Assembly (NCBI RefSeq): GCF_002001105.1 | Contig: NZ_MUNP01000068.1 | Span: 1 to 57,156, forward strand | Length of the DNA: 57,156 nucleotides | Direction: 5' to 3' | Source of the DNA: Rhodanobacter sp. C06 | GTDB lineage: Bacteria; Pseudomonadota; Gammaproteobacteria; Xanthomonadales; Rhodanobacteraceae | Translations under genes and position numbers: made by a program | Notes under the pieces: generated by a model | Told to the model about the DNA's origin: nothing | What the model saw: only the letters and a program-made list of their open reading frames with translations | The model's database searches: none | Part shown: piece after piece, positions 1-57,156 of the stretch | Position numbering within the stretch: the stretch's first letter is position 1 | Layout of the letters: each line of letters opens with the position of its first letter

Positions 1-1907
1 TCCGGGGCGTGGGCGACGGCAACGGCCGCTGCGGGCGGGCGGGGCGCGGTGGCAGCAACGGGCGCAGGTGCGACCCTTGCAAGCGTCTCCGCGGGCGGCA
101 CCGGCAGCGGCGCCACGGCGGCGGGCATGGGCGGAACCGCTTCCTCGCCGACCAGGCGCAACGCCACCTGGCCGGCTTCCTCGGCGTGCATGCCGATCTG
201 CTGCAGGCCGGCCTGCACCTCGCGACGCAGCAAGTCGGCGTCGTCCACCGGCAGGCGGCCCAGCAGCTGGTCGGTGACGCGCAGGCGCTGGGCGACCGCA
301 GGGCTGTCCTCGCCGTGCTGCAGCAGGGTGAGCGCCAGCACGTCGGCCCAGGCGCGGTCGAGCAGGGCGCGCAACAGGCCGCGCGGCGGGCTGGCGTTGA
401 AACGTTCGGCCAGCAATTCACCGGCACGATGGCGCGCCAGGTCCAGTTTTTCGCGGCCCTGCATCGCCTCGACATGGCGGCGTTCGGAGGCCTGGGCGCG
501 GCGGCTCAGCTGGCCGAGATGGTGCTCGATGTCGGCCAGCAGGCTGGTGTAGAGGCCGGCACTGGGCGGTTCGTGCTGCGCGCGGTCGACCAGCTGGTTG
601 AGCCGCGCGGTGAGTTGCTGGTCGGCTTCCCCGTCGGGGCCGTCCAGCCAGTCGTTGGCGGCCTCGGCCACGGCGCCAAGCAGGCGCCGCGCGGGATGTT
701 CGCGCTGGTCGAAGAAGTCGTGGTCGGTGACGGCCAGGCGCAGCATCGGCAGCTGCAGGTTGTCCAGCACCGAGCGCGCGTGTGGGCCGTGGTGCAGTTG
801 CCGCCCGATCTGCTCGAACAGCATAGCCACCAGTTCCACCGTGTCGTCCTGCTCGGCGCTGAGCCGGGTCGGCACGGCGCCTTCCGGTTTGCCGGCGTTG
901 AGCTGCAGCAGCAGCTCGTCGCGCAGGCGCTGCGCGCTGCGCAGTTCGCGGCTGGCCTGGTCGGTGACCTGGGCCAGATGCTGCTGCAGTGCGCCGAGCG
1001 CGGTCTGCAGCTCGTCGGCGGTAGCCGCACGACCGGTGGCCGCGGTGCCACTGACGCCAACGCGGCGCTGGGCGAGCAGGTCGCGCAGGTTTTCCAGCAC
1101 CGTGATCGGCGCCTGCGGCGCGCCGGCGATCGCGGCAGTTTCGGGCGTCGTCGTGGCGGTGGCCGGAGCCTCGTTCGCCGGCGCGCCGCGCGTGGCGGGA
1201 GTGGCGCGTGGCGGCGCATACGGACGCAGCTGCGGCAACAGGCCGTCGCCGCGCAACTGCGTGTTGACGTCCTCGTAGAGCGGGCCCGCCGCCACGATCA
1301 CCGTCTGCTCGAAGCTCTGCAACAACAGCAGCCGGTGTTCCGGCGGTATATCCAGGCTGGCGATCGCGGCGCGCAGGGCGTCGGCGAGGCCGGCCGGCGC
1401 GATCGGCAGCGCCGCACCCTCCAGTGGCGCGGCACCGACCAGCACCGCGAAGCGGTAGGCGAGTTCGGTGAGCACCGGGCCGTGATGCGCTTCGCCGCGC
1501 GCGGCGACCTTGTCCAGCGTGGCGGTCAGTTCCTGTTCGCCGCGTTCGAGCAGGCTCAACGGCTGATGCGCGAGCGCCTCGTCCGCGCCCTCGTCGACCT
1601 CGCCCAGCTGCGCGAAACCCTTGCGCAGGTGGTCGGCATAAGCCTGCATGAAGGCCGGGCGCTGCAGCTGCAGCTGTGCGCGGCTGTCGAAGCAGTACTG
1701 CTGTTCGAGATGGCTGCGCGAGCGCTCGGCCTGCAGGTACAGCTCGTGGTCGAAGCGGTCCAGGCAGCTTTGCAGCGCCGGTTCCAGCCACTGCCCGCAC
1801 AGCGGGCCGATCACGTTGAGCAGGCGCTGCGTGCGCGCAGGCCAGCGACCGCGTGCGCGGCCGCCCGTGGCGTTGGTCGAGTACCGGTGCAGATGCTCGG
1901 CATCCAT
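1..1907 (-). CDS. DUF1631 family protein, C-terminus cut by the window edge
   Basis: The frame starting at ATG 1907 stays open to the window edge, giving at least 635 residues. The start reads MDAEHLHRYSTN, and the N-terminal third is rich in Leu, Arg and Glu with helical character (for example LLNVIGPLCGQWLEPALQS). The codons close to the edge encode an Ala/Pro/Val-rich linker. Length and sequence resemble DUF1631 proteins, usually about 700-800 residues, of unknown function and sometimes misannotated as thymidine phosphorylase. It lies 76 bp downstream of hemW on the same strand and is probably the last gene of the rph-rdgB-hemW transcription unit. A weak GGAA stretch precedes the start. 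The family call is from recollection of the family, not from an alignment. Confidence 0.75.
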   Translation of the reverse strand, partial: MDAEHLHRYSTNATGGRARGRWPARTQRLLNVIGPLCGQWLEPALQSCLDRFDHELYLQAERSRSHLEQQYCFDSRAQLQLQRPAFMQAYADHLRKGFAQLGEVDEGADEALAHQPLSLLERGEQELTATLDKVAARGEAHHGPVLTELAYRFAVLVGAAPLEGAALPIAPAGLADALRAAIASLDIPPEHRLLLLQSFEQTVIVAAGPLYEDVNTQLRGDGLLPQLRPYAPPRATPATRGAPANEAPATATTTPETAAIAGAPQAPITVLENLRDLLAQRRVGVSGTAATGRAATADELQTALGALQQHLAQVTDQASRELRSAQRLRDELLLQLNAGKPEGAVPTRLSAEQDDTVELVAMLFEQIGRQLHHGPHARSVLDNLQLPMLRLAVTDHDFFDQREHPARRLLGAVAEAANDWLDGPDGEADQQLTARLNQLVDRAQHEPPSAGLYTSLLADIEHHLGQLSRRAQASERRHVEAMQGREKLDLARHRAGELLAERFNASPPRGLLRALLDRAWADVLALTLLQHGEDSPAVAQRLRVTDQLLGRLPVDDADLLRREVQAGLQQIGMHAEEAGQVALRLVGEEAVPPMPAAVAPLPVPPAETLARVAPAPVAATAPRPPAAAVAVAHAP

Positions 1908-1983
1908 GACGCGTTTCCGTCGATTCCCCTGAACGGAAGTGTAGGCTGGTTGCCGCAGGGCCGCCATGGCCAAGGCGGGTGGT

Positions 1984-3165
1984 TCAGCCCAGAAAGCTTG
2001 CTATCACGTCGTTGAGGAAACGCTGGCCCAGTGCGGTGGTGCGCAGCCGCTTCGGATCGTCGGCCAGCCAGCCGCGGCGGTGCGCTTCGGCCAGCGGGGC
2101 GGCGATGCGGTCCGGCGGCAGGCCGGTGCGCTCGGCGAAGTCGGCCAGCGGCACGCCGTCGACCAGGCGCAGTGCGTTGAGCATGTACTCGAACGGCAGT
2201 TCGTCGGCGGCCACCACGTTGTCGCCGCCGATGCGGGCGGGTCCTGCGGCGGCTTCCATGTACGCGCGCGGGTGGCGGGTCTTCCAGCGCCGGCGCACGG
2301 TGCCGGCGGTCGCGTCGCTGAGCTTGCCATGGGCGCCCGCGCCGATGCCGAGGTAGTCGCCGAAGCGCCAGTAATTGAGGTTGTGCGCGCAGCGCCGGCC
2401 CGGCTGCGCATAGGCGGAGATCTCATACTGACCGTAACCGGCCTGCGCGAGACGCGCCTCGCAGGCTTCCTGCATCGCCCAGGCGTGGTCGTCATCGGGC
2501 AGCGGCGGCGGGTTGGCGGCGAACGCGGTGTTCGGCTCCAGCGTGAGCTGGTAGTGGGAGAGGTGCGTGGGGGAGAGCGCGATGGCGCGTTCCACGTCGG
2601 CCAGCGCACCGTCCAGCGTCTGCTCCGGCAACGCGTACATCAGGTCGAGGTTGAGGTTGGCGTAGCCGGCGTCCTGCGCCGATTTCACCGCGGCCGCGGC
2701 CTCGGCGGCCGAATGGATGCGACCGAGCCGGCGCAGCTTGTCGTCGTCGAAACTCTGGATGCCGAACGAGAGCCGGTTCACCCCGGCGGCGAGATAGCCG
2801 TCGAAGCGGCCGTGCTCGACGGTGCCGGGGTTGGTCTCCAGCGTGATCTCGCAATCGCTGGCGAACGGCAGCCGTGCGCGGGCACCATCGAGGAAACGCG
2901 CGATCAGCTCCGGTGCGAACAGGCTGGGCGTGCCGCCGCCGAAGAAAATGCTGATCAAAGGCCGGCTGCCGATCTCGTGGTCACGGGCGGCCGTGCCGAA
3001 GTCGGCGAGGTCGGCGTCGAGGTCGGCCAGCAGCAGTTCCACGTACTCGGCGTACGGCGGCGGCGCACCGCGCAGGCCGTGCGAGTTGAAGTCGCAGTAC
3101 GGGCACTTCTTCACGCACCACGGCATGTGGACGTAAAGCGAAAGCGGGGGCGCGATCAGCGACAT
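1984..3165 (-). CDS. hemW: Radical SAM heme chaperone HemW
   Basis: A 393-residue cytosolic radical SAM protein. The N-terminus has the iron-sulfur motif C17-x3-C21-x2-C24 (CVKKCPYC) followed by GGGTPS near residue 75. An HNxxYW motif (HNLNYW) and GAGAHGK follow in the second half, which separates HemW from the coproporphyrinogen oxidase HemN. HemW is thought to carry heme to respiratory-chain targets. Length is normal for the family (about 380). The start is 3 bp downstream of the rdgB stop, so the two are translationally close. The rdgB-hemW order is common in Proteobacteria. Confidence 0.93.
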   Translation of the reverse strand: MSLIAPPLSLYVHMPWCVKKCPYCDFNSHGLRGAPPPYAEYVELLLADLDADLADFGTAARDHEIGSRPLISIFFGGGTPSLFAPELIARFLDGARARLPFASDCEITLETNPGTVEHGRFDGYLAAGVNRLSFGIQSFDDDKLRRLGRIHSAAEAAAAVKSAQDAGYANLNLDLMYALPEQTLDGALADVERAIALSPTHLSHYQLTLEPNTAFAANPPPLPDDDHAWAMQEACEARLAQAGYGQYEISAYAQPGRRCAHNLNYWRFGDYLGIGAGAHGKLSDATAGTVRRRWKTRHPRAYMEAAAGPARIGGDNVVAADELPFEYMLNALRLVDGVPLADFAERTGLPPDRIAAPLAEAHRRGWLADDPKRLRTTALGQRFLNDVIASFLG

Positions 3166-3168
3166 GGC

Positions 3169-3765
3169 TCAGGCGTGCGGGCTGGCCAGCCTCTGGCGCA
3201 ACCCGGCCAGCGCGCGGCCGCGGTGGCTGATGCGGTTCTTGAGGCCCGCCGGCAACTCGGCGGCGCTCGCGGTCTCGCCATCGGGCAGGAACAGCGGGTC
3301 GTAGCCGAAGCCCTGCGTGCCGCGCGGCGCGTGCAGCACGCGGCCGTGCCAGCGGCCTTCGGCGATCAGCGGTGCCGGGTCCTCGGCATGGCGCAGCAGC
3401 ACCAGCACGCAGATGAAGAAGGCGCCGCGCCGCTCGTCCGGCACGCCGTCGAGTTCGCGCAGCAGCCTGGTGTTGTTCGCGGCGTTGTCGCCGTGCGTGC
3501 CGGCGTAGCGCGCCGAATACAGGCCGGGCGCGCCGTCGAGATGCTCCACGCACAGGCCGGAGTCGTCGGCCAGCGCGGGCAGGCCGCTGGCGCGCGCGGC
3601 GTGGCGGGCCTTGAGCAGGGCGTTCTCGATGAAGCTCAGCCCGGTTTCCTCGACGTCGTCTACGCCGAGACTGGCCTGCGGCACGACCTCGAAACCGCCG
3701 TCGGCGAGCAGTGCGCCGAATTCCTTGAGCTTGCCGGGGTTGCCGCTGGCGAGTACGAGTTTCAT
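3169..3765 (-). CDS. rdgB: XTP/dITP diphosphatase (non-canonical purine NTP pyrophosphatase)
   Basis: A 198-residue HAM1/RdgB family enzyme that hydrolyses dITP, dITP-like XTP and ITP to monophosphates, keeping deaminated purines out of DNA and RNA. Family motifs are present: the N-terminal SGNPGKLKEF that holds the nucleotide, ETGLSFIENALLKA, ADDSGLCV with the catalytic acidic residues, and GFGYDPLF near the C-terminus. The start codon overlaps the stop of the upstream VOC gene by 4 bp, so the two are translationally coupled. Confidence 0.95.
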   Translation of the reverse strand: MKLVLASGNPGKLKEFGALLADGGFEVVPQASLGVDDVEETGLSFIENALLKARHAARASGLPALADDSGLCVEHLDGAPGLYSARYAGTHGDNAANNTRLLRELDGVPDERRGAFFICVLVLLRHAEDPAPLIAEGRWHGRVLHAPRGTQGFGYDPLFLPDGETASAAELPAGLKNRISHRGRALAGLRQRLASPHA

Positions 3766-4151
3766 GGCTTCAGTTCCAGCAGGTCCCAGCGATTGCCGTA
3801 GATATCCTCGAAGACCGCAACGGTTCCGTAATCTTCGTGGCGCGGTGTTTCTGCAAAGCGCACGCCGCGCGCTTTCATCGCGGCGAAGTCATGGTCGAAG
3901 TCGTCGGTGTGGAGGAAGAACCCTACGCGCCCGCCGGTCTGGTTGCCGATGCGCGTGCTTTGGGCGTCATTCGCCGCCTTGGCCAGCAGGATGCCGGTTG
4001 CAGCGCCGGGCGGGGCCACGAGCACCCAGCGCTTGCCGTCTTCGAGCGGCGAATCCTCGCGCAACTCGAAACCGAGCACCTGCGTGTAATACGCGATCGC
4101 CTCGTCGTAATCCGCCACGACGAGCGCGAAACTGGCGATGTATTGGGCCAT
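3762..4151 (-). CDS. VOC (glyoxalase/bleomycin-resistance fold) family protein
   Basis: A 129-residue single-domain vicinal-oxygen-chelate protein starting MAQYIASFALVVADY. The sequence has the typical order of this fold: DYDEAIAYYTQVLGFEL, a mid-protein TGGRVGFFLHTDDFD and the closing EDIYGNRWDLLE. The late Glu and the Asp/His positions are compatible with a metal site, but the substrate cannot be told. I chose ATG 4151 over the longer ORF because the family signature begins right there. It sits 22 bp after rph and overlaps rdgB by 4 bp. Confidence 0.85.
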   Translation of the reverse strand: MAQYIASFALVVADYDEAIAYYTQVLGFELREDSPLEDGKRWVLVAPPGAATGILLAKAANDAQSTRIGNQTGGRVGFFLHTDDFDHDFAAMKARGVRFAETPRHEDYGTVAVFEDIYGNRWDLLELKP

Positions 4152-4173
4152 GGGTGCGGGACCGCGCGGATGC

Positions 4174-4902
4174 TCAGGGCACCAGCGCCGCGCGCTGTGC
4201 GGCCACCAGTTCGGCGATGCCCTTCTCGGCCAGCGCCAGCAGCGCGTCCATCTCGTCGCGGCGGAACGCATGGCCTTCGGCGGTGCCCTGCACCTCGATG
4301 AAGCCGCCGCCGTCGTTCATCACCACGTTCATGTCGGTGTCGCAGTCCGAGTCCTCGGCGTAGTCGAGGTCCAGCACAGGCAGGCCCTTGTAGATGCCCA
4401 CTGACACCGCGGCCACCGCACCGATGATCGGGTTGCGCTTGAGGTTTTCGCGCTGCATCAGCGCGTTCACCGCGTCGACCAGGGCCACGTAGGCGCCGGT
4501 GATCGCGGCGGTGCGGGTGCCGCCGTCGGCCTGGAGCACATCGCAGTCCAGCGTGATGACGCGCTCGCCCAGCGCCTGGCGGTTCACGCAGGCGCGCAGG
4601 CTGCGGCCGATCAGCCGCTGGATCTCCATGGTGCGGCCGCCCTGGCCGCCGCGCGCGGCCTCGCGCTGCATGCGGGTGTGGGTGGCGCGCGGCAGCATGC
4701 CGTACTCGGCGGTGACCCAGCCCTCGCCCTTGCCGCGCAGCCAGGCCGGCGCGCGGTCCTCGACGCTGGCGGTGCACAGCACGCGGGTATCGCCGAAGCT
4801 CACCAGCACCGAACCTTCGGCATGGCGGGTGTAGTGGCGTTCGATGGTGACGGCGCGCAGCTGGTCGCTGGCGCGGCCGCTGGGGCGTGCGGACTGGTTC
4901 AT
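4174..4902 (-). CDS. rph: Ribonuclease PH
   Basis: A 242-residue phosphorolytic 3'-5' exoribonuclease that trims tRNA 3' ends. The start [16 protein letters not shown] matches the canonical RNase PH N-terminus. Also seen are [37 protein letters not shown] (phosphate-binding region), GRSLRACV and [15 protein letters not shown] second in-frame ATG at 4911 would add three residues, and neither start has a clear ribosome-binding site. It is divergent from yicC with only 70 bp between the starts, and heads the VOC-rdgB-hemW series. Confidence 0.94.
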
Positions 4903-4972
4903 GAGGGCCATTGGGCAAGGCTGGGTGGGAAAGTTTACCATTGCGGCCTTTCCCGCCGTCCGCAGGCCACCG

Positions 4973-5830
4973 ATGATCCGCAGCATGACCGCCTATGCCT
5001 CCGCCGAAACCGGCGGCTCCGCCGGCGCGCTGAGTTGCGAACTGCGCACGGTCAACCACCGTTATCTGGAACTGTCCCCGCGCCTGCCGGACGAGCTGCG
5101 CAGCCTGGAATCCCAGTTGCGCGAGCGCATTGCGGCGAAGCTGTCGCGCGGCAAGGTGGACGTCACCGTGCGCAGCAGCGATTCGCGCGGCGAATCGCTG
5201 CAAGTCGACAACACGTTGCTGTCCCGGCTGTCCGAACTGAACCTGGACATGCAGGCGCGGTTCCCCGGCATGCAAGTGCAGTTCACCGAGCTGCTGCGCT
5301 TTCCGGGCGTGCTGCAGCAGGACGCGGCCGACCCCGAGGCGCGGCAAGTCGCGCTGTTCGAGGTGCTGGATCGTGCGCTGGACGCACTCACCGCCACCCG
5401 TGAACGCGAGGGCGCCAAGCTGGGGCAGATCCTGCGCGAGCGGCTGGACGCGATCGAGCGCATCGTGGCCCAGGTGCGCGAATGGATGCCGGAGATCCGC
5501 GTCGCGCTGCGCGCCCGGCTGGAGACGCGGCTGGCCGACCTCAAGCAGCCCGCCGATTCCGGCCGGCTGGAGCAGGAGCTGGTGCTGCAGATCACCCGCA
5601 GCGACGTGGACGAGGAGCTGGACCGGCTCAGCACGCACATCGCCGAGACGCGCCGCGTGCTGAATCTCAAGGAGCCGGTCGGTCGCCGCCTCGACTTCCT
5701 GATGCAGGAGTTCAACCGCGAGGCGAACACGCTGGGTTCCAAGTCGGTGGATGCGCGCAGCACGAATGCCGCGGTGGAGCTCAAGGTGCTGATCGAGCAG
5801 ATGCGCGAGCAGGTCCAGAACATCGAATGA
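4973..5830 (+). CDS. yicC: YicC family endoribonuclease-like protein
   Basis: A 285-residue protein starting [13 protein letters not shown], the hallmark YicC N-terminus. It continues through [11 protein letters not shown] and ends with the conserved block containing [18 protein letters not shown], which is the DUF1732 part. E. coli YicC has been described as an RNA-cleaving protein acting on small RNA with PNPase. That role is family knowledge and not visible here. The stop overlaps the gmk start as ATGA, the standard yicC-gmk pairing in many Proteobacteria. Confidence 0.93.
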
Positions 5831-6450
5831 ACGCGCCGCGCACAGGCACCTTGTTCGTAGTCGCCGCGCCCTCGGGCGCCGGCAAGTCCACCCTGGTCAA
5901 CGCGCTGCTGGAGCGCGAGCCGGCGATCTCGCTGTCGGTGTCGCACACCACGCGGCCGCCGCGGCCAGGTGAGCAGTACGGGCGGCATTACTACTTCGTG
6001 GAGCGGGCGGAGTTCGAGCGCGAAGTCGCCGAGGGTATCTTCCTCGAACATGCCGAGGTGCACGGCAACCTGTACGGCACCTCGCGCGACAGGGTGCAAG
6101 CGCTGCTGGCGCAGGGTCGCGATGTGCTGCTGGAGATCGACTGGCAGGGCGCGGCGCAGATCCGCAAGGGCAAGCCCGACTGCGTCGGCGTGTTCATCCT
6201 GCCGCCCTCGCGCGCGGAACTGGAACGCCGCCTGCGCGGCCGCGGTTCGGATGCACCGGAAGTGATCGAGCGCCGCCTCGCCAATTCGCGCGGCGAGATC
6301 GCCCACGCCCACGAGTTCGACTACATCATCGTCAACGACCGCTTCGAGGATGCGCTGGACGAACTGCAGGCCATCGTGCGCGCGGTGCGCCTGCGCAGTT
6401 CGCTGCAATGCCGGCGGCACGAGACGCTGATCGCCGAGCTGCTGGCCTGA
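5827..6450 (+). CDS. gmk: Guanylate kinase
   Basis: A 207-residue enzyme that phosphorylates GMP (or dGMP) to GDP using ATP. The P-loop APSGAGKST is near residue 15. The GMP-binding segment SVSHTTRPPRPGE and the YGRHYYFV lid follow, then VLLEIDWQGAAQIR and a C-terminal DYIIVND. Length is typical (about 205). The start ATG overlaps the yicC stop by 4 bp, indicating coupled translation. Confidence 0.97.
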   Translation: MNAPRTGTLFVVAAPSGAGKSTLVNALLEREPAISLSVSHTTRPPRPGEQYGRHYYFVERAEFEREVAEGIFLEHAEVHGNLYGTSRDRVQALLAQGRDVLLEIDWQGAAQIRKGKPDCVGVFILPPSRAELERRLRGRGSDAPEVIERRLANSRGEIAHAHEFDYIIVNDRFEDALDELQAIVRAVRLRSSLQCRRHETLIAELLA

Positions 6451-6470
6451 ATGCCGCCGCGCGCCCCGGC

Positions 6471-6499
6471 TTGGCGCTGTATCGCCGCTCCGCTAACGT
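6471..6499 (+). promoter_or_regulatory. Predicted sigma-70 promoter of the mla operon
   Basis: TTGGCG (6471-6476), a 17-bp spacer and TAACGT (6494-6499) fall just before mlaF. The ATG is only 10 bp past the -10 box and has no visible Shine-Dalgarno sequence, so the transcript would have almost no leader. Prediction from spacing and consensus only. Confidence 0.42.
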
Positions 6500-6508
6500 A
6501 GGCCGCTT

Positions 6509-7336
6509 ATGAACGCCGCCGCCCCCTCCGACGACACGCTGATCCGCATCCGCGGCCTCACCACCGTGCTCAACGGCAAGAAGGTCTTCGACGCGCTGGA
6601 CATGGACATCCCGCGCGGCAAGGTCACCGCGATCATGGGGCCCAGCGGCACCGGCAAGACCACTCTGCTCAAGCACATCACCGGACAGATGCGCGGCGAC
6701 GCGGGACAGGTCCTGGTGGACGGGAAGAACGTGCCGGAATTGAGCCGCGAGGCGTTGTACGCGCTGCGCGAGAAGATCGGTTACCTGTTCCAGAACTCGG
6801 CGCTGCTCACCGACTTCGACGTGTTCGAGAACGTGGCTTTCCCGCTGCGCCAGCACACGAAACTGCCCGAGGTGCTGATTCGCAACATCGTGCTGACCAA
6901 GCTGCAGGCGGTGGGCCTGCGCGGCGCGGCGCCGCTGATGCCCAGCGAGCTTTCCGGCGGCATGGCACGGCGTGTGGCGCTGGCGCGGGCGATCGTGTTC
7001 GACCCGATGCTGATCCTCTATGACGAACCCTTCGTGGGCCTGGACCCGATCGCGCTGAACCAGGTGCTGAAGCTGATCCGCACGCTCAACGAGACGCTGG
7101 GCATCACCAGCGTGCTGGTGGCACACGAGCTGGAGGCGATCAAGCAGGTGGCCGACCACATCTACCTGATCGCGAACGGCAAGGTGGTGGCGCAGGGCGA
7201 TCCGCAGACCATCGCCGACGACGGCTCGCCGTGGACGCGGCAGTTCTTCGGCGGCGAGGCGGATGGCCCGGTGCCGTTCCAGTATCCGGCCGGCGACTAC
7301 GCGGAGGCACTGGGTTTCCCGGGGGGCGAGGCATGA
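6509..7336 (+). CDS. mlaF: Phospholipid ABC transporter ATP-binding protein MlaF
   Basis: A 275-residue ABC ATPase of the inner-membrane Mla complex, which moves phospholipids between the inner membrane and the periplasmic carrier MlaC. Walker A is GPSGTGKTT (residues 44-52), the signature is LSGGMARR, and Walker B is LILYDEPFVGLDP. The C-terminal tail of about 25 residues past the ATPase core (QFFGGEADGPVPF onward) is usual for MlaF, where it contacts partners. It is the first gene of mlaFEDCB, and its stop overlaps mlaE as ATGA. Confidence 0.95.
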   Translation: MNAAAPSDDTLIRIRGLTTVLNGKKVFDALDMDIPRGKVTAIMGPSGTGKTTLLKHITGQMRGDAGQVLVDGKNVPELSREALYALREKIGYLFQNSALLTDFDVFENVAFPLRQHTKLPEVLIRNIVLTKLQAVGLRGAAPLMPSELSGGMARRVALARAIVFDPMLILYDEPFVGLDPIALNQVLKLIRTLNETLGITSVLVAHELEAIKQVADHIYLIANGKVVAQGDPQTIADDGSPWTRQFFGGEADGPVPFQYPAGDYAEALGFPGGEA

Positions 7337-8106
7337 ACGCGCGCATCGAACGCGACAACATCGTGACCCAGTCGCTGGGCCAGATCGGCAATTGCGGCCT
7401 GTTCCTGCTGCAGATTCTCGCGGCAATCCCGCGCAGCCTGCGCCACGCGCGCGAGACGGTGCGCCAGTTGTGGTTCGTAGGCGCGATGAGCCTCACCATC
7501 ATCATGGTCTGCGGCCTGTTCGTGGGCATGGTGCTGTCGCTGCAGCTCTATCACGTGCTGTCGATCTTTGGCGGCACCGCGGCCACCGGCACGGTGGTGG
7601 CGATCGCGATCTACCGAGAGCTGGGGCCGGTGGTCACCGCGCTGCTGTTCGCCGGCCGCGCCGGCACCGCGATCACCGCCGAGATCGGCCTGATGCGTGC
7701 CACCGACCAGATCGCCGCGATGGAGCTGATGGCGGTCGATCCCCTGGCCTACGTAGTGGCGCCGCGCTTCCTCGCCGGGCTGATCGCGATGCCATTGCTG
7801 TGCTGCGTGTTCTGCGCACTGGGCATCTTCGGCGGCCACCTGGTCGGTGTGACTTGGCTGGGCATCGACAACGGCACGTTCTGGTCGAACATGACCGCCA
7901 CCGTCGACGTGTGGCAGGACATCATCAACGGCGTGATCTGGAAGAGCCTGGCGTTCGGCGCCGTGGTGGCGCTGATCGCGGTGTACCAGGGCTATACCGC
8001 GCCGCCCACCAGCGAAGGCGTGGCCTACGCCACCACCCGTACCGTGGTCGCCTCGTCCATCGCGATCCTGGCGCTGGACTTCGTGCTGACCGCCTTTCTG
8101 ATGTGA
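7333..8106 (+). CDS. mlaE: Phospholipid ABC transporter permease MlaE
   Basis: A 257-residue integral membrane protein of the MlaE/YrbE permease family. An amphipathic N-terminal segment is followed by about five hydrophobic stretches. Family-typical segments are GMVLSLQLYHVLSIFG, YRELGPVVTALLFAGR and GLMRATDQIAAMELMAVDP, the latter forming the coupling region to MlaF. ATG 7333 overlaps the mlaF stop. After it comes a 180-bp gap holding a structured repeat before mlaD, which interrupts an otherwise overlapping operon. Confidence 0.95.
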   Translation: MNARIERDNIVTQSLGQIGNCGLFLLQILAAIPRSLRHARETVRQLWFVGAMSLTIIMVCGLFVGMVLSLQLYHVLSIFGGTAATGTVVAIAIYRELGPVVTALLFAGRAGTAITAEIGLMRATDQIAAMELMAVDPLAYVVAPRFLAGLIAMPLLCCVFCALGIFGGHLVGVTWLGIDNGTFWSNMTATVDVWQDIINGVIWKSLAFGAVVALIAVYQGYTAPPTSEGVAYATTRTVVASSIAILALDFVLTAFLM

Positions 8107-8140
8107 CCCCATGACGACGCGTGGAAGCATCGTGGTGCTC

Positions 8141-8262
8141 GCGGCACATGGATGTGCCGCCCGCGATCAAGCACGCGAGTGCTTGATTGGCGGAGCCAAG
8201 CCCGGACATGCGCCGGGCTCGGCGACTCGAAAAACCGCCAGGAAGGCGGGTTTTCGAGATTC
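8141..8262 (+). repeat. Structured four-hairpin dispersed repeat, family 1 copy A, inside the mla operon
   Basis: About 120 nt between mlaE and mlaD that fold into consecutive hairpins. These are 8141-8160 (GCGGCAC/GTGCCGC), 8166-8187 (ATCAAGCAC/GTGCTTGAT), 8199-8219 (AGCCCGG/CCGGGCT) and 8226-8258 (14-nt arms, one mismatch, AGGAA loop). A second copy with matching architecture lies at 20447-20568. It shares the loop motif CATGGATG and the following GCCGCCCG with the second repeat family at 16481 and 19564. It codes for nothing recognisable. Confidence 0.85.
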
Positions 8263-8286
8263 CAAAAAACCTTCGAGGATGTCGCC

Positions 8287-9153
8287 GTGAGCCAGAGAAA
8301 ATCCTATGCCGTCGGCACCGGCCTGTTCATCGTGCTCGGCTTCGCCGCGCTGGCCTATCTCGCCACCCAGACCAGCTCGGTGGCGAACCGCCACCAGGGC
8401 GCCAGCTATACGGTGGACGCGCAGTTCGAGAACATCGGCCAGCTGAAGGAGCGTGCCCCGGTGAAGATCGCCGGCGTGCGCGTGGGCCAGGTCGAGTCGA
8501 TCGCGCTGGAGCCGGGCAAGTCGGTGGCGGACGTGAAGCTGGCCATCGACAAGCAGTACGCCACGATCCCCGCCGATTCGGTGGCGACGATCTTCACCAG
8601 CGGCCTGCTCGGCGACCAGTACGTGGGCATCGAGTATGGCCACGCGAAGCAGTATGTCGCCGCCGGCGGCAAGCTGGGCCTGACCCGTTCCAGCCAGCCG
8701 CTGGAGGAGATGCTCGGCAAGTTCTTCGGCGCCGGCGGTTCGGCCGATGCGATCGGCGGCAGCTACGAAGTCACCGCGCATTTCAGCAATGTGGGTTCGC
8801 TGTCGGCGGGTTCGCCGGTGAAGATGGCGGGCGTGGCGATCGGCCGCGTGCTGTCGGTGCAGGCCGAGCCGACCAAGCTGGATGCCGTGGTGACGCTGGC
8901 GATCGACAATCGCTACAACCAGATCCCTGACGATTCCGCCGCCGCGGTGTTCACCAGCGGTTTGATCGGCAGCCAGTACGTTGCGATCCAGCCCGGCGGT
9001 TCGCCGGACATGCTGAAGAACGGCGACGAGATGATCCTCACCCAGTCGGCGATGCAGCTGGAAGACCTGATCGGCAAGTTCCTGGTCAACGGTTCCGGCG
9101 ACGGCGCGAAGAAGGATGCCGGCTCGTCCACCACCCCCGCCGGCAAGCATTGA
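8287..9153 (+). CDS. mlaD: Phospholipid transport MCE protein MlaD, with two MCE units
   Basis: A 288-residue inner-membrane-anchored periplasmic protein. A GTG start at 8287 follows GAGGA by 7 nt. One N-terminal membrane helix spans about residues 8-26 (GVGTGLFIVLGFAALAYL region). Two MCE domains follow at about 40-118 and 160-238, each with V-K-[IM]-A-G-V-x-[IV]-G-x-V and [IV]FTSGL[LI]G-x-QYV. Each is followed by a similar tail (LTRSSQPLEEMLGKFF and LTQSAMQLEDLIGKFL), so the whole periplasmic unit is duplicated. E. coli MlaD is about 183 residues with one MCE domain forming a hexameric ring. Here a two-tier ring would be expected by inference. Confidence 0.93.
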   Translation: MSQRKSYAVGTGLFIVLGFAALAYLATQTSSVANRHQGASYTVDAQFENIGQLKERAPVKIAGVRVGQVESIALEPGKSVADVKLAIDKQYATIPADSVATIFTSGLLGDQYVGIEYGHAKQYVAAGGKLGLTRSSQPLEEMLGKFFGAGGSADAIGGSYEVTAHFSNVGSLSAGSPVKMAGVAIGRVLSVQAEPTKLDAVVTLAIDNRYNQIPDDSAAAVFTSGLIGSQYVAIQPGGSPDMLKNGDEMILTQSAMQLEDLIGKFLVNGSGDGAKKDAGSSTTPAGKH

Positions 9154-9182
9154 GCCGGTTCCCCGCACACAGGAGTTTCCGC

Positions 9183-9860
9183 ATGATGCGTCATCTGGCT
9201 TTCGCCATCGCCGTTGCCTTCGGTGGCGCGCTCGTCGCGCCGGCCTTCGCGCAGCAGGCCGCCCCGCAGGCCGCCGCCCAGCAGACCCCGGAACAGGTGG
9301 TGCAAGAGATCGCCCACCAGCTCGACACCGCCGTGGCCGGCCACAAGGCCGAGCTGCAGCAGAACCGTGAAAAGCTGGTCGGCATCATCAACCAGGTGTT
9401 CCTGCCGCACTTCGACGTGGACTACGCGGCGATCCTGGTGCTTGGCCAGCACGCCCGCGAAGCCACGCCCGATCAGCGCACGCGGTTCGCCAAGGCGTTC
9501 TACAACTCGATCACCCATCGCTACGCCGAGGGCCTGCTCAGCTACACCAATGGCGCGGTGAAGGTGTTGCCGTTTGCCGGCGACCTCAACGCCAAGCGCA
9601 GCGTGGTGCGCACCCAGGTTGCCACCGGCGACGGCAAGACGGTGTCGGTGGATTTCGTCTTCCGCAAGACCGCCAGCGGCGAGTGGAAGGCCTACGACGT
9701 GGTGATCGAAGGCATCTCCTACATCACCAACTACCGCAACCAGGTCGATGCGGAGATCCGCAAGGTCGGCCTCGACCAGCTGATCAAGAACCTGCAGACC
9801 CAGGGCGACCAGGCGCTGAAGGCGATGGAGCAGCAGGGCGGCAAGGCCAATGGCGGCTGA
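9183..9860 (+). CDS. mlaC: Periplasmic phospholipid-binding protein MlaC
   Basis: A 225-residue secreted protein. It has a Sec signal peptide with predicted cleavage after AFA near residue 24 and then the Tol-Tol-Ttg2 domain. Seen motifs include LPHFDVDYAAILVLG, RTRFAKAFYNSITHRYA and YDVVIEGISYITNYRNQ. MlaC ferries phospholipid between the MlaA complex in the outer membrane and MlaFEDB. AGGAG at 9171 lies 7 nt before ATG 9183, which sets the start. The gene overlaps mlaB by 11 bp. Confidence 0.93.
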   Translation: MMRHLAFAIAVAFGGALVAPAFAQQAAPQAAAQQTPEQVVQEIAHQLDTAVAGHKAELQQNREKLVGIINQVFLPHFDVDYAAILVLGQHAREATPDQRTRFAKAFYNSITHRYAEGLLSYTNGAVKVLPFAGDLNAKRSVVRTQVATGDGKTVSVDFVFRKTASGEWKAYDVVIEGISYITNYRNQVDAEIRKVGLDQLIKNLQTQGDQALKAMEQQGGKANGG

Positions 9861-10158
9861 TTCCGCGCTGCGGCTGGACCTTGGCGCGCCGGGCGTGCTG
9901 GCGCTGTCCGGTGCGCTGAGCTTCGCTACCGCCGCCGCCGCGCTGCAGGCGCTGGACGAGGCCTTGCAGCCGGGCGATCGCGCAAGGCTCGATCTGGCCG
10001 GAGTGAGCAGCTGCGACAGCGCGGGGCTGGCCTGCCTGCTGGCCGTGCTGGCCGAAGCGCGTCGCCGCGGCCACGCGCTGAGCCTGCAGCAGATACCGGA
10101 CGGGTTGCGCACGCTGGCCCGGGTCAGTGGCGTGGAAGGCTTGCTGGCGCCGACCTGA
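9850..10158 (+). CDS. mlaB: STAS-domain protein MlaB
   Basis: A 102-residue cytoplasmic STAS-domain protein, the small accessory subunit of the Mla ABC complex that binds MlaF. The core reads ARLDLAGVSSCDSAGLACLL, with the Ser/Asp-Ser loop typical of anti-sigma-antagonist-like STAS folds. It overlaps the mlaC 3' end by 11 bp and is the last gene of the operon. A strong hairpin terminator follows. Confidence 0.9.
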   Translation: MAADSALRLDLGAPGVLALSGALSFATAAAALQALDEALQPGDRARLDLAGVSSCDSAGLACLLAVLAEARRRGHALSLQQIPDGLRTLARVSGVEGLLAPT

Positions 10159-10172
10159 GGCGGCATCGGGAC

Positions 10173-10215
10173 ATGCACAAGAAAACGGGGCCATTGGCCC
10201 CGTTTTCTTGTGCAT
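10173..10215. terminator. Bidirectional terminator between mlaB and mlaA
   Basis: A perfect inverted repeat with 21-nt arms and a single central base. It contains GGGGCC/GGCCCC at the tip and AAAA and TTTT tracts in the stem, so it can work on both strands. It sits 14 bp after the mlaB stop and 13 bp before the mlaA stop. Confidence 0.9.
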
Positions 10216-10228
10216 GGGTGCGCGTGGC

Positions 10229-11074
10229 TCAGCTCTTGGTCGGCGCGGGCTTCGAGGTGGCGTGCTGCTGCTCCCACTGCTTCTGCTGCTGCAGCAGCTC
10301 GTCGGGATCGAAGCCCGGCTGGTCGACCCCCTGCATCTTCTCGATCACGTCGGCCGGCGGATTGCCGTCGTACAGCATGTACAGCCGGCGCTGACGGTAG
10401 GCGTCGCGCAGGAAGGCGTAGGGGTCGTAAGCCGACTGCAGGAAGCCCTCCGCGTCGATCAGCTGCGAGCGCATCGACACCACGTACAGCACCTGCGGCA
10501 GGTAGTACTGCCCGTAGTTGAAGGCGTGGTTCTTCGCGATCAGGCTCAGCGGGTCGAAGAAATAACCGTCCACCGGGTAGTGCCAGACGTCGCGCATGGT
10601 GCTGGGGCCGAGCAGGGGCAGCATCAGGAAGTCGCCCTCGGGCACGCCCCAGCGCGCCAGCGTGATGCCGAAGTCGGTGGTCTGCAGCGGCAGGCCCAGC
10701 TTGGTGGCCGGATCGAAGATGCCGCCCACGCCCACGGTGAGGTTGATCAGGAAGCGCCCGGTGCTGCCCAGCGCCTCGGAAGGCCGCGCCTGCAGCAGGT
10801 CGTTGGCCACCGTGATCGGCATCTGGATGTTGGTGAAGAAGTTGTTGACCGAGCGCCGCACCGGCGGATTGGTGACCTTGCGATAGCCCACCGCGGCCGG
10901 GCGCAGCACCGCCTTGTCCAGCGTGTCGTTGAACGCGTAGACCTTGCGGTTGACCTTCTTCAGCGGGTCGTCGGTGCGCGGTGGCGCGATCGCGCAGCCG
11001 GCCAGCAGCGCCACGGCGAGCAGGGCGAGGCCGCGGCGCAGCAGGGAGGAGGGAAGCGGGGAATGCGTCGGCAT
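10229..11074 (-). CDS. mlaA: Outer-membrane phospholipid-removal lipoprotein MlaA (VacJ)
   Basis: A 281-residue lipoprotein. A type II signal peptide ends in LLAGC (lipid-modified Cys27 from the chosen start MPTHSPLPSS). The VacJ domain includes DPLKKVNRKVYAFNDTLDKA, VNNFFTNIQMP, GRFLINLTVGVGGIFDPA and TFG-like DFGITLARWGVPEGDFLMLPLLGPST. MlaA removes mislocalised phospholipid from the outer leaflet and passes it to MlaC. A longer ORF start at 11152 is less likely because it buries the signal peptide. It is convergent with mlaFEDCB, so the pathway is clustered but in two transcription units. The C-terminus is Gln-rich. Confidence 0.94.
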   Translation of the reverse strand: MPTHSPLPSSLLRRGLALLAVALLAGCAIAPPRTDDPLKKVNRKVYAFNDTLDKAVLRPAAVGYRKVTNPPVRRSVNNFFTNIQMPITVANDLLQARPSEALGSTGRFLINLTVGVGGIFDPATKLGLPLQTTDFGITLARWGVPEGDFLMLPLLGPSTMRDVWHYPVDGYFFDPLSLIAKNHAFNYGQYYLPQVLYVVSMRSQLIDAEGFLQSAYDPYAFLRDAYRQRRLYMLYDGNPPADVIEKMQGVDQPGFDPDELLQQQKQWEQQHATSKPAPTKS

Positions 11075-11228
11075 GGGGTTGCGGCCAGGATGGGGGTGTG
11101 GCTGGAAACGCTGGAGCTTCAATAGTGTACTGTCTGGTTTTATATTCTGCACGCGTTTCGCGCTGCTTTCGTGGGCCGGCGGCGAAAACCGCTTATGGTA
11201 CGCATGACTCGCATTGCCAGGCCAGCGC

Positions 11229-11258
11229 TGGCTGCTCTACACTGGCGACCTGTATAAG
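11229..11258 (+). promoter_or_regulatory. Weak predicted promoter of rpoZ-spoT
   Basis: TATAAG at 11253-11258 resembles a -10 box, with TGGCTG 18 bp upstream as a poor -35 match. It lies 24 bp before rpoZ, whose ATG is preceded by GAGGA at good spacing. The rest of the 208-bp mlaA-rpoZ gap must hold both divergent promoters. Confidence 0.28.
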
Positions 11259-11282
11259 TCTCTATTTTTTTGAGGATTTGGC

Positions 11283-11573
11283 ATGGCACGCATTACCGTG
11301 GAGGACTGCCTCGAGGTGGTCGACAACCGTTTCGAGCTGGTGTTGATGGCGACCAAGCGCGCCCGTCAGCTCGCCAAGGGTGCCGAACCAGCGGTCAATC
11401 CCGACAATGACAAGCCCTCGGTGCTGGCGCTGCGCGAGATCGCCGGTCGCCGCATCGACCAGGCCACCATCGACGAGATCGACAAGGCCGAGCGCGAGCG
11501 CGCCGAACGCGAGGCGCTGGAATGGGCCGCCGCCGAAGTGGACGACGATCTGTCCAAGGTCGGCGACGATTGA
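11283..11573 (+). CDS. rpoZ: RNA polymerase omega subunit
   Basis: A 96-residue omega subunit, starting [20 protein letters not shown] and continuing [18 protein letters not shown], the conserved omega core that clamps the beta-prime C-terminus. It then has [12 protein letters not shown] and an acidic tail. GAGGA precedes the ATG by about 6 nt. It stands just upstream of spoT, an arrangement shared with E. coli, and omega contributes to one ppGpp site on RNA polymerase. Confidence 0.96.
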
Positions 11574-11700
11574 TGGAGGGCGGCTGTAGACCGCGCACGC
11601 ATCGCATCGGGGCGGCCGATGTGCATGCACGCGCGGCCGGTCGCGTTCCTCCAGATTGCATGACCGCGCTGTCGGCGCGACCTCGTCGGCGCGTCCAGCC

Positions 11701-13869
11701 ATGACCGCCGCCAGCACGCCAACCGCCATCGACCCCGCCGCGCTGCCGCCCTACGTGCTGGCGCTGAAGGACCAACTCGGCTATCTGCCGGCGCCGCAAC
11801 TCGAGCGCGTGCTGCGCGCGTTCCAGGTCGGCGCGCAGGCGCACGCGGGCCAGACCCGCAAGAGCGGCGAGCCCTACATCACCCATCCGGTCGCCGTGGC
11901 CGGCATCCTCGCCGAGCTGGGCATGGATGCCGAGACCATCATCGCGGCGATCCTGCACGACACCTTGGAAGACACCGCGCTCAGCCGCAGCGCGCTGGCC
12001 GGCGAGTTCGGCGAGACCGTGGCCGAACTGGTCGACGGCGTCACCAAGCTGGACAAGATGCGCTTCGGCAGCCGCCAGGAGGCCGACGCGGAGAGCTTCC
12101 GCAAGATGCTGCTGGCGATGGCGCGCGACCTGCGCGTGATCCTGATCAAGCTGGCCGACCGCCTGCACAACATGCGCACGCTGGGCGCGAAGGACCCGCC
12201 CTCGCGCCGCCGCATCGCGCGCGAGACGCTGGAGATCTACGCGCCGATCGCCCAGCGCCTGGGCATGAACAAGATCAAGGCCGAGTTGCAGGATCTCGGC
12301 TTCCGCGCATTGCACCCGGACCGCTACCGCGTGATCAGCGAGCGCATCCGCGCGGCGCTGGGCAACCGCCGCGAGGCGATGGGCCGGATCGAGACCGCGC
12401 TGTCGCAGCGGCTGGCCGCCGAGCACCTGCCGGCGCGCGTGGTGGGGCGCATCAAGTCGCCGTGGAGCATCTATTCGAAGATGCACGGCGAGCACAAGAG
12501 CTTCGCCCAGCTGATGGACGTGTACGGCTTCCGCGTGGTGGTCGAGAGCGCGATGAACTGCTACATGGCGCTGGGCGTGGTGCACGGGCTGTACAAGCCG
12601 GTCGACCGCCGCTTCAAGGACTTCATCGCGATCCCCAAGGCGAACGGCTACCAGTCGCTGCACACCGTGCTGCTGGGGCCGTTCGGCGCGCCGATCGAGG
12701 TGCAGATCCGCACCGCCGAGATGGATTCGGTGGCCGAGCGCGGCGTGGCCGCGCATTGGGCGTACAAGACCGATTCGGGCCCGGCCAACAGCGCGCAGGC
12801 GCGCGCCCGCGAGTGGCTGTCCTCGCTGGCCGACAGCCAGGTCAACACCGCCTCGTCGGACGAGTTCATCGAGAACGTCAAGATCGACCTGTTCCCCGAC
12901 GAGGTCTACCTGTTCACCCCGCGCGGCGACATCCTCTCGCTGCCGCGCAACGCTACCGCGCTGGACTTCGCCTACGCCGTGCACACCGACGTGGGCGACC
13001 ACGCCGTGGCCGCCCGCGTGGACAAGAAGCTGCTGCCGCTGCGCACGCGGCTGGAATCCGGCCAACTGGTGGAGATCATCACCGCGCCGTCGGCGGTGCC
13101 GAACCCGGCCTGGCTGGAGTCGGTGGTCACCGGCAAGGCGCGCACCGCGATCCGCCAGTACCTGAAGCACCTGCAGCACGAGGACGCGGTGGACTTCGGC
13201 CATCGCATGCTCGACCGCGCGCTGGAGGCGCGCGGTGGCAGCCTCGACGCGATTCCGTCCGAAGTGCTGGACCGTTTCCTGCACGAGATCCGGCTGAAGC
13301 GGCTGGAGGAACTGCTGGCCGAGATCGCGCTGGGCAACCGCATGCCCGACGTGGTGGCGCGCCACCTGCTTGCGCTGCGCGACGGCCAGTCGGACGACAC
13401 GGCGCCCGGCGCCAATCCGGTGCACGAGAAGATCCGCATCACCGGCGCCGAGCGCGGCGTGCTCAGCTTCGCGAACTGCTGCCATCCGCTGCCGGGCGAT
13501 CCGATCATGGGCTACCTGTCGCCGGGCAAGGGCATCGTGGTGCACCGCGAGGAATGCCCGAACGTGGCCGAGCTGCGCAAGTCGCCGGAGCGCTGCGTGG
13601 CGATCGAGTGGGACCACGACGTGCAGGGCGACTACCGCGCCGAGCTGCGCATCGAGGTGATCAACCGCCCCGGCGTGCTCGCCACCATCGCCGCGGCGAT
13701 CGCGGCGGCCGATTCCAACATCGACAACGTGGAATACGCCGAGCGCGATCTCGCCGCCGCCACCTTGCTGTTCGCGATCGAGGTGAAGAACCGCAAGCAC
13801 CTCGCCGACGTGATCCGCCGCGTGCGCCGCACCGGCGTGGTGAGCGGCGTGTATCGGTATCCCTTGTAG
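11701..13869 (+). CDS. spoT: Bifunctional (p)ppGpp synthetase/hydrolase SpoT
   Basis: A 722-residue RelA/SpoT homolog. The HD hydrolase domain is intact: H62 in ITHPVAVAG, HDTLEDT at 86-92 and KLADRLHNMRTL. The synthetase domain has the RFKD motif (RFKDFIAIPKANGYQSLH, near residue 305) typical of bifunctional, Mg/Mn-hydrolase-capable enzymes, as opposed to the RelA-type acidic version. A TGS domain (about 400-460, VYLFTPRGDILSLP), a Cys-Cys-His segment (FANCCHPLPGD) and a C-terminal ACT domain (about 645-720, INRPGVLATIAAAI) follow. I took ATG 11701; a TTG at 11656 would add 15 residues. It is cotranscribed with rpoZ by position. Confidence 0.95.
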   Translation: MTAASTPTAIDPAALPPYVLALKDQLGYLPAPQLERVLRAFQVGAQAHAGQTRKSGEPYITHPVAVAGILAELGMDAETIIAAILHDTLEDTALSRSALAGEFGETVAELVDGVTKLDKMRFGSRQEADAESFRKMLLAMARDLRVILIKLADRLHNMRTLGAKDPPSRRRIARETLEIYAPIAQRLGMNKIKAELQDLGFRALHPDRYRVISERIRAALGNRREAMGRIETALSQRLAAEHLPARVVGRIKSPWSIYSKMHGEHKSFAQLMDVYGFRVVVESAMNCYMALGVVHGLYKPVDRRFKDFIAIPKANGYQSLHTVLLGPFGAPIEVQIRTAEMDSVAERGVAAHWAYKTDSGPANSAQARAREWLSSLADSQVNTASSDEFIENVKIDLFPDEVYLFTPRGDILSLPRNATALDFAYAVHTDVGDHAVAARVDKKLLPLRTRLESGQLVEIITAPSAVPNPAWLESVVTGKARTAIRQYLKHLQHEDAVDFGHRMLDRALEARGGSLDAIPSEVLDRFLHEIRLKRLEELLAEIALGNRMPDVVARHLLALRDGQSDDTAPGANPVHEKIRITGAERGVLSFANCCHPLPGDPIMGYLSPGKGIVVHREECPNVAELRKSPERCVAIEWDHDVQGDYRAELRIEVINRPGVLATIAAAIAAADSNIDNVEYAERDLAAATLLFAIEVKNRKHLADVIRRVRRTGVVSGVYRYPL

Positions 13870-13871
13870 CC

Positions 13872-13960
13872 GGGAACAGGGAATGGGGAGCAGGGAATCG
13901 GCTGGCGAGCCCGCACTCGCGCGCGCTACGCTTGGGCCTTTCCGATTCCCCAATCCCTGA
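13872..13960. repeat. Imperfect inverted repeat of GGGAAT-type sequence
   Basis: The spoT-ridA gap contains GGGAACAGGGAATGGGGAG and AGGGAATCGG, with the inverse CCGATTCCCC and AATCCCTG about 50 nt later. This resembles short GGGAATCGG repeats that are scattered in xanthomonad genomes (recollection). It could fold into a long stem in the mRNA between spoT and ridA. Confidence 0.55.
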
Positions 13961-13975
13961 CCCCGAGGAAAACCC

Positions 13976-14359
13976 ATGTCCCGCCAGATCATCGCCACCA
14001 CGGAAGCTCCTGCCGCGATCGGCCCCTATTCGCAGGCCGTGCGTGCCGGCGACACCGTGTACTTCTCCGGCCAGATCCCGCTCGATCCGGCCACCGGCAA
14101 CGTGGTCGAGGGCGACATCACGGCGCAGACGCGCCGCGTGTTCGACAATCTGGTGGCGGTGGCGCAGGCCGCCGGCGGCTCGCTGGCGCAGTTCGTGCGC
14201 GTGGGCATCTACGTCACCGACCTGGCGAACTTCGCCGCGGTGAACGCGGTGATGGCCGAGTACTTCCAGGCGCCGTACCCCGCGCGTGCCACCATCGAGG
14301 TCTCCGCATTGCCCAAGGGGGTGCAGGTGGAAGTGGACGCGATCATGGTGCTGGGCTGA
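13976..14359 (+). CDS. ridA: RidA family enamine/imine deaminase
   Basis: A 127-residue YjgF/YER057c/UK114 protein that hydrolyses reactive enamines/imines made by PLP enzymes. The family hallmarks are present: AIGPYSQAV near the start, [23 protein letters not shown] and the C-terminal segment [14 protein letters not shown]. The Arg of that segment (about 105) is the substrate-carboxylate ligand. GAGGAAAA precedes the ATG. It follows spoT after 106 bp and precedes recG by 16 bp. Confidence 0.95.
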
Positions 14360-14375
14360 TCCGTTCCGCGTGGCG

Positions 14376-16478
14376 ATGAACGTCGCCGCTGCTGCAACGG
14401 ACGCGGGCGCGCAACCCGTGTCGTCGCTGCCGGGCGTGGGTCCGGCGCTCGCAGCCCTGCTGCACAAGCTCGGGCTGGAACGCGTGCAGGATCTGTGGTT
14501 CCACCTGCCGCTGCGCTACGAGGATCGCACCCGCGTCACCGCCATCGCCGATCTGCGCCCCGGGCAGAGCGCGCAGGTGGTGGGCACGGTCGAGGCGGTG
14601 GAGCGTGGCTTCCGCTATCGCCCCCAGCTCAAGGTGGCGCTGGGCGACGAGTCATGCCAGACCCTGCAGCTGCGCTTCTTCCATTTCAACCGTGCGCAGG
14701 CGGAGCAGCTGGCGCCGGGCGCGCGCCTGCTGTGCTTCGGCGAGGCGCGCTTTGCCGCGCAAGGCCTGGAGATGGTGCACCCGCAGTATCGTCGGCTGGC
14801 CGCCGGCGAGGCCGTGGCGGTGGAGGACAGGTTGAGCCCGGTCTATCCCGCGACCGAAGGCCTGGGCCAGAAACGACTGGCCGGCGTGATCGCCAAGGCG
14901 TTGGCGCTGCTGCCGCCGGAACCGGCGCTGGAGCTGATCCCGCCTGACCTGTGCGCGGCACACGGTCTTGCCTCGCTGCGCGAAGCACTGCTCACCGTGC
15001 ACCGGCCGCCGCCCGACGCGCGACTCGACCTGCTGTTGCAGGGCCGGCATCCCGCGCAGCAGCGCCTCGCCTTCGAGGAGCTGCTGACCCAGCACCTCAG
15101 CCTGAAGCGGATGCGCGCCGCGATGCAGCGACGTCGCGCACCGTCACTCGCCGTCGCCGGTGCATTGCGCCGGCAATTGCTCGCCGCGCTGCCGTTCGCG
15201 CTCACCGCCGCGCAACAGCGCGTGGATGCGGAAGTGCGCCGCGATCTCGCGCAAGCGCAGCCGATGCTGCGGCTGGTGCAGGGCGACGTGGGCTCGGGCA
15301 AGACCGTGGTCGCCGCGCTGGCCGCGCTGGCCGCGGTGGAGTCGGGCCGCCAGGTGGCGCTGATGGCGCCCACCGAGCTGCTGGCCGAACAGCACCTGCG
15401 CAACTTCCGCCACTGGCTGACGCCACTGGGCGTGGAGGTGGAATGGCTGGCCGGCAAGCAGCAAGGCAAGGCGCGGCAGGCGGCGATGCGCCGCGTGGCC
15501 GAGGGTGCGCCGGTGACGGTGGGTACGCATGCCTTGATGCAGGAGGACGTGGCGTTCGCGCGGCTGGGTCTGGTGATCGTCGACGAGCAGCACCGCTTCG
15601 GCGTGCAGCAGCGCCTCGCTCTGCACGACAAGGGCGCCGACCACGCGCGCGGCGAGGTACCGCACCAGTTGGTACTCACCGCCACGCCGATCCCGCGCAC
15701 GCTGGCGATGAGCGCGTACGCCGATCTCGACGTTTCCGCGATCGACGAGTTGCCGCCGGGGCGCACGCCGGTACAGACCGTGGCGGTATCCAGCGCACGC
15801 CGCGCCGAGGTGATCGAGCGCATCCGCGTGGCCTGCGCCGAGGGGCGGCAGGCCTACTGGGTGTGCACCCTGATCGAGGAATCCGAACAGCTGCGCGCGC
15901 AAGCCGCCGAGGTGGCGCATGCGGAGCTTTCGACCGCGTTGACCGACTGCAAGGTGGGGCTGATCCACGGCCGCCTGAAACCCAGGGACAAGCAGGCGGT
16001 GATGGATGCGTTCAAGGCCGGCGAGCTGGCCGTGCTGGTCGCCACCACGGTGATCGAGGTGGGCGTGGACGTGCCCAACGCCAGCCTGATGGTGATCGAG
16101 AATTCCGAACGGCTGGGCCTCGCCCAGCTGCACCAGCTGCGCGGGCGGGTGGGGCGCGGCGCCGTGGCCTCGAACTGCGTGCTGCTGTACCAGCGGCCGC
16201 TGGGCCAGTTGGCGCGCGAGCGGCTGGCGGTGATGCGCGAGACCAACGATGGTTTCCGCATCGCCGAGAAGGACCTGGAATTGCGCGGCCCCGGCGAAGT
16301 GCTGGGCACGCGACAGACCGGCCAGCTCAGCTTTCGCATTGCCGATCTGTCGCGCGACGCGCATCTTTTGCCCGCGGTGCAGCAGGTTGGCGAGCGCCTG
16401 CTGGCCGCGCACCCGCGCGAGGCGGATCGCCTGATCGCGCGTTGGATCGGCGGCGCGGCGCGCTATGCGCGGGCATAA
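14376..16478 (+). CDS. recG: ATP-dependent DNA helicase RecG
   Basis: A 700-residue branch-migration helicase that remodels stalled forks and Holliday junctions. The N-terminal wedge/OB domain includes LPGVGPALAALLHKLGLERV and DLWFHLPLRYEDRT. The helicase core has Walker A GDVGSGKT (about 305), TGTHAL-like VTVGTHALMQEDV, the DEQH box (VVDEQHRFGVQQR), TATPIPRT and ATTVIEVGVDVPNAS. The C-terminal region has QLHQLRGRVGRG and the RecG TRG-type ending FRIAEKDLELRGPGEVLGTRQ. ATG 14376 is preferred; an in-frame GTG lies two codons upstream. A repeat element begins 3 bp after the stop. Confidence 0.95.
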   Translation: MNVAAAATDAGAQPVSSLPGVGPALAALLHKLGLERVQDLWFHLPLRYEDRTRVTAIADLRPGQSAQVVGTVEAVERGFRYRPQLKVALGDESCQTLQLRFFHFNRAQAEQLAPGARLLCFGEARFAAQGLEMVHPQYRRLAAGEAVAVEDRLSPVYPATEGLGQKRLAGVIAKALALLPPEPALELIPPDLCAAHGLASLREALLTVHRPPPDARLDLLLQGRHPAQQRLAFEELLTQHLSLKRMRAAMQRRRAPSLAVAGALRRQLLAALPFALTAAQQRVDAEVRRDLAQAQPMLRLVQGDVGSGKTVVAALAALAAVESGRQVALMAPTELLAEQHLRNFRHWLTPLGVEVEWLAGKQQGKARQAAMRRVAEGAPVTVGTHALMQEDVAFARLGLVIVDEQHRFGVQQRLALHDKGADHARGEVPHQLVLTATPIPRTLAMSAYADLDVSAIDELPPGRTPVQTVAVSSARRAEVIERIRVACAEGRQAYWVCTLIEESEQLRAQAAEVAHAELSTALTDCKVGLIHGRLKPRDKQAVMDAFKAGELAVLVATTVIEVGVDVPNASLMVIENSERLGLAQLHQLRGRVGRGAVASNCVLLYQRPLGQLARERLAVMRETNDGFRIAEKDLELRGPGEVLGTRQTGQLSFRIADLSRDAHLLPAVQQVGERLLAAHPREADRLIARWIGGAARYARA

Positions 16479-16480
16479 CT

Positions 16481-16619
16481 TTTGCGATCATCTCTGATCG
16501 CGAAAAAATCGTCCGGAACGATTTTTGACATCGCGTCAGCGATGGCCCGAAGGGCGGCCGCCAAGGATGGTGGCCGCAAGATCAAACGGGCGGCCATCCA
16601 TGGCCGCACTTTTCAATTC
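16481..16619 (-). repeat. Structured dispersed repeat, family 2, full copy
   Basis: About 139 nt between recG and the nucleoside hydrolase gene. In the minus orientation it matches the copy at 19564-19699 closely along its whole length. It contains the terminal hairpin GCGGCCATGGATGGCCGC, an internal CATCGC/GCGATG hairpin, the stem AAAAATCGT-TCCGG-ACGATTTTT (16504-16526) and an outer hairpin GCGATCA/TGATCGC. Its reading frames give only spurious peptides. Confidence 0.85.
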
Positions 16620-16635
16620 TTGCGATGATCCATCC

Positions 16636-17568
16636 ATGACCAAACCGCAACTGCTGATCGACACCGACCCTGGCGTGGACGACGCGCTGGCCATCATGAT
16701 GGCGCACGCGCATGCCGATATCGCGGCCTTGAGCGTGGCCGCTGGCAACGTGGGCCTGGGCCATACCGTGCGCAACGCGCGCACCTTGCGCGACCTGCTG
16801 GGCGCGACGTTCCCGGTGTTCGCCGGCTGTGCCACGCCGTTGGTGCGCGCGCAGGACGAGGATGCCGCCTTCGTGCACGGCATGGACGGTCTTGGTGATG
16901 TGGGCTTTCCCGAGCCGAAGGCTGCGGCAGAGGACGAGGCGGCCGCGCTGGCGCTGCTCAGGCTCACGCGCGAACGTCCCGGCGAGCTGACCCTGGTGGC
17001 GCTGGCGCCGCTGACCAATCTCGCGCTGGCGTTGCGGCTCGATCCGACCTTGCCGCAGCGGGTCAAACGGCTGGTGGTGATGGGCGGCGCGGTGACCGGC
17101 CACGGCAACACCGGCAGGATTCCCGCGGAGTTCAACATCGGCTTCGACCCCGAGGCCGCGCACGTGGTGTTCGAGGCGTTTCCCCGGTTCGACCTGGTCG
17201 ACTGGGAAGCCACCCTGCGCCACGGTTTCGACGATGCCGAATTCGATGCTTGGCTGGCGGCGGGAGACCAGCGCGCGGCGTTTTTCGGCAAGGTGTTCCG
17301 CACCGCGCGCGACTACAACGCCAAGCACGACCGCAGCGGCGTGGTCGCCGCCGATGCACTGGCGATGGCGGTCGCGATCGATCCCTCCATCGTCACGCGC
17401 AGCGAGACCCGGGCGGTGGCGGTGGAGCTGGACGGCCGGCTCACCCGTGGCGCTACCGTGGTGGACTGGGCGAGCCGGCTGGGTCGGCCCGCGCAGGCGC
17501 GCATCGTGCTGGAGGTGGACCAGGCCCGGTTCGCGGCGATGGTGCGCAAGGCGCTGGGGGCGGCGTGA
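16636..17568 (+). CDS. Inosine-uridine-preferring nucleoside hydrolase family protein
   Basis: A 310-residue IunH-type N-ribosidase that splits nucleosides into ribose and base. The Ca-binding cluster DTDPGVDDALAIM is near residue 10. LVALAPLTNLALAL and LVVMGGAVTGHGNTG follow, then PAEFNIGFDPEAAHVVFEA, and the late HDRSGVVAADALAM places a conserved Asp near the C-terminus. These match the family. The substrate cannot be deduced (pyrimidine, purine or other). I chose ATG 16636 since everything upstream is repeat sequence. Confidence 0.88.
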   Translation: MTKPQLLIDTDPGVDDALAIMMAHAHADIAALSVAAGNVGLGHTVRNARTLRDLLGATFPVFAGCATPLVRAQDEDAAFVHGMDGLGDVGFPEPKAAAEDEAAALALLRLTRERPGELTLVALAPLTNLALALRLDPTLPQRVKRLVVMGGAVTGHGNTGRIPAEFNIGFDPEAAHVVFEAFPRFDLVDWEATLRHGFDDAEFDAWLAAGDQRAAFFGKVFRTARDYNAKHDRSGVVAADALAMAVAIDPSIVTRSETRAVAVELDGRLTRGATVVDWASRLGRPAQARIVLEVDQARFAAMVRKALGAA

Positions 17569-17580
17569 TGGCCGCGGCGG

Positions 17581-17610
17581 TTGACGCAGCGCCGCATGGC
17601 TGGGTAAACT
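17581..17610 (+). promoter_or_regulatory. Predicted sigma-70 promoter of rpmE2
   Basis: TTGACG (17581-17586), an 18-bp spacer and TAAACT (17605-17610) lie 31 bp before the L31 start. This is the best consensus match among the intergenic regions I read. No inverted repeat that I would call a Zur box overlaps it. Confidence 0.55.
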
Positions 17611-17641
17611 TGTCCTCTTTTCACGTTGCATTGAGCCCGTC

Positions 17642-17887
17642 ATGAAGCCCGATATCCATCCGAATTACCGTCAGGTGGTGTTCCAGGATCTGTCGTCCGA
17701 CTTCGCGTTCCTGACGCGTTCGACGATCAGCGCCAAGGACACCGTCAAGTGGGAGGACGGCAACGAGTACCCGCTGATCAAGGTGGATATCTCCAGCCAT
17801 TCGCACCCGTTCTACACCGGCAAGCAGAAGACGCTGGATGTCGGCGGCCGCGTGGACAAGTTCCGCAAGCGTTACGCGCAGAAGTAA
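17642..17887 (+). CDS. rpmE2: 50S ribosomal protein L31, type B (zinc-independent)
   Basis: An 81-residue L31 that starts [19 protein letters not shown]. The ending has [28 protein letters not shown] and a basic tail. It lacks the CxxC cysteines of zinc-binding type A L31, making it the zinc-free class. The gene is monocistronic, with its own promoter and a strong terminator. It is long for L31 (type A about 70) but normal for type B (about 80-87). Confidence 0.95.
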
Positions 17888-17926
17888 GCGCGCGCCGCCG
17901 CATCGCGGCGACCGCTGATGCATCCG

Positions 17927-17963
17927 CGCACGGGGCAGGCCTTGGCCTGCCCCGTGCGTTTTT
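17927..17963 (+). terminator. Rho-independent terminator of rpmE2
   Basis: A 15-bp perfect stem CGCACGGGGCAGGCC with its complement and a TT loop, followed by TTTTT. It lies 39 bp after the L31 stop. Confidence 0.9.
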
Positions 17964-17967
17964 GCGC

Positions 17968-18042
17968 CCGCCATCCCTGGCAGGCGCCCTTCGGGCCATC
18001 GCTGCGCGATGTCAAAAATCGCTCCAGGCGATTTTTTGCGTC
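17968..18042 (+). repeat. Partial copy of the family 2 repeat
   Basis: The 75 nt match the distal half of the elements at 16481 and 19564. Shared blocks are CGCCCTTCGGGCCATCGCT, GCGATGTCAAAAATCGC and the stem AAAAATCGC-TCCAG-GCGATTTTT. The half with the GCGGCCATGGATGGCCGC hairpin is missing; the copy abuts the rpmE2 terminator. Confidence 0.8.
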
Positions 18043-18084
18043 CCGCGTACGACCATCCGCGAACGCATGTGCGACCGGTCGATG

Positions 18085-18093
18085 TGCGATAAT
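18085..18093 (+). promoter_or_regulatory. Possible extended -10 promoter of gltA
   Basis: TGCGATAAT at 18085-18093 fits an extended -10 element (TGn followed by GATAAT). No good -35 match is seen 17 bp upstream. The leader to the gltA GTG would be about 100 nt. Confidence 0.33.
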
Positions 18094-18198
18094 GTCCGGA
18101 TTGCATCGACGCTTTCCCCGGCACGATGCCCGTTCCCCTCGCCGGTTGGTGCTGCCCCGTGGCTCCGGTCGACGACGACCCATGCTAAGGAGGTTCCC

Positions 18199-19494
<1,296 letters not shown>

Positions 19495-19513
19495 TCCGCA
19501 GCCTGCCAGTCCG

Positions 19514-19543
19514 AAAAACGCCCGGCATGCCGGGCGTTTTTTT
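19514..19543 (+). terminator. Rho-independent terminator of gltA
   Basis: AAAAACGCCCGGCATGCCGG and its continuation form a GC-rich stem (ACGCCCGGC/GCCGGGCGT) with a T7 tail, 20 bp after the stop. Confidence 0.9.
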
Positions 19544-19563
19544 GCGCGGGTGATCGCGGTTTT

Positions 19564-19699
19564 TTGAAAAGTGCGGCCATGGATGGTCGCCCGTTTGATT
19601 CTGCGACCACCATCCTTGGCGGTCGCCCCTCGGGCCATCGCTGGCGCGATGTCAAAAATCGCTCCGGGCGATTTTTCGCGATCAGGGACGATCGCAAAG
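19564..19699 (+). repeat. Structured dispersed repeat, family 2, full copy supplying a stop codon
   Basis: About 136 nt with the same hairpin series as the copy at 16481. The stems are GCGGCCA/TGGTCGC, CATCGC/GCGATG and AAAAATCGC-TCCGG-GCGATTTTT (19654-19676). It ends in GCGATC/GATCGC (19678-19695). The last stretch read on the minus strand, TGCGATCGTCCCTGA, encodes the final CDRP-stop of the hypothetical protein at 19682-20368. Against 16481 the long stem shows a C:G to T:A compensatory change. Confidence 0.87.
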
Positions 19700-20368
19700 C
19701 CGGGCCCGCGCCAGCATGCGCTCCAGCTCATCCGCGTCGCCGTCCTCGGCCAGCAGGGCCTCCACCGCGGCCAGCCCGGCGCGATGCATCGGCTTCTCGT
19801 CGACGCGGTCCAGCGGCGCCTGGCGCAACGCGTCGCGCGGCAGCACGGTGAGATCGAACGGCAGCGCGTCGGCGGCGAACAGCAGCACCGGGAACTCGGC
19901 CTGTTCGTCGCGGCTGACGCGCAGGCGGCGCGTCTGCGTTTCGTAGGGCACGCCGTGCTCGTGCAAGTAGCGGTGCACCGCATCGGGATCGTCGCTGAAC
20001 ACGTGCAGGCAGACCGCCGAATGCGCGTCGGCAGTGCCGTCCAGCACGGCGCCGACCAGGCGCGGTTCGAAGCGGGCCAGGAAGCGCATTGCCTCCAGCG
20101 CCGCCTCGCGGCGCGCGCGCAGCAGCTGGGGCTGGCTGTCGGCGAGGAACAGGCGCTGGTGCTCGCGCAATGCCTGCTCGATCTCCTGGTTGCGCGGCAG
20201 CGCCTGGGTGTCGAGGATGCCCAGCCGTTCGGCGGCCTTGAGCTTGGCGCGGTGGAAGTCGCGGATGCCGTGCTCGCTCATCAGGCGGGCCGCTTCCTGG
20301 GCCACGCGCCGCCGGTTGCGCTGCTGGCGGTCGCTTGCATGGATGCGGTGATGTTCGCCTCGGGCCAT
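19682..20368 (-). CDS. Conserved hypothetical protein, possible nucleotidyltransferase-like fold
   Basis: A 228-residue soluble protein that I do not recognise by gene name. It has an Arg-rich N-terminus (RQQRNRRRVAQEAARLM), a helical segment (DFHRAKLKAAERLGI, LPRNQEIEQALREHQRLF) and a core FEPRLVGAVLDGTADAHSA followed by VCLHVFSDDPDAVHRYL. This pattern recurs in proteobacterial conserved hypotheticals. The GTADAHS loop followed by an acidic strand is reminiscent of nucleotidyltransferase folds, but that is a guess. ATG 20368 is well placed behind GGAGGA. The last residues CDRP and the stop are encoded by a repeat element. Confidence 0.8.
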   Translation of the reverse strand: MARGEHHRIHASDRQQRNRRRVAQEAARLMSEHGIRDFHRAKLKAAERLGILDTQALPRNQEIEQALREHQRLFLADSQPQLLRARREAALEAMRFLARFEPRLVGAVLDGTADAHSAVCLHVFSDDPDAVHRYLHEHGVPYETQTRRLRVSRDEQAEFPVLLFAADALPFDLTVLPRDALRQAPLDRVDEKPMHRAGLAAVEALLAEDGDADELERMLARARLCDRP

Positions 20369-20446
20369 GTCGGTTCCTCCGCCGCGTGCGCATCCAGACT
20401 AGCGCAAGCGGCGGAACGCGGGAACCGCCAAACCCCCGCGTGCCCT

Positions 20447-20568
20447 GCGGTACAGGGATATACCGCACGCGATCAAGCACGTAGGTGCATGGTCGGCGGA
20501 AGCGAGTCCGGACATGTGCCGGGCTCGCTGACTCGAACAATCGTCGGGACGACGGTTGTTCGAGATTC
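20447..20568 (+). repeat. Structured four-hairpin dispersed repeat, family 1 copy B
   Basis: This 122-nt element between mrcA and the hypothetical gene aligns end to end with 8141-8262. The first hairpin is 20447-20466 (GCGGTA/TACCGC). The last is 20532-20564, with arms CTCGAACAATCGTC and GACGGTTGTTCGAG around GGGAC. Several stem positions that differ from copy A differ on both arms, so pairing is kept. Both copies continue with ATTCC. Confidence 0.85.
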
Positions 20569-20577
20569 CTGTACGGC

Positions 20578-23106
20578 TCAGAAGATGTTGTAGGGGTTCT
20601 GCTGTTCCTGCTGCTGCTGGGTGGCCTGGCTGCGCAGGCGGTCCACGTCTTCGACCTTGAAGAACTCGTTCATGCTGTCCGGGTCGTCCGGCGTGGTCGG
20701 CAGGCCGCTGGCGCGGTCGATCAGCACGGTGGCGATGCCTGGCGGCATCGGCAGCGAGTTCTCCGGCACGTCCTTGAGTGCCGCACCCATGTAGTCCATC
20801 CAGATCGGCAGCGCGGCCTTGGCGCCGAATTCGCCGTGACCCAGCGAGCCGTAGTTGTCGAAGCCCACCCACACCGAAGTGGAGATGTTGCCGTCGAAGC
20901 CCACGAACCAGGCGTCGCGGTGATCGTTGGTGGAGCCGGTCTTGCCGGCGAGGTCGGGGCGATCCAGCGCCTTGGCGGCCGCACCGGTGCCTCGCAGGAT
21001 CACGTCCTTCATCAGCGAGGTGATCAGGAAGTCGGTGCGCGGGCCGAGCACGTGCGGCGCCAGCACCGGCGGATGCGCGCCCGAACCGTGGGCGTCGGCC
21101 GGCAGGGTCTCCACGCCGGAGTCGTCGACGCTGGCAGCGCGGGCCGGCGCCGCGGCGCTGGAAGTCTCCGCGAGGCTGTTCGCCGGGCGCTTGCCCATGT
21201 CCGCCGGCGGCGGTCCTGGCGGGGTGTTCTCCAGCAGGCGTTCCTGGCATTCGCGGCAGGCGCGCGCGGGGTTGGCGAGGTAGACGGGCTTGCCGTTGCG
21301 GTCGTCGATCTCGCTGATGAAGTATGGAGTCACCAGATAGCCGCCGTTGGCGAACACCGCGTAGCCGCGCGCCATGTTCATCGGCGACACCGAGGCGGTG
21401 CCCAGCGCCATCGACAGATTCGCCGGCAACGCGTCGAGCGGGAAGCCGAAGCGGGTGATGAACTCGCGCGCGTAGCGCACGCCGATCGCGTCGAGCAGGC
21501 GGATCGAAACCAGGTTCTTCGACTGTACCAGCGCCTCGCGCAGGCGCATCGGGCCGGCGAACTTGTCGTCGTCGTTGTTCGGCGTCCACAGGCCACCGGG
21601 GCGCGAAGGGTCGGGCAGCGCGATCGGCGCGTCATTGATGATCGACGCGGGCGTGAAGCCGTGGTCGAACGCCGCCGAGTACAGGTAGGGCTTGAAGCTG
21701 GAACCGGGCTGGCGCGCCGCCATCACCGCGCGGTTGAACTTGCTGCGGGTGAAGCTGAAGCCGCCCACCAGCGCCTCGACCGCGCCGTCCTCCGGCCGGA
21801 TCGAGGCCAGCGCCCCCTGCACGGCGGGAATCTGCGCCAGCTGCCAGGCGCCCTTGGCGTCCTGCGCCACGCGCACGATGTCGCCGCGCTTGAGCACTGC
21901 GTCCACCCGCGTCGGCGCGGGGCCGGTGCGACTGTCGTTGACGTACGGCCGCGCCCACGCCAGCGTGGCGAGATCGAGCCGGGTGTTCTGCCCCGAGGGC
22001 AAAAACAGCGTGGCCGCGTCGGCGGAGCTGGCGACGACCAGCGCCGGATCGAGTCCGGAGATGTCGGTGTAGCCGGCGAGCGCACGCACGTAATCCTGCG
22101 GGCCGGCGTCCGCGGCCAGGTCCTGGTGCGCCTCCGGACCCCGCCAGCCGTGGCGCTGGTCGTAGTCGATCAGGCCCTTGCGCACCGCCTCCACCGCGGC
22201 CTGCTGGCGCGCACTCTGGATCGTGGTCTTCACCACGTAGCCCTCGGTGAGAGCGTCGTTGCCGAGACGGTCCAGCACCTGCCGGCGCACCATCTCGGCG
22301 AGGTAGGGCGCATCCACCTGGATCGGCGCCTCGTGCGGCACCGCGTCGTTCGGTTCGGCGATCGCGGCCTGGTACTGCGCCTCGGTGATGTAGCGGTGCT
22401 TGAGCATCTCGCCCAGCACCCAGTTGCGCCGCGCCAGCAGGCGCGGCGGGCTGTTCAGCGGATTCACCACCGAGGGCAGCTGGAAGGTGGAGGCGATCGC
22501 CGCGCACTGCGCGATCGTGAGCTGGTCCAGCGTCTTGCCGTAGTAGTACGAGGCCGCCGCGGCCACGCCGTAGGAGCGGTGGCCGAGGAACATCTTGTTG
22601 AGGTAGAGCTCGAGGATCTGGTCCTTCGAGAGCTCATGCTCGATGCGCAACGCGATGAAGATTTCGGTGAGCTTGCGCGAGTACAGCTTCTCCGGGCTGA
22701 GGAAGAAGTTGCGCGCGACCTGCTGGGTGATGGTGGAGCCGCCGGGGCCCTTGTCGCCGCCGGTGATGAGCACATGCCAGCCTGCGCGCGCGATGCCGCG
22801 CCAGTCGACGCCGGGATGGTGGTAGAAATCGGCATCTTCGGCCGACAGCACCGCGTGCTTGAGGTTGGGGGGCACCTGGTCGATCGCCACCGGGATGCGC
22901 CGGGTTTCGCCGAAGCTGGCGATCAGCTTGCCGTCGGCACTTTCGACGCGCAGCGGCACCTGCATGTGGTAATCCTTCAGCACCGCCACCGAGGGCAGCC
23001 GCGGCGCCACCAGCCAGTACGCCACCCCGACCGCGAGAACTGCCAGCAGAAAACCCGAGAACGCCAGGATCAGAGCCCAGCGCAGCAGACGCTTGAGAAT
23101 ACGCAT
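20578..23106 (-). CDS. mrcA: Penicillin-binding protein 1A (bifunctional glycosyltransferase/transpeptidase)
   Basis: An 842-residue class A PBP that polymerises and crosslinks peptidoglycan. A short cytoplasmic tail and one membrane helix (about 7-33) come first. The GT51 domain has EDADFYHHPGVDWRGIARA (catalytic Glu near 92) and GGSTITQQVARNFFL. The transpeptidase domain has SSFK (about 467), SKN (QSKNLVS) and KTG (AGKTGSTNDHRDAWF, about 722). An insertion before KTG carries a CxxC (ARACRECQERLL) and a Pro/Ala-rich stretch. The start ATG 23106 is chosen over 23160 because the membrane anchor begins there. It is divergent from pilMNOPQ, a conserved neighbourhood. The C-terminus is Gln-rich. 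Confidence 0.95.
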   Translation of the reverse strand: MRILKRLLRWALILAFSGFLLAVLAVGVAYWLVAPRLPSVAVLKDYHMQVPLRVESADGKLIASFGETRRIPVAIDQVPPNLKHAVLSAEDADFYHHPGVDWRGIARAGWHVLITGGDKGPGGSTITQQVARNFFLSPEKLYSRKLTEIFIALRIEHELSKDQILELYLNKMFLGHRSYGVAAAASYYYGKTLDQLTIAQCAAIASTFQLPSVVNPLNSPPRLLARRNWVLGEMLKHRYITEAQYQAAIAEPNDAVPHEAPIQVDAPYLAEMVRRQVLDRLGNDALTEGYVVKTTIQSARQQAAVEAVRKGLIDYDQRHGWRGPEAHQDLAADAGPQDYVRALAGYTDISGLDPALVVASSADAATLFLPSGQNTRLDLATLAWARPYVNDSRTGPAPTRVDAVLKRGDIVRVAQDAKGAWQLAQIPAVQGALASIRPEDGAVEALVGGFSFTRSKFNRAVMAARQPGSSFKPYLYSAAFDHGFTPASIINDAPIALPDPSRPGGLWTPNNDDDKFAGPMRLREALVQSKNLVSIRLLDAIGVRYAREFITRFGFPLDALPANLSMALGTASVSPMNMARGYAVFANGGYLVTPYFISEIDDRNGKPVYLANPARACRECQERLLENTPPGPPPADMGKRPANSLAETSSAAAPARAASVDDSGVETLPADAHGSGAHPPVLAPHVLGPRTDFLITSLMKDVILRGTGAAAKALDRPDLAGKTGSTNDHRDAWFVGFDGNISTSVWVGFDNYGSLGHGEFGAKAALPIWMDYMGAALKDVPENSLPMPPGIATVLIDRASGLPTTPDDPDSMNEFFKVEDVDRLRSQATQQQQEQQNPYNIF

Positions 23107-23315
23107 GTGTGGGGAATGGCCCGTGTCGAAACCCGACAGAGTATAGGGGTTGTGCCGCAAACCACTTTGGAGGGGTATATCTTCGGTAGCAGGCTCGCCT
23201 TGGCCGCAAAATCGTGCGTCGGGGCCGAAACGAGGCCTCCGTCACGCTGCGCGAAGGCGGTAGCCCAAATGTGGGGGCCATCACGGGAAACACTTGAGAA
23301 AACTGCGGCAGGCCA

Positions 23316-24461
<1,146 letters not shown>

Positions 24462-24462
<1 letters not shown>

Positions 24463-25193
24463 TGGCCCACGTCAACCTCCTTCCCTGGCGCGCGGAGCGG
24501 CGCAAGCTGCGCGAACGCGAGTTCTACGGCCAGCTCGGCGGCGCCTTCGTGGCTGGTCTGGGCTTCGTGCTGCTGTGGGCGATCTGGATGAGCGCGCGCA
24601 TCGACAACCAGAACGACCGCAACGCGATCCTGCAGGGCGAGATCAAGCAGCTCGACGTCAAGATCGACAAGATCAAGGATCTGGAGAAGGTGCGCGAGCA
24701 CCTGCTGGCGCGCAAGCAAATCATCGAGCAGCTGCAGTCCGACCGCTCGAAGATGGTGCACCTGTTCGACGAGCTGGTGAAGACGATTCCCTCCAGTGTG
24801 CGCCTCACCTCACTCAAGCAGGCCGGCGACACCATGTCGCTGGACGGCGTGGCGCAATCCAACGCCAGCGTGGCCGAATACATGCGCAACATCGAGGTGT
24901 CGCCGTGGATGGGTCACGTCGACCTGCGCAGCACGATCAACAACCACGACGCCACACGCATGCCCTACGGCTTCGGCGTGAGCGTGAAGCTGAGCAAGCC
25001 CAAGCCGGACGATGCCGGTACCGTTGGTGCACCGGCCGAGGCGGGTTCGGCGGCGGCACCGGCGCATGCCGCCAGCGTCCCCGGCTCCCTGCCGCCCGCG
25101 CATGCCGTCGCGCCTGCCGTCAAGCCGGCGGCAGCTCCGGCGCCTGAAAGCAAACCGGCCGCCGCAGCCGTCAAGGGAGGAGCCAAGGCATGA
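24462..25193 (+). CDS. pilN: Type IV pilus assembly protein PilN
   Basis: A 243-residue bitopic protein. The conserved N-terminal INLLPWR motif appears as HVNLLPWRAERRKLREREF and docks into PilM. A membrane helix (about 24-45) and a coiled-coil region (KQLDVKIDKIKDLEKVREHL) follow, then a small periplasmic domain. The C-terminal 50 residues are Ala/Pro-rich low complexity, longer than in many PilN. It overlaps pilO by 4 bp. Confidence 0.95.
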
Positions 25194-25852
25194 AACTCCT
25201 CGACGATCTGCGTGGTCTCGACCGCAACAACATCGGTGGCTGGCCGCAGTCGGTCAAGATCTTCTTCACCGTGCTGCTGTTCGGACTGGTGGTGCTGCTC
25301 GGCTGGTACTTCTACGTCAGCAGCCAGCAGGATGAGCTGGCCTCGCAGGTGGGCAAAGAGACCCAGCTCAGGCAGGAGTTCACCACCAAGCAGGCCAAGG
25401 CGGTGAACCTCGACGCGCTGCAGCAGCAGCTCGACGAGATGAAGGACATGCTGCGCCAGCTGCTGCGCCAGCTGCCCAGCAAGACAGAGATGCCGGAGCT
25501 GCTGATCGACATTTCGCAGACCGCGCTGTCGGCCGGCCTGCAGGTCGATTCCTTCGTGCCGCAGCCCGAGGTGCCGAAGGACTTCTACGCCGAGAAGCCA
25601 ATCCAGCTGAAGATGGTCGGCACCTACCACCAGTTCGGCACCTTCATCAGCGGAGTCGCCTCGCTGCCGCGTGTGGTGATCCTGACCATGCACGACGTGT
25701 CGCTGACGCCCGAGCACGCAAGCAAGGACGGCACCTCCACCGATGGCCAACTGGTGCTGCAGGGCACGGTGAAGACCTACCGCTATCTGGATGAGGACGA
25801 GGCCGCCGCCGAGGCGAAGAAGAATCCGGCCAAGGCAGGGGGGCGCAAGTGA
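25190..25852 (+). CDS. pilO: Type IV pilus assembly protein PilO
   Basis: A 220-residue inner-membrane partner of PilN. One membrane helix (about 22-42, KIFFTVLLFGLVVLLGWYFY) is followed by a coiled coil and the PilO core domain. The core includes LLRQLPSKTEMPELLIDISQ, AEKPIQLKMVGTYHQ and FGTFISGVASLPRVVIL. ATGA overlaps connect it with pilN, and the stop touches pilP. The tail is charged. Confidence 0.95.
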   Translation: MKLLDDLRGLDRNNIGGWPQSVKIFFTVLLFGLVVLLGWYFYVSSQQDELASQVGKETQLRQEFTTKQAKAVNLDALQQQLDEMKDMLRQLLRQLPSKTEMPELLIDISQTALSAGLQVDSFVPQPEVPKDFYAEKPIQLKMVGTYHQFGTFISGVASLPRVVILTMHDVSLTPEHASKDGTSTDGQLVLQGTVKTYRYLDEDEAAAEAKKNPAKAGGRK

Positions 25853-26388
25853 TGAAGCTGTCCACTGCCATGAAGCCGTCGACGCTGTCGCGCCTCGCCC
25901 TGCTGCTGCTTGCCGTGCTGCTGCTGGGGGGCTGCACGCGCGGCACCTCGGACCTGCGCGAATGGATCGCCCAGCAGAAGGCGAAGAAGGGTGCGCCGAT
26001 CCCGCCGCTGCCGGTGATCAAGACCTTCGAGACCTTCACCTACGCGGACCAGGATCTGCGCGATCCGTTCGGTCCCAGCGCCGCGGAACAGTCGGTCGCC
26101 ACCAGCGGGCCGCGACCGGACCAGAACCGGCCCAAGCAGCCGCTGGAGATGTTCGCGCTGGACAGCCTGAAGATGGTCGGCACGATCGGGGCCGGTGCCG
26201 GCATCGAGGCGCTGGTCAAGGATCCTGGTGGCGTGATCCATCCGGTGCATCGTGGCGAATACATGGGCCAGAACTACGGCCGCATCACCGCCATCAGCGA
26301 CGACCACATCGATCTGACTGAACTGGTATCCAACGGCAATGGTGGCTGGATGGAACGTCCGGCCAGTATCGCGCTCGGCGATAAATAG
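25852..26388 (+). CDS. pilP: Type IV pilus lipoprotein PilP
   Basis: A 178-residue lipoprotein with lipobox LLGGC (Cys28). It links the PilNO complex to the PilQ secretin. The disordered N-terminal linker with FETFTYADQDLRDPF is the conserved PilP motif. The beta-domain includes LKMVGTIGAGAGIEALVKDP and HRGEYMGQNYGRITAI. ATG 25852 shares its A with the pilO stop; a GTG one codon upstream is an alternative start. Confidence 0.95.
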   Translation: MKLSTAMKPSTLSRLALLLLAVLLLGGCTRGTSDLREWIAQQKAKKGAPIPPLPVIKTFETFTYADQDLRDPFGPSAAEQSVATSGPRPDQNRPKQPLEMFALDSLKMVGTIGAGAGIEALVKDPGGVIHPVHRGEYMGQNYGRITAISDDHIDLTELVSNGNGGWMERPASIALGDK

Positions 26389-26408
26389 GGGACACAGGGG
26401 CTGATGCA

Positions 26409-28721
26409 ATGAGCAACCACATTCAATCCGTCCGGGGCCGAGTCATGCGCCACACCATTCGCTGTCTGCTGTCGTTGCTGCTGCTCGCCGGCGTGGGCTT
26501 CAGCCAGGCCGTGCTGGCTGCCGGCAGCAGTACGCTGAAGGACATCAGCTACACCACGCTGCCCGGCGGCAGCGTGCAGCTGCATCTGAACTTCGCCGGT
26601 GCGGTGCCGCAGCCGCGCATCTTCACCACCGACAACCCGGCGCGCATCGCGATCGACTTCGCCGACACCGCCACCACCGCCCAGCGGCACACGGATATCG
26701 GCCAGGGCGCCACCTCCGGCGTCTCGGCGGTGTCCGCCGGCAACCGTACCCGGGTGATCGTGGAGTTGATGCGTCCGGCCTCGTACCAGTCGGCGGTCGA
26801 GGGCGACAGCCTCGTGCTCACCGTGGCCAACGGCAGCGCGTCGCAGACCGCGGCCGCCCCGGCGCCGACGCCGCGCAGCGTCACTACCGCGGCGAACATC
26901 GATCCGTCCAAGCACCTCCCGGCGACCGCCACCGGTGGCCTCAGCGTCACCGCCGTCGACTTCCGCCGCGGCGCGAACGGCCAGGGCCGCGTGCTGGTCA
27001 GCTTCAGCGGTCCGGGCGCCGACGCGCAGATGCGCACGATCGGCGACAAGGTCGAGGTCAGCATCCCCAATGCCAGCGTGCCGGCGAACCTCGCGCAGCG
27101 GCTGGATACGCTGGACTTCGCCACTCCGGTGCAGTCGATCAACACTCGCATCGGCGCCGCCGGCGGTGTGCAGATGACGATCGCCACCAAGGGCGTGGTG
27201 GATACCTCGGCGTACCAGGAAGGCAACCAGTACGTGGTCGAGGTGGCGCAAAAGAAGGGTGACAACAAGGCCAACGGCGGCGCCTTCGCGGCAATGGACC
27301 AGCATCCGGCCTACAGCGGCACGCGCGCCACCTTCAACTTCCAGGACATCCCGGTGCGTTCGGTGCTGCAGCTGATCGCTGATACCTCGCACCTCAACAT
27401 CGTGGCGGCCGACAGCGTCACCGGCAGCATCACCCTGCGCCTGGTGAACGTGCCTTGGGACCAGGCGCTGGACGTGATCCTGCGCGCCAAGGGCCTGGAC
27501 AAGCGCCGCGACGGCAACGTGATCTGGGTGGCACCGCAACAGGAGCTGGCCAAGTACGAGGAAGACGTGGCCGCCGCGCGCATGAAGTCCGAGGACAATG
27601 CGCCGCTGATCACCACCTATATTCCGATCAGCTACGGCAAGGCGGCCGACATCGCCAAGTTGCTCACCACCGACAGCAAGCAGAGCAATGCCGGGGGCGG
27701 CGCAAGTGCCGGCGGCGCCGGCGTCTCGCGCGGCTTCCTGTCCGCGCGCGGCAGCGTCTCCTACGACGAACGCACCAATACCCTGCTGCTCAACGACACT
27801 GCCGAGAAGACCGAGCAGATCCGCAAGTTGGTCGCGGTGCTGGACAAACCGGTGCAGCAGGTGCTGATCGAGTCGCGCGTGGTGATTGCAAGTGACGACT
27901 TCACGCGCGAGCTGGGCGTGAAGTGGGGCGCGAACGGCCAGCGCACCAATCCCAGCGGCCAGGTGCTGCAGATCGGCGGCGCCAACGGCAGCAATCTGGG
28001 CAACAACGGCACGACGCCCGCCACCGTCTCGTACAACAATCCTGGCGGCGGTACCACCATCAACAACTCCGGGAGCTCAACCGCCAATACCACCCTGGGC
28101 GGCGGTACCGGCCTCAACGTGAACCTGCCGGTGACGAATTCGGCGGCCTCGGGGGTATTGGGCCTGGCCATCCTCGGCAAGAACTACGCACTGGACCTGG
28201 AGCTGTCGGCGGCGCAGACCGAAGGCCGCGGCGAGGTGATCTCCAGCCCGCGCGTGGTCACCGCGAACCAGCAGGAGGCAGTGATCCGCCAGGGCCAGGA
28301 AATCGGCTACGTCACCTACCAGGGCGGCATCGGCGGTTCCGCTGCGCCCACCGCCTCGGTGCAGTTCAAGGATGCGGTGCTGGAGCTCAAGGTTACGCCG
28401 ACGATCACCGCGGACAACCGCGTCTACCTCGCGATCAACGTGAAGAAGGACTCGCTGGCGAAGTTCCTCACCACGCCGAACGGCACGGTGCCGCAGATCA
28501 ACACCCAGTCGGTGAACACCTCGGTGCTCGTCGACAACGGCCAGACCGTGGTGCTGGGTGGCATCTACGAGATCAACAAGAGCAACACGGTCACCAAGGT
28601 GCCTGGTCTCGGCGACATTCCGGGCATCGGCTACCTGTTCCGCAATACCTACAAGAACAACACCAAGGCGGAACTGCTGATCTTCGTGACACCGCGCATC
28701 CTCAACGATTCGCTGCAGTAA
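26409..28721 (+). CDS. pilQ: Type IV pilus secretin PilQ
   Basis: A 770-residue outer-membrane secretin. The signal peptide ends near AVLAAG (about residue 38). Two AMIN domains, probably peptidoglycan-binding, occupy about 45-150 and 175-285. An N0/STN domain (about 305-380, FNFQDIPVRSVLQLIADTS) and an N1 domain (about 395-500) with a Gly/Ala-rich insert follow. The secretin barrel region is about 500-765, with a Gly/Asn-rich loop near 527-575 and the closing VPGLGDIPGIGYLF. A second ATG at 26445 would give a more compact signal peptide. Last gene of pilMNOPQ. Confidence 0.96.
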   Translation: MSNHIQSVRGRVMRHTIRCLLSLLLLAGVGFSQAVLAAGSSTLKDISYTTLPGGSVQLHLNFAGAVPQPRIFTTDNPARIAIDFADTATTAQRHTDIGQGATSGVSAVSAGNRTRVIVELMRPASYQSAVEGDSLVLTVANGSASQTAAAPAPTPRSVTTAANIDPSKHLPATATGGLSVTAVDFRRGANGQGRVLVSFSGPGADAQMRTIGDKVEVSIPNASVPANLAQRLDTLDFATPVQSINTRIGAAGGVQMTIATKGVVDTSAYQEGNQYVVEVAQKKGDNKANGGAFAAMDQHPAYSGTRATFNFQDIPVRSVLQLIADTSHLNIVAADSVTGSITLRLVNVPWDQALDVILRAKGLDKRRDGNVIWVAPQQELAKYEEDVAAARMKSEDNAPLITTYIPISYGKAADIAKLLTTDSKQSNAGGGASAGGAGVSRGFLSARGSVSYDERTNTLLLNDTAEKTEQIRKLVAVLDKPVQQVLIESRVVIASDDFTRELGVKWGANGQRTNPSGQVLQIGGANGSNLGNNGTTPATVSYNNPGGGTTINNSGSSTANTTLGGGTGLNVNLPVTNSAASGVLGLAILGKNYALDLELSAAQTEGRGEVISSPRVVTANQQEAVIRQGQEIGYVTYQGGIGGSAAPTASVQFKDAVLELKVTPTITADNRVYLAINVKKDSLAKFLTTPNGTVPQINTQSVNTSVLVDNGQTVVLGGIYEINKSNTVTKVPGLGDIPGIGYLFRNTYKNNTKAELLIFVTPRILNDSLQ

Positions 28722-28741
28722 GGCGTCGCGTTCGCGCAATG

Positions 28742-28773
28742 CGCAAAGAGGCGGCTTCGGCCGCCTCTTTGCG
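28742..28773 (+). terminator. Hairpin terminator after pilQ
   Basis: A 14-bp perfect stem CGCAAAGAGGCGGC/GCCGCCTCTTTGCG with a TTCG tetraloop, 20 bp after the stop. There is no long T tract after it, so efficiency is uncertain. Confidence 0.75.
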
Positions 28774-28781
28774 TTGCGCAC

Positions 28782-28810
28782 CTGAATGCGCCGGCGCCGT
28801 CGACTAAACT
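28782..28810 (+). promoter_or_regulatory. Possible promoter of the moxR-bat operon
   Basis: CTGAAT (28782-28787), a 17-bp spacer and TAAACT (28805-28810) lie 48 bp before moxR. The -35 is weak. Confidence 0.3.
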
Positions 28811-28858
28811 TCCGGGCTCCGCCGCGGTCGATAGCGGCGACCTGACGCCGGAATCCCC

Positions 28859-29853
<995 letters not shown>

Positions 29854-29857
<4 letters not shown>

Positions 29858-30801
29858 GGGTGGTCGTGGACTCTGCCTTGCCGGATCGCGTCGACGGCGA
29901 CGGTCGCACGCGCGTGTCGCTGGCCGAGCTGATCGCGCTGGGCGCGCGCGTCGGTCGCGCGAAACTGGCTTCCGTGCAAAGCCGCTCGGAACGCAGCGGC
30001 CAGCAGTCCAGTCGCCTGTACGGCCGCGGCATGGATTACGCGGAGTCGCGCGCCTACCAGCCCGGCGACGACGTGCGCCGGATGGATTGGCGGCTCACCG
30101 CGCGCAGCGGCAAGCTGCACACCAAGCTGTACCAGGAGGAACGCGAGGGGCGCCTGCTGATCCTGCTGGACACCCACGCCAGCCTGCGCTTCGGCACCCG
30201 CGCCCGTTTCAAGTCGGTGCAGGCCGCGCGCGCCGCTGCCGTCGCCGCGTGGCTGGCGGTGCGTGCCGGCGAGCGCGTGGGCCTGATGGCCTTCGGCGGG
30301 CACGATCGCCTGCTGCGCCCGCAAGGCGGTGCGCACGGCGCGCTGGCAGTGTGCGGCGCGCTGGCGGAATGGGATGCGCTGCCGTCCGCGGAGCACGCCG
30401 AACCGCTGTCCGCCGCCTTGCTGCGAGCGCGCCGGCTGCAGCATGGCGCCAGCCGCGTGCTGCTGCTCAGTGATGGCTTCAGTGCGGATGCCGAGGCGCG
30501 GCAGCACTTGCTTGATCTCAAGACGCGGGCCGGCGTCGGCGTGCTGGTGCTGGCCGACGCGCTGGAGCGCGAGCCACCACCGGCGGGCCGTTATCCGCTG
30601 GAGCATGACGGTGAGCGCCGCGACGTGGTGCTGCTGGGCGAACGCCAGCGCCGCGAGTTCCAGCAGGCGCTGGGTGCGGGGCCGGCGCGGCTGGAGGCGC
30701 TGGCGCGCGCCATGGGCTTGCGTTGCCGCGTGCTCGACACGCGCGACGATCCGCTGTCGGCCGTGGGCGAACTGCTCGGCGCGACGAGGACGCGGCGATG
30801 A
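29854..30801 (+). CDS. DUF58 domain protein
   Basis: A 315-residue cytoplasmic protein with the DUF58 core GRGMDYAESRAYQPGDDVRR and MDWRLTARSGKLHTKLYQEE, followed by a degenerate VWA-like fold (LLILLDTHASLRFG, RVLLLSDGF). The start GTG 29854 overlaps the moxR stop, so it is coupled. The function in the MoxR/Bat system is not established. Confidence 0.9.
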
Positions 30802-31308
30802 TGCCGTCACCGCCAGCGTCGACCGGCCCGCTGCTGCGCGACATCCACCTGCCGCCCGCGCCGCCGTGGTGGCCACCCGCGCCGGGCTGGTGGCTGCTCG
30901 CGGTGCTGGCCTTGCTGGCCGGCGTGGTGCTGGCGTGGCTGTGGCGGCGTCAACGCCGCCTGCGGCAGCGGCGCCGGCAGTGGCTGGGCGAACTGGATCG
31001 ACACGCGCAGCGCCATGCGCGCGATGGCGACGATGTCGTGCTGGCGGCCTCGCTGCAGCAACTGCTGCGTCGGGTGGCGCGCATCCATGATGGCGCGGCG
31101 ACGCAACAGCGCGGTGCAGCGTGGCAGGCCACGCTGGCGCGGGTACCGGTGCGGCCCGCAATGCTCGCCCGGCTTGCCGCGCTGGAGTCGGCGATGTATC
31201 GCCCGCGCGGTACGTTCGACGCCCAGGCCGCACTTGCTGCAGCGCGGGTCTGGCTGCACACCGCCGCCAGGCCGCACGCGTGGAAACGCGCGGCATCGGA
31301 GCCGGGGC

Positions 31309-31316
<8 letters not shown>
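30798..31316 (+). CDS. DUF4381 domain membrane protein
   Basis: A 172-residue protein starting MMPSPPASTGPLLRDIHLP. The segment LRDIHLPPAPPWWPPAPGWW is the typical DUF4381 N-terminus, placed just before one membrane helix (about 30-48). A cationic cytoplasmic region (RRQRRLRQRRRQW) follows. It overlaps DUF58 by 4 bp and the BatA-type gene by 8 bp. Known from MoxR/Bat clusters without a defined activity. Confidence 0.85.
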
Positions 31317-32285
<969 letters not shown>

Positions 32286-32289
<4 letters not shown>

Positions 32290-34253
32290 GCGCGGCGCTG
32301 GCCCAGCTCCATTTCCTCCGGCCCTGGTGGCTGTGCGCATTGGTCGTGCTGCCGTGGCTACTGTGGCAGGCGTCCCGTCGCAGCCGCGGCCTGCAGGCCT
32401 TGTCGCGGCTGGTCGATGTGGAACTGCTGCCGTCGCTGTTGCAGGGGCGATCCACGCAGCAACGCCTGCCGCTGGGGCTGCTCGCGCTGGCCTGGCTGCT
32501 GGCCGTGCTGGCGCTGGCAGGGCCCGCGTGGAGTCGCGTCGAACAGCCGCTTTACGCGAGCCGCGCCGCCCAGGTGGTGGCGATCTCGCTGTCGCAGCGC
32601 ATGCTGTCGCACGACGTGGCGCCCAGCCGCATCGATCGCGCGCGCTTCAAGGCGCACGACCTGCTGACGGCGAACCATGATGGCCTCAACGCGCTGGTGG
32701 GCTACGCCGGCGAGGCCTTCGTGGTGGCGCCGCTCACCTCCGACGTGCACAGTCTCGGCACGCTGCTCGATGCGATGGCACCGGACATCATGCCGGCGGA
32801 CGGCGACAACGCGGCGGCGGCGATCGCACGCGGCGCGGCGCTGATACGCGACGCCAAAGTCGGTGGCGGTTCGCTGGTGCTGATCGCCGATAGCGCGGGC
32901 ACGGCGGCGCAGGCTGCCGCCCGCCAGGCGCGCAGCGAAGGCGTACGTGTCTCCGTGCTCGGCGTGGGCACGGTGCACGGCGCGCCGGTGGCGCTGCCCG
33001 GCGGCGGCTTCCTGCACGATGCGAAGGGCGATCTGCAACTGGCTGGCCGCGACGATGCGGCGCTGGCCGCCGTGGCCGCGGCGGGCGGCGGCCGCTACGT
33101 GGCCATGAGCGCGGACGATGGCGACGTCGCAGTGCTCAAGGGCGAGTTGCGCGCGGGTTCCACGCAAGCGGCGCAGGGCCAGCTTGGCGACGAATGGCAG
33201 GACCGCGGTCCCTGGCTGCTGCTGCTCCTGCTGCCGCTGGCGGCGCTGGCGTTCCGCCGCGGCTGGCTGCTGCTGTTGCCGCTGGTGCTGTTGCCGATGC
33301 TGCCCGGCACCGCGCATGCTGCGAGCTGGCGCGACCTGTGGCAACGCCGCGACCAGCAGGCGGCCGCCGCGCTGAAGCAGGGCGACGCAAAACAGGCGAT
33401 GCAGCTGGCGAAGGATCCGGCGTGGCGTGGCGCGGCGGCTTACCGCGCGGGCGACTATGCCGCCGCCGCGCGGGCGCTGCATGAAGCGTCGGGCGGCGAC
33501 GCGGCCTACAACCTCGGCAATGCACTGGCACGCGAAGGCAAGTATGAGGATGCGATCAAGGCCTACGACCACGCGCTGCAGCTCGATCCCGCGAACGCCG
33601 ACGCGCAGGCGAACCGGCAGGCCGTCGAGGACTGGCTGCGCAAGCAGCCGCCGCAGAAGCAGTCGTCGCCGCAGCAGCAGAAGCAAGGAGGTCCGTCTTC
33701 GTCGCAAGGGCAGGGAGGCGACAGTGGGCAGAGCAAGGACCAGCAGGGCCGGAATGGTCGGGACAAAAACGAACGGGACAAGAACGAACAGGACAAGAAC
33801 AGCGGCGAGTCCGGCCAGTCTTCGCCACAAGACAACAACTCGGCGCAGTCGCAGAAGCCGCAGGACGCGCCGAACGGTGCGGGCCAATCGCCGCAAGACC
33901 CATCGAAGTCGACCGAAGGGAAGTCTTCGGACCGGTCCGCCACGTCACCGGACAAGTCGCAGCCCACGCCCGAACAGCAGGCCGCGCAACAGGCGCAGGC
34001 CGCGAAGGCGCAGCAGGCACTGAAGCAGCAGTTGGACAAGGAGCTGGGTGCCGCCGGTCACTCGGCGACGAAACAGTCGCCCACGCATCAGCTCGGTGCG
34101 GACGGCGCCGACGATCCGCAGTCGAAACTGCCAGCCGACTTGCGCCAGGCCTTGCAGCGCGTGCCCGACGATCCGGGTGCGCTGCTGCGCCGCAAGTTCG
34201 AGCTGGAATACCAGCGCCGCCACGGCGGCATACCCGACGAGGATGGGCCGTGA
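32286..34253 (+). CDS. BatB-BatC type fusion: degenerate VWA domain plus TPR and low-complexity tail
   Basis: A 655-residue protein. Two N-terminal helices and a VWA domain (about 90-290) are followed by two further hydrophobic segments (about 305-345). TPR-like repeats (about 370-455, AAYNLGNALAREGKYEDAIKA) and a Gln/Ser/Lys/Asn-rich tail (about 460-600, including DKNERDKNEQDKN) come after. A last conserved segment near DDPGALLRRKFELEYQRR resembles BatC C-termini. The VWA metal site is broken: where BatB has DxSxS the sequence is S101-L-S-Q-R105, and the later Thr is replaced (DGDNAAAAIARG). It overlaps batA by 4 bp. Confidence 0.9.
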
Positions 34254-36085
34254 TGTCTTTATTTTTGCGCTCGTCCATGATCGCGAAGATCAAATGGGCG
34301 GCCATCCCTGGCCGCACTCTTCAAGTTTTCCGTTCGTCCCTGACCGCGGAGATCAAACGGGCGGCCATCCATGGCCGCACTCTTCAAGGGCTCATCCTGC
34401 TGCTGTGTCTGCTGCTGCCGGTGCTGGCGCACGCCGCCGGCGTGCAGGCCACGCTGGATCGCAGCAGCATGCAGCTGGGCGAGACGGTGACGCTGAACCT
34501 GCACGTCGACGGCGGCGGCAACGTGGCGATGCCCGACCTCAGTCCGCTGCAGCAGGACTTCGACATCCTCGGTCGCTCGCAGAGCAGCAGTCTCAGCATC
34601 GTCAACGGCAAGCGCAGCGCCGAGCTGGTGATCGGCGTGGTGCTGCGGCCCAAGCATGCGGGCACGCTCACGATTCCCTCGCTCACGGTGGCCGGTGCGC
34701 AGACCACGCCGCTCACGGTCGAGGTCGATGCACCGAATCCGGCCGCGGCCGCCACCATGCACAAGAGCCTGTTCATGGAGGCCGAGGTCGTGCCGCGGCG
34801 GGCCTGGGTAGGACAGCAGCTCAGCTACGTGGTGCGGCTCTACTACAGCGGCAACATCAGCAGCGGTTCGCTGGACACGCCGCAGATCGATGGCGTGCAG
34901 CTCAGCCAGGTCGGGGGCGACCTGCGCTACGACGCGGTGCGTGGCGGTCGCCAGTACCACGTGATCGAGCGGCGTTATGCGCTGGTGCCGCAGCATGCCG
35001 GCACGCTGGCGATTCCCGCGCTGGGCTTCCAGGGCGAGGCGCTGGATCCCAGCGACCCCGACAGCTTCTTCGGCGCGGGCACGCCGGTATCGGCCAGTGC
35101 GCCCGCGCTCGCGGTGCCGGTGCAGGCGGCGCCGGCGGACTGGGGCAAGTCGGCGTGGCTGCCGGCGCGCGCGCTCAGCCTCACGCTTTCCGGCTGGCCC
35201 GATGCAAACACGTCGGTGCGCGTGGGCCAGCCGATCAACCTCGTGATGAAGCTCAGCGCCACCGGCCTGCCGTTCGAGACGCTGCCGGTACTGAGCCTGC
35301 CCACGCTGCGGGGCGCCACGGTGTATCCGGACCAGCCGGCGACCGCCACCGCCAACGACGGTCCGTGGCTGGTGGGCAGCCGCCAGCGCGCATTCGCGGT
35401 GGTGCCCGAGCAGGCCGGCACGTTGACCCTCCCTGCCACCACGCTGCGCTGGTTCGACGTGGACACCGGGCAGGAACAGACCGCCGAGATTCCCGCGCAC
35501 AGCATCACCGTGCTGCCGGCAGTCGGTGCGGCGGCCGTGCCGCCCGCAGCCGGCGCAAGTGCGTCGCCCGCCTCTTCGTCGGCTCCGGCTGCGCCGGGGT
35601 CGGTTGCTGCGGCATCGTCGAACGCCATGCCGCACGATGTGATGTGGCGCTGGATCGCGCTGGCCAGCCTGCTGCTGTGGCTGCTCAGCGTGCTGGCATG
35701 GTGGCTGTGGCGTCGGCGTGCGGCGCAGGGTCCCGCCATGCTTGCAGCGGGCAGTGGGGCTGCCGAATCCGTGCGCCGTGTGCGCCAGGCTTTCCTCGCG
35801 GCGGCGCGCGGCCGCGATGCGGGGGCGCAACTGCGCGGCCTGTTGGCGTGGGCGCAGGCGGAGCGACCGGCGATCCAGCATCCCGGCGCGCTGCACGCCG
35901 CGCTGGCAGACGAGGCGCAACGGCGCGCGCTGGCCGAATTGCAGCATCGCTGCTATGGCGCCCCTGCTCCGGCGGCCGCAGGCGGCGACGATCTCGCCAA
36001 GGTTTTCAAGCACGGCTTCGCGTGGCGCGCGACAGAGAAGGCCGATGACGGCAGCTTGCCGCCGCTGTATCCGTTCAAGCTGTAG
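34253..36085 (+). CDS. batD: BatD-like protein with an N-terminus made from tandem repeats
   Basis: A 610-residue envelope protein. Residues 4-45 are encoded by two perfect-length 63-bp repeat units (IAKIKWAAIPGRTLQ then TAEIKRAAIHGRTLQ). Only after them comes a signal-like segment (LILLLCLLLPVLAHAAG, about 47-63). The rest is a BatD (oxygen tolerance) ectodomain with beta-sandwich repeats (VQATLDRSSMQLGETVTLN, GTLTIPSLTVAG, YYSGNISSGSLDTP, AFAVVPEQAGTLTLPA). A membrane helix near 465-485 and a cytoplasmic tail follow. The ATG shares its A with the previous stop; no in-frame start lies between the repeats and the signal segment. The stop TAG is part of a REP element. Confidence 0.9.
   Translation: MSLFLRSSMIAKIKWAAIPGRTLQVFRSSLTAEIKRAAIHGRTLQGLILLLCLLLPVLAHAAGVQATLDRSSMQLGETVTLNLHVDGGGNVAMPDLSPLQQDFDILGRSQSSSLSIVNGKRSAELVIGVVLRPKHAGTLTIPSLTVAGAQTTPLTVEVDAPNPAAAATMHKSLFMEAEVVPRRAWVGQQLSYVVRLYYSGNISSGSLDTPQIDGVQLSQVGGDLRYDAVRGGRQYHVIERRYALVPQHAGTLAIPALGFQGEALDPSDPDSFFGAGTPVSASAPALAVPVQAAPADWGKSAWLPARALSLTLSGWPDANTSVRVGQPINLVMKLSATGLPFETLPVLSLPTLRGATVYPDQPATATANDGPWLVGSRQRAFAVVPEQAGTLTLPATTLRWFDVDTGQEQTAEIPAHSITVLPAVGAAAVPPAAGASASPASSSAPAAPGSVAAASSNAMPHDVMWRWIALASLLLWLLSVLAWWLWRRRAAQGPAMLAAGSGAAESVRRVRQAFLAAARGRDAGAQLRGLLAWAQAERPAIQHPGALHAALADEAQRRALAELQHRCYGAPAPAAAGGDDLAKVFKHGFAWRATEKADDGSLPPLYPFKL
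34262..34387 (+). repeat. Tandem pair of 63-bp short-form repeats inside batD
   Basis: The units 34262-34324 and 34325-34387 are each exactly 63 bp. They share TCGTCC, ATGATCGCG- or CTGACCGCG-like sequence, GATCAAA, GGGCGGCCATCC and TGGCCGCACTCTTCAA. They match the two ends of the family 2 repeat with its middle removed at the same place in both units. The unit length keeps the batD frame. Confidence 0.88.
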
Positions 36086-36190
36086 GAGTGGTTGCAATTG
36101 GAGCAGCTGCAGGAGCGGCCGTAGGAACGGCTGTAGGAGCGGCTTCAGCCGCGATTCCCTGCCGCCAGTCGCGGCTGAAGCCGCTCCTAC
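36082..36190. repeat. REP cluster between batD and the macrodomain gene
   Basis: Several degenerate GTAGGAG units (36082, 36121) lead to a clean inverted pair at 36133-36190: GTAGGAGCGGCTTCAGCCGC and its complement around a 16-nt spacer. The outermost TAGs are the stop codons of batD (36083-36085) and of the macrodomain gene (36187-36189). It is probably a REPIN-type element and may also act as a bidirectional terminator. Confidence 0.88.
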
Positions 36191-36711
36191 GCTTCGTCGT
36201 CAAGCGCCGCTTGGAACACTGCGTGCATCGGTTCGCCGAAGCAGCACAGAATGAGCTCGAAATCCGGATGCGTGGCCAATTCCTCGCGCAGCGTGCCCAG
36301 CGCGACCCTGGCCGCCAGCGGTGCGGGGTAGCCGTACACGCCGCAGCTGATCGCGGGGAACGCGATGCGGCGCAAGCCGTGCTCGCGCGCGAGGCGCAGC
36401 GCGTTGCGATGGCAGCTTGCCAGCAACGCCGCCTCGCCGCGGTCGCCGCCGTGCCAGACCGGCCCCACGGTATGGATCACCCAGCGCGCCGGCAGCGCGA
36501 AGCCGGGCGTGATGCGCGCCTCGCCGGTGGGGCAGCGCACGCCGGGCGCGACGGGCGGCAGCGCCCGGCAAGCCTCCAGCAGCGCGGGGCCGGCGGCGCG
36601 GTGGATCGCGCCGTCGACTCCACCGCCGCCCAGCAAGGTCTCGTTCGCCGCGTTGACGATGGCGCCGACGGCGAGGGTAGTGATATCCGCGGTGATGACG
36701 GCAATGGGCAT
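36187..36711 (-). CDS. Macrodomain protein, O-acetyl-ADP-ribose deacetylase-like
   Basis: A 174-residue single macrodomain of the YmdB/MacroD type. ITADITTLAVGAIVNAANE and LLGGGGVDGAIHRAAG form the ADP-ribose pocket (Asn and Asp positions kept). CPTGEARITPGFALPARWVIHTVGP follows, with AFPAISCGVYGYP in the second loop. Such proteins hydrolyse O-acetyl-ADP-ribose or mono-ADP-ribose on proteins. ATG 36711 is taken because the domain begins at once. A fragment repeating its first 31 codons lies just upstream. The stop codon is part of a REP. Confidence 0.92.
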   Translation of the reverse strand: MPIAVITADITTLAVGAIVNAANETLLGGGGVDGAIHRAAGPALLEACRALPPVAPGVRCPTGEARITPGFALPARWVIHTVGPVWHGGDRGEAALLASCHRNALRLAREHGLRRIAFPAISCGVYGYPAPLAARVALGTLREELATHPDFELILCCFGEPMHAVFQAALDDEA

Positions 36712-36850
36712 GGGAGATCGAGGAAGCGGAGTCGAGTCGTTGCTAGGCTCGCGGTCCCTCGCTCGCCAAGCAACCCGGCCTGCGGCATCCTGCCTCCGGC
36801 GCTCGCCGCGGCGCGCGAGTCCACCGGACTCGCGCAAGCGCCGCTGCTTG

Positions 36851-36943
36851 CCCACCGCCGCCCAGCAAGGTCTCGTTCGCCGCGTTGACGATGGCGTCGA
36901 CGGCCAGGGCGGTGATATCGGCGGTGATGACTGAGATCAGCAT
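36851..36943 (-). pseudogene. Truncated duplicate of the macrodomain gene 5' end
   Basis: This segment encodes MLISVITADITALAVDAI and continues VNAANETLLGGGG, nearly the same as the first 31 residues of the intact gene at 36711. After GGGG the similarity ends abruptly and the frame runs into unrelated Arg/Ala-rich sequence. The first-half DNA is almost identical to 36619-36711. It looks like a partial direct duplication left in the promoter region between the macrodomain gene and the MarR gene. Confidence 0.85.
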
Positions 36944-36999
36944 GGCGACGGGCGCTTCGGCTTATGCTTGAGGCATGTGACGGCGAGGTTGCAACCATC

Positions 37000-37464
37000 A
37001 TGGCGAAAACGGAAGAGCTTTCCTTCGGTTACCTGCTGAACGACGTGACCTTGCTGTTCCGCAAGCACTTCGACCGGCGCGCGGTGAAATTCGGCCTCAC
37101 CCGTGCGCAATGGCGCGCCACCAAGATGCTGTACTACCGCGAGGGCATGCGCCAGAACGAACTGGCCGAGGCGCTGGAGATGGAGCCGATCGCGGTGGGC
37201 CGGGTGATCGATCGCCTGCAGGCGGCCGGCTTCGTGGAGCGCCGGCCCGATCCCAAGGATCGCCGTGCATGGCGGCTGTACGTCACCGCGCAGGCGCATG
37301 ACGTGGTGGACGACATGGAGCGGATCGCGCGCGGGCTGCGCGGCGAGGCCACCCGGGGCATCGAGTACGACGAGCTGAAGCAGGCGCTGGAAGTGATCGG
37401 CCGGATCAAGGAGAACCTGCAGGCGCTGGAAGCGACCGAGCCGCCGCTGGCCGGCCAGCCGTAG
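37000..37464 (+). CDS. MarR family transcriptional regulator
   Basis: A 154-residue winged-helix regulator. FGYLLNDVTLLFRKHFDRR forms the dimer helix. LTRAQWRATKMLYYREGMRQ leads into NELAEALEMEPIAVGRVIDRL, the recognition helix, and VERRPDPKDRRAWRLYVT is the wing. A cluster of MarR-like proteins with this wing sequence controls efflux pumps, and the next genes encode an RND adaptor and pump, so it may regulate them. ATG 37000 fits the family start better than the upstream ATG 36964. Confidence 0.92.
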   Translation: MAKTEELSFGYLLNDVTLLFRKHFDRRAVKFGLTRAQWRATKMLYYREGMRQNELAEALEMEPIAVGRVIDRLQAAGFVERRPDPKDRRAWRLYVTAQAHDVVDDMERIARGLRGEATRGIEYDELKQALEVIGRIKENLQALEATEPPLAGQP

Positions 37465-37545
37465 GCGCTATGCATTCGCCGCAACCGGCGTCGCCGGCAA
37501 GTGCCGATCGTCGTGTCCGGCGCGGCGCCGGTCCGGGGCAAAATA

Positions 37546-37555
37546 TGTCGCGACA
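37546..37555. promoter_or_regulatory. Palindrome, candidate operator of the RND efflux genes
   Basis: TGTCGCGACA is a perfect 10-bp palindrome, flanked by AATA on the left and followed at 37556 by TCAACGC with an inverted GCGTTGA about 14 nt later. It lies in the 209-bp gap between the MarR gene and the efflux adaptor, where an operator would be expected. No binding data; inference from symmetry. Confidence 0.35.
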
Positions 37556-37673
37556 GTCAACGCCTCGATGCATGACGCGTTGATTCCCTGTTTGGTTCCT
37601 GCCGATTTCCCGGCGGCTGACGCCGCGGATCCCCGGTCGACGGGAAAGCTCGCATTCCATCAGCGGAGACCCC

Positions 37674-38792
37674 ATGCCGCAGCGCATCTCCTGGAAGAAA
37701 CCCGTGGCGCTGCTGGTCGTGGTGGCGCTGGCCGCGCACGCCTGGTCGGACCGCGGCAAGGCCGCGCCGGGCAAGCCGGCGGCCGCGCAGGCGGTGCCGG
37801 TGAAGGTGGCGCGGGCCGAGCGCGGCGATCTCGATCTCTCACTGAAGGTGAACGGTTACGCCGAGGCGTATTCCACCGTGACCGTGCAGTCGCGCGTCAG
37901 CGGCCAGCTGCAGGCGGTCGCGTTCACGCCGGGTGGGCGCGTGCACCAAGGCGAGGTGATCGCACGCATCGATCCCAGCCTGCTGCAGGCGCAGCTGGAC
38001 CAGGCGCGCGGCAATCTCGCCAAGGACCAGGCCCAGCTCGCGAATGCCGAACAGGTGTTGCGCCGCTACACGCCGATGCTGGCCAAGGGCTACGTGGCCA
38101 AGACCGACTACGACGGCTACCGCGCGAACGTGGGCATCTACGCCGCCTCGGTGAAGGCGGACCAGGCCGCGGTGGAGATGGCGCAGACCCAGCTCGGCTA
38201 CGCGCAGATCAAGGCACCGGTGGATAGCATCGCCGGCGCGCCGCTGGTCTATCCCGGCGCGCAGGTGAGCGCGAACAGCACCAACCTCGTGGTGCTCAAC
38301 CAGGTGCGGCCGATCCACCTGACCTTCTCCGTGCCGGAGTCGGCGCTGGACGGCATCAAGGCGGCGGCCGCGCGCGGCCAGCTGGTGGTGAGCGTGCAAG
38401 TGCCGGGCGCGGACACGGCGCCGATACCGGCCACGCTGGACTTCATCAACAACGCGGTGGACACCGGCACCGGCACGATCCAGCTCAAGGCGAGCTACGC
38501 CAACGGCGACGATCGCCTCACCCCCGGCCAGTTCGTGCAGGTGACCCTGCCCACCGCGCGCCTGCACGACGTGGTCACGGTGCCGGTGACGGCGTTGCAG
38601 AACTCGCCGAACGGCAGCTTCGTGTTCGTGGTGGGCGCGGACGGCACGGCGCAGCAACGCATGGTCACCGCCGGCACCAGCAACGGCGGTCGCATCGTGA
38701 TCGAGAAGGGCCTCGCCGGCGGCGAGCAGGTGGTCACCGACGGGCAGATGCTGCTGACGAATGGCACGAAGGTGCAGGTGGTGGCGGGGTGA
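37674..38792 (+). CDS. RND efflux periplasmic adaptor (membrane fusion protein), MdtA-like
   Basis: A 372-residue adaptor. An N-terminal hydrophobic anchor or signal (about 9-22) precedes the lipoyl half-motif (VTVQSRVSGQLQAVAFTPGG). A coiled-coil hairpin (about 95-165, LDQARGNLAKDQAQLANAE) follows, with the second lipoyl half (LGYAQIKAPVDSIAG), a beta-barrel and a membrane-proximal domain. Only weak alternatives to the ATG exist. It links a TolC-type channel to the pump downstream; no tolC-like gene is in the window. Confidence 0.93.
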   Translation: MPQRISWKKPVALLVVVALAAHAWSDRGKAAPGKPAAAQAVPVKVARAERGDLDLSLKVNGYAEAYSTVTVQSRVSGQLQAVAFTPGGRVHQGEVIARIDPSLLQAQLDQARGNLAKDQAQLANAEQVLRRYTPMLAKGYVAKTDYDGYRANVGIYAASVKADQAAVEMAQTQLGYAQIKAPVDSIAGAPLVYPGAQVSANSTNLVVLNQVRPIHLTFSVPESALDGIKAAAARGQLVVSVQVPGADTAPIPATLDFINNAVDTGTGTIQLKASYANGDDRLTPGQFVQVTLPTARLHDVVTVPVTALQNSPNGSFVFVVGADGTAQQRMVTAGTSNGGRIVIEKGLAGGEQVVTDGQMLLTNGTKVQVVAG

Positions 38793-38827
38793 TGGGCATC
38801 GCGATCGGAAAGCGCACCCCACCCCAA

Positions 38828-38931
38828 CCCTCCCCTGCACGCGGGGGAGGGGGCGAAGGCTTGGCTTTCCCTGCACGCAGGGGAATCGGCGAGGGCGTGT
38901 GCCATTTCCTCCCTCTGCATGCAGGGGGAGG
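38828..38931. repeat. Three hairpins with TGCACGCA-type loops between adaptor and pump
   Basis: Three similar stem-loops stand in a row: 38828-38851 (CCCTCCCC/GGGGGAGGG), 38867-38885 (TTCCC/GGGGAA) and 38908-38931 (CCTCCCTC/GGGGGAGG). The loops are TGCACGC, TGCACGCA and TGCATGC. They fill most of the 187-bp gap, which has no other content. They may affect mRNA stability or partial termination. Confidence 0.75.
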
Positions 38932-38979
38932 CTGGGAGGGGCTGCCTTTTGCCTTGATGCTTGAGCAGGGAGCGGCTCT

Positions 38980-41900
38980 GTGAACCTCCCCGCCCTGTGC
39001 ATCCGCCGGCCAGTGATGACGGCGCTGCTGATGATCGCGCTGATCGTGTTCGGCGTGGCGGCGTATCCGAAGCTGCCGGTGAACGAGCTGCCGAACGTGG
39101 ACTTTCCCACCATCTCGGTGAGCGCGAGCCTGCCCGGCGCTTCGCCGGAGACGATGGCCACCGCCGTGGCCACGCCGCTGGAGAACCAGTTCTCCACCAT
39201 CGCCGGCATCAGCCAGATGACCTCGACCAGCGCGCTGGGCTCGACCTCGATCACGCTGACCTTCGACCTCAGCCGCAACATCGACGGTGCCGCGCAGGAC
39301 GTGCAGGCCGCGATCTCGGCGGCGCAGCGCCAGCTGCCGACGAACATGCCCACGCCGCCCACCTTCCGCAAGGTGAATCCGGCGGACAAGGCGATCCTCT
39401 ACCTCGCGCTCAGCTCCGACACGCTGCCGCTGTCCACCGTGGACGAATACGGCGAGACGCGGCTGGCGCAGGAATTGTCGATGGTGGAGGGCGTGGCCCA
39501 GGTGAGCGTGTTCGGCTCGCAGAAGTACGCCGTGCGCATCAGCGTCGACCCGGCGAAGCTGGCCGCCAACGGCATCGGCATCGACACGCTGCAGCAGGCG
39601 ATCGCGGATGCCAACGTCAACCTCGCCACCGGCTCGCTCAACGGCGAGCGCCAGCTGCTGCAGGTGAGCTCGAACGGCCAGCTGCAGCAGGCCGCACCGT
39701 ACAACGACATCATCGTGGCGTGGCGCAACGGCGCGCCGGTCACGCTGTCGCAGCTCGGTCATGCCGCGGACAGCGTGCAGAACGACCAGGTGGCGAGCTG
39801 GTTCAACGGCAAGCGCGCGGTGGTGCTGGCGATCGACCGCCAGCCCGGCTCCAACACCGTGGCCACGATCGACCGCATCCGCGCGGTGCTCCCGCAGTTC
39901 CAGGCCACGCTGCCGCCATCGATCAAGTTGGAGACGCTGTACGACCGTTCCGATTCGATCCGCGCCTCGGTGGACGACGTGCAGTACACCTTGCTGCTGG
40001 CCGGCGTGCTGGTGATCCTGGTGATCTACCTGTTCCTCGGCAACGCCTCGGCCACGCTCATCCCCGCGCTGGCGCTGCCGGTGTCGGTGATCGGCACGTT
40101 CGGCGTGATGTATGCGCTGGGCTACAGCCTCGACAACCTCTCGCTGCTCGCGCTGACCCTGGTGGTCGGCTTCGTGGTGGACGACGCGATCGTGATGCTG
40201 GAGAACATCGTGCGCCATGTCGAGACCGGCATGGATCCGTACGAGGCCTCGATCCAGGGTTCCGCCGAGATCGGCTTCACGATCTTCTCGATGACGCTGT
40301 CACTGGTGGCGGTGTTCCTGCCGGTGATGTTCATGGGCGGCATCGTGGGCCGGCTGTTCCACGAGTTCGCGGTGGTCATCTCCACCGCGATCCTGATCTC
40401 CGGTTTCGTCTCGATCACGCTCACGCCGATGCTGTGCAGCCGTTTCGTGAAGCACGCCGAGCACGAGCAGAAATCGCGCGTGGCGCTGGCCTTCGATCGC
40501 GGCTTCAACCATGTGCGCGACGGCTACAACCGCTCGCTGGGATGGGCGGTGGCGCATCCGCGCACGGTGCTGGGCGTGTTCTTCGCGAGCCTCGTCGCCA
40601 CGGCCGTGCTGTTCGCGGTGGTGAACAAGGATTTCATCCCCGCCGGCGATACCGGCCAGCTGTTCGTCAACACCGAGGGGCCGGACGACATTTCCATCGC
40701 CGGCATGAGCGCGCGCCAGCAGCAGCTGGCGGCCATCGTGGGCGAGGATCCGAACATCGCGGCCTACATGTCCTCGGTGGGCTCGGGCGGCTCGCGCACC
40801 ACCACCAACAACGGCTCGATCTTCATGCGGCTGAAGCCCGCGAACGAGCGCCCGCTCGACCCCGACCAGATCATGCAGGAGCTGCGGGCGAAGTTCGCCA
40901 AGGTGCCGGGCATCCGCGCCTACGTGCAGAACCCGCCGGCGATCCAGGTAGGCGGTCGCGCGTCGAAGGCGCAGTACCAGTACACCTTGCAGTCCACCGA
41001 TCTGGACACGTTGTACGCCGAGTCGGGCAAGGTGCTCGCCGCGTTCGCGCAACTGCCGGGCTTCCAGGACGTCACCAGCGACCTCGACCTCAACGGCCCG
41101 GCGATCGACGTCAAGGTGGACCGCTCCAAGCTGGCGCCACTGGGCCTCAGCATGCGCCAGGTGCAGAACGCGCTGGGCACCGCGTTCGGCGAGGGCCAGG
41201 TGTCGACGATCTACGGCGCGGCCACGCAGTACTGGGTGATCCTGCAGGTGAGGTATGCGTTGCAGAACGACCCGGCGATCCTGTCGCAGCTCTACGTCAC
41301 CTCGAACGCCGGCACCCTGGTGCCGCTGAGCACGGTCGCCAGTTTCGAGCGCAAGGCGCAGCCGCTCACCGTGAACCACCAGGGCGAGCTGCCGGCGGTG
41401 ACCATCTCGTTCAACCTCGCGCCGGGCGTCAGCCTCAGCCAGGCGGTGGGCGAGATCGACGGCGCGATGCGCAAGCTCGACCTGCCGGCATCCATCACCG
41501 GCAGCGTGCAGGGCACCGCGCAGGCCTTCGAGCAGTCGATGCAGGGCATGGGCCTGTTGCTGGTGCTGGCGTTGTTCGTGATCTACCTGGTGCTGGGCAT
41601 CCTGTACGAAAGCTTCATCCATCCGCTCACCATCCTCTCCGGCCTGCCCGCGGCGGGTGTGGGCGCGCTGCTCACCTTGATGCTGTTCCGCGCGCCGCTG
41701 GATTTGTTCTCCTTCGTCGGCATCGTGATGCTGATCGGCATCGTGAAGAAGAACGCGATCATGCTGATCGACTTCGCGCTGGAGCGGCAGCGCGTGGAAG
41801 GCATGTCGCCCGCCGAGGCCATCGTGGAAGCCTGCCACGTGCGCTTCCGCCCGATCATGATGACGACGATGGCGGCGTTCGCCGGCACCTTGCCGATCGC

Positions 41901-42084
41901 GCTGGGCATCGGCGCCGGCGCCTCCTCGCGCCGCCCGCTGGGCTTGGCCGTGGTGGGCGGCCTGGTGGTGTCGCAGGTGCTCACCCTGTACCTCACGCCG
42001 GTGATCTACCTGTACATGGACCGGCTGCAGCAGCGGTTCGGGAGCAAGCGCAAGCCGGCGACGGAGAGCTTGCCGGCGCCATGA
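38980..42084 (+). CDS. RND efflux permease, MdtC/HAE1-like
   Basis: A 1034-residue proton-driven inner-membrane pump. It has 12 expected helices, the first at about 10-30, and two large periplasmic loops. The proton-relay Asp pair is in VVGFVVDDAIVMLENI (about residue 400). Family motifs include MFMGGIVGRLFHEFA and GIVKKNAIMLIDFALE. The best resemblance is MdtB/MdtC, yet only one pump gene is present. The start GTG 38980 follows AGGGAG with 7-nt spacing. It is transcribed with the upstream adaptor across a hairpin-filled gap. Confidence 0.95.
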   Translation: MNLPALCIRRPVMTALLMIALIVFGVAAYPKLPVNELPNVDFPTISVSASLPGASPETMATAVATPLENQFSTIAGISQMTSTSALGSTSITLTFDLSRNIDGAAQDVQAAISAAQRQLPTNMPTPPTFRKVNPADKAILYLALSSDTLPLSTVDEYGETRLAQELSMVEGVAQVSVFGSQKYAVRISVDPAKLAANGIGIDTLQQAIADANVNLATGSLNGERQLLQVSSNGQLQQAAPYNDIIVAWRNGAPVTLSQLGHAADSVQNDQVASWFNGKRAVVLAIDRQPGSNTVATIDRIRAVLPQFQATLPPSIKLETLYDRSDSIRASVDDVQYTLLLAGVLVILVIYLFLGNASATLIPALALPVSVIGTFGVMYALGYSLDNLSLLALTLVVGFVVDDAIVMLENIVRHVETGMDPYEASIQGSAEIGFTIFSMTLSLVAVFLPVMFMGGIVGRLFHEFAVVISTAILISGFVSITLTPMLCSRFVKHAEHEQKSRVALAFDRGFNHVRDGYNRSLGWAVAHPRTVLGVFFASLVATAVLFAVVNKDFIPAGDTGQLFVNTEGPDDISIAGMSARQQQLAAIVGEDPNIAAYMSSVGSGGSRTTTNNGSIFMRLKPANERPLDPDQIMQELRAKFAKVPGIRAYVQNPPAIQVGGRASKAQYQYTLQSTDLDTLYAESGKVLAAFAQLPGFQDVTSDLDLNGPAIDVKVDRSKLAPLGLSMRQVQNALGTAFGEGQVSTIYGAATQYWVILQVRYALQNDPAILSQLYVTSNAGTLVPLSTVASFERKAQPLTVNHQGELPAVTISFNLAPGVSLSQAVGEIDGAMRKLDLPASITGSVQGTAQAFEQSMQGMGLLLVLALFVIYLVLGILYESFIHPLTILSGLPAAGVGALLTLMLFRAPLDLFSFVGIVMLIGIVKKNAIMLIDFALERQRVEGMSPAEAIVEACHVRFRPIMMTTMAAFAGTLPIALGIGAGASSRRPLGLAVVGGLVVSQVLTLYLTPVIYLYMDRLQQRFGSKRKPATESLPAP

Positions 42085-42116
42085 CGAAAGAGGCGGCCCG
42101 TGAGCCGCCTCTTTCG
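42085..42116. terminator. Bidirectional terminator between the RND pump and the M28 peptidase
   Basis: A perfect 13-bp stem CGAAAGAGGCGGC/GCCGCCTCTTTCG with a 6-nt loop between two convergent genes. The stem is close in sequence to the one after pilQ. Confidence 0.8.
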
Positions 42117-42138
42117 CTTCCGCGTGCCGTCGCCGATG

Positions 42139-43575
42139 TCAGTCCTCGGCGCCGTCCCCCGCGAACGCGCTAGGCGCGGAGCCGAAATCGCCGTCGGCCT
42201 GCGCCGCCATGTACGACCACGCCGCGTAGACTGCCACGTTCTGCGCCAGTTCCTGCGGGTCGACCTTGTCCAGCGTGTCATTGCTGGTGTGGTGCCAGTC
42301 GAAGTAGTGCGTGGCGTCCTGGTCGAGGGTGAGCGCGGCCATGCCCTTGGCGTGCATGGAGCCGAGGTCGGAGCCGCCGCCGCCCGGCCGGCTGGCGTCG
42401 TAGGCCACGCCCAGCGGCTTCAGCACATCGGCGATCTGCGCCATGGCTGGTCGCGCATAGGGCGCCACGCTGGCGCTCATGCGGTAGACCTTGCCGGCGC
42501 CGAGGTCGGAGTCGGTGCCGAGCATGAACTTGGACACGTACTTCGCATGCCTGTCGGCGTAGGCGCGGGCACCCCACAGGCCCATCTCCTCGTTCGCGAA
42601 GGCGATCACGCGGATGGTGCGGTCGGGGCGCTGCGGCAGGTCGTGGATCAACTTGGCGGCGGCCATCGAGATGGCGACGCCGGCGCCGTCGTCGATCGCG
42701 CCGGTGCCCGGGTCCCAGGAATCCAGATGCCCGCCGATGGCGACGACCTGGTCGGGATGCTTGCGGCCGGTGATCTCGCCGATCACGTTGGCGCCGGTGT
42801 ATTCGCCGTCGAAACCGCAGTCGAGGTCGAGCTTCACCGTCACCGGCTTGCCGTAGGCCAGCGCGCGTTCGAGCTGGTCGGCATCGGGGTTGGAGAGCGC
42901 GGCAGCGGGGATCGCTTTGTCACCGGGCTTGAAGCCGGTGACGCCGGTATGGGCGATGCGCTGGTGCGCGTCGGTGCCGGCCGAGCGCAAGAGATACCCG
43001 GCGGCGCCCTTTTCGGCGGCAATCACCGGGCCGGCCACACGCACCATCGAGCCCATGCCGTAGTCGTGGCCGTCCTGGTGGCGCTGCATGCGGAAGCCCA
43101 CGTAGACGATCTTGCCCTTGATCGTGGCCGGGTCGGCGGCCTTCAGCGCGGCGAGGCTGTCGAAGCCGACCACCTGTGCGGTGAGTCCGCCCGCGGGCGT
43201 GCCTGGCGAATAGCCCAGCGCGGTGAGCACGAAGGGCTGCGGGAACGGCGCCACGATGGCACCGCTCTCGTGGCGGCGCACCCACTTGGGATAGGTCACC
43301 GGCTCCACATAGACCTTGTCGAAGCCCAGCGCCTTGAACTTCGCCACCGCCCAGTCACGGGCGCGCTGGTCGGCCTCGCTGCCGGCCAGGCGCGGGCCCA
43401 CCTCGGTGGTCAGCGACTTCAGCACGGCATAGGCGGTGCCGTCGTCGAGTGCCCGGTCGTGCAGCTGTTCGGCCGTCTTTACGGCCGTGGCGGGGATGGC
43501 GGTATCGGCGGCGCTGGCGGTGCCGGCCGCGAGCAGCAGGCTGGCGGCGAGCAGAGTGAGCGGAAGACGGCGCAT
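42139..43575 (-). CDS. Secreted M28 family metallopeptidase
   Basis: A 478-residue exported aminopeptidase/carboxypeptidase-like enzyme. The signal peptide cleaves near ASAAD (about residue 23). A PA-like insert (GKIVYVGFRMQRHQDGHDY) precedes the catalytic domain. Zinc ligands are visible: GGHLDSWDPGTGAIDDGAG (His and Asp), ANEEMGLWGA (catalytic Glu and ligand Glu), TDSDLGAG (Asp) and DWHHTSNDTLD (His). The start is set by AGGAG 7 nt upstream of ATG 43575. It is related to glutamate carboxypeptidase-like M28 enzymes; the exact substrate is unknown. Confidence 0.93.
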   Translation of the reverse strand: MRRLPLTLLAASLLLAAGTASAADTAIPATAVKTAEQLHDRALDDGTAYAVLKSLTTEVGPRLAGSEADQRARDWAVAKFKALGFDKVYVEPVTYPKWVRRHESGAIVAPFPQPFVLTALGYSPGTPAGGLTAQVVGFDSLAALKAADPATIKGKIVYVGFRMQRHQDGHDYGMGSMVRVAGPVIAAEKGAAGYLLRSAGTDAHQRIAHTGVTGFKPGDKAIPAAALSNPDADQLERALAYGKPVTVKLDLDCGFDGEYTGANVIGEITGRKHPDQVVAIGGHLDSWDPGTGAIDDGAGVAISMAAAKLIHDLPQRPDRTIRVIAFANEEMGLWGARAYADRHAKYVSKFMLGTDSDLGAGKVYRMSASVAPYARPAMAQIADVLKPLGVAYDASRPGGGGSDLGSMHAKGMAALTLDQDATHYFDWHHTSNDTLDKVDPQELAQNVAVYAAWSYMAAQADGDFGSAPSAFAGDGAED

Positions 43576-43658
43576 GCGGGGACTCCTGAGGGCGGGTTCC
43601 CGATTATGCAGCGGCGTCCCCGGGTCGCACAGGCCGGAAGTCGTGCCGTGCAGGAACG

Positions 43659-43692
43659 CGAAGGCCGGGCGCCTTGCGGCGCCCGGCCTTCG
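43659..43692 (-). terminator. Terminator after mscL
   Basis: A perfect 15-bp GC-rich stem CGAAGGCCGGGCGCC with its complement and a 4-nt loop, 14 bp past the mscL stop. The following U-run is poor. Confidence 0.72.
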
Positions 43693-43706
43693 GGGCGACG
43701 CGTGCG

Positions 43707-44117
43707 TCAGGGCTTGTTCTTCAGCAGGTCGCGGATCTCGGTGAGCAGGGCCACGTCGGCTGGCGGCGCCGCGGGAGCCTCTTCCTGCTTCTTCTGCATC
43801 CGGTTCATCAGCTTGATCACCATGAAGATCGCGAACGCGATGATGATGAAGGTGATGATGGTATTGATGAAGGTGCCGTAGTTGATCGCGACCTCGGCGA
43901 TCTTGTGCTTGGGGTCGCTGTCGTCGCCGGGCTTGAGTACCCATTTCATGGCGGAGAAGTCGATGCCGCCGGTGATCACGCCAATCGGCGGCATGATCAC
44001 GTCGCTGACGAGCGAGCTGACGATCTTGCCGAACGCGCCGCCGATCACGATACCGACGGCCATGTCCATCACGTTGCCGCGCATGGCGAACGCCTTGAAC
44101 TCCTGCATCATGCCCAT
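43707..44117 (-). CDS. mscL: Large-conductance mechanosensitive channel MscL
   Basis: A 136-residue homopentameric channel that opens under extreme membrane tension on osmotic downshock. The N-terminal amphipathic helix [20 protein letters not shown] leads to TM1 ([18 protein letters not shown]), then a periplasmic loop ([18 protein letters not shown]), TM2 ([19 protein letters not shown]) and the C-terminal helix. GGGGAGAA precedes the ATG. Length matches E. coli MscL (136). Confidence 0.97.
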
Positions 44118-44155
44118 GGATCTTCTCCCCGATTGGTATGCCGGATGGCGAGGGG

Positions 44156-44184
44156 ACTCTAGCGCAGCACCTGCAGTCGCGGAA
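44156..44184 (-). promoter_or_regulatory. Possible promoter of mscL
   Basis: On the minus strand TTCCGC, a 17-bp spacer and TAGAGT lie about 39 bp before the mscL ATG. The -35 is a partial match. Confidence 0.32.
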
Positions 44185-44214
44185 TGAACGCAGGCGGCAG
44201 AATCTTGCGACGGC

Positions 44215-44901
44215 TCAGGCGATGCGCCCATCCAGCGTGGCGATGCCGTTCAGCTCGGCATGGAAGTGGTCGCCGCGCGCCAGCGCGGCCACGCCGGCCG
44301 GGGTGCCGGTGAACACCAGATCGCCCGGTTTCAGCTCGAACAGGGTGGAGAGCGCGGCGAGGATATGCGGTACGTCGTGGATCATCTCGCCCAGCCGCGC
44401 CTGCTGGCGTAGCGTGCCGTTCACGTGGAGGCGCAGGCCGGTATCGGGGCCGGGCAGGCTGCCGGCCAGCGGATGCAGCGCCGACACCGGCGCGGAATGG
44501 TCGAAAGCCTTGGCCACGTCCCAAGGGTGGCCCTTGGCCTTGGCCTGCGCCTGCAGGTCGCGGCGGGTGAGGTCCAGCCCCACGCCCACGCCCCAGACCA
44601 GCGCGGCGGCACGCTCCACCGGCACGTCGTGGCCGCCCGCGCCCAGCGCCAACACCATCTCCACCTCGTGGTGCAGGTCGGCCGTGGCGGAGGGGTAGGG
44701 CACGTCGGCGCCGTCGGCGACTACCGCGTCGGCCGGCTTGCAGAAGAACATCGGCCGGCCGGCCTCCACCGCGGCGCCCATTTCCTTGGCGTGCTCGGCG
44801 TAGTTGCGACCGATGCAGAAGATGCGGCGGACCGGGAAGCGCAGCGCGCTGCCCTGGATCGGCAGGCTTGGCTGGGGAGGCGGTGTGATGGCGTAGTCCA
44901 T
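44215..44901 (-). CDS. Fumarylacetoacetate hydrolase (FAH) family protein
   Basis: A 228-residue FAH-fold hydrolase similar to fumarylpyruvate hydrolases and acylpyruvases. Core segments are [27 protein letters not shown], the metal-binding [41 protein letters not shown] and [15 protein letters not shown]. The metal triad of Glu, Glu and Asp seems kept. It starts 18 bp after the stop of the next upstream gene on the same strand, probably one transcript. Confidence 0.92.
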
Positions 44902-44919
44902 GCCGACCAGTCTAGCGGT

Positions 44920-45468
44920 TCAGTGCGAATGCGGGCGGAACAGGATGTCGAACAGCGGCGTCCAGCTCTTGCCGTCGTCGCGCGACTGGAGCGCGGTCTC
45001 GCGCACACCGTCGCCTTGCGGTGTCCAGCTCACCTTCAGCAGTTGGGCGCCCTGCGCGTCGCGGCTGCTGCCGGTCAACACGATGGACTTGCCGCGCCGC
45101 CCGCCTTCGGCCACCAGCAGCTCGCCCTCGTTGGTTACCCAGCTCTGGTGCCAGACGTGGCGCGTGGTGTCGTAGATGGTGAAGCTCTCGCCGTTGTAGC
45201 CGTCCGAGCGCCGGTAGGTCTCGTGCAGCACGCAGCCGCCGAGGATGGCCGTGACCAGGTTGCGCGCCACCGACGGCGCCCCGGTCGGTACCTTGCCGGT
45301 GGAGTCCACCCGATAGGTGTCCCAGTCGCCCAGCCAGAAGTCGAACTCCCGGTAGACCGGCGTGCTGCAGTGCGCGGCGGGTGGCGCGTCAGCCGCCAGG
45401 CACGGCCGTGCGGGAGTCGCAAGGCCGAGAATGGCGGCAAGCGAGGCTGCAATCAGACGATTCGGCAT
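44920..45468 (-). CDS. Secreted DUF1579-like protein
   Basis: A 182-residue exported protein. A Sec signal peptide (about 1-25, ending CLAADA) is followed by one lipocalin-like beta domain with the typical opening YREFDFWLGDWDTYRVDSTG. GGCVLHETYRRSDGYNGESF and HVWHQSWVTNEGELL follow. DUF1579-type proteins have no agreed function and may bind small molecules. ATG 45468 is preferred as it begins the signal peptide. Confidence 0.82.
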   Translation of the reverse strand: MPNRLIAASLAAILGLATPARPCLAADAPPAAHCSTPVYREFDFWLGDWDTYRVDSTGKVPTGAPSVARNLVTAILGGCVLHETYRRSDGYNGESFTIYDTTRHVWHQSWVTNEGELLVAEGGRRGKSIVLTGSSRDAQGAQLLKVSWTPQGDGVRETALQSRDDGKSWTPLFDILFRPHSH

Positions 45469-46019
45469 CGGGCGACTCCGTGGCTTCGAAGTTGGCGCAC
45501 CGATCAGCCTGCCTGCTCCCCGGGTCCTGTTCAATACCTCGCATGGCCGGCCCCGGAGCCTTGAGTCCACGCGGTCCCTTGCGGCTCGAAGCGGCCCTCG
45601 CCGGGTGGGCGACTTGCCGTGTCCGGTTCACCGGTGCGGGAGTCCGCTCCGACGGGCGCCGGACACCCGCCGTTGCCCGTCGCCGGGCGCCGGCGGAACC
45701 GTGTCGATTTGCAAGGCTTCCGTTCGTCATCCCCGTGGAGGGCCGGACGGATCGGCCGCGGCAAAGGTCATCGAATGCGGGGTGATGCGTGACCGAAGTC
45801 GCGCGAAGCCCGTTCGCCGTCGAGTTTGCCGACGCGGCCGTGTGGTCTGTCGATGCTTTGGCCGGCAACGCGGCAAGGCCAATTTCCGCGGTATGGGTGA
45901 AGCCATTTCCGTCGATTGCGCGGACGGGATGACATCTGTCATCGTCGATGGCTGATAAGCGCCCATGGCCCTGGAGGCCCGGCCGCCGCTACGGTATTGC
46001 GCATCATGGAGTCACGGGG
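45469..46019. other. 551-bp intergenic region without a convincing gene
   Basis: Open frames here are short, mutually antisense and Arg/Pro/Gly-rich, like shadow ORFs in GC-rich DNA. The region near 45730 has GTCATCCCCGTGGAGG, resembling a degenerate fragment of a common GTCATCCCCG repeat. The only distinct site is the palindrome at 45928-45943 upstream of the ABC exporter operon. Confidence 0.6.
45928..45943. promoter_or_regulatory. Perfect palindrome, candidate operator of the ABC export operon
   Basis: GATGACATCTGTCATC has two 7-nt arms with a TC spacer and lies 76 bp before the adaptor ATG. ATGACA-N2-TGTCAT symmetry resembles sites of NarL/LuxR-type response regulators such as DesR/LiaR-like proteins that often control ABC exporters (inference). 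No T-run follows, so it is not a terminator. Confidence 0.45.
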
Positions 46020-47267
46020 ATGACGGTGAGCCAGGCCGAGTTGCTGAAGGAATTGCGTATCGACAAGGACCAGCGCGACGACCATCGCCAAGGTCCCGTG
46101 CGCTGGCCGTGGATCGTGCTGGCGATCGTGCTGCTGCTGGCGCTGGCTGGTGCCGGCGCATGGTGGGCGATGAGTCATCGTGCGATCGAGGTGCAGACCG
46201 CCACCGCGGTGTCGCCGGCCAGCGATCCCGGTGCCGGCGCGGTGCTGCAGGCCACCGGCTACGTCACCGCACGGCGGCAGGCCACGGTGTCGGCGCAAAT
46301 CACCGGCACGCTCACCGCGGTGCTGATCGAGGAAGGCGACCACGTGAAGAAGGGCCAGGTGCTGGCCCGGCTGGACGACAGCGCCTACAAGGCCGCGCTG
46401 GACGTGGCGAAGGCGCAGGCCGCCGCGGCGCACGCACTGGTGGCGCAATACCAGGCGCAGCTGGCGCAGAACGAGCGCGACGCGACGCGCCAGCAGTCGC
46501 TGGCCGCGCAGGGGCTGGTGCCGAAACAGACGGCCGAACAGGCGCGAACCCTGGTCGACAGCACGCGCGCGCAGCTGGTGTCGCAGCAGAAACAGGTGGC
46601 CGCGGCCGATGCGCAAGTGGTCGAGGCGCAGGTCAATTTCGACTACTGCGTGATCCGCGCGCCGTTCGACGGCGTGATCACCACCAAGGACGCCCAGGTG
46701 GGCGAGATCGTCTCGCCGTTCTCCGCCGGCGGCGGCTTCACCCGCACCGGCATCGGCACGATCGTCGACATGGATTCGCTGGAGGTAGACGTGGACGTCA
46801 ACGAGGCCTACATCGGCCGCGTGAAGCCGGACATGCCCGCCGAGGCGGTGCTGGACGCCTACCCGGACTGGAAGATCCCCGCCCACGTGATCGCCATCGT
46901 GCCCGCCGCGGACCGCGGCAAGGCCACGGTGAAGGTGCGCGTGGCACTGGAAAAGAAGGACGCACGCATCGTGCCCGACATGGGCGTGCGGGTGTCCTTC
47001 CTCGAACAGAAGGCCACGGCCGTGGCGCAAGCGCCGAAGGGCGTGCTGGTGCCGGCCAAGGCGATCGCGCAGCGTGACGGCCGCAGCGTGGTGTTCGTGG
47101 TCGCCGGCGGCAAGGCGCAGCTGCGCGCGGTGCAGCCGGCGGCGCAAAACTACGGCGACATGAAGCTGATCCCGGACGCGCTGCAGGCCGGCGACGCGGT
47201 GGTGCTGACGCCGCCGGCCGCGCTGCGCGACGGCGCGGATGTCCGGACGGAAACGGCGAAACCCTGA
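46020..47267 (+). CDS. ABC-exporter periplasmic adaptor, MacA/HlyD-like
   Basis: A 415-residue membrane fusion protein. A charged cytoplasmic N-terminus (about 1-28) precedes one membrane helix (about 29-52). Lipoyl halves (ATGYVTARRQATVSAQITG and VNFDYCVIRAPFDGVITT) flank a coiled-coil hairpin (about 120-205). A beta-barrel and membrane-proximal part then end the protein. It heads the operon with an ATPase and two permeases, resembling MacA of MacAB-type exporters. GGAG lies 8 nt before ATG 46020. Confidence 0.93.
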   Translation: MTVSQAELLKELRIDKDQRDDHRQGPVRWPWIVLAIVLLLALAGAGAWWAMSHRAIEVQTATAVSPASDPGAGAVLQATGYVTARRQATVSAQITGTLTAVLIEEGDHVKKGQVLARLDDSAYKAALDVAKAQAAAAHALVAQYQAQLAQNERDATRQQSLAAQGLVPKQTAEQARTLVDSTRAQLVSQQKQVAAADAQVVEAQVNFDYCVIRAPFDGVITTKDAQVGEIVSPFSAGGGFTRTGIGTIVDMDSLEVDVDVNEAYIGRVKPDMPAEAVLDAYPDWKIPAHVIAIVPAADRGKATVKVRVALEKKDARIVPDMGVRVSFLEQKATAVAQAPKGVLVPAKAIAQRDGRSVVFVVAGGKAQLRAVQPAAQNYGDMKLIPDALQAGDAVVLTPPAALRDGADVRTETAKP

Positions 47268-47272
47268 TTGTT

Positions 47273-47349
47273 GCAGGAGCGCACCCTGTGCGCGATCGTT
47301 CCAGCGCTTGACCGAAGCAAAAGCCATCGCGCACTGGGTGCGCTCCTAC
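47273..47349. repeat. REPIN-like inverted pair between adaptor and ATPase genes
   Basis: GCAGGAGCGCACCCTGTGCG and CGCACTGGGTGCGCTCCTAC form outer arms around a 37-nt middle part (GATCGTTCCAGCGCTTG region). The element is of the same family as 50588 and 53384. It fills most of the 119-bp gap inside the operon. Confidence 0.88.
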
Positions 47350-47386
47350 CGGCTCGAAAAATGCAGGCACACATCGGAGACACACC

Positions 47387-48073
<687 letters not shown>

Positions 48074-48083
48074 GGATGGCGCC

Positions 48084-49250
48084 ATGAAATACTTCCATCT
48101 CATCTGGGCCGCGCTGTTCCGGCGCAAGACCCGCACCATCCTCACCCTGGTGTCGATCGTCGCGGCGTTCCTGCTGTTCGGCATGCTGGACGCGGTGCGC
48201 ACCTCGTTCGACCAGGCCGGGCAGAGCGCGAACGGCGCCGAGCGCCTGCAGACCGGCTCGAAGCTGTCCTTCATCCAGACCTTGCCGCAGGCGCTGGGCG
48301 CGCGCATCGCCCAGGTGCCCGGCGTGAAGGCGGTGACCTACGCGAACTGGTTCGGCGGCGCCTACCAGGACCCGCACAACCAGGTCTTCAGCTTCGCGGT
48401 GGCGCCGAACTATCTCGACCTCTACCCCGAGATCGCGGTGGACCCGGCGCAGCGCAAGACCTTCGACGACACGCGCACCGGTGCGCTGGTTGGCGAGGCG
48501 CTGGCGAAGAAGTTCGGCTGGAAAGTGGGCGACAAGATCCCGCTGCAGTCCACCATCTTCCCGGACAAGAGCGGCAACAAGACCTGGACCTTCGACATCG
48601 TCGGCATCATGCACGCGAAGGACAAGAAGAGCGCGGGCTTCTACGACCAGATGTTCCTGCTGCACTGGAAGTATTTCGACGAGACCACGCCGTACAACCG
48701 CGGCACCGTGGGCTGGTACGTCACCCGCGTGGCCGACGTGAACCAGGCCGATCGCGTGGCGCGGGCGATCGACGCGCTGTCGGCGAACTCCGACCACGAG
48801 ACGCGCACGCAGACCGAGCAGGCCGCCACCGCGAACTGGATGAAGCAGCTCGCCGACATCGGCCTGATCGTGGGCTCGATCATGGGCGCGGTGTTCTTCA
48901 CCCTGCTGCTGTTGTCGGGCAACACCATGATGCAGGCGGTGCGCGAGCGCACCTCGGAGCTGGCGGTACTGAAGACGATCGGCTTCTCCAGCCGCAGCGT
49001 GCTGGCGATGGTGCTGGCCGAATCGGTGCTGCTGCTGCTGATCGGCGGCGTGCTCGGCCTGGGGCTGGCCGCGGTGCTGATCCCCGGCGTCAGCGCGAAC
49101 AGCGGTGGCATGCTCAACCTGCCCACCGTGGGCGCCGGCAGCTGGGTGCTGGGCCTGGTGCTGATGGTGCTGATCGGCTTGCTGGTGGGCGCGCTGCCGG
49201 CAGTGCGCGCGATGCGGCTCAATATCGTCGACGCGCTGGCCGGGCGCTGA
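48084..49250 (+). CDS. FtsX/MacB-type ABC permease 1
   Basis: A 388-residue permease. One N-terminal helix (about 15-35) is followed by a large periplasmic MacB-core domain (about 40-265) and three C-terminal helices near 275-295, 325-345 and 355-375. The FtsX segment [21 protein letters not shown] follows the second helix. GAGGA precedes the ATG by 7 nt, and the gene starts 10 bp after the ATPase stop. Confidence 0.93.
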
Positions 49251-49260
49251 GGAGAACACC

Positions 49261-50580
49261 ATGAAAAGGTTTTTCGTCAATCTGGGCCTGCTGATCGCGC
49301 TGGCCGTGGCGCTGGCGATCTGGGTGAAGCTGCCGTGGCCGGTCGTGCTGGCGCTGGTGGTGCTCGGCGCGCTGTGGATGGCGTTCACCCGCCACGGCCG
49401 GCAGGCCGCCTCGGTCACCGGCGTGGGCATCAGCACGCTGCGCCAGCGGCTGGGTTCGTCCGCGGTGATCGTGATCGGCATTGCCGGCGTGGTCGGCGTG
49501 CTGGTAGCGCTGCTGGCGATGGGCGAGGGCTACAGCGAGACGCTGCGCAAGACCGGCAACGCCGACACCGCCATCGTGATGCGCGGCGCCTCGGCCTCCG
49601 AGGTGATGTCGGTGCTCGACCACGACAGCATCGTGCAGATCGTGCAGACGCCCGGCATCGCGCGCGACGCCAAGGGCCAGCCGCTGGCCTCGCCGGAACT
49701 GGTGGTGGCCGCGAACCTGCCGATGAAGGGCGGCAGCGCCGACGACGAGGGCAGCGTGCAGCTGCGCGGCGTGGGCGACGAGGCCTGGGCGGTGCGGCCG
49801 CAGGTGAAGATCATCGAAGGGCGCAAGTTCAACCCGGGCATGCGCGAGCTGGACGTGGGCAAGGGCGCGGCGCAGCAATTCGCCGGCCTGGTGCCCGGCC
49901 ACCAAGTGCGCCTCGGCAGCCAGCTGTGGACCGTGGTCGGTGTATTCGCCTCCGGCGACGCGATGGATTCGGAAGTGTGGGGCGATGCCAACGTGGTCGC
50001 CGACACCTACCGCCGCGGCAGCAGCCGCGCCTCGGTCGTGGCGAAGCTCGCCAATCCGCAGGCGTTCGACGCGTTCAAGGCCGCACTGGCGGCGAACCCG
50101 CAGCTGAAGGTGGACACCGACACCACGCTCGCCTACTACGCCAAGCAGTCCGAGGGCATGAGCACGGTGATCCGCATCATGGGCATCACGGTGGGCCTGA
50201 TCATGGCGATCGGCGCGATGTTCGGCGCGCTCAACACCATGTTCGCCGCGGTGGCCACGCGCGCCCGCGAGATCGCCACGTTGCGCGCGATCGGCTTCCG
50301 CGGCCTGCCGGTGGTGGTGGCGGTGATGCTGGAGACCATGCTGCTGGCCCTGCTCGGCGGCGTCATCGGCGGCGCGCTGGCCTGGCTGGTCTTCAATGGC
50401 TACGGCGCCTCCACCCTGGCCGCCGGCACGGTGGGCAAGCTCAGCTTCGAGCTGGCGGTGACGCCCGCGCTGCTCTGGACGGGGCTGAAGTGGGCGCTGG
50501 CGATCGGCTTCGTCGGCGGCCTGTTCCCCGCCGTGCGCGCCGCGAGGCTACCGGTGACCACGGCGCTGCGCGAACTCTGA
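49261..50580 (+). CDS. FtsX/MacB-type ABC permease 2
   Basis: A 439-residue permease paralogous to its neighbour, with an extra N-terminal part: two short helices at about 5-22 and 24-40 precede the usual first helix (about 70-90). The periplasmic domain (about 95-300) has VRPQVKIIEGRKFNPGMREL. The FtsX block reads RAREIATLRAIGFRGLPVVVAV, with the other helices around it. TGAGGAGAACACC directly precedes the ATG. Two dissimilar permeases suggest a heterodimeric exporter. Confidence 0.93.
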   Translation: MKRFFVNLGLLIALAVALAIWVKLPWPVVLALVVLGALWMAFTRHGRQAASVTGVGISTLRQRLGSSAVIVIGIAGVVGVLVALLAMGEGYSETLRKTGNADTAIVMRGASASEVMSVLDHDSIVQIVQTPGIARDAKGQPLASPELVVAANLPMKGGSADDEGSVQLRGVGDEAWAVRPQVKIIEGRKFNPGMRELDVGKGAAQQFAGLVPGHQVRLGSQLWTVVGVFASGDAMDSEVWGDANVVADTYRRGSSRASVVAKLANPQAFDAFKAALAANPQLKVDTDTTLAYYAKQSEGMSTVIRIMGITVGLIMAIGAMFGALNTMFAAVATRAREIATLRAIGFRGLPVVVAVMLETMLLALLGGVIGGALAWLVFNGYGASTLAAGTVGKLSFELAVTPALLWTGLKWALAIGFVGGLFPAVRAARLPVTTALREL

Positions 50581-50587
50581 TGCGACT

Positions 50588-50653
50588 GTAGGAGCGCACC
50601 CTGTGCGCGAATGGCTCTTGACGAAGAGCGTTCGCGCACAAGGTGCGCTCTAC
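50588..50653. repeat. REPIN-like inverted pair supplying the atoE-like stop codon
   Basis: GTAGGAGCGCACCCTGTGCG and CGCACAAGGTGCGCTCTAC are arranged head to head. On the minus strand the right-hand GTAGAGCGC provides the TAG stop (50650-50652) of the AtoE-like gene. It lies between convergent genes. Confidence 0.88.
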
Positions 50654-52065
50654 GGCATCACCGGTGGCACGTATTGCAGCGTCAACCCCAGCAGCCACAG
50701 CAGCCCCAGCACCAGCGGCACATGCACCAAGAGCTGCATGAAGGTGTAGCCCACCACGTCGCGCGCCTTCAGGCCCAGCACGCCCAGCAGGGGCAGCATC
50801 CAGAACGGGTTGATCAGGTTGGGCAGCGCCTCGGCGGCGTTGTAGACCTGCACCGCCCAGCCCAGGTGCACGTGCAGGTCGTTCGCCGCCTGCATCACGT
50901 AGGGCGCCTCCACCAGCCACTTGCCGCCGCCGGACGGCACGAAGAAACCGAGGATGGCCGAGTAGGCGCCCATCACCGCGGGGAAGCTGTCGGTACTGGC
51001 CACGTGCACGAACAGCTGCGACAGCCGGTGCGCCAGCGTGACGCCGCCCGCACCCTGCGCGTGGGTGAGCAGGGCAGCGATGCCGCCGTACAACGGAAAC
51101 TGGATCAGCACGCCGGCGGTGCTCGGCACCGAACGCGCCACCGCGTCCAGGAAGCTGCGCGGACGCCAATGCAGCAGCAGGCCCACGGTGAGGAACAGGA
51201 AGTTGTAGGTGTTGAGGCTGGCGATCGCGCTCACCGCCTGCTTGGTGGCGAACTCGTGCGCGAGCCAGCCCAGCCCCAGCAGGCCGATCAGCACCGAGAG
51301 CAGCGGGCTGTATTCCAGCCACTCGCCGGGGCGCGTGCGTGGCGGCAGGTCCGGCACGGCCGTCGCCTCGCTGACGCCGAAATAGTGCGCCGTGCGCGCA
51401 TTGCGGTCCGATGGCGCGGTGAGCCAGCACACCAGCAGCGACGCCGCGATCAGGCAGGCGGTGAGCGCGAAGGACTGCCACAGGAAGATCGTGCTGGTGA
51501 ACGGCAGCACGCCGGTGATCGCCAGCAGGCCCGGTGGCATGCTCGCCGGGTTCGCTTGCAACTGCGCCGCCGAGGAGGACAGGCCCATCGCCCACACCGC
51601 GCCCAGGCCCAGGTAGGCCGCCGCGCCGGCCGCGCGGTAATCCATGCGCAGATCCTCGCGCCGCGCCAGCGCGCGCACCAGCAGGCCGCCGAACACCAGC
51701 GAGAAGCCCCAGGACAGCAGCGAGGCCAGCATGCTCACCAGCGCCACGTAGCAGATCGCGCCGCGGCCGCTCTTCGGCACCCGCGTCAGCAGGTCGATGA
51801 AGCGCGCCACCACCGGCGCGGTGGCCACCACGTAGCCGCCGATCACCACGAAGGCCATCTGCATGGTGAACGGAATCAGGCTCCAGAAGCCATCGCCGAA
51901 CGCGTTCACCGTGGCCACCGGCGTCGAGCCGAAGGCCAGCGCAGCGATCGCCACGATCACCACGCCCAGCGCCGCGAACACCCAGGCATCGGGGAACCAG
52001 CGCTCCGACCACGCCGCGCTGCGCAGCGCCAGGCGCGCCATCCAGCCTTCGTTCGTGGAGTTCAT
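50650..52065 (-). CDS. Short-chain fatty acid transporter, AtoE-like
   Basis: A 471-residue polytopic membrane protein of the AtoE/TIGR00366 family. Segments such as FVVIGGYVVATAPVVARFID, LLSWGFSLVFGGLLVRALAR and GFFVPSGGGKWLVEAPYVM are typical. An N-terminal 22-residue cytoplasmic start (MNSTNEGWMARLALRSAAW) precedes the first helix. E. coli AtoE (440) takes up short-chain fatty acids such as acetoacetate or butyrate. The upstream ORF extension (to 52203) is dropped because it reads through a repeat. AGGAAG lies about 10 nt before the ATG. Confidence 0.9.
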   Translation of the reverse strand: MNSTNEGWMARLALRSAAWSERWFPDAWVFAALGVVIVAIAALAFGSTPVATVNAFGDGFWSLIPFTMQMAFVVIGGYVVATAPVVARFIDLLTRVPKSGRGAICYVALVSMLASLLSWGFSLVFGGLLVRALARREDLRMDYRAAGAAAYLGLGAVWAMGLSSSAAQLQANPASMPPGLLAITGVLPFTSTIFLWQSFALTACLIAASLLVCWLTAPSDRNARTAHYFGVSEATAVPDLPPRTRPGEWLEYSPLLSVLIGLLGLGWLAHEFATKQAVSAIASLNTYNFLFLTVGLLLHWRPRSFLDAVARSVPSTAGVLIQFPLYGGIAALLTHAQGAGGVTLAHRLSQLFVHVASTDSFPAVMGAYSAILGFFVPSGGGKWLVEAPYVMQAANDLHVHLGWAVQVYNAAEALPNLINPFWMLPLLGVLGLKARDVVGYTFMQLLVHVPLVLGLLWLLGLTLQYVPPVMP

Positions 52066-52169
52066 GCCCCGACTTCCTCTCATGCGATGCCGCGGGCATG
52101 GTGGCGCGCGGCCGGCGCGCGGGGCAAGCCGACCAAGGTCGATGCGCACGCGCGGCGAAATCTCGGCCC

Positions 52170-52234
52170 GTAGGTCGGGATTCATCCCGACCGGGCTTGC
52201 CAAGGAACTGGTGTCGGGATGAATCCCGACCTAC
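52170..52234. repeat. Inverted repeat pair GTAGGTCGGGATTCATCCCG
   Basis: Two near-perfect copies of GTAGGTCGGGATTCATCCCG in opposite orientation flank about 20 nt. Each arm is itself a hairpin (TCGGGAT/ATCCCGA). The head-to-head layout matches a REPIN, but the REP type differs from the GTAGGAGCGC elements nearby. It lies in the 210-bp gap between the AtoE-like and EamA genes. Confidence 0.88.
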
Positions 52235-52275
52235 GGTATGCAGTCTGTTGGAGGGCGCTCGCGCGCGGTGCAGCC

Positions 52276-53196
52276 TTACGCGCGCCGTCGCTGCCGCGCC
52301 AGCGTGATCGCCGCCACGCCGAGCAGGATCACCGCCATGCCCGCGAGTTCGAACGGCCCGATGTGTTCGCCCGCCAGCAGCATGCCGAACAGCACGGCCA
52401 CCGGCGGGTTTACGTAGGCGTAGCTGGTGGCGAGCACGGGGCGCGCGTGCTTGAGCACGTAGAGGTAGGCGCTGAAGCCGATCAGCGAGCCCACCACCAC
52501 CAGATAGGCCAGCGCGAGGTTCGCATGCAGCGCGGGATGCGCAGGCAGGTGCTCGCCGTGGCCGAGGCCCATCAGCAGCAGCGCCGCGCTGCCGCACAGC
52601 ATCTGCGCGGCGGTGTTCATCGGCCCGGCCGGCATGTCCTGCTGCTTGCTCCACACCGAGCCGAACGCCCACGCCGCGGCGGCCACCAGCAGCGCCAGTG
52701 CGGCGATACGCGAGCCGGAGAGGTCGCCGCCGAGATTGAGCACGATCACGCCGGCGAAACCGACCAGCAGGCCCAGCGCCTCGCGCCGGTTCGGCCGGTG
52801 CCCGTACCAGCTGCCGAACAGCGCGGCGAACAGCGGCATGCTGGCCACCGCCACCGCGGCGATGCCCGAGCTCACGCGCTCCTCGGCAAAGCACACCAAG
52901 CCGTTGCCGAGACCAAGCAGCAGCACGCCGACCACCGCCGCGTTGCGCCACTGCCGCCCGGTGGGCGCTGCCACGCCGCGCAGGCGCAAGAAGCCGAACA
53001 ACAGCGTGCCGGCGATCAGGAAGCGCACGCCGGCCAGAAGGAACGGCGGCCAGCTCGCCAGCGCTAAACGGATGCCGAGATAGGTCGAGCCCCAGATCAC
53101 GTACAGCGCCAGCAGGCCCAGCGGCACCAGCAGGCGGGAGCGGTCGACGGCGGCGTTTCCCGCGCCGCTGGCGGCGAGGGTGGTGGCATCGTTCAT
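52276..53196 (-). CDS. EamA/DMT superfamily permease, YedA-like
   Basis: A 306-residue protein with ten expected helices in two EamA repeats. LLALYVIWGSTYLGIRLALAS opens the first repeat and FGSVWSKQQDMPAGPMNTAA the second. YAYVNPPVAVLFGMLLAGE is the typical late motif. Substrates of this class include amino acids and metabolites, but none can be assigned here. ATG 53196 is preferred to 53349 since the upstream extension has no helix or start signal. Confidence 0.92.
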   Translation of the reverse strand: MNDATTLAASGAGNAAVDRSRLLVPLGLLALYVIWGSTYLGIRLALASWPPFLLAGVRFLIAGTLLFGFLRLRGVAAPTGRQWRNAAVVGVLLLGLGNGLVCFAEERVSSGIAAVAVASMPLFAALFGSWYGHRPNRREALGLLVGFAGVIVLNLGGDLSGSRIAALALLVAAAAWAFGSVWSKQQDMPAGPMNTAAQMLCGSAALLLMGLGHGEHLPAHPALHANLALAYLVVVGSLIGFSAYLYVLKHARPVLATSYAYVNPPVAVLFGMLLAGEHIGPFELAGMAVILLGVAAITLARQRRRA

Positions 53197-53383
53197 GACG
53201 GGACTCGGCAGAGGGGTGTTGCGCGCGGCGCAGTCTACCGGCAAGGAGCCATCCGGGACTTCGACCGCCGCCGCGCATCGTCGTGGGGGAACGGCGACAG
53301 CGTGGATGATGCAGGAGGCGCCCGCCTTGCGGTAGCGAGTCTTCCGCAAGGCAGGCTTGAGGCAGCGTCAAGGCGGGAGTCGT

Positions 53384-53460
53384 GTAGGAGCGCACCCTGG
53401 GCGCGAATGCTTTTGCTTCGATCAACGGCAGAGCATTCGCGCACAGGGTGCGCTCCTGCA
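53384..53460. repeat. REPIN-like inverted pair between the EamA and Ada genes
   Basis: GTAGGAGCGCACCCTGGGCG and CGCACAGGGTGCGCTCCTGC face each other over about 37 nt. Same family as 47273 and 50588. It lies 8 bp from the ada stop. Confidence 0.88.
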
Positions 53461-53468
53461 GGTGTCCG

Positions 53469-54329
53469 CTAGCGTTTCGCGCAGCGCCGCTCGCGCGCCA
53501 GCAATTCGCGCTTGCGCTCCACGCCCCAGCGCCAGCCGCCGGGCGTGCCGTCCTCGCGCACCACGCGGTGGCAAGGCACGAGTAGGGCGAGCCGGTTGTT
53601 GCCGCAGGCGTTCCCGACCGCGCGTGCAGCCTTCGGCGCGCCGATCGCGGCGGCCAGTTCGCCGTAGCTGCGCGTCTCGCCCGTGGGGATCTTCGTCAGC
53701 GCATCCCATACCCGCCACTGGAACGCGGTGGCTGCCACGTCCAGCGGCGGCGGCGCGGGTGCGGCGGCCTCGCTCCAGCCAAGATCGCTGGCGATGCGGG
53801 CGATCACCGCATCCAGCCATTCCTCGCGGCCCGCGTCCACGCGCTCGCGCTCGGCCTGCGGGAATTCGTCGGCGAGGCGTGCCTCCAGTTCGGCGTCATC
53901 CGCACCCAGGGTCACCGCGCAGATGCCACGCGCGGTGGCCGCCACCAGCAGGCGGCCCAGCGGCGTGGCGGTGGTGGTGTAGCGGATGCTGGCGCCCGCG
54001 CCGCCGGCGCGGTAGCTGGCCGGGGTCATGCCGAGCAGGCGGTCGCTGTGCTCGTAAACGCGGCTGCCGGAGCCGAAGCCGGCCTCGTACACCGCGTCGG
54101 TGACCGCCGCGCCGCCTTGCAGCGCCGCCTTGAACTGGCCGAAGCGACGGGCGCGATGGTATTCGGCCGGACTCACGCCATAGCGGCGGCGGAACGCGCG
54201 CTGCAGATGGCCGGGACTCAGTTGCGCGAACTGCGCCAATGCATCGAGCGTGGGCGCCGCGTCGGCGCGCTCGATGCGGGCGCGCACGCGTTCGAGGGTA
54301 TCGGCGAGGGGAGCGGGGCGGGCGTTCAT
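53469..54329 (-). CDS. Ada-like regulator/O6-methylguanine-DNA methyltransferase lacking the zinc domain
   Basis: A 286-residue protein. An AraC-type HTH domain (about 5-105, LSPGHLQRAFRRRYGVSPAEY, then VYEAGFGSGSRVYEHSDR) comes first. The methyltransferase domain has an N-terminal Ada-like part (TPLGRLLVAATARGICAVTLG) and the active site PCHR (Cys near 252, LLVPCHRVVREDGTPGG). The N-Ada Cys4 zinc domain that demethylates phosphotriesters is absent from this ORF, so classical Ada activation through that Cys is not possible. It can still repair O6-methylguanine directly. Confidence 0.92.
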   Translation of the reverse strand: MNARPAPLADTLERVRARIERADAAPTLDALAQFAQLSPGHLQRAFRRRYGVSPAEYHRARRFGQFKAALQGGAAVTDAVYEAGFGSGSRVYEHSDRLLGMTPASYRAGGAGASIRYTTTATPLGRLLVAATARGICAVTLGADDAELEARLADEFPQAERERVDAGREEWLDAVIARIASDLGWSEAAAPAPPPLDVAATAFQWRVWDALTKIPTGETRSYGELAAAIGAPKAARAVGNACGNNRLALLVPCHRVVREDGTPGGWRWGVERKRELLARERRCAKR

Positions 54330-54411
54330 GGCGTCATCCGGTGCTGCGTGCCGCCATGTTGTGCCGGGGCGACACTGGGCACCATCCGGATCCTGCGCTG
54401 GAGCAGGTTCT

Positions 54412-54687
54412 TCAGTGCGCGACCGGGCGACCCTGGCGGATCACCACGAACTCGCCTTCCAGCACGTCCGGCGCAGGCTTGTTCGGCGTGTTCGCTGCAG
54501 CCCGCGGCATGCGCGCCTGCTTCCACTGGCGCCATGCCAGCAGGATGGCGCCACCGATCAGCAACACGCCGGCCACGGCCAGGCCGAACACCAGCAGCAC
54601 ACCCAGCACGGCGACGCCGATCAGCAGCGACAGGGCGCGCACCAGCGGGTGGCGGGAGCGACGAGGCGAGGGCAGATGAAGGCGCAT
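54412..54687 (-). CDS. Small membrane protein, unknown function
   Basis: A 91-residue protein, not recognised. A basic N-terminus (MRLHLPSPRRSRHPLVRA) precedes one or two closely spaced hydrophobic helices (about 19-50, LSLLIGVAVLGVLLVFGLAV). It then has a basic linker and the C-terminal motif DVLEGEFVV. Hydrophobicity and the divergent position next to the Rieske gene support a real gene, but no function is assigned. Confidence 0.7.
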   Translation of the reverse strand: MRLHLPSPRRSRHPLVRALSLLIGVAVLGVLLVFGLAVAGVLLIGGAILLAWRQWKQARMPRAAANTPNKPAPDVLEGEFVVIRQGRPVAH

Positions 54688-54703
54688 GTGTTAAAAATCC
54701 GTG

Positions 54704-54712
54704 TGCTAAAAT
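54704..54712 (+). promoter_or_regulatory. Possible extended -10 promoter of the Rieske gene
   Basis: TGCTAAAAT (TGn plus TAAAAT) lies 54 bp before the ATG in the short gap to the divergent small gene. No good -35 match. Confidence 0.3.
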
Positions 54713-54765
54713 CAAGGACTTACGCGTGCAACGATGAGGCCATCCGGCCCGTAGGACAAGTGCCG

Positions 54766-55122
54766 ATGGACACCATTTCACCTATCTCGCTGCTGTGCCG
54801 GCTGGACGCGATTCCCGACGGCGGCGCCACCGCGATCGAGAACGTGGCCGCGCTGGCCGGCGAGAGCGTGATCGTCGATCGCCGCGGCGACACGGTGCGC
54901 GCCTGGCTCAACGTCTGCCCGCACGCCGGCCGCCGGCTGGACTACGCGCCGGGCCAGTTCCTGCTCAAGGACGAACTGCTGATCTGCGCCGTGCACGGCG
55001 CCAGCTTCGACCGCCGCGACGGCGTCTGCGTGGCCGGTCCCTGCCGCGGCGAACACCTGCGCGCGCTGGCGGTGGAACTGCGCGACGGCGAGGTGTGGCT
55101 TGTCCCTTGCGATCGTCCTTGA
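54766..55122 (+). CDS. Rieske [2Fe-2S] domain protein
   Basis: A 118-residue soluble Rieske ferredoxin-like protein. The cluster ligands are visible as C51-P-H53 and C74-A-V-H77 (NVCPHAGRRLDY, ICAVHGASF). It is a single domain like ferredoxin components of oxygenases or the YhfW/NirD-like small Rieske proteins; the redox partner is not present here. The last residues CDRP and the stop are encoded by a short repeat copy. Confidence 0.9.
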   Translation: MDTISPISLLCRLDAIPDGGATAIENVAALAGESVIVDRRGDTVRAWLNVCPHAGRRLDYAPGQFLLKDELLICAVHGASFDRRDGVCVAGPCRGEHLRALAVELRDGEVWLVPCDRP

Positions 55123-55158
55123 TCGCAGAATCAAACAGGCTCTTGGTCGCACTCCTCA
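55104..55158. repeat. Short-form family 2 repeat supplying two stop codons
   Basis: The sequence begins CCTTGCGATCGTCCTTGATC, continues GCAGAATCAAACAGG and ends TTGGTCGCACTCCTCA. It matches the short units in batD, with the same internal deletion. It holds the stop of the Rieske gene (TGA 55120-55122) and, on the other strand, that of the SLC13 gene (TGA 55158-55156). Confidence 0.8.
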
Positions 55159-56997
55159 GCGGAACAGCAGGTTGATCGACACCAGGGTGACGATCAGCAT
55201 CGCCAGCGTCAGCGGCGCGCCCACGCGCAGGAAGTCCTTGCCTTTGTAGCCGCCGGGGCCGGTGACCATCATCAGCGCGGGGTGGCCGGAGCTGAGCAGG
55301 AAGGTGTTGGAGGAGGACACCGCCACGATCAGCGCATAGGCCGAGGGGTTGCCGCCGGTGGCCACCGCCACCGAGATCGCGATCGGCACCATCATCACCG
55401 TGGCGCCCACGTTGGACATCACCTGCGAGAACAGCAGGGTGAGCACGGCCAGCGTGGCCTGCAGCACCCACGGCGAGGCGTGGCCAAGGTAATGCAGCAC
55501 GTATTGCGCCAGCCATGCGGCGGTGCCGGTGGCGTCCATCGACCAGCCCAGCGGAATGAGGCACGCCGTCACGAAGATCGTCTTCCAGTTGATCGCCTTG
55601 TAGGCCTCGTCCATGTTCAGCACGCCGGACAGCAGCATGCCGATGGCGCCGCACATCATCGCGACGGAAAGGTCCAGGTTGGTGAACAGCGCCAGGCACT
55701 TGGCCAGCACGAAGAAGCCCACCGCCTGCCAGATCTTGCCGGGGCGCTGCTCCTCCTTCGGGATGTCGGTGACCACCACCAGGTCGCGGTCTTCCGAGGC
55801 CAGCGAGAGGTCGCGCCAGGTACTGTGCACCACCACGGTGTCGCCGGCGCGCAGCGTCACCGCGCGCACGTCGTCGCGCAGCACCTGCTCGCCGCGGTTC
55901 ACCGCCAGCACCGAGATGCCGAAGCGCTTGCGCAGGCGCAGCTCGCCGATGGTGTGCTTGATGAAGCGCGACACCGGCGGGATCACCACCTCGGAAATGC
56001 CCGCGCGGGTGGGGTTGAACAGTTCGGTCAGCTGGCGCATGCGGGTGGACAGCCGGCACAGCTGGTTGTTGGCGAAGCGGTTGAGCTGCTCGCGCGGCCC
56101 CAGCACGCCGAGCACCGAACCCACCCAGATCACATGGTCGGCTGGCGGCGCCATGCGTGCCTCGTTGCCGCTCTTGATCGCCAGGATCATCGGCGCGTCA
56201 TGCAACTGCTCGGCCTCGCCGATGCTCATGCCCACCAGCGGGCTCTCGGCGGTGACGGTGAGCTCGGCGGTCTCGCCCACGATGCCGTAGGTGTCGGCGA
56301 AGTAGCTCTCGGTGCGCCCGGGCGTCACCTTCAGGCGCTCGTCCTCGTGGCCGGGCAGCAGCTTGCGGCCGAAGAAGTAGAAGTACGCCACGCCCACCGC
56401 GGCCAGTGCGAGACCGGCCGGGGTGACGCTGAACAGGCCGAACTTCGGGATGGTGTGAGCGCCGGGCAGCAGGTTCGCGTTCGCGCTGGCGATCAGGTCG
56501 TTCAGTACGATCAGCGGCGAGTTCGCGATCAGCGTGGTGTTGGTGGCGGTGAGGATGCAGAACGCCATCGGCAGCAGCAGCTTCGACAACGGCACGCCGG
56601 TGCGCGCGGACAGTCGGCTGGACACCGGGATCATCAGCGCCGCCAGCGCCTGGCTGGGGATTACCGCCGAAAACAGGCTGGCCATGATGTTGATGACCAG
56701 GCCCAGGCGCGACTCCATGCCCTTGGCCAGCCGCATCACCATGTGCGCGGTGAGGTTGAGCACGCCGGCGCGATCCAGCCCCTCGCCCATGATCATGATC
56801 GCGATGATCGCGATCACCGCGTTGCCGGCGAAGCCGTTGAACACGCGGTCGGAGGGGATCACCCCGGTGAGGCCGATCACCACCACCACCAGCAGCGCCA
56901 CCATGTCGGCGCGGATCCACTCCAGCACCAGCATCAGCATGGTGAAGCCCACCAGCCCGAGCACCAGGATCATTTCGGGGGTGAGCGTGAGCGGCAC
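55156..56997 (-). CDS. SLC13/DASS family permease with two RCK_C domains
   Basis: A 613-residue protein. The N-terminal transporter half (about 1-205) has several helices and SNT-type segments (TATNTTLIANSPLIVLND). Two TrkA-C (RCK_C) domains follow (about 215-300 and 310-400, TVTAESPLVGMSIGEAEQL and ISVLAVNRGEQVLRDDVRAV). The second membrane half has LFSQVMSNVGATVMMVPIAI, the second SNT motif. These permeases carry sulfate, dicarboxylates or similar anions; the substrate is unknown. The start is GTG 56997. Its stop lies within a repeat element. Confidence 0.92.
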   Translation of the reverse strand: MPLTLTPEMILVLGLVGFTMLMLVLEWIRADMVALLVVVVIGLTGVIPSDRVFNGFAGNAVIAIIAIMIMGEGLDRAGVLNLTAHMVMRLAKGMESRLGLVINIMASLFSAVIPSQALAALMIPVSSRLSARTGVPLSKLLLPMAFCILTATNTTLIANSPLIVLNDLIASANANLLPGAHTIPKFGLFSVTPAGLALAAVGVAYFYFFGRKLLPGHEDERLKVTPGRTESYFADTYGIVGETAELTVTAESPLVGMSIGEAEQLHDAPMILAIKSGNEARMAPPADHVIWVGSVLGVLGPREQLNRFANNQLCRLSTRMRQLTELFNPTRAGISEVVIPPVSRFIKHTIGELRLRKRFGISVLAVNRGEQVLRDDVRAVTLRAGDTVVVHSTWRDLSLASEDRDLVVVTDIPKEEQRPGKIWQAVGFFVLAKCLALFTNLDLSVAMMCGAIGMLLSGVLNMDEAYKAINWKTIFVTACLIPLGWSMDATGTAAWLAQYVLHYLGHASPWVLQATLAVLTLLFSQVMSNVGATVMMVPIAISVAVATGGNPSAYALIVAVSSSNTFLLSSGHPALMMVTGPGGYKGKDFLRVGAPLTLAMLIVTLVSINLLFR

Positions 56998-57156
56998 TAG
57001 CGCGCGTCCCGAACGGGTGTCGAACGTGGATGGATGCGGAGTGGCAGTGGCGAATTCACGCTGCGACGCTCGTCCCTGGCTGGATCGCGCCAGTATAAGC
57101 GGCGCGATGCAAGGGCTGGTGAATCACGGCTTTCCCCTCTCTTCGATGGGGAGAGC
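56998..57156. other. Upstream region of the SLC13 gene at the window edge
   Basis: It probably holds the promoter. TATACT on the minus strand at 57097-57092 is a good -10 box, but no -35 at 16-18 bp is seen. The last 22 bases contain CCCCTCTC and GGGGAGAG, the start of a further hairpin or repeat. Confidence 0.45.

Follow-up and report, generated by a model that had tools for sequence, protein, structure and literature searches.

A dispersed four-hairpin RNA element found between mlaE and mlaD and behind many other genes: a candidate RsmA/CsrA-binding module

Introduction

Among the closest described systems to the element analysed here are two RNAs that bind RsmA. According to the excerpted text of its report (PMC4950607), RsmW has a Kd of 11.5 nM for RsmA and apparently arises by processing of the PA4570 3′UTR. 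RsmU, in Xanthomonas campestris, is an RNA from the 3′UTR of a comEA mRNA that also binds RsmA; in the corresponding excerpt, mutating all four of its GGA motifs left RsmA binding and the effect in place (PMC7694677). As these excerpts present them, each is a single 3′UTR RNA (PMC4950607, PMC7694677). For CsrA/RsmA sites, a SELEX consensus and a hexaloop are given in the available part of PMC7652899, where it is also stated that very stable stems may hinder CsrA binding.

Here we analyse a segment of the window, i.e., the whole stretch of 57,156 nucleotides of Rhodanobacter DNA, that begins at position 8141. We conclude with high confidence that it is a copy of a structured RNA element that is dispersed through the genome. 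In the open-access PMC literature, for the terms searched and judged by title or by the start of the abstract, no paper describing the repeat was found.

Results

The element at 8141-8262 and its second copy in the window

The segment lies between mlaE and mlaD, as the preliminary description had placed it, the two genes scoring above the cut-offs of NF033619 and TIGR04430, respectively. This copy begins 34 nt past the mlaE stop. As claimed before, it aligns from end to end with 20447-20568 of the same window; the alignment is gapless over 122 nt, with 79% identity (window repeat family D2). The same four hairpins, denoted A to D, are predicted for both copies. The folding energy is -77.3 kcal/mol for 8141-8262 (z -9.05) and -70.5 kcal/mol for 20447-20568 (z -8.48), and in either case 0 of 200 dinucleotide shuffles were as good; the four-hairpin fold proposed earlier thus holds. 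The features, which include matches to a covariance model of the element (R1, see below), are as follows.

7333..8106, + strand: mlaE, upstream of the 8141 copy (NF033619 above cut-off; bounds from a codon-usage gene caller)
8123..8271, + strand: approximate span of the sequence that is missing where genomes lack the element between mlaE and mlaD (occupied and empty mla sites compared; bounds by eye, +/- a few bases)
8141..8258, + strand: element core, hairpins A+B+C+D (R1 match of 129.4 bits, this copy being among those from which R1 was built; fold z -9.05 for 8141-8262)
8141..8160, + strand: hairpin A, with hexaloop ATGGAT at 8148-8153 and GGA at 8150-8152 (from the fold)
8161..8193, + strand: hairpin B, with a variable loop (from fold and covariation)
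8195..8223, + strand: hairpin C (from fold and covariation)
8226..8258, + strand: hairpin D, with a loop of about AGGAA at 8240-8244 and GGA at 8241-8243 (from the fold)
8287..9153, + strand: mlaD, downstream of the 8141 copy (TIGR04430 above cut-off)
20447..20564, + strand: second window copy (R1 match of 114.3 bits; antisense to both neighbour genes)
20454-20459 and 20546-20550, + strand: loops A (AGGGAT) and D (GGGAC) of the second window copy (from the sequence)

Differences between the two copies had been said to fall on both arms of the stems. The C:G to T:A change quoted for the first hairpin (GCGGC/GCCGC to GCGGT/ACCGC) is present in the sequence. The paired changes quoted for the last hairpin are mostly as given, with two exceptions: the 8141 copy has an A.G mismatch at one of the quoted positions, and the 20447 copy a T.G wobble at another.

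Size and distribution of the family

Sixteen copies, taken from this genome and its relatives, were used to build R1. In the genome searches with R1 and with a second model, R2, the best 150 first-look candidates per genome were scored (the best 24 in the search of 151 genomes of the order), and all copy and genome counts are therefore lower bounds. BLAST detects a few further copies in the genome. R1 detects at least 29 copies at 44 bits or more in the 4.14 Mb of this genome, where 32 matches are listed at E up to 1, as well as matches in at least 13 of 15 genomes of the genus (E up to 0.001) and in at least 26 of the 151 genomes of the order (E up to 1e-5). No copy was found with R1 among the best 150 first-look candidates of G012, a complete genome of the genus that carries csrA. 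In 182 kb of 58 other loci the R1 maximum was 22.9 bits, the mla copy itself apart. The family is thus far larger than the two copies from which the preliminary description had proposed a covariance-model search of the genome and its relatives.

Two sets of copies were defined. For the own genome, 44 matches in 30 loci were reduced to 29 copies, one per locus (L061-L089); the 15 dropped comprised places listed twice, overlaps on the opposite strand, weaker neighbouring matches and the partial L090. For the genus, 110 matches in 100 loci, a part of all R1 matches in the 15 genomes, gave 103 copies after seven weaker opposite-strand matches (six overlapping, one adjacent) were dropped. The two together make up the set of 132 copies used below. 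Copies of the own genome have diverged from each other, with a median pairwise identity of 0.67 and a maximum of 0.81.

By eye, many of the own-genome copies have a common tail near ATCAGGCAAGGCTCTTGCTCTGAT about 25 nt past hairpin D, which may form a weak extra hairpin. In G027, a genome of another family, contig C1 contains at 3397630-3398268 a head-to-tail array of five element copies about 130 bp apart.

Selection on the fold

In a sequence alignment of the 16 copies, 33 of 46 stem pairs are changed on both sides, compared with a mean of 15.9 in shuffles, 0 of 500 of which were as high. Among the 110 genus matches (here all 110, including the seven dropped elsewhere), double changes are seen in 46 of 46 stem pairs, with a score of 0.693 versus 0.178 when shuffled; this alignment was fitted to the model. 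Orthologous loci were compared through one copy pair per cluster, in 30 clusters (30 of the 60 clusters have a single member, and 32 gapped pairs were left out). There, 88 of 1311 stem pairs are double-changed versus 15.9 expected if the changes were independent, and 80 of these 88 are still paired; 113 stem changes are one-sided, and 58 of them leave a wobble pair. When the six mla orthologs are taken by themselves the signal is weaker, with 5 double-changed pairs versus 2.7 and 10 of 500 shuffles as high.

These data show that changes on both arms of a stem extend far beyond the two window copies, and that in the 16-copy alignment they exceed those in shuffles. Selection on a folded RNA, rather than mere copying, is thus well supported; the preliminary description had argued for selection on a folded RNA or on hairpin DNA. 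Arm-to-arm palindrome repair could add to the pairing signal, but cannot hold loop sequences.

GGA in the outer loops

Loop A is an ANGGAN hexaloop in which the second base varies (ATGGAT in 50, ACGGAT in 27 and AGGGAT in 9 of 132 copies), and loop D is of the AGGA type, with several lengths across the same copies. GGA lies inside loop A in 113 of 132 copies and inside loop D in 108 of 132, where copies without an identifiable loop (7 for A, 1 for D) were scored as misses. Counted per locus cluster, loop A contains GGA in 55 of 60 and loop D in 48 of 60, compared with 1 of 60 and 9 of 60, respectively, for the reverse-complement motif. Between orthologs GGA is retained in 29 of 29 loops A and in 20 of 25 loops D; unpaired sites are changed at 147 of 711.

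R1 itself includes the GGA loops, and R2 was therefore made with both loops masked. This loop-blind model recovers at least 25 copies in the own genome, every one of which belongs to the R1 set. Of these 25, 23 have GGA in loop A and 19 in loop D, while the middle loops, as folded, have it in 1 of 50. G041, which represents another genus of the same family, has GGA in loop A in 0 of the 23 copies listed, most of these loops being GNRA-like; among the copies listed, GGA is found in 12 of 23 loops D and in 13 of 44 middle loops. That is, GGA in accessible loops is conserved in this genus, but not so for loop A of G041.

By agreement with the published consensus, as given in the excerpt of PMC7652899, the ANGGAN loop A and the AGGA-type loops would be forms recognised by CsrA/RsmA. 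The stems of the element are stable, which counts against a reading in terms of CsrA binding. Moreover, GGA counts are by themselves weak proof, because RsmU with all four GGA mutated still bound RsmA.

Similarity to RsmW

At gathering thresholds, Rfam yields no match in the window. With E up to 1, the Rfam model of RsmW, RF02809, matches one of 16 loci scanned, namely copy L069, in an end-to-end alignment that scores 41.8 bits (E 0.0012; 16 loci, all families). The window copy at 8141 scores 22.6 bits. The gathering score of 52 bits is thus reached neither by the window copy nor by the best of the 16 other loci, and we therefore keep the element out of RF02809. Over the 15 genus genomes, with the best candidates scored, the highest RF02809 score was 24.1 bits; the same search missed the known 41.8-bit copy, and its low scores therefore carry no weight.

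Conversely, RsmW of P. aeruginosa PA7, which was located by a pattern from the RsmW consensus and scores 124.8 bits with its own model, is matched by R1. In 8 kb of the PA7 locus, R1 assigns 33.8 bits to RsmW (E 9.4e-6), with the next match at 9.5; over the whole PA7 genome R1 gave nothing among the best 150 first-look candidates, though RsmW matched in the locus. R2 likewise gives RsmW the top rank, at 27.6 bits, with filters off; RsmW was missed with the default filters. RsmW starts 8 nt past the stop of a frame of 74 codons, consistent with PA4570. By analogy, then, the element would work like RsmW in its layout and place. Of 41 relatives searched, 38 carry a csrA gene, as does this genome.

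Placement behind stop codons

Gene neighbours were taken from a codon-usage gene caller trained on this genus. Of the 132 copies, 105 are in sense with the upstream gene, and 98 of these start at most 42 nt past its stop. The other 27, which include the second window copy, are antisense to the upstream gene. Among the 131 copies with both neighbours called, 3 lie between divergent genes. Per locus cluster the count is 48 sense versus 12 antisense (60 clusters; p 3e-6). The strand bias is absent in G041, where 12 of the 23 copies listed are sense, 9 antisense and 2 uncalled. Sixty copies of five genomes of other families comprise 25 sense, 12 antisense and 23 uncalled, this last number reflecting the training of the gene caller on this genus. 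Since most copies are in sense and right past a stop, they would constitute the 3′UTR or the intercistronic spacer of the upstream transcript.

The stop codon itself is paired by an extra 5′ hairpin, with a stem of at least 10, in 24 of 98 copies, compared with 8 of 332 control stops. In the ortholog pair L068/L132 this hairpin sets TAG opposite CTA in one and TAA opposite TTA in the other. Twenty of the 25 upstream genes of the own genome were scanned with NCBIfam; 11 are named above cut-off (mlaE, infB, ffh, ppk1, panE, thyA, an oligopeptide symporter, rho, folC, tsf and rplL), 6 only below it, and 3 are without a family. Among these 20 no shared function was found, beyond the fact that several are housekeeping genes.

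Sense placement directly behind stops, upstream genes that include the much-used housekeeping genes rplL, tsf, infB, rho and ffh, and stems that are better maintained than the sequence are all consistent with a stabiliser, processing or attenuation array at 3′ ends. The element would in that case block an exonuclease, or be cut by an RNase between genes, and its GGA loops would serve another protein or none. However, the retention of GGA in the outer loops, versus the unconserved middle loops, is left unexplained by such an array, as is the match with RsmW. We regard this alternative as possible, but rather unlikely.

MITE-like relatives in other families

Four genomes of other families (G027, G045, G165 and G035) contain a form of the element with an additional 5′ hairpin and inverted ends, and many of these copies are near-identical. 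Exact 4-bp direct repeats, mostly CTAG, TTAG, TTAA or CTAA, occur at a constant offset in 13 of 20, 10 of 12, 5 of 12 and 5 of 9 copies, respectively, each offset having been chosen as the best among many. The 7 copies of G037 have no offset in common.

The direct repeats and the near-identical, recent copies in these four genomes, as well as the lack of strand bias in G041, would be expected of a MITE- or REP-like DNA parasite without RNA function, whose paired changes would result from quasipalindrome correction or from DNA hairpins that its mobility requires. We nevertheless consider this explanation improbable. In this genus the element shows a strand bias and lies close to stops; the own-genome copies are old and diverged, as their median identity indicates; the GGA of the loops is conserved, beyond the reach of arm-to-arm repair; and inspection of 4 loci revealed no transposase whose ends match.

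Specific mobilisers were also considered. A DUF772 transposase, found at 21 places in 3 of 6 genomes, was rejected; the MITE end motifs of 11-12 nt are absent from the 4 loci inspected. The genome contains two RAYT-type genes, L060 and L059. L060 is flanked on both sides by a different, GTAG-tagged repeat, GTAGGTCGGGC, and no element copy was found in the 1.4 kb read around L059. Within the sequence read, neither gene is thus flanked by the element, and membership in a REP family with a known transposase, raised in the preliminary description, was rejected.

Other repeats were noted along the way. Element copy L072 (G000 C82:15961-16078) lies about 1.45 kb from the RAYT gene L060 (C82:17532-17786). 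The window also contains a second family of hairpin repeats, at 16504-16616, 17951-18037, 19564-19676 and 34263-34388, with CCAAGGATGG, CCATCCATGG and A-rich/T-rich arms, in both orientations; one copy lies behind the recG stop, and R1 scores 11.6 bits at 16500-16607 (E 0.87). Palindromes at 53376-53467 and 47308-47349 end in GTAGGAGC, and we take them to resemble GTAG-tagged REP elements. Finally, a 94-nt direct repeat occurs at 36620-36713 and 36852-36945, 232 bp apart and with 89% identity.

The copy in the mla operon

Between mlaE and mlaD the element is present in 6 of 15 genomes of the genus and absent in 9. At the six occupied sites the GGAs of the outer loops are identical in 6 of 6. 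G010, without the element at this site, has a MlaD with 100% identity across the 287 aligned residues. A GAGGATG stretch ahead of the mlaD start lies outside the element and is kept.

The preliminary description had suggested that the element, by its position, could set the dose of MlaD, MlaC and MlaB. The occupancy of this site in six genomes and the identical outer-loop GGAs in all six would fit an operon-specific device of this kind. The suggestion is nonetheless unsupported, and we consider such a device very unlikely: the element is absent in nine genomes, one of them with that identical MlaD; it occurs behind many unrelated genes; and mlaD retains GAGGATG ahead of its start. Because of this absence, in G010 among others, and because GAGGATG is outside the element, we conclude that the mla copy is an accessory element behind mlaE, and no established mla device. 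The identical MlaD (287 residues) corresponds to C1:1693788-1694648 in G010 and to 8290-9150 in the window; recombination is possible.

A rho-independent terminator is hardly credible: the arms of hairpin D are A-rich and T-rich, but D qualifies on the - strand only, and no terminator-like site, with a hairpin followed by a U-run, is found on the + strand in 8050-8400.

Discussion

The explanation we favour, with moderate confidence, is that in this genus the element is an RsmA/CsrA-binding 3′UTR module. It builds on what is directly established here, namely the copies and their fold, the covariation in place, the conservation of GGA, the sense placement near stops, and the match with RsmW; transcription, RsmA binding, titration and effects on the host mRNAs are what we infer. 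The transcribed element would present GGA in its outer loops, A and D, and RsmA would bind both of them, as with RsmW. The mRNAs that bear the element would then titrate RsmA, or RsmA would protect or process their 3′ ends. Inverted ends and 4-bp target duplications, which copies in other families keep, make it probable that the family spread like a MITE; in this genus, many of its copies have been retained, with their stems maintained in place.

If the RsmA/CsrA-binding reading is true, many ordinary mRNAs may carry a built-in RsmA/CsrA sponge. A layout like that of RsmW, at about 30 copies per genome, would spread the titration of RsmA over many mRNAs, multiplied by transposition. That the copies jointly amount to a sponge of physiological weight is a tentative proposal, about which we are doubtful. 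Equally speculative is a broader picture, in which a transposable element took preformed RsmA/CsrA sites across a bacterial order and was domesticated here behind many stops (rplL, tsf, infB, rho, ffh and others); the summed mRNA tails would then form a distributed sponge, informing the global regulator of overall transcription. In any case, the family supplies a list of candidate RsmA ligands, along with natural variants of the loop (ANGGAN in this genus, GNRA-like in G041).

How, then, does the element compare with known systems? In four of the five other-family genomes its copies resemble MITEs in having inverted ends and 4-bp target duplications, features known from those copies and not from the window copies; in this genus, the element differs from MITEs in its strand bias and conserved loops. 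Like REP sequences associated with RAYT genes, it consists of dispersed intergenic palindromes, but the repeat unit is a different one. The TwoAYGGAY RNA motif is named for two AYGGAY sequences, which sit in loops, and loop A of the element is mostly AYGGAY; TwoAYGGAY is absent among the Rfam matches in 8050-8350 at E up to 5 and in 16 loci at E up to 1. The sponges CsrB, RsmY and RsmZ also have GGA within hairpin loops. These sponges are independent genes, whereas copies of the element are mostly located behind stop codons, and the interval 8050-8400 yielded no promoter-like site.

RsmU resembles the element in being, as its excerpted report describes it, an RsmA-binding RNA derived from a 3′UTR, with four GGA (PMC7694677). 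However, comEA is absent among the 17 upstream genes of the own genome named by NCBIfam (20 of 25 scanned). RsmW is described as one locus, unlike the element, which has about 30 copies per genome and apparently mobile relatives, and scores under 52 bits with the RsmW model. In common with RsmW, the element has four hairpins in the same order, GGA in the first and last loops, a length of about 120 nt, and a sense orientation near the stop of the upstream gene.
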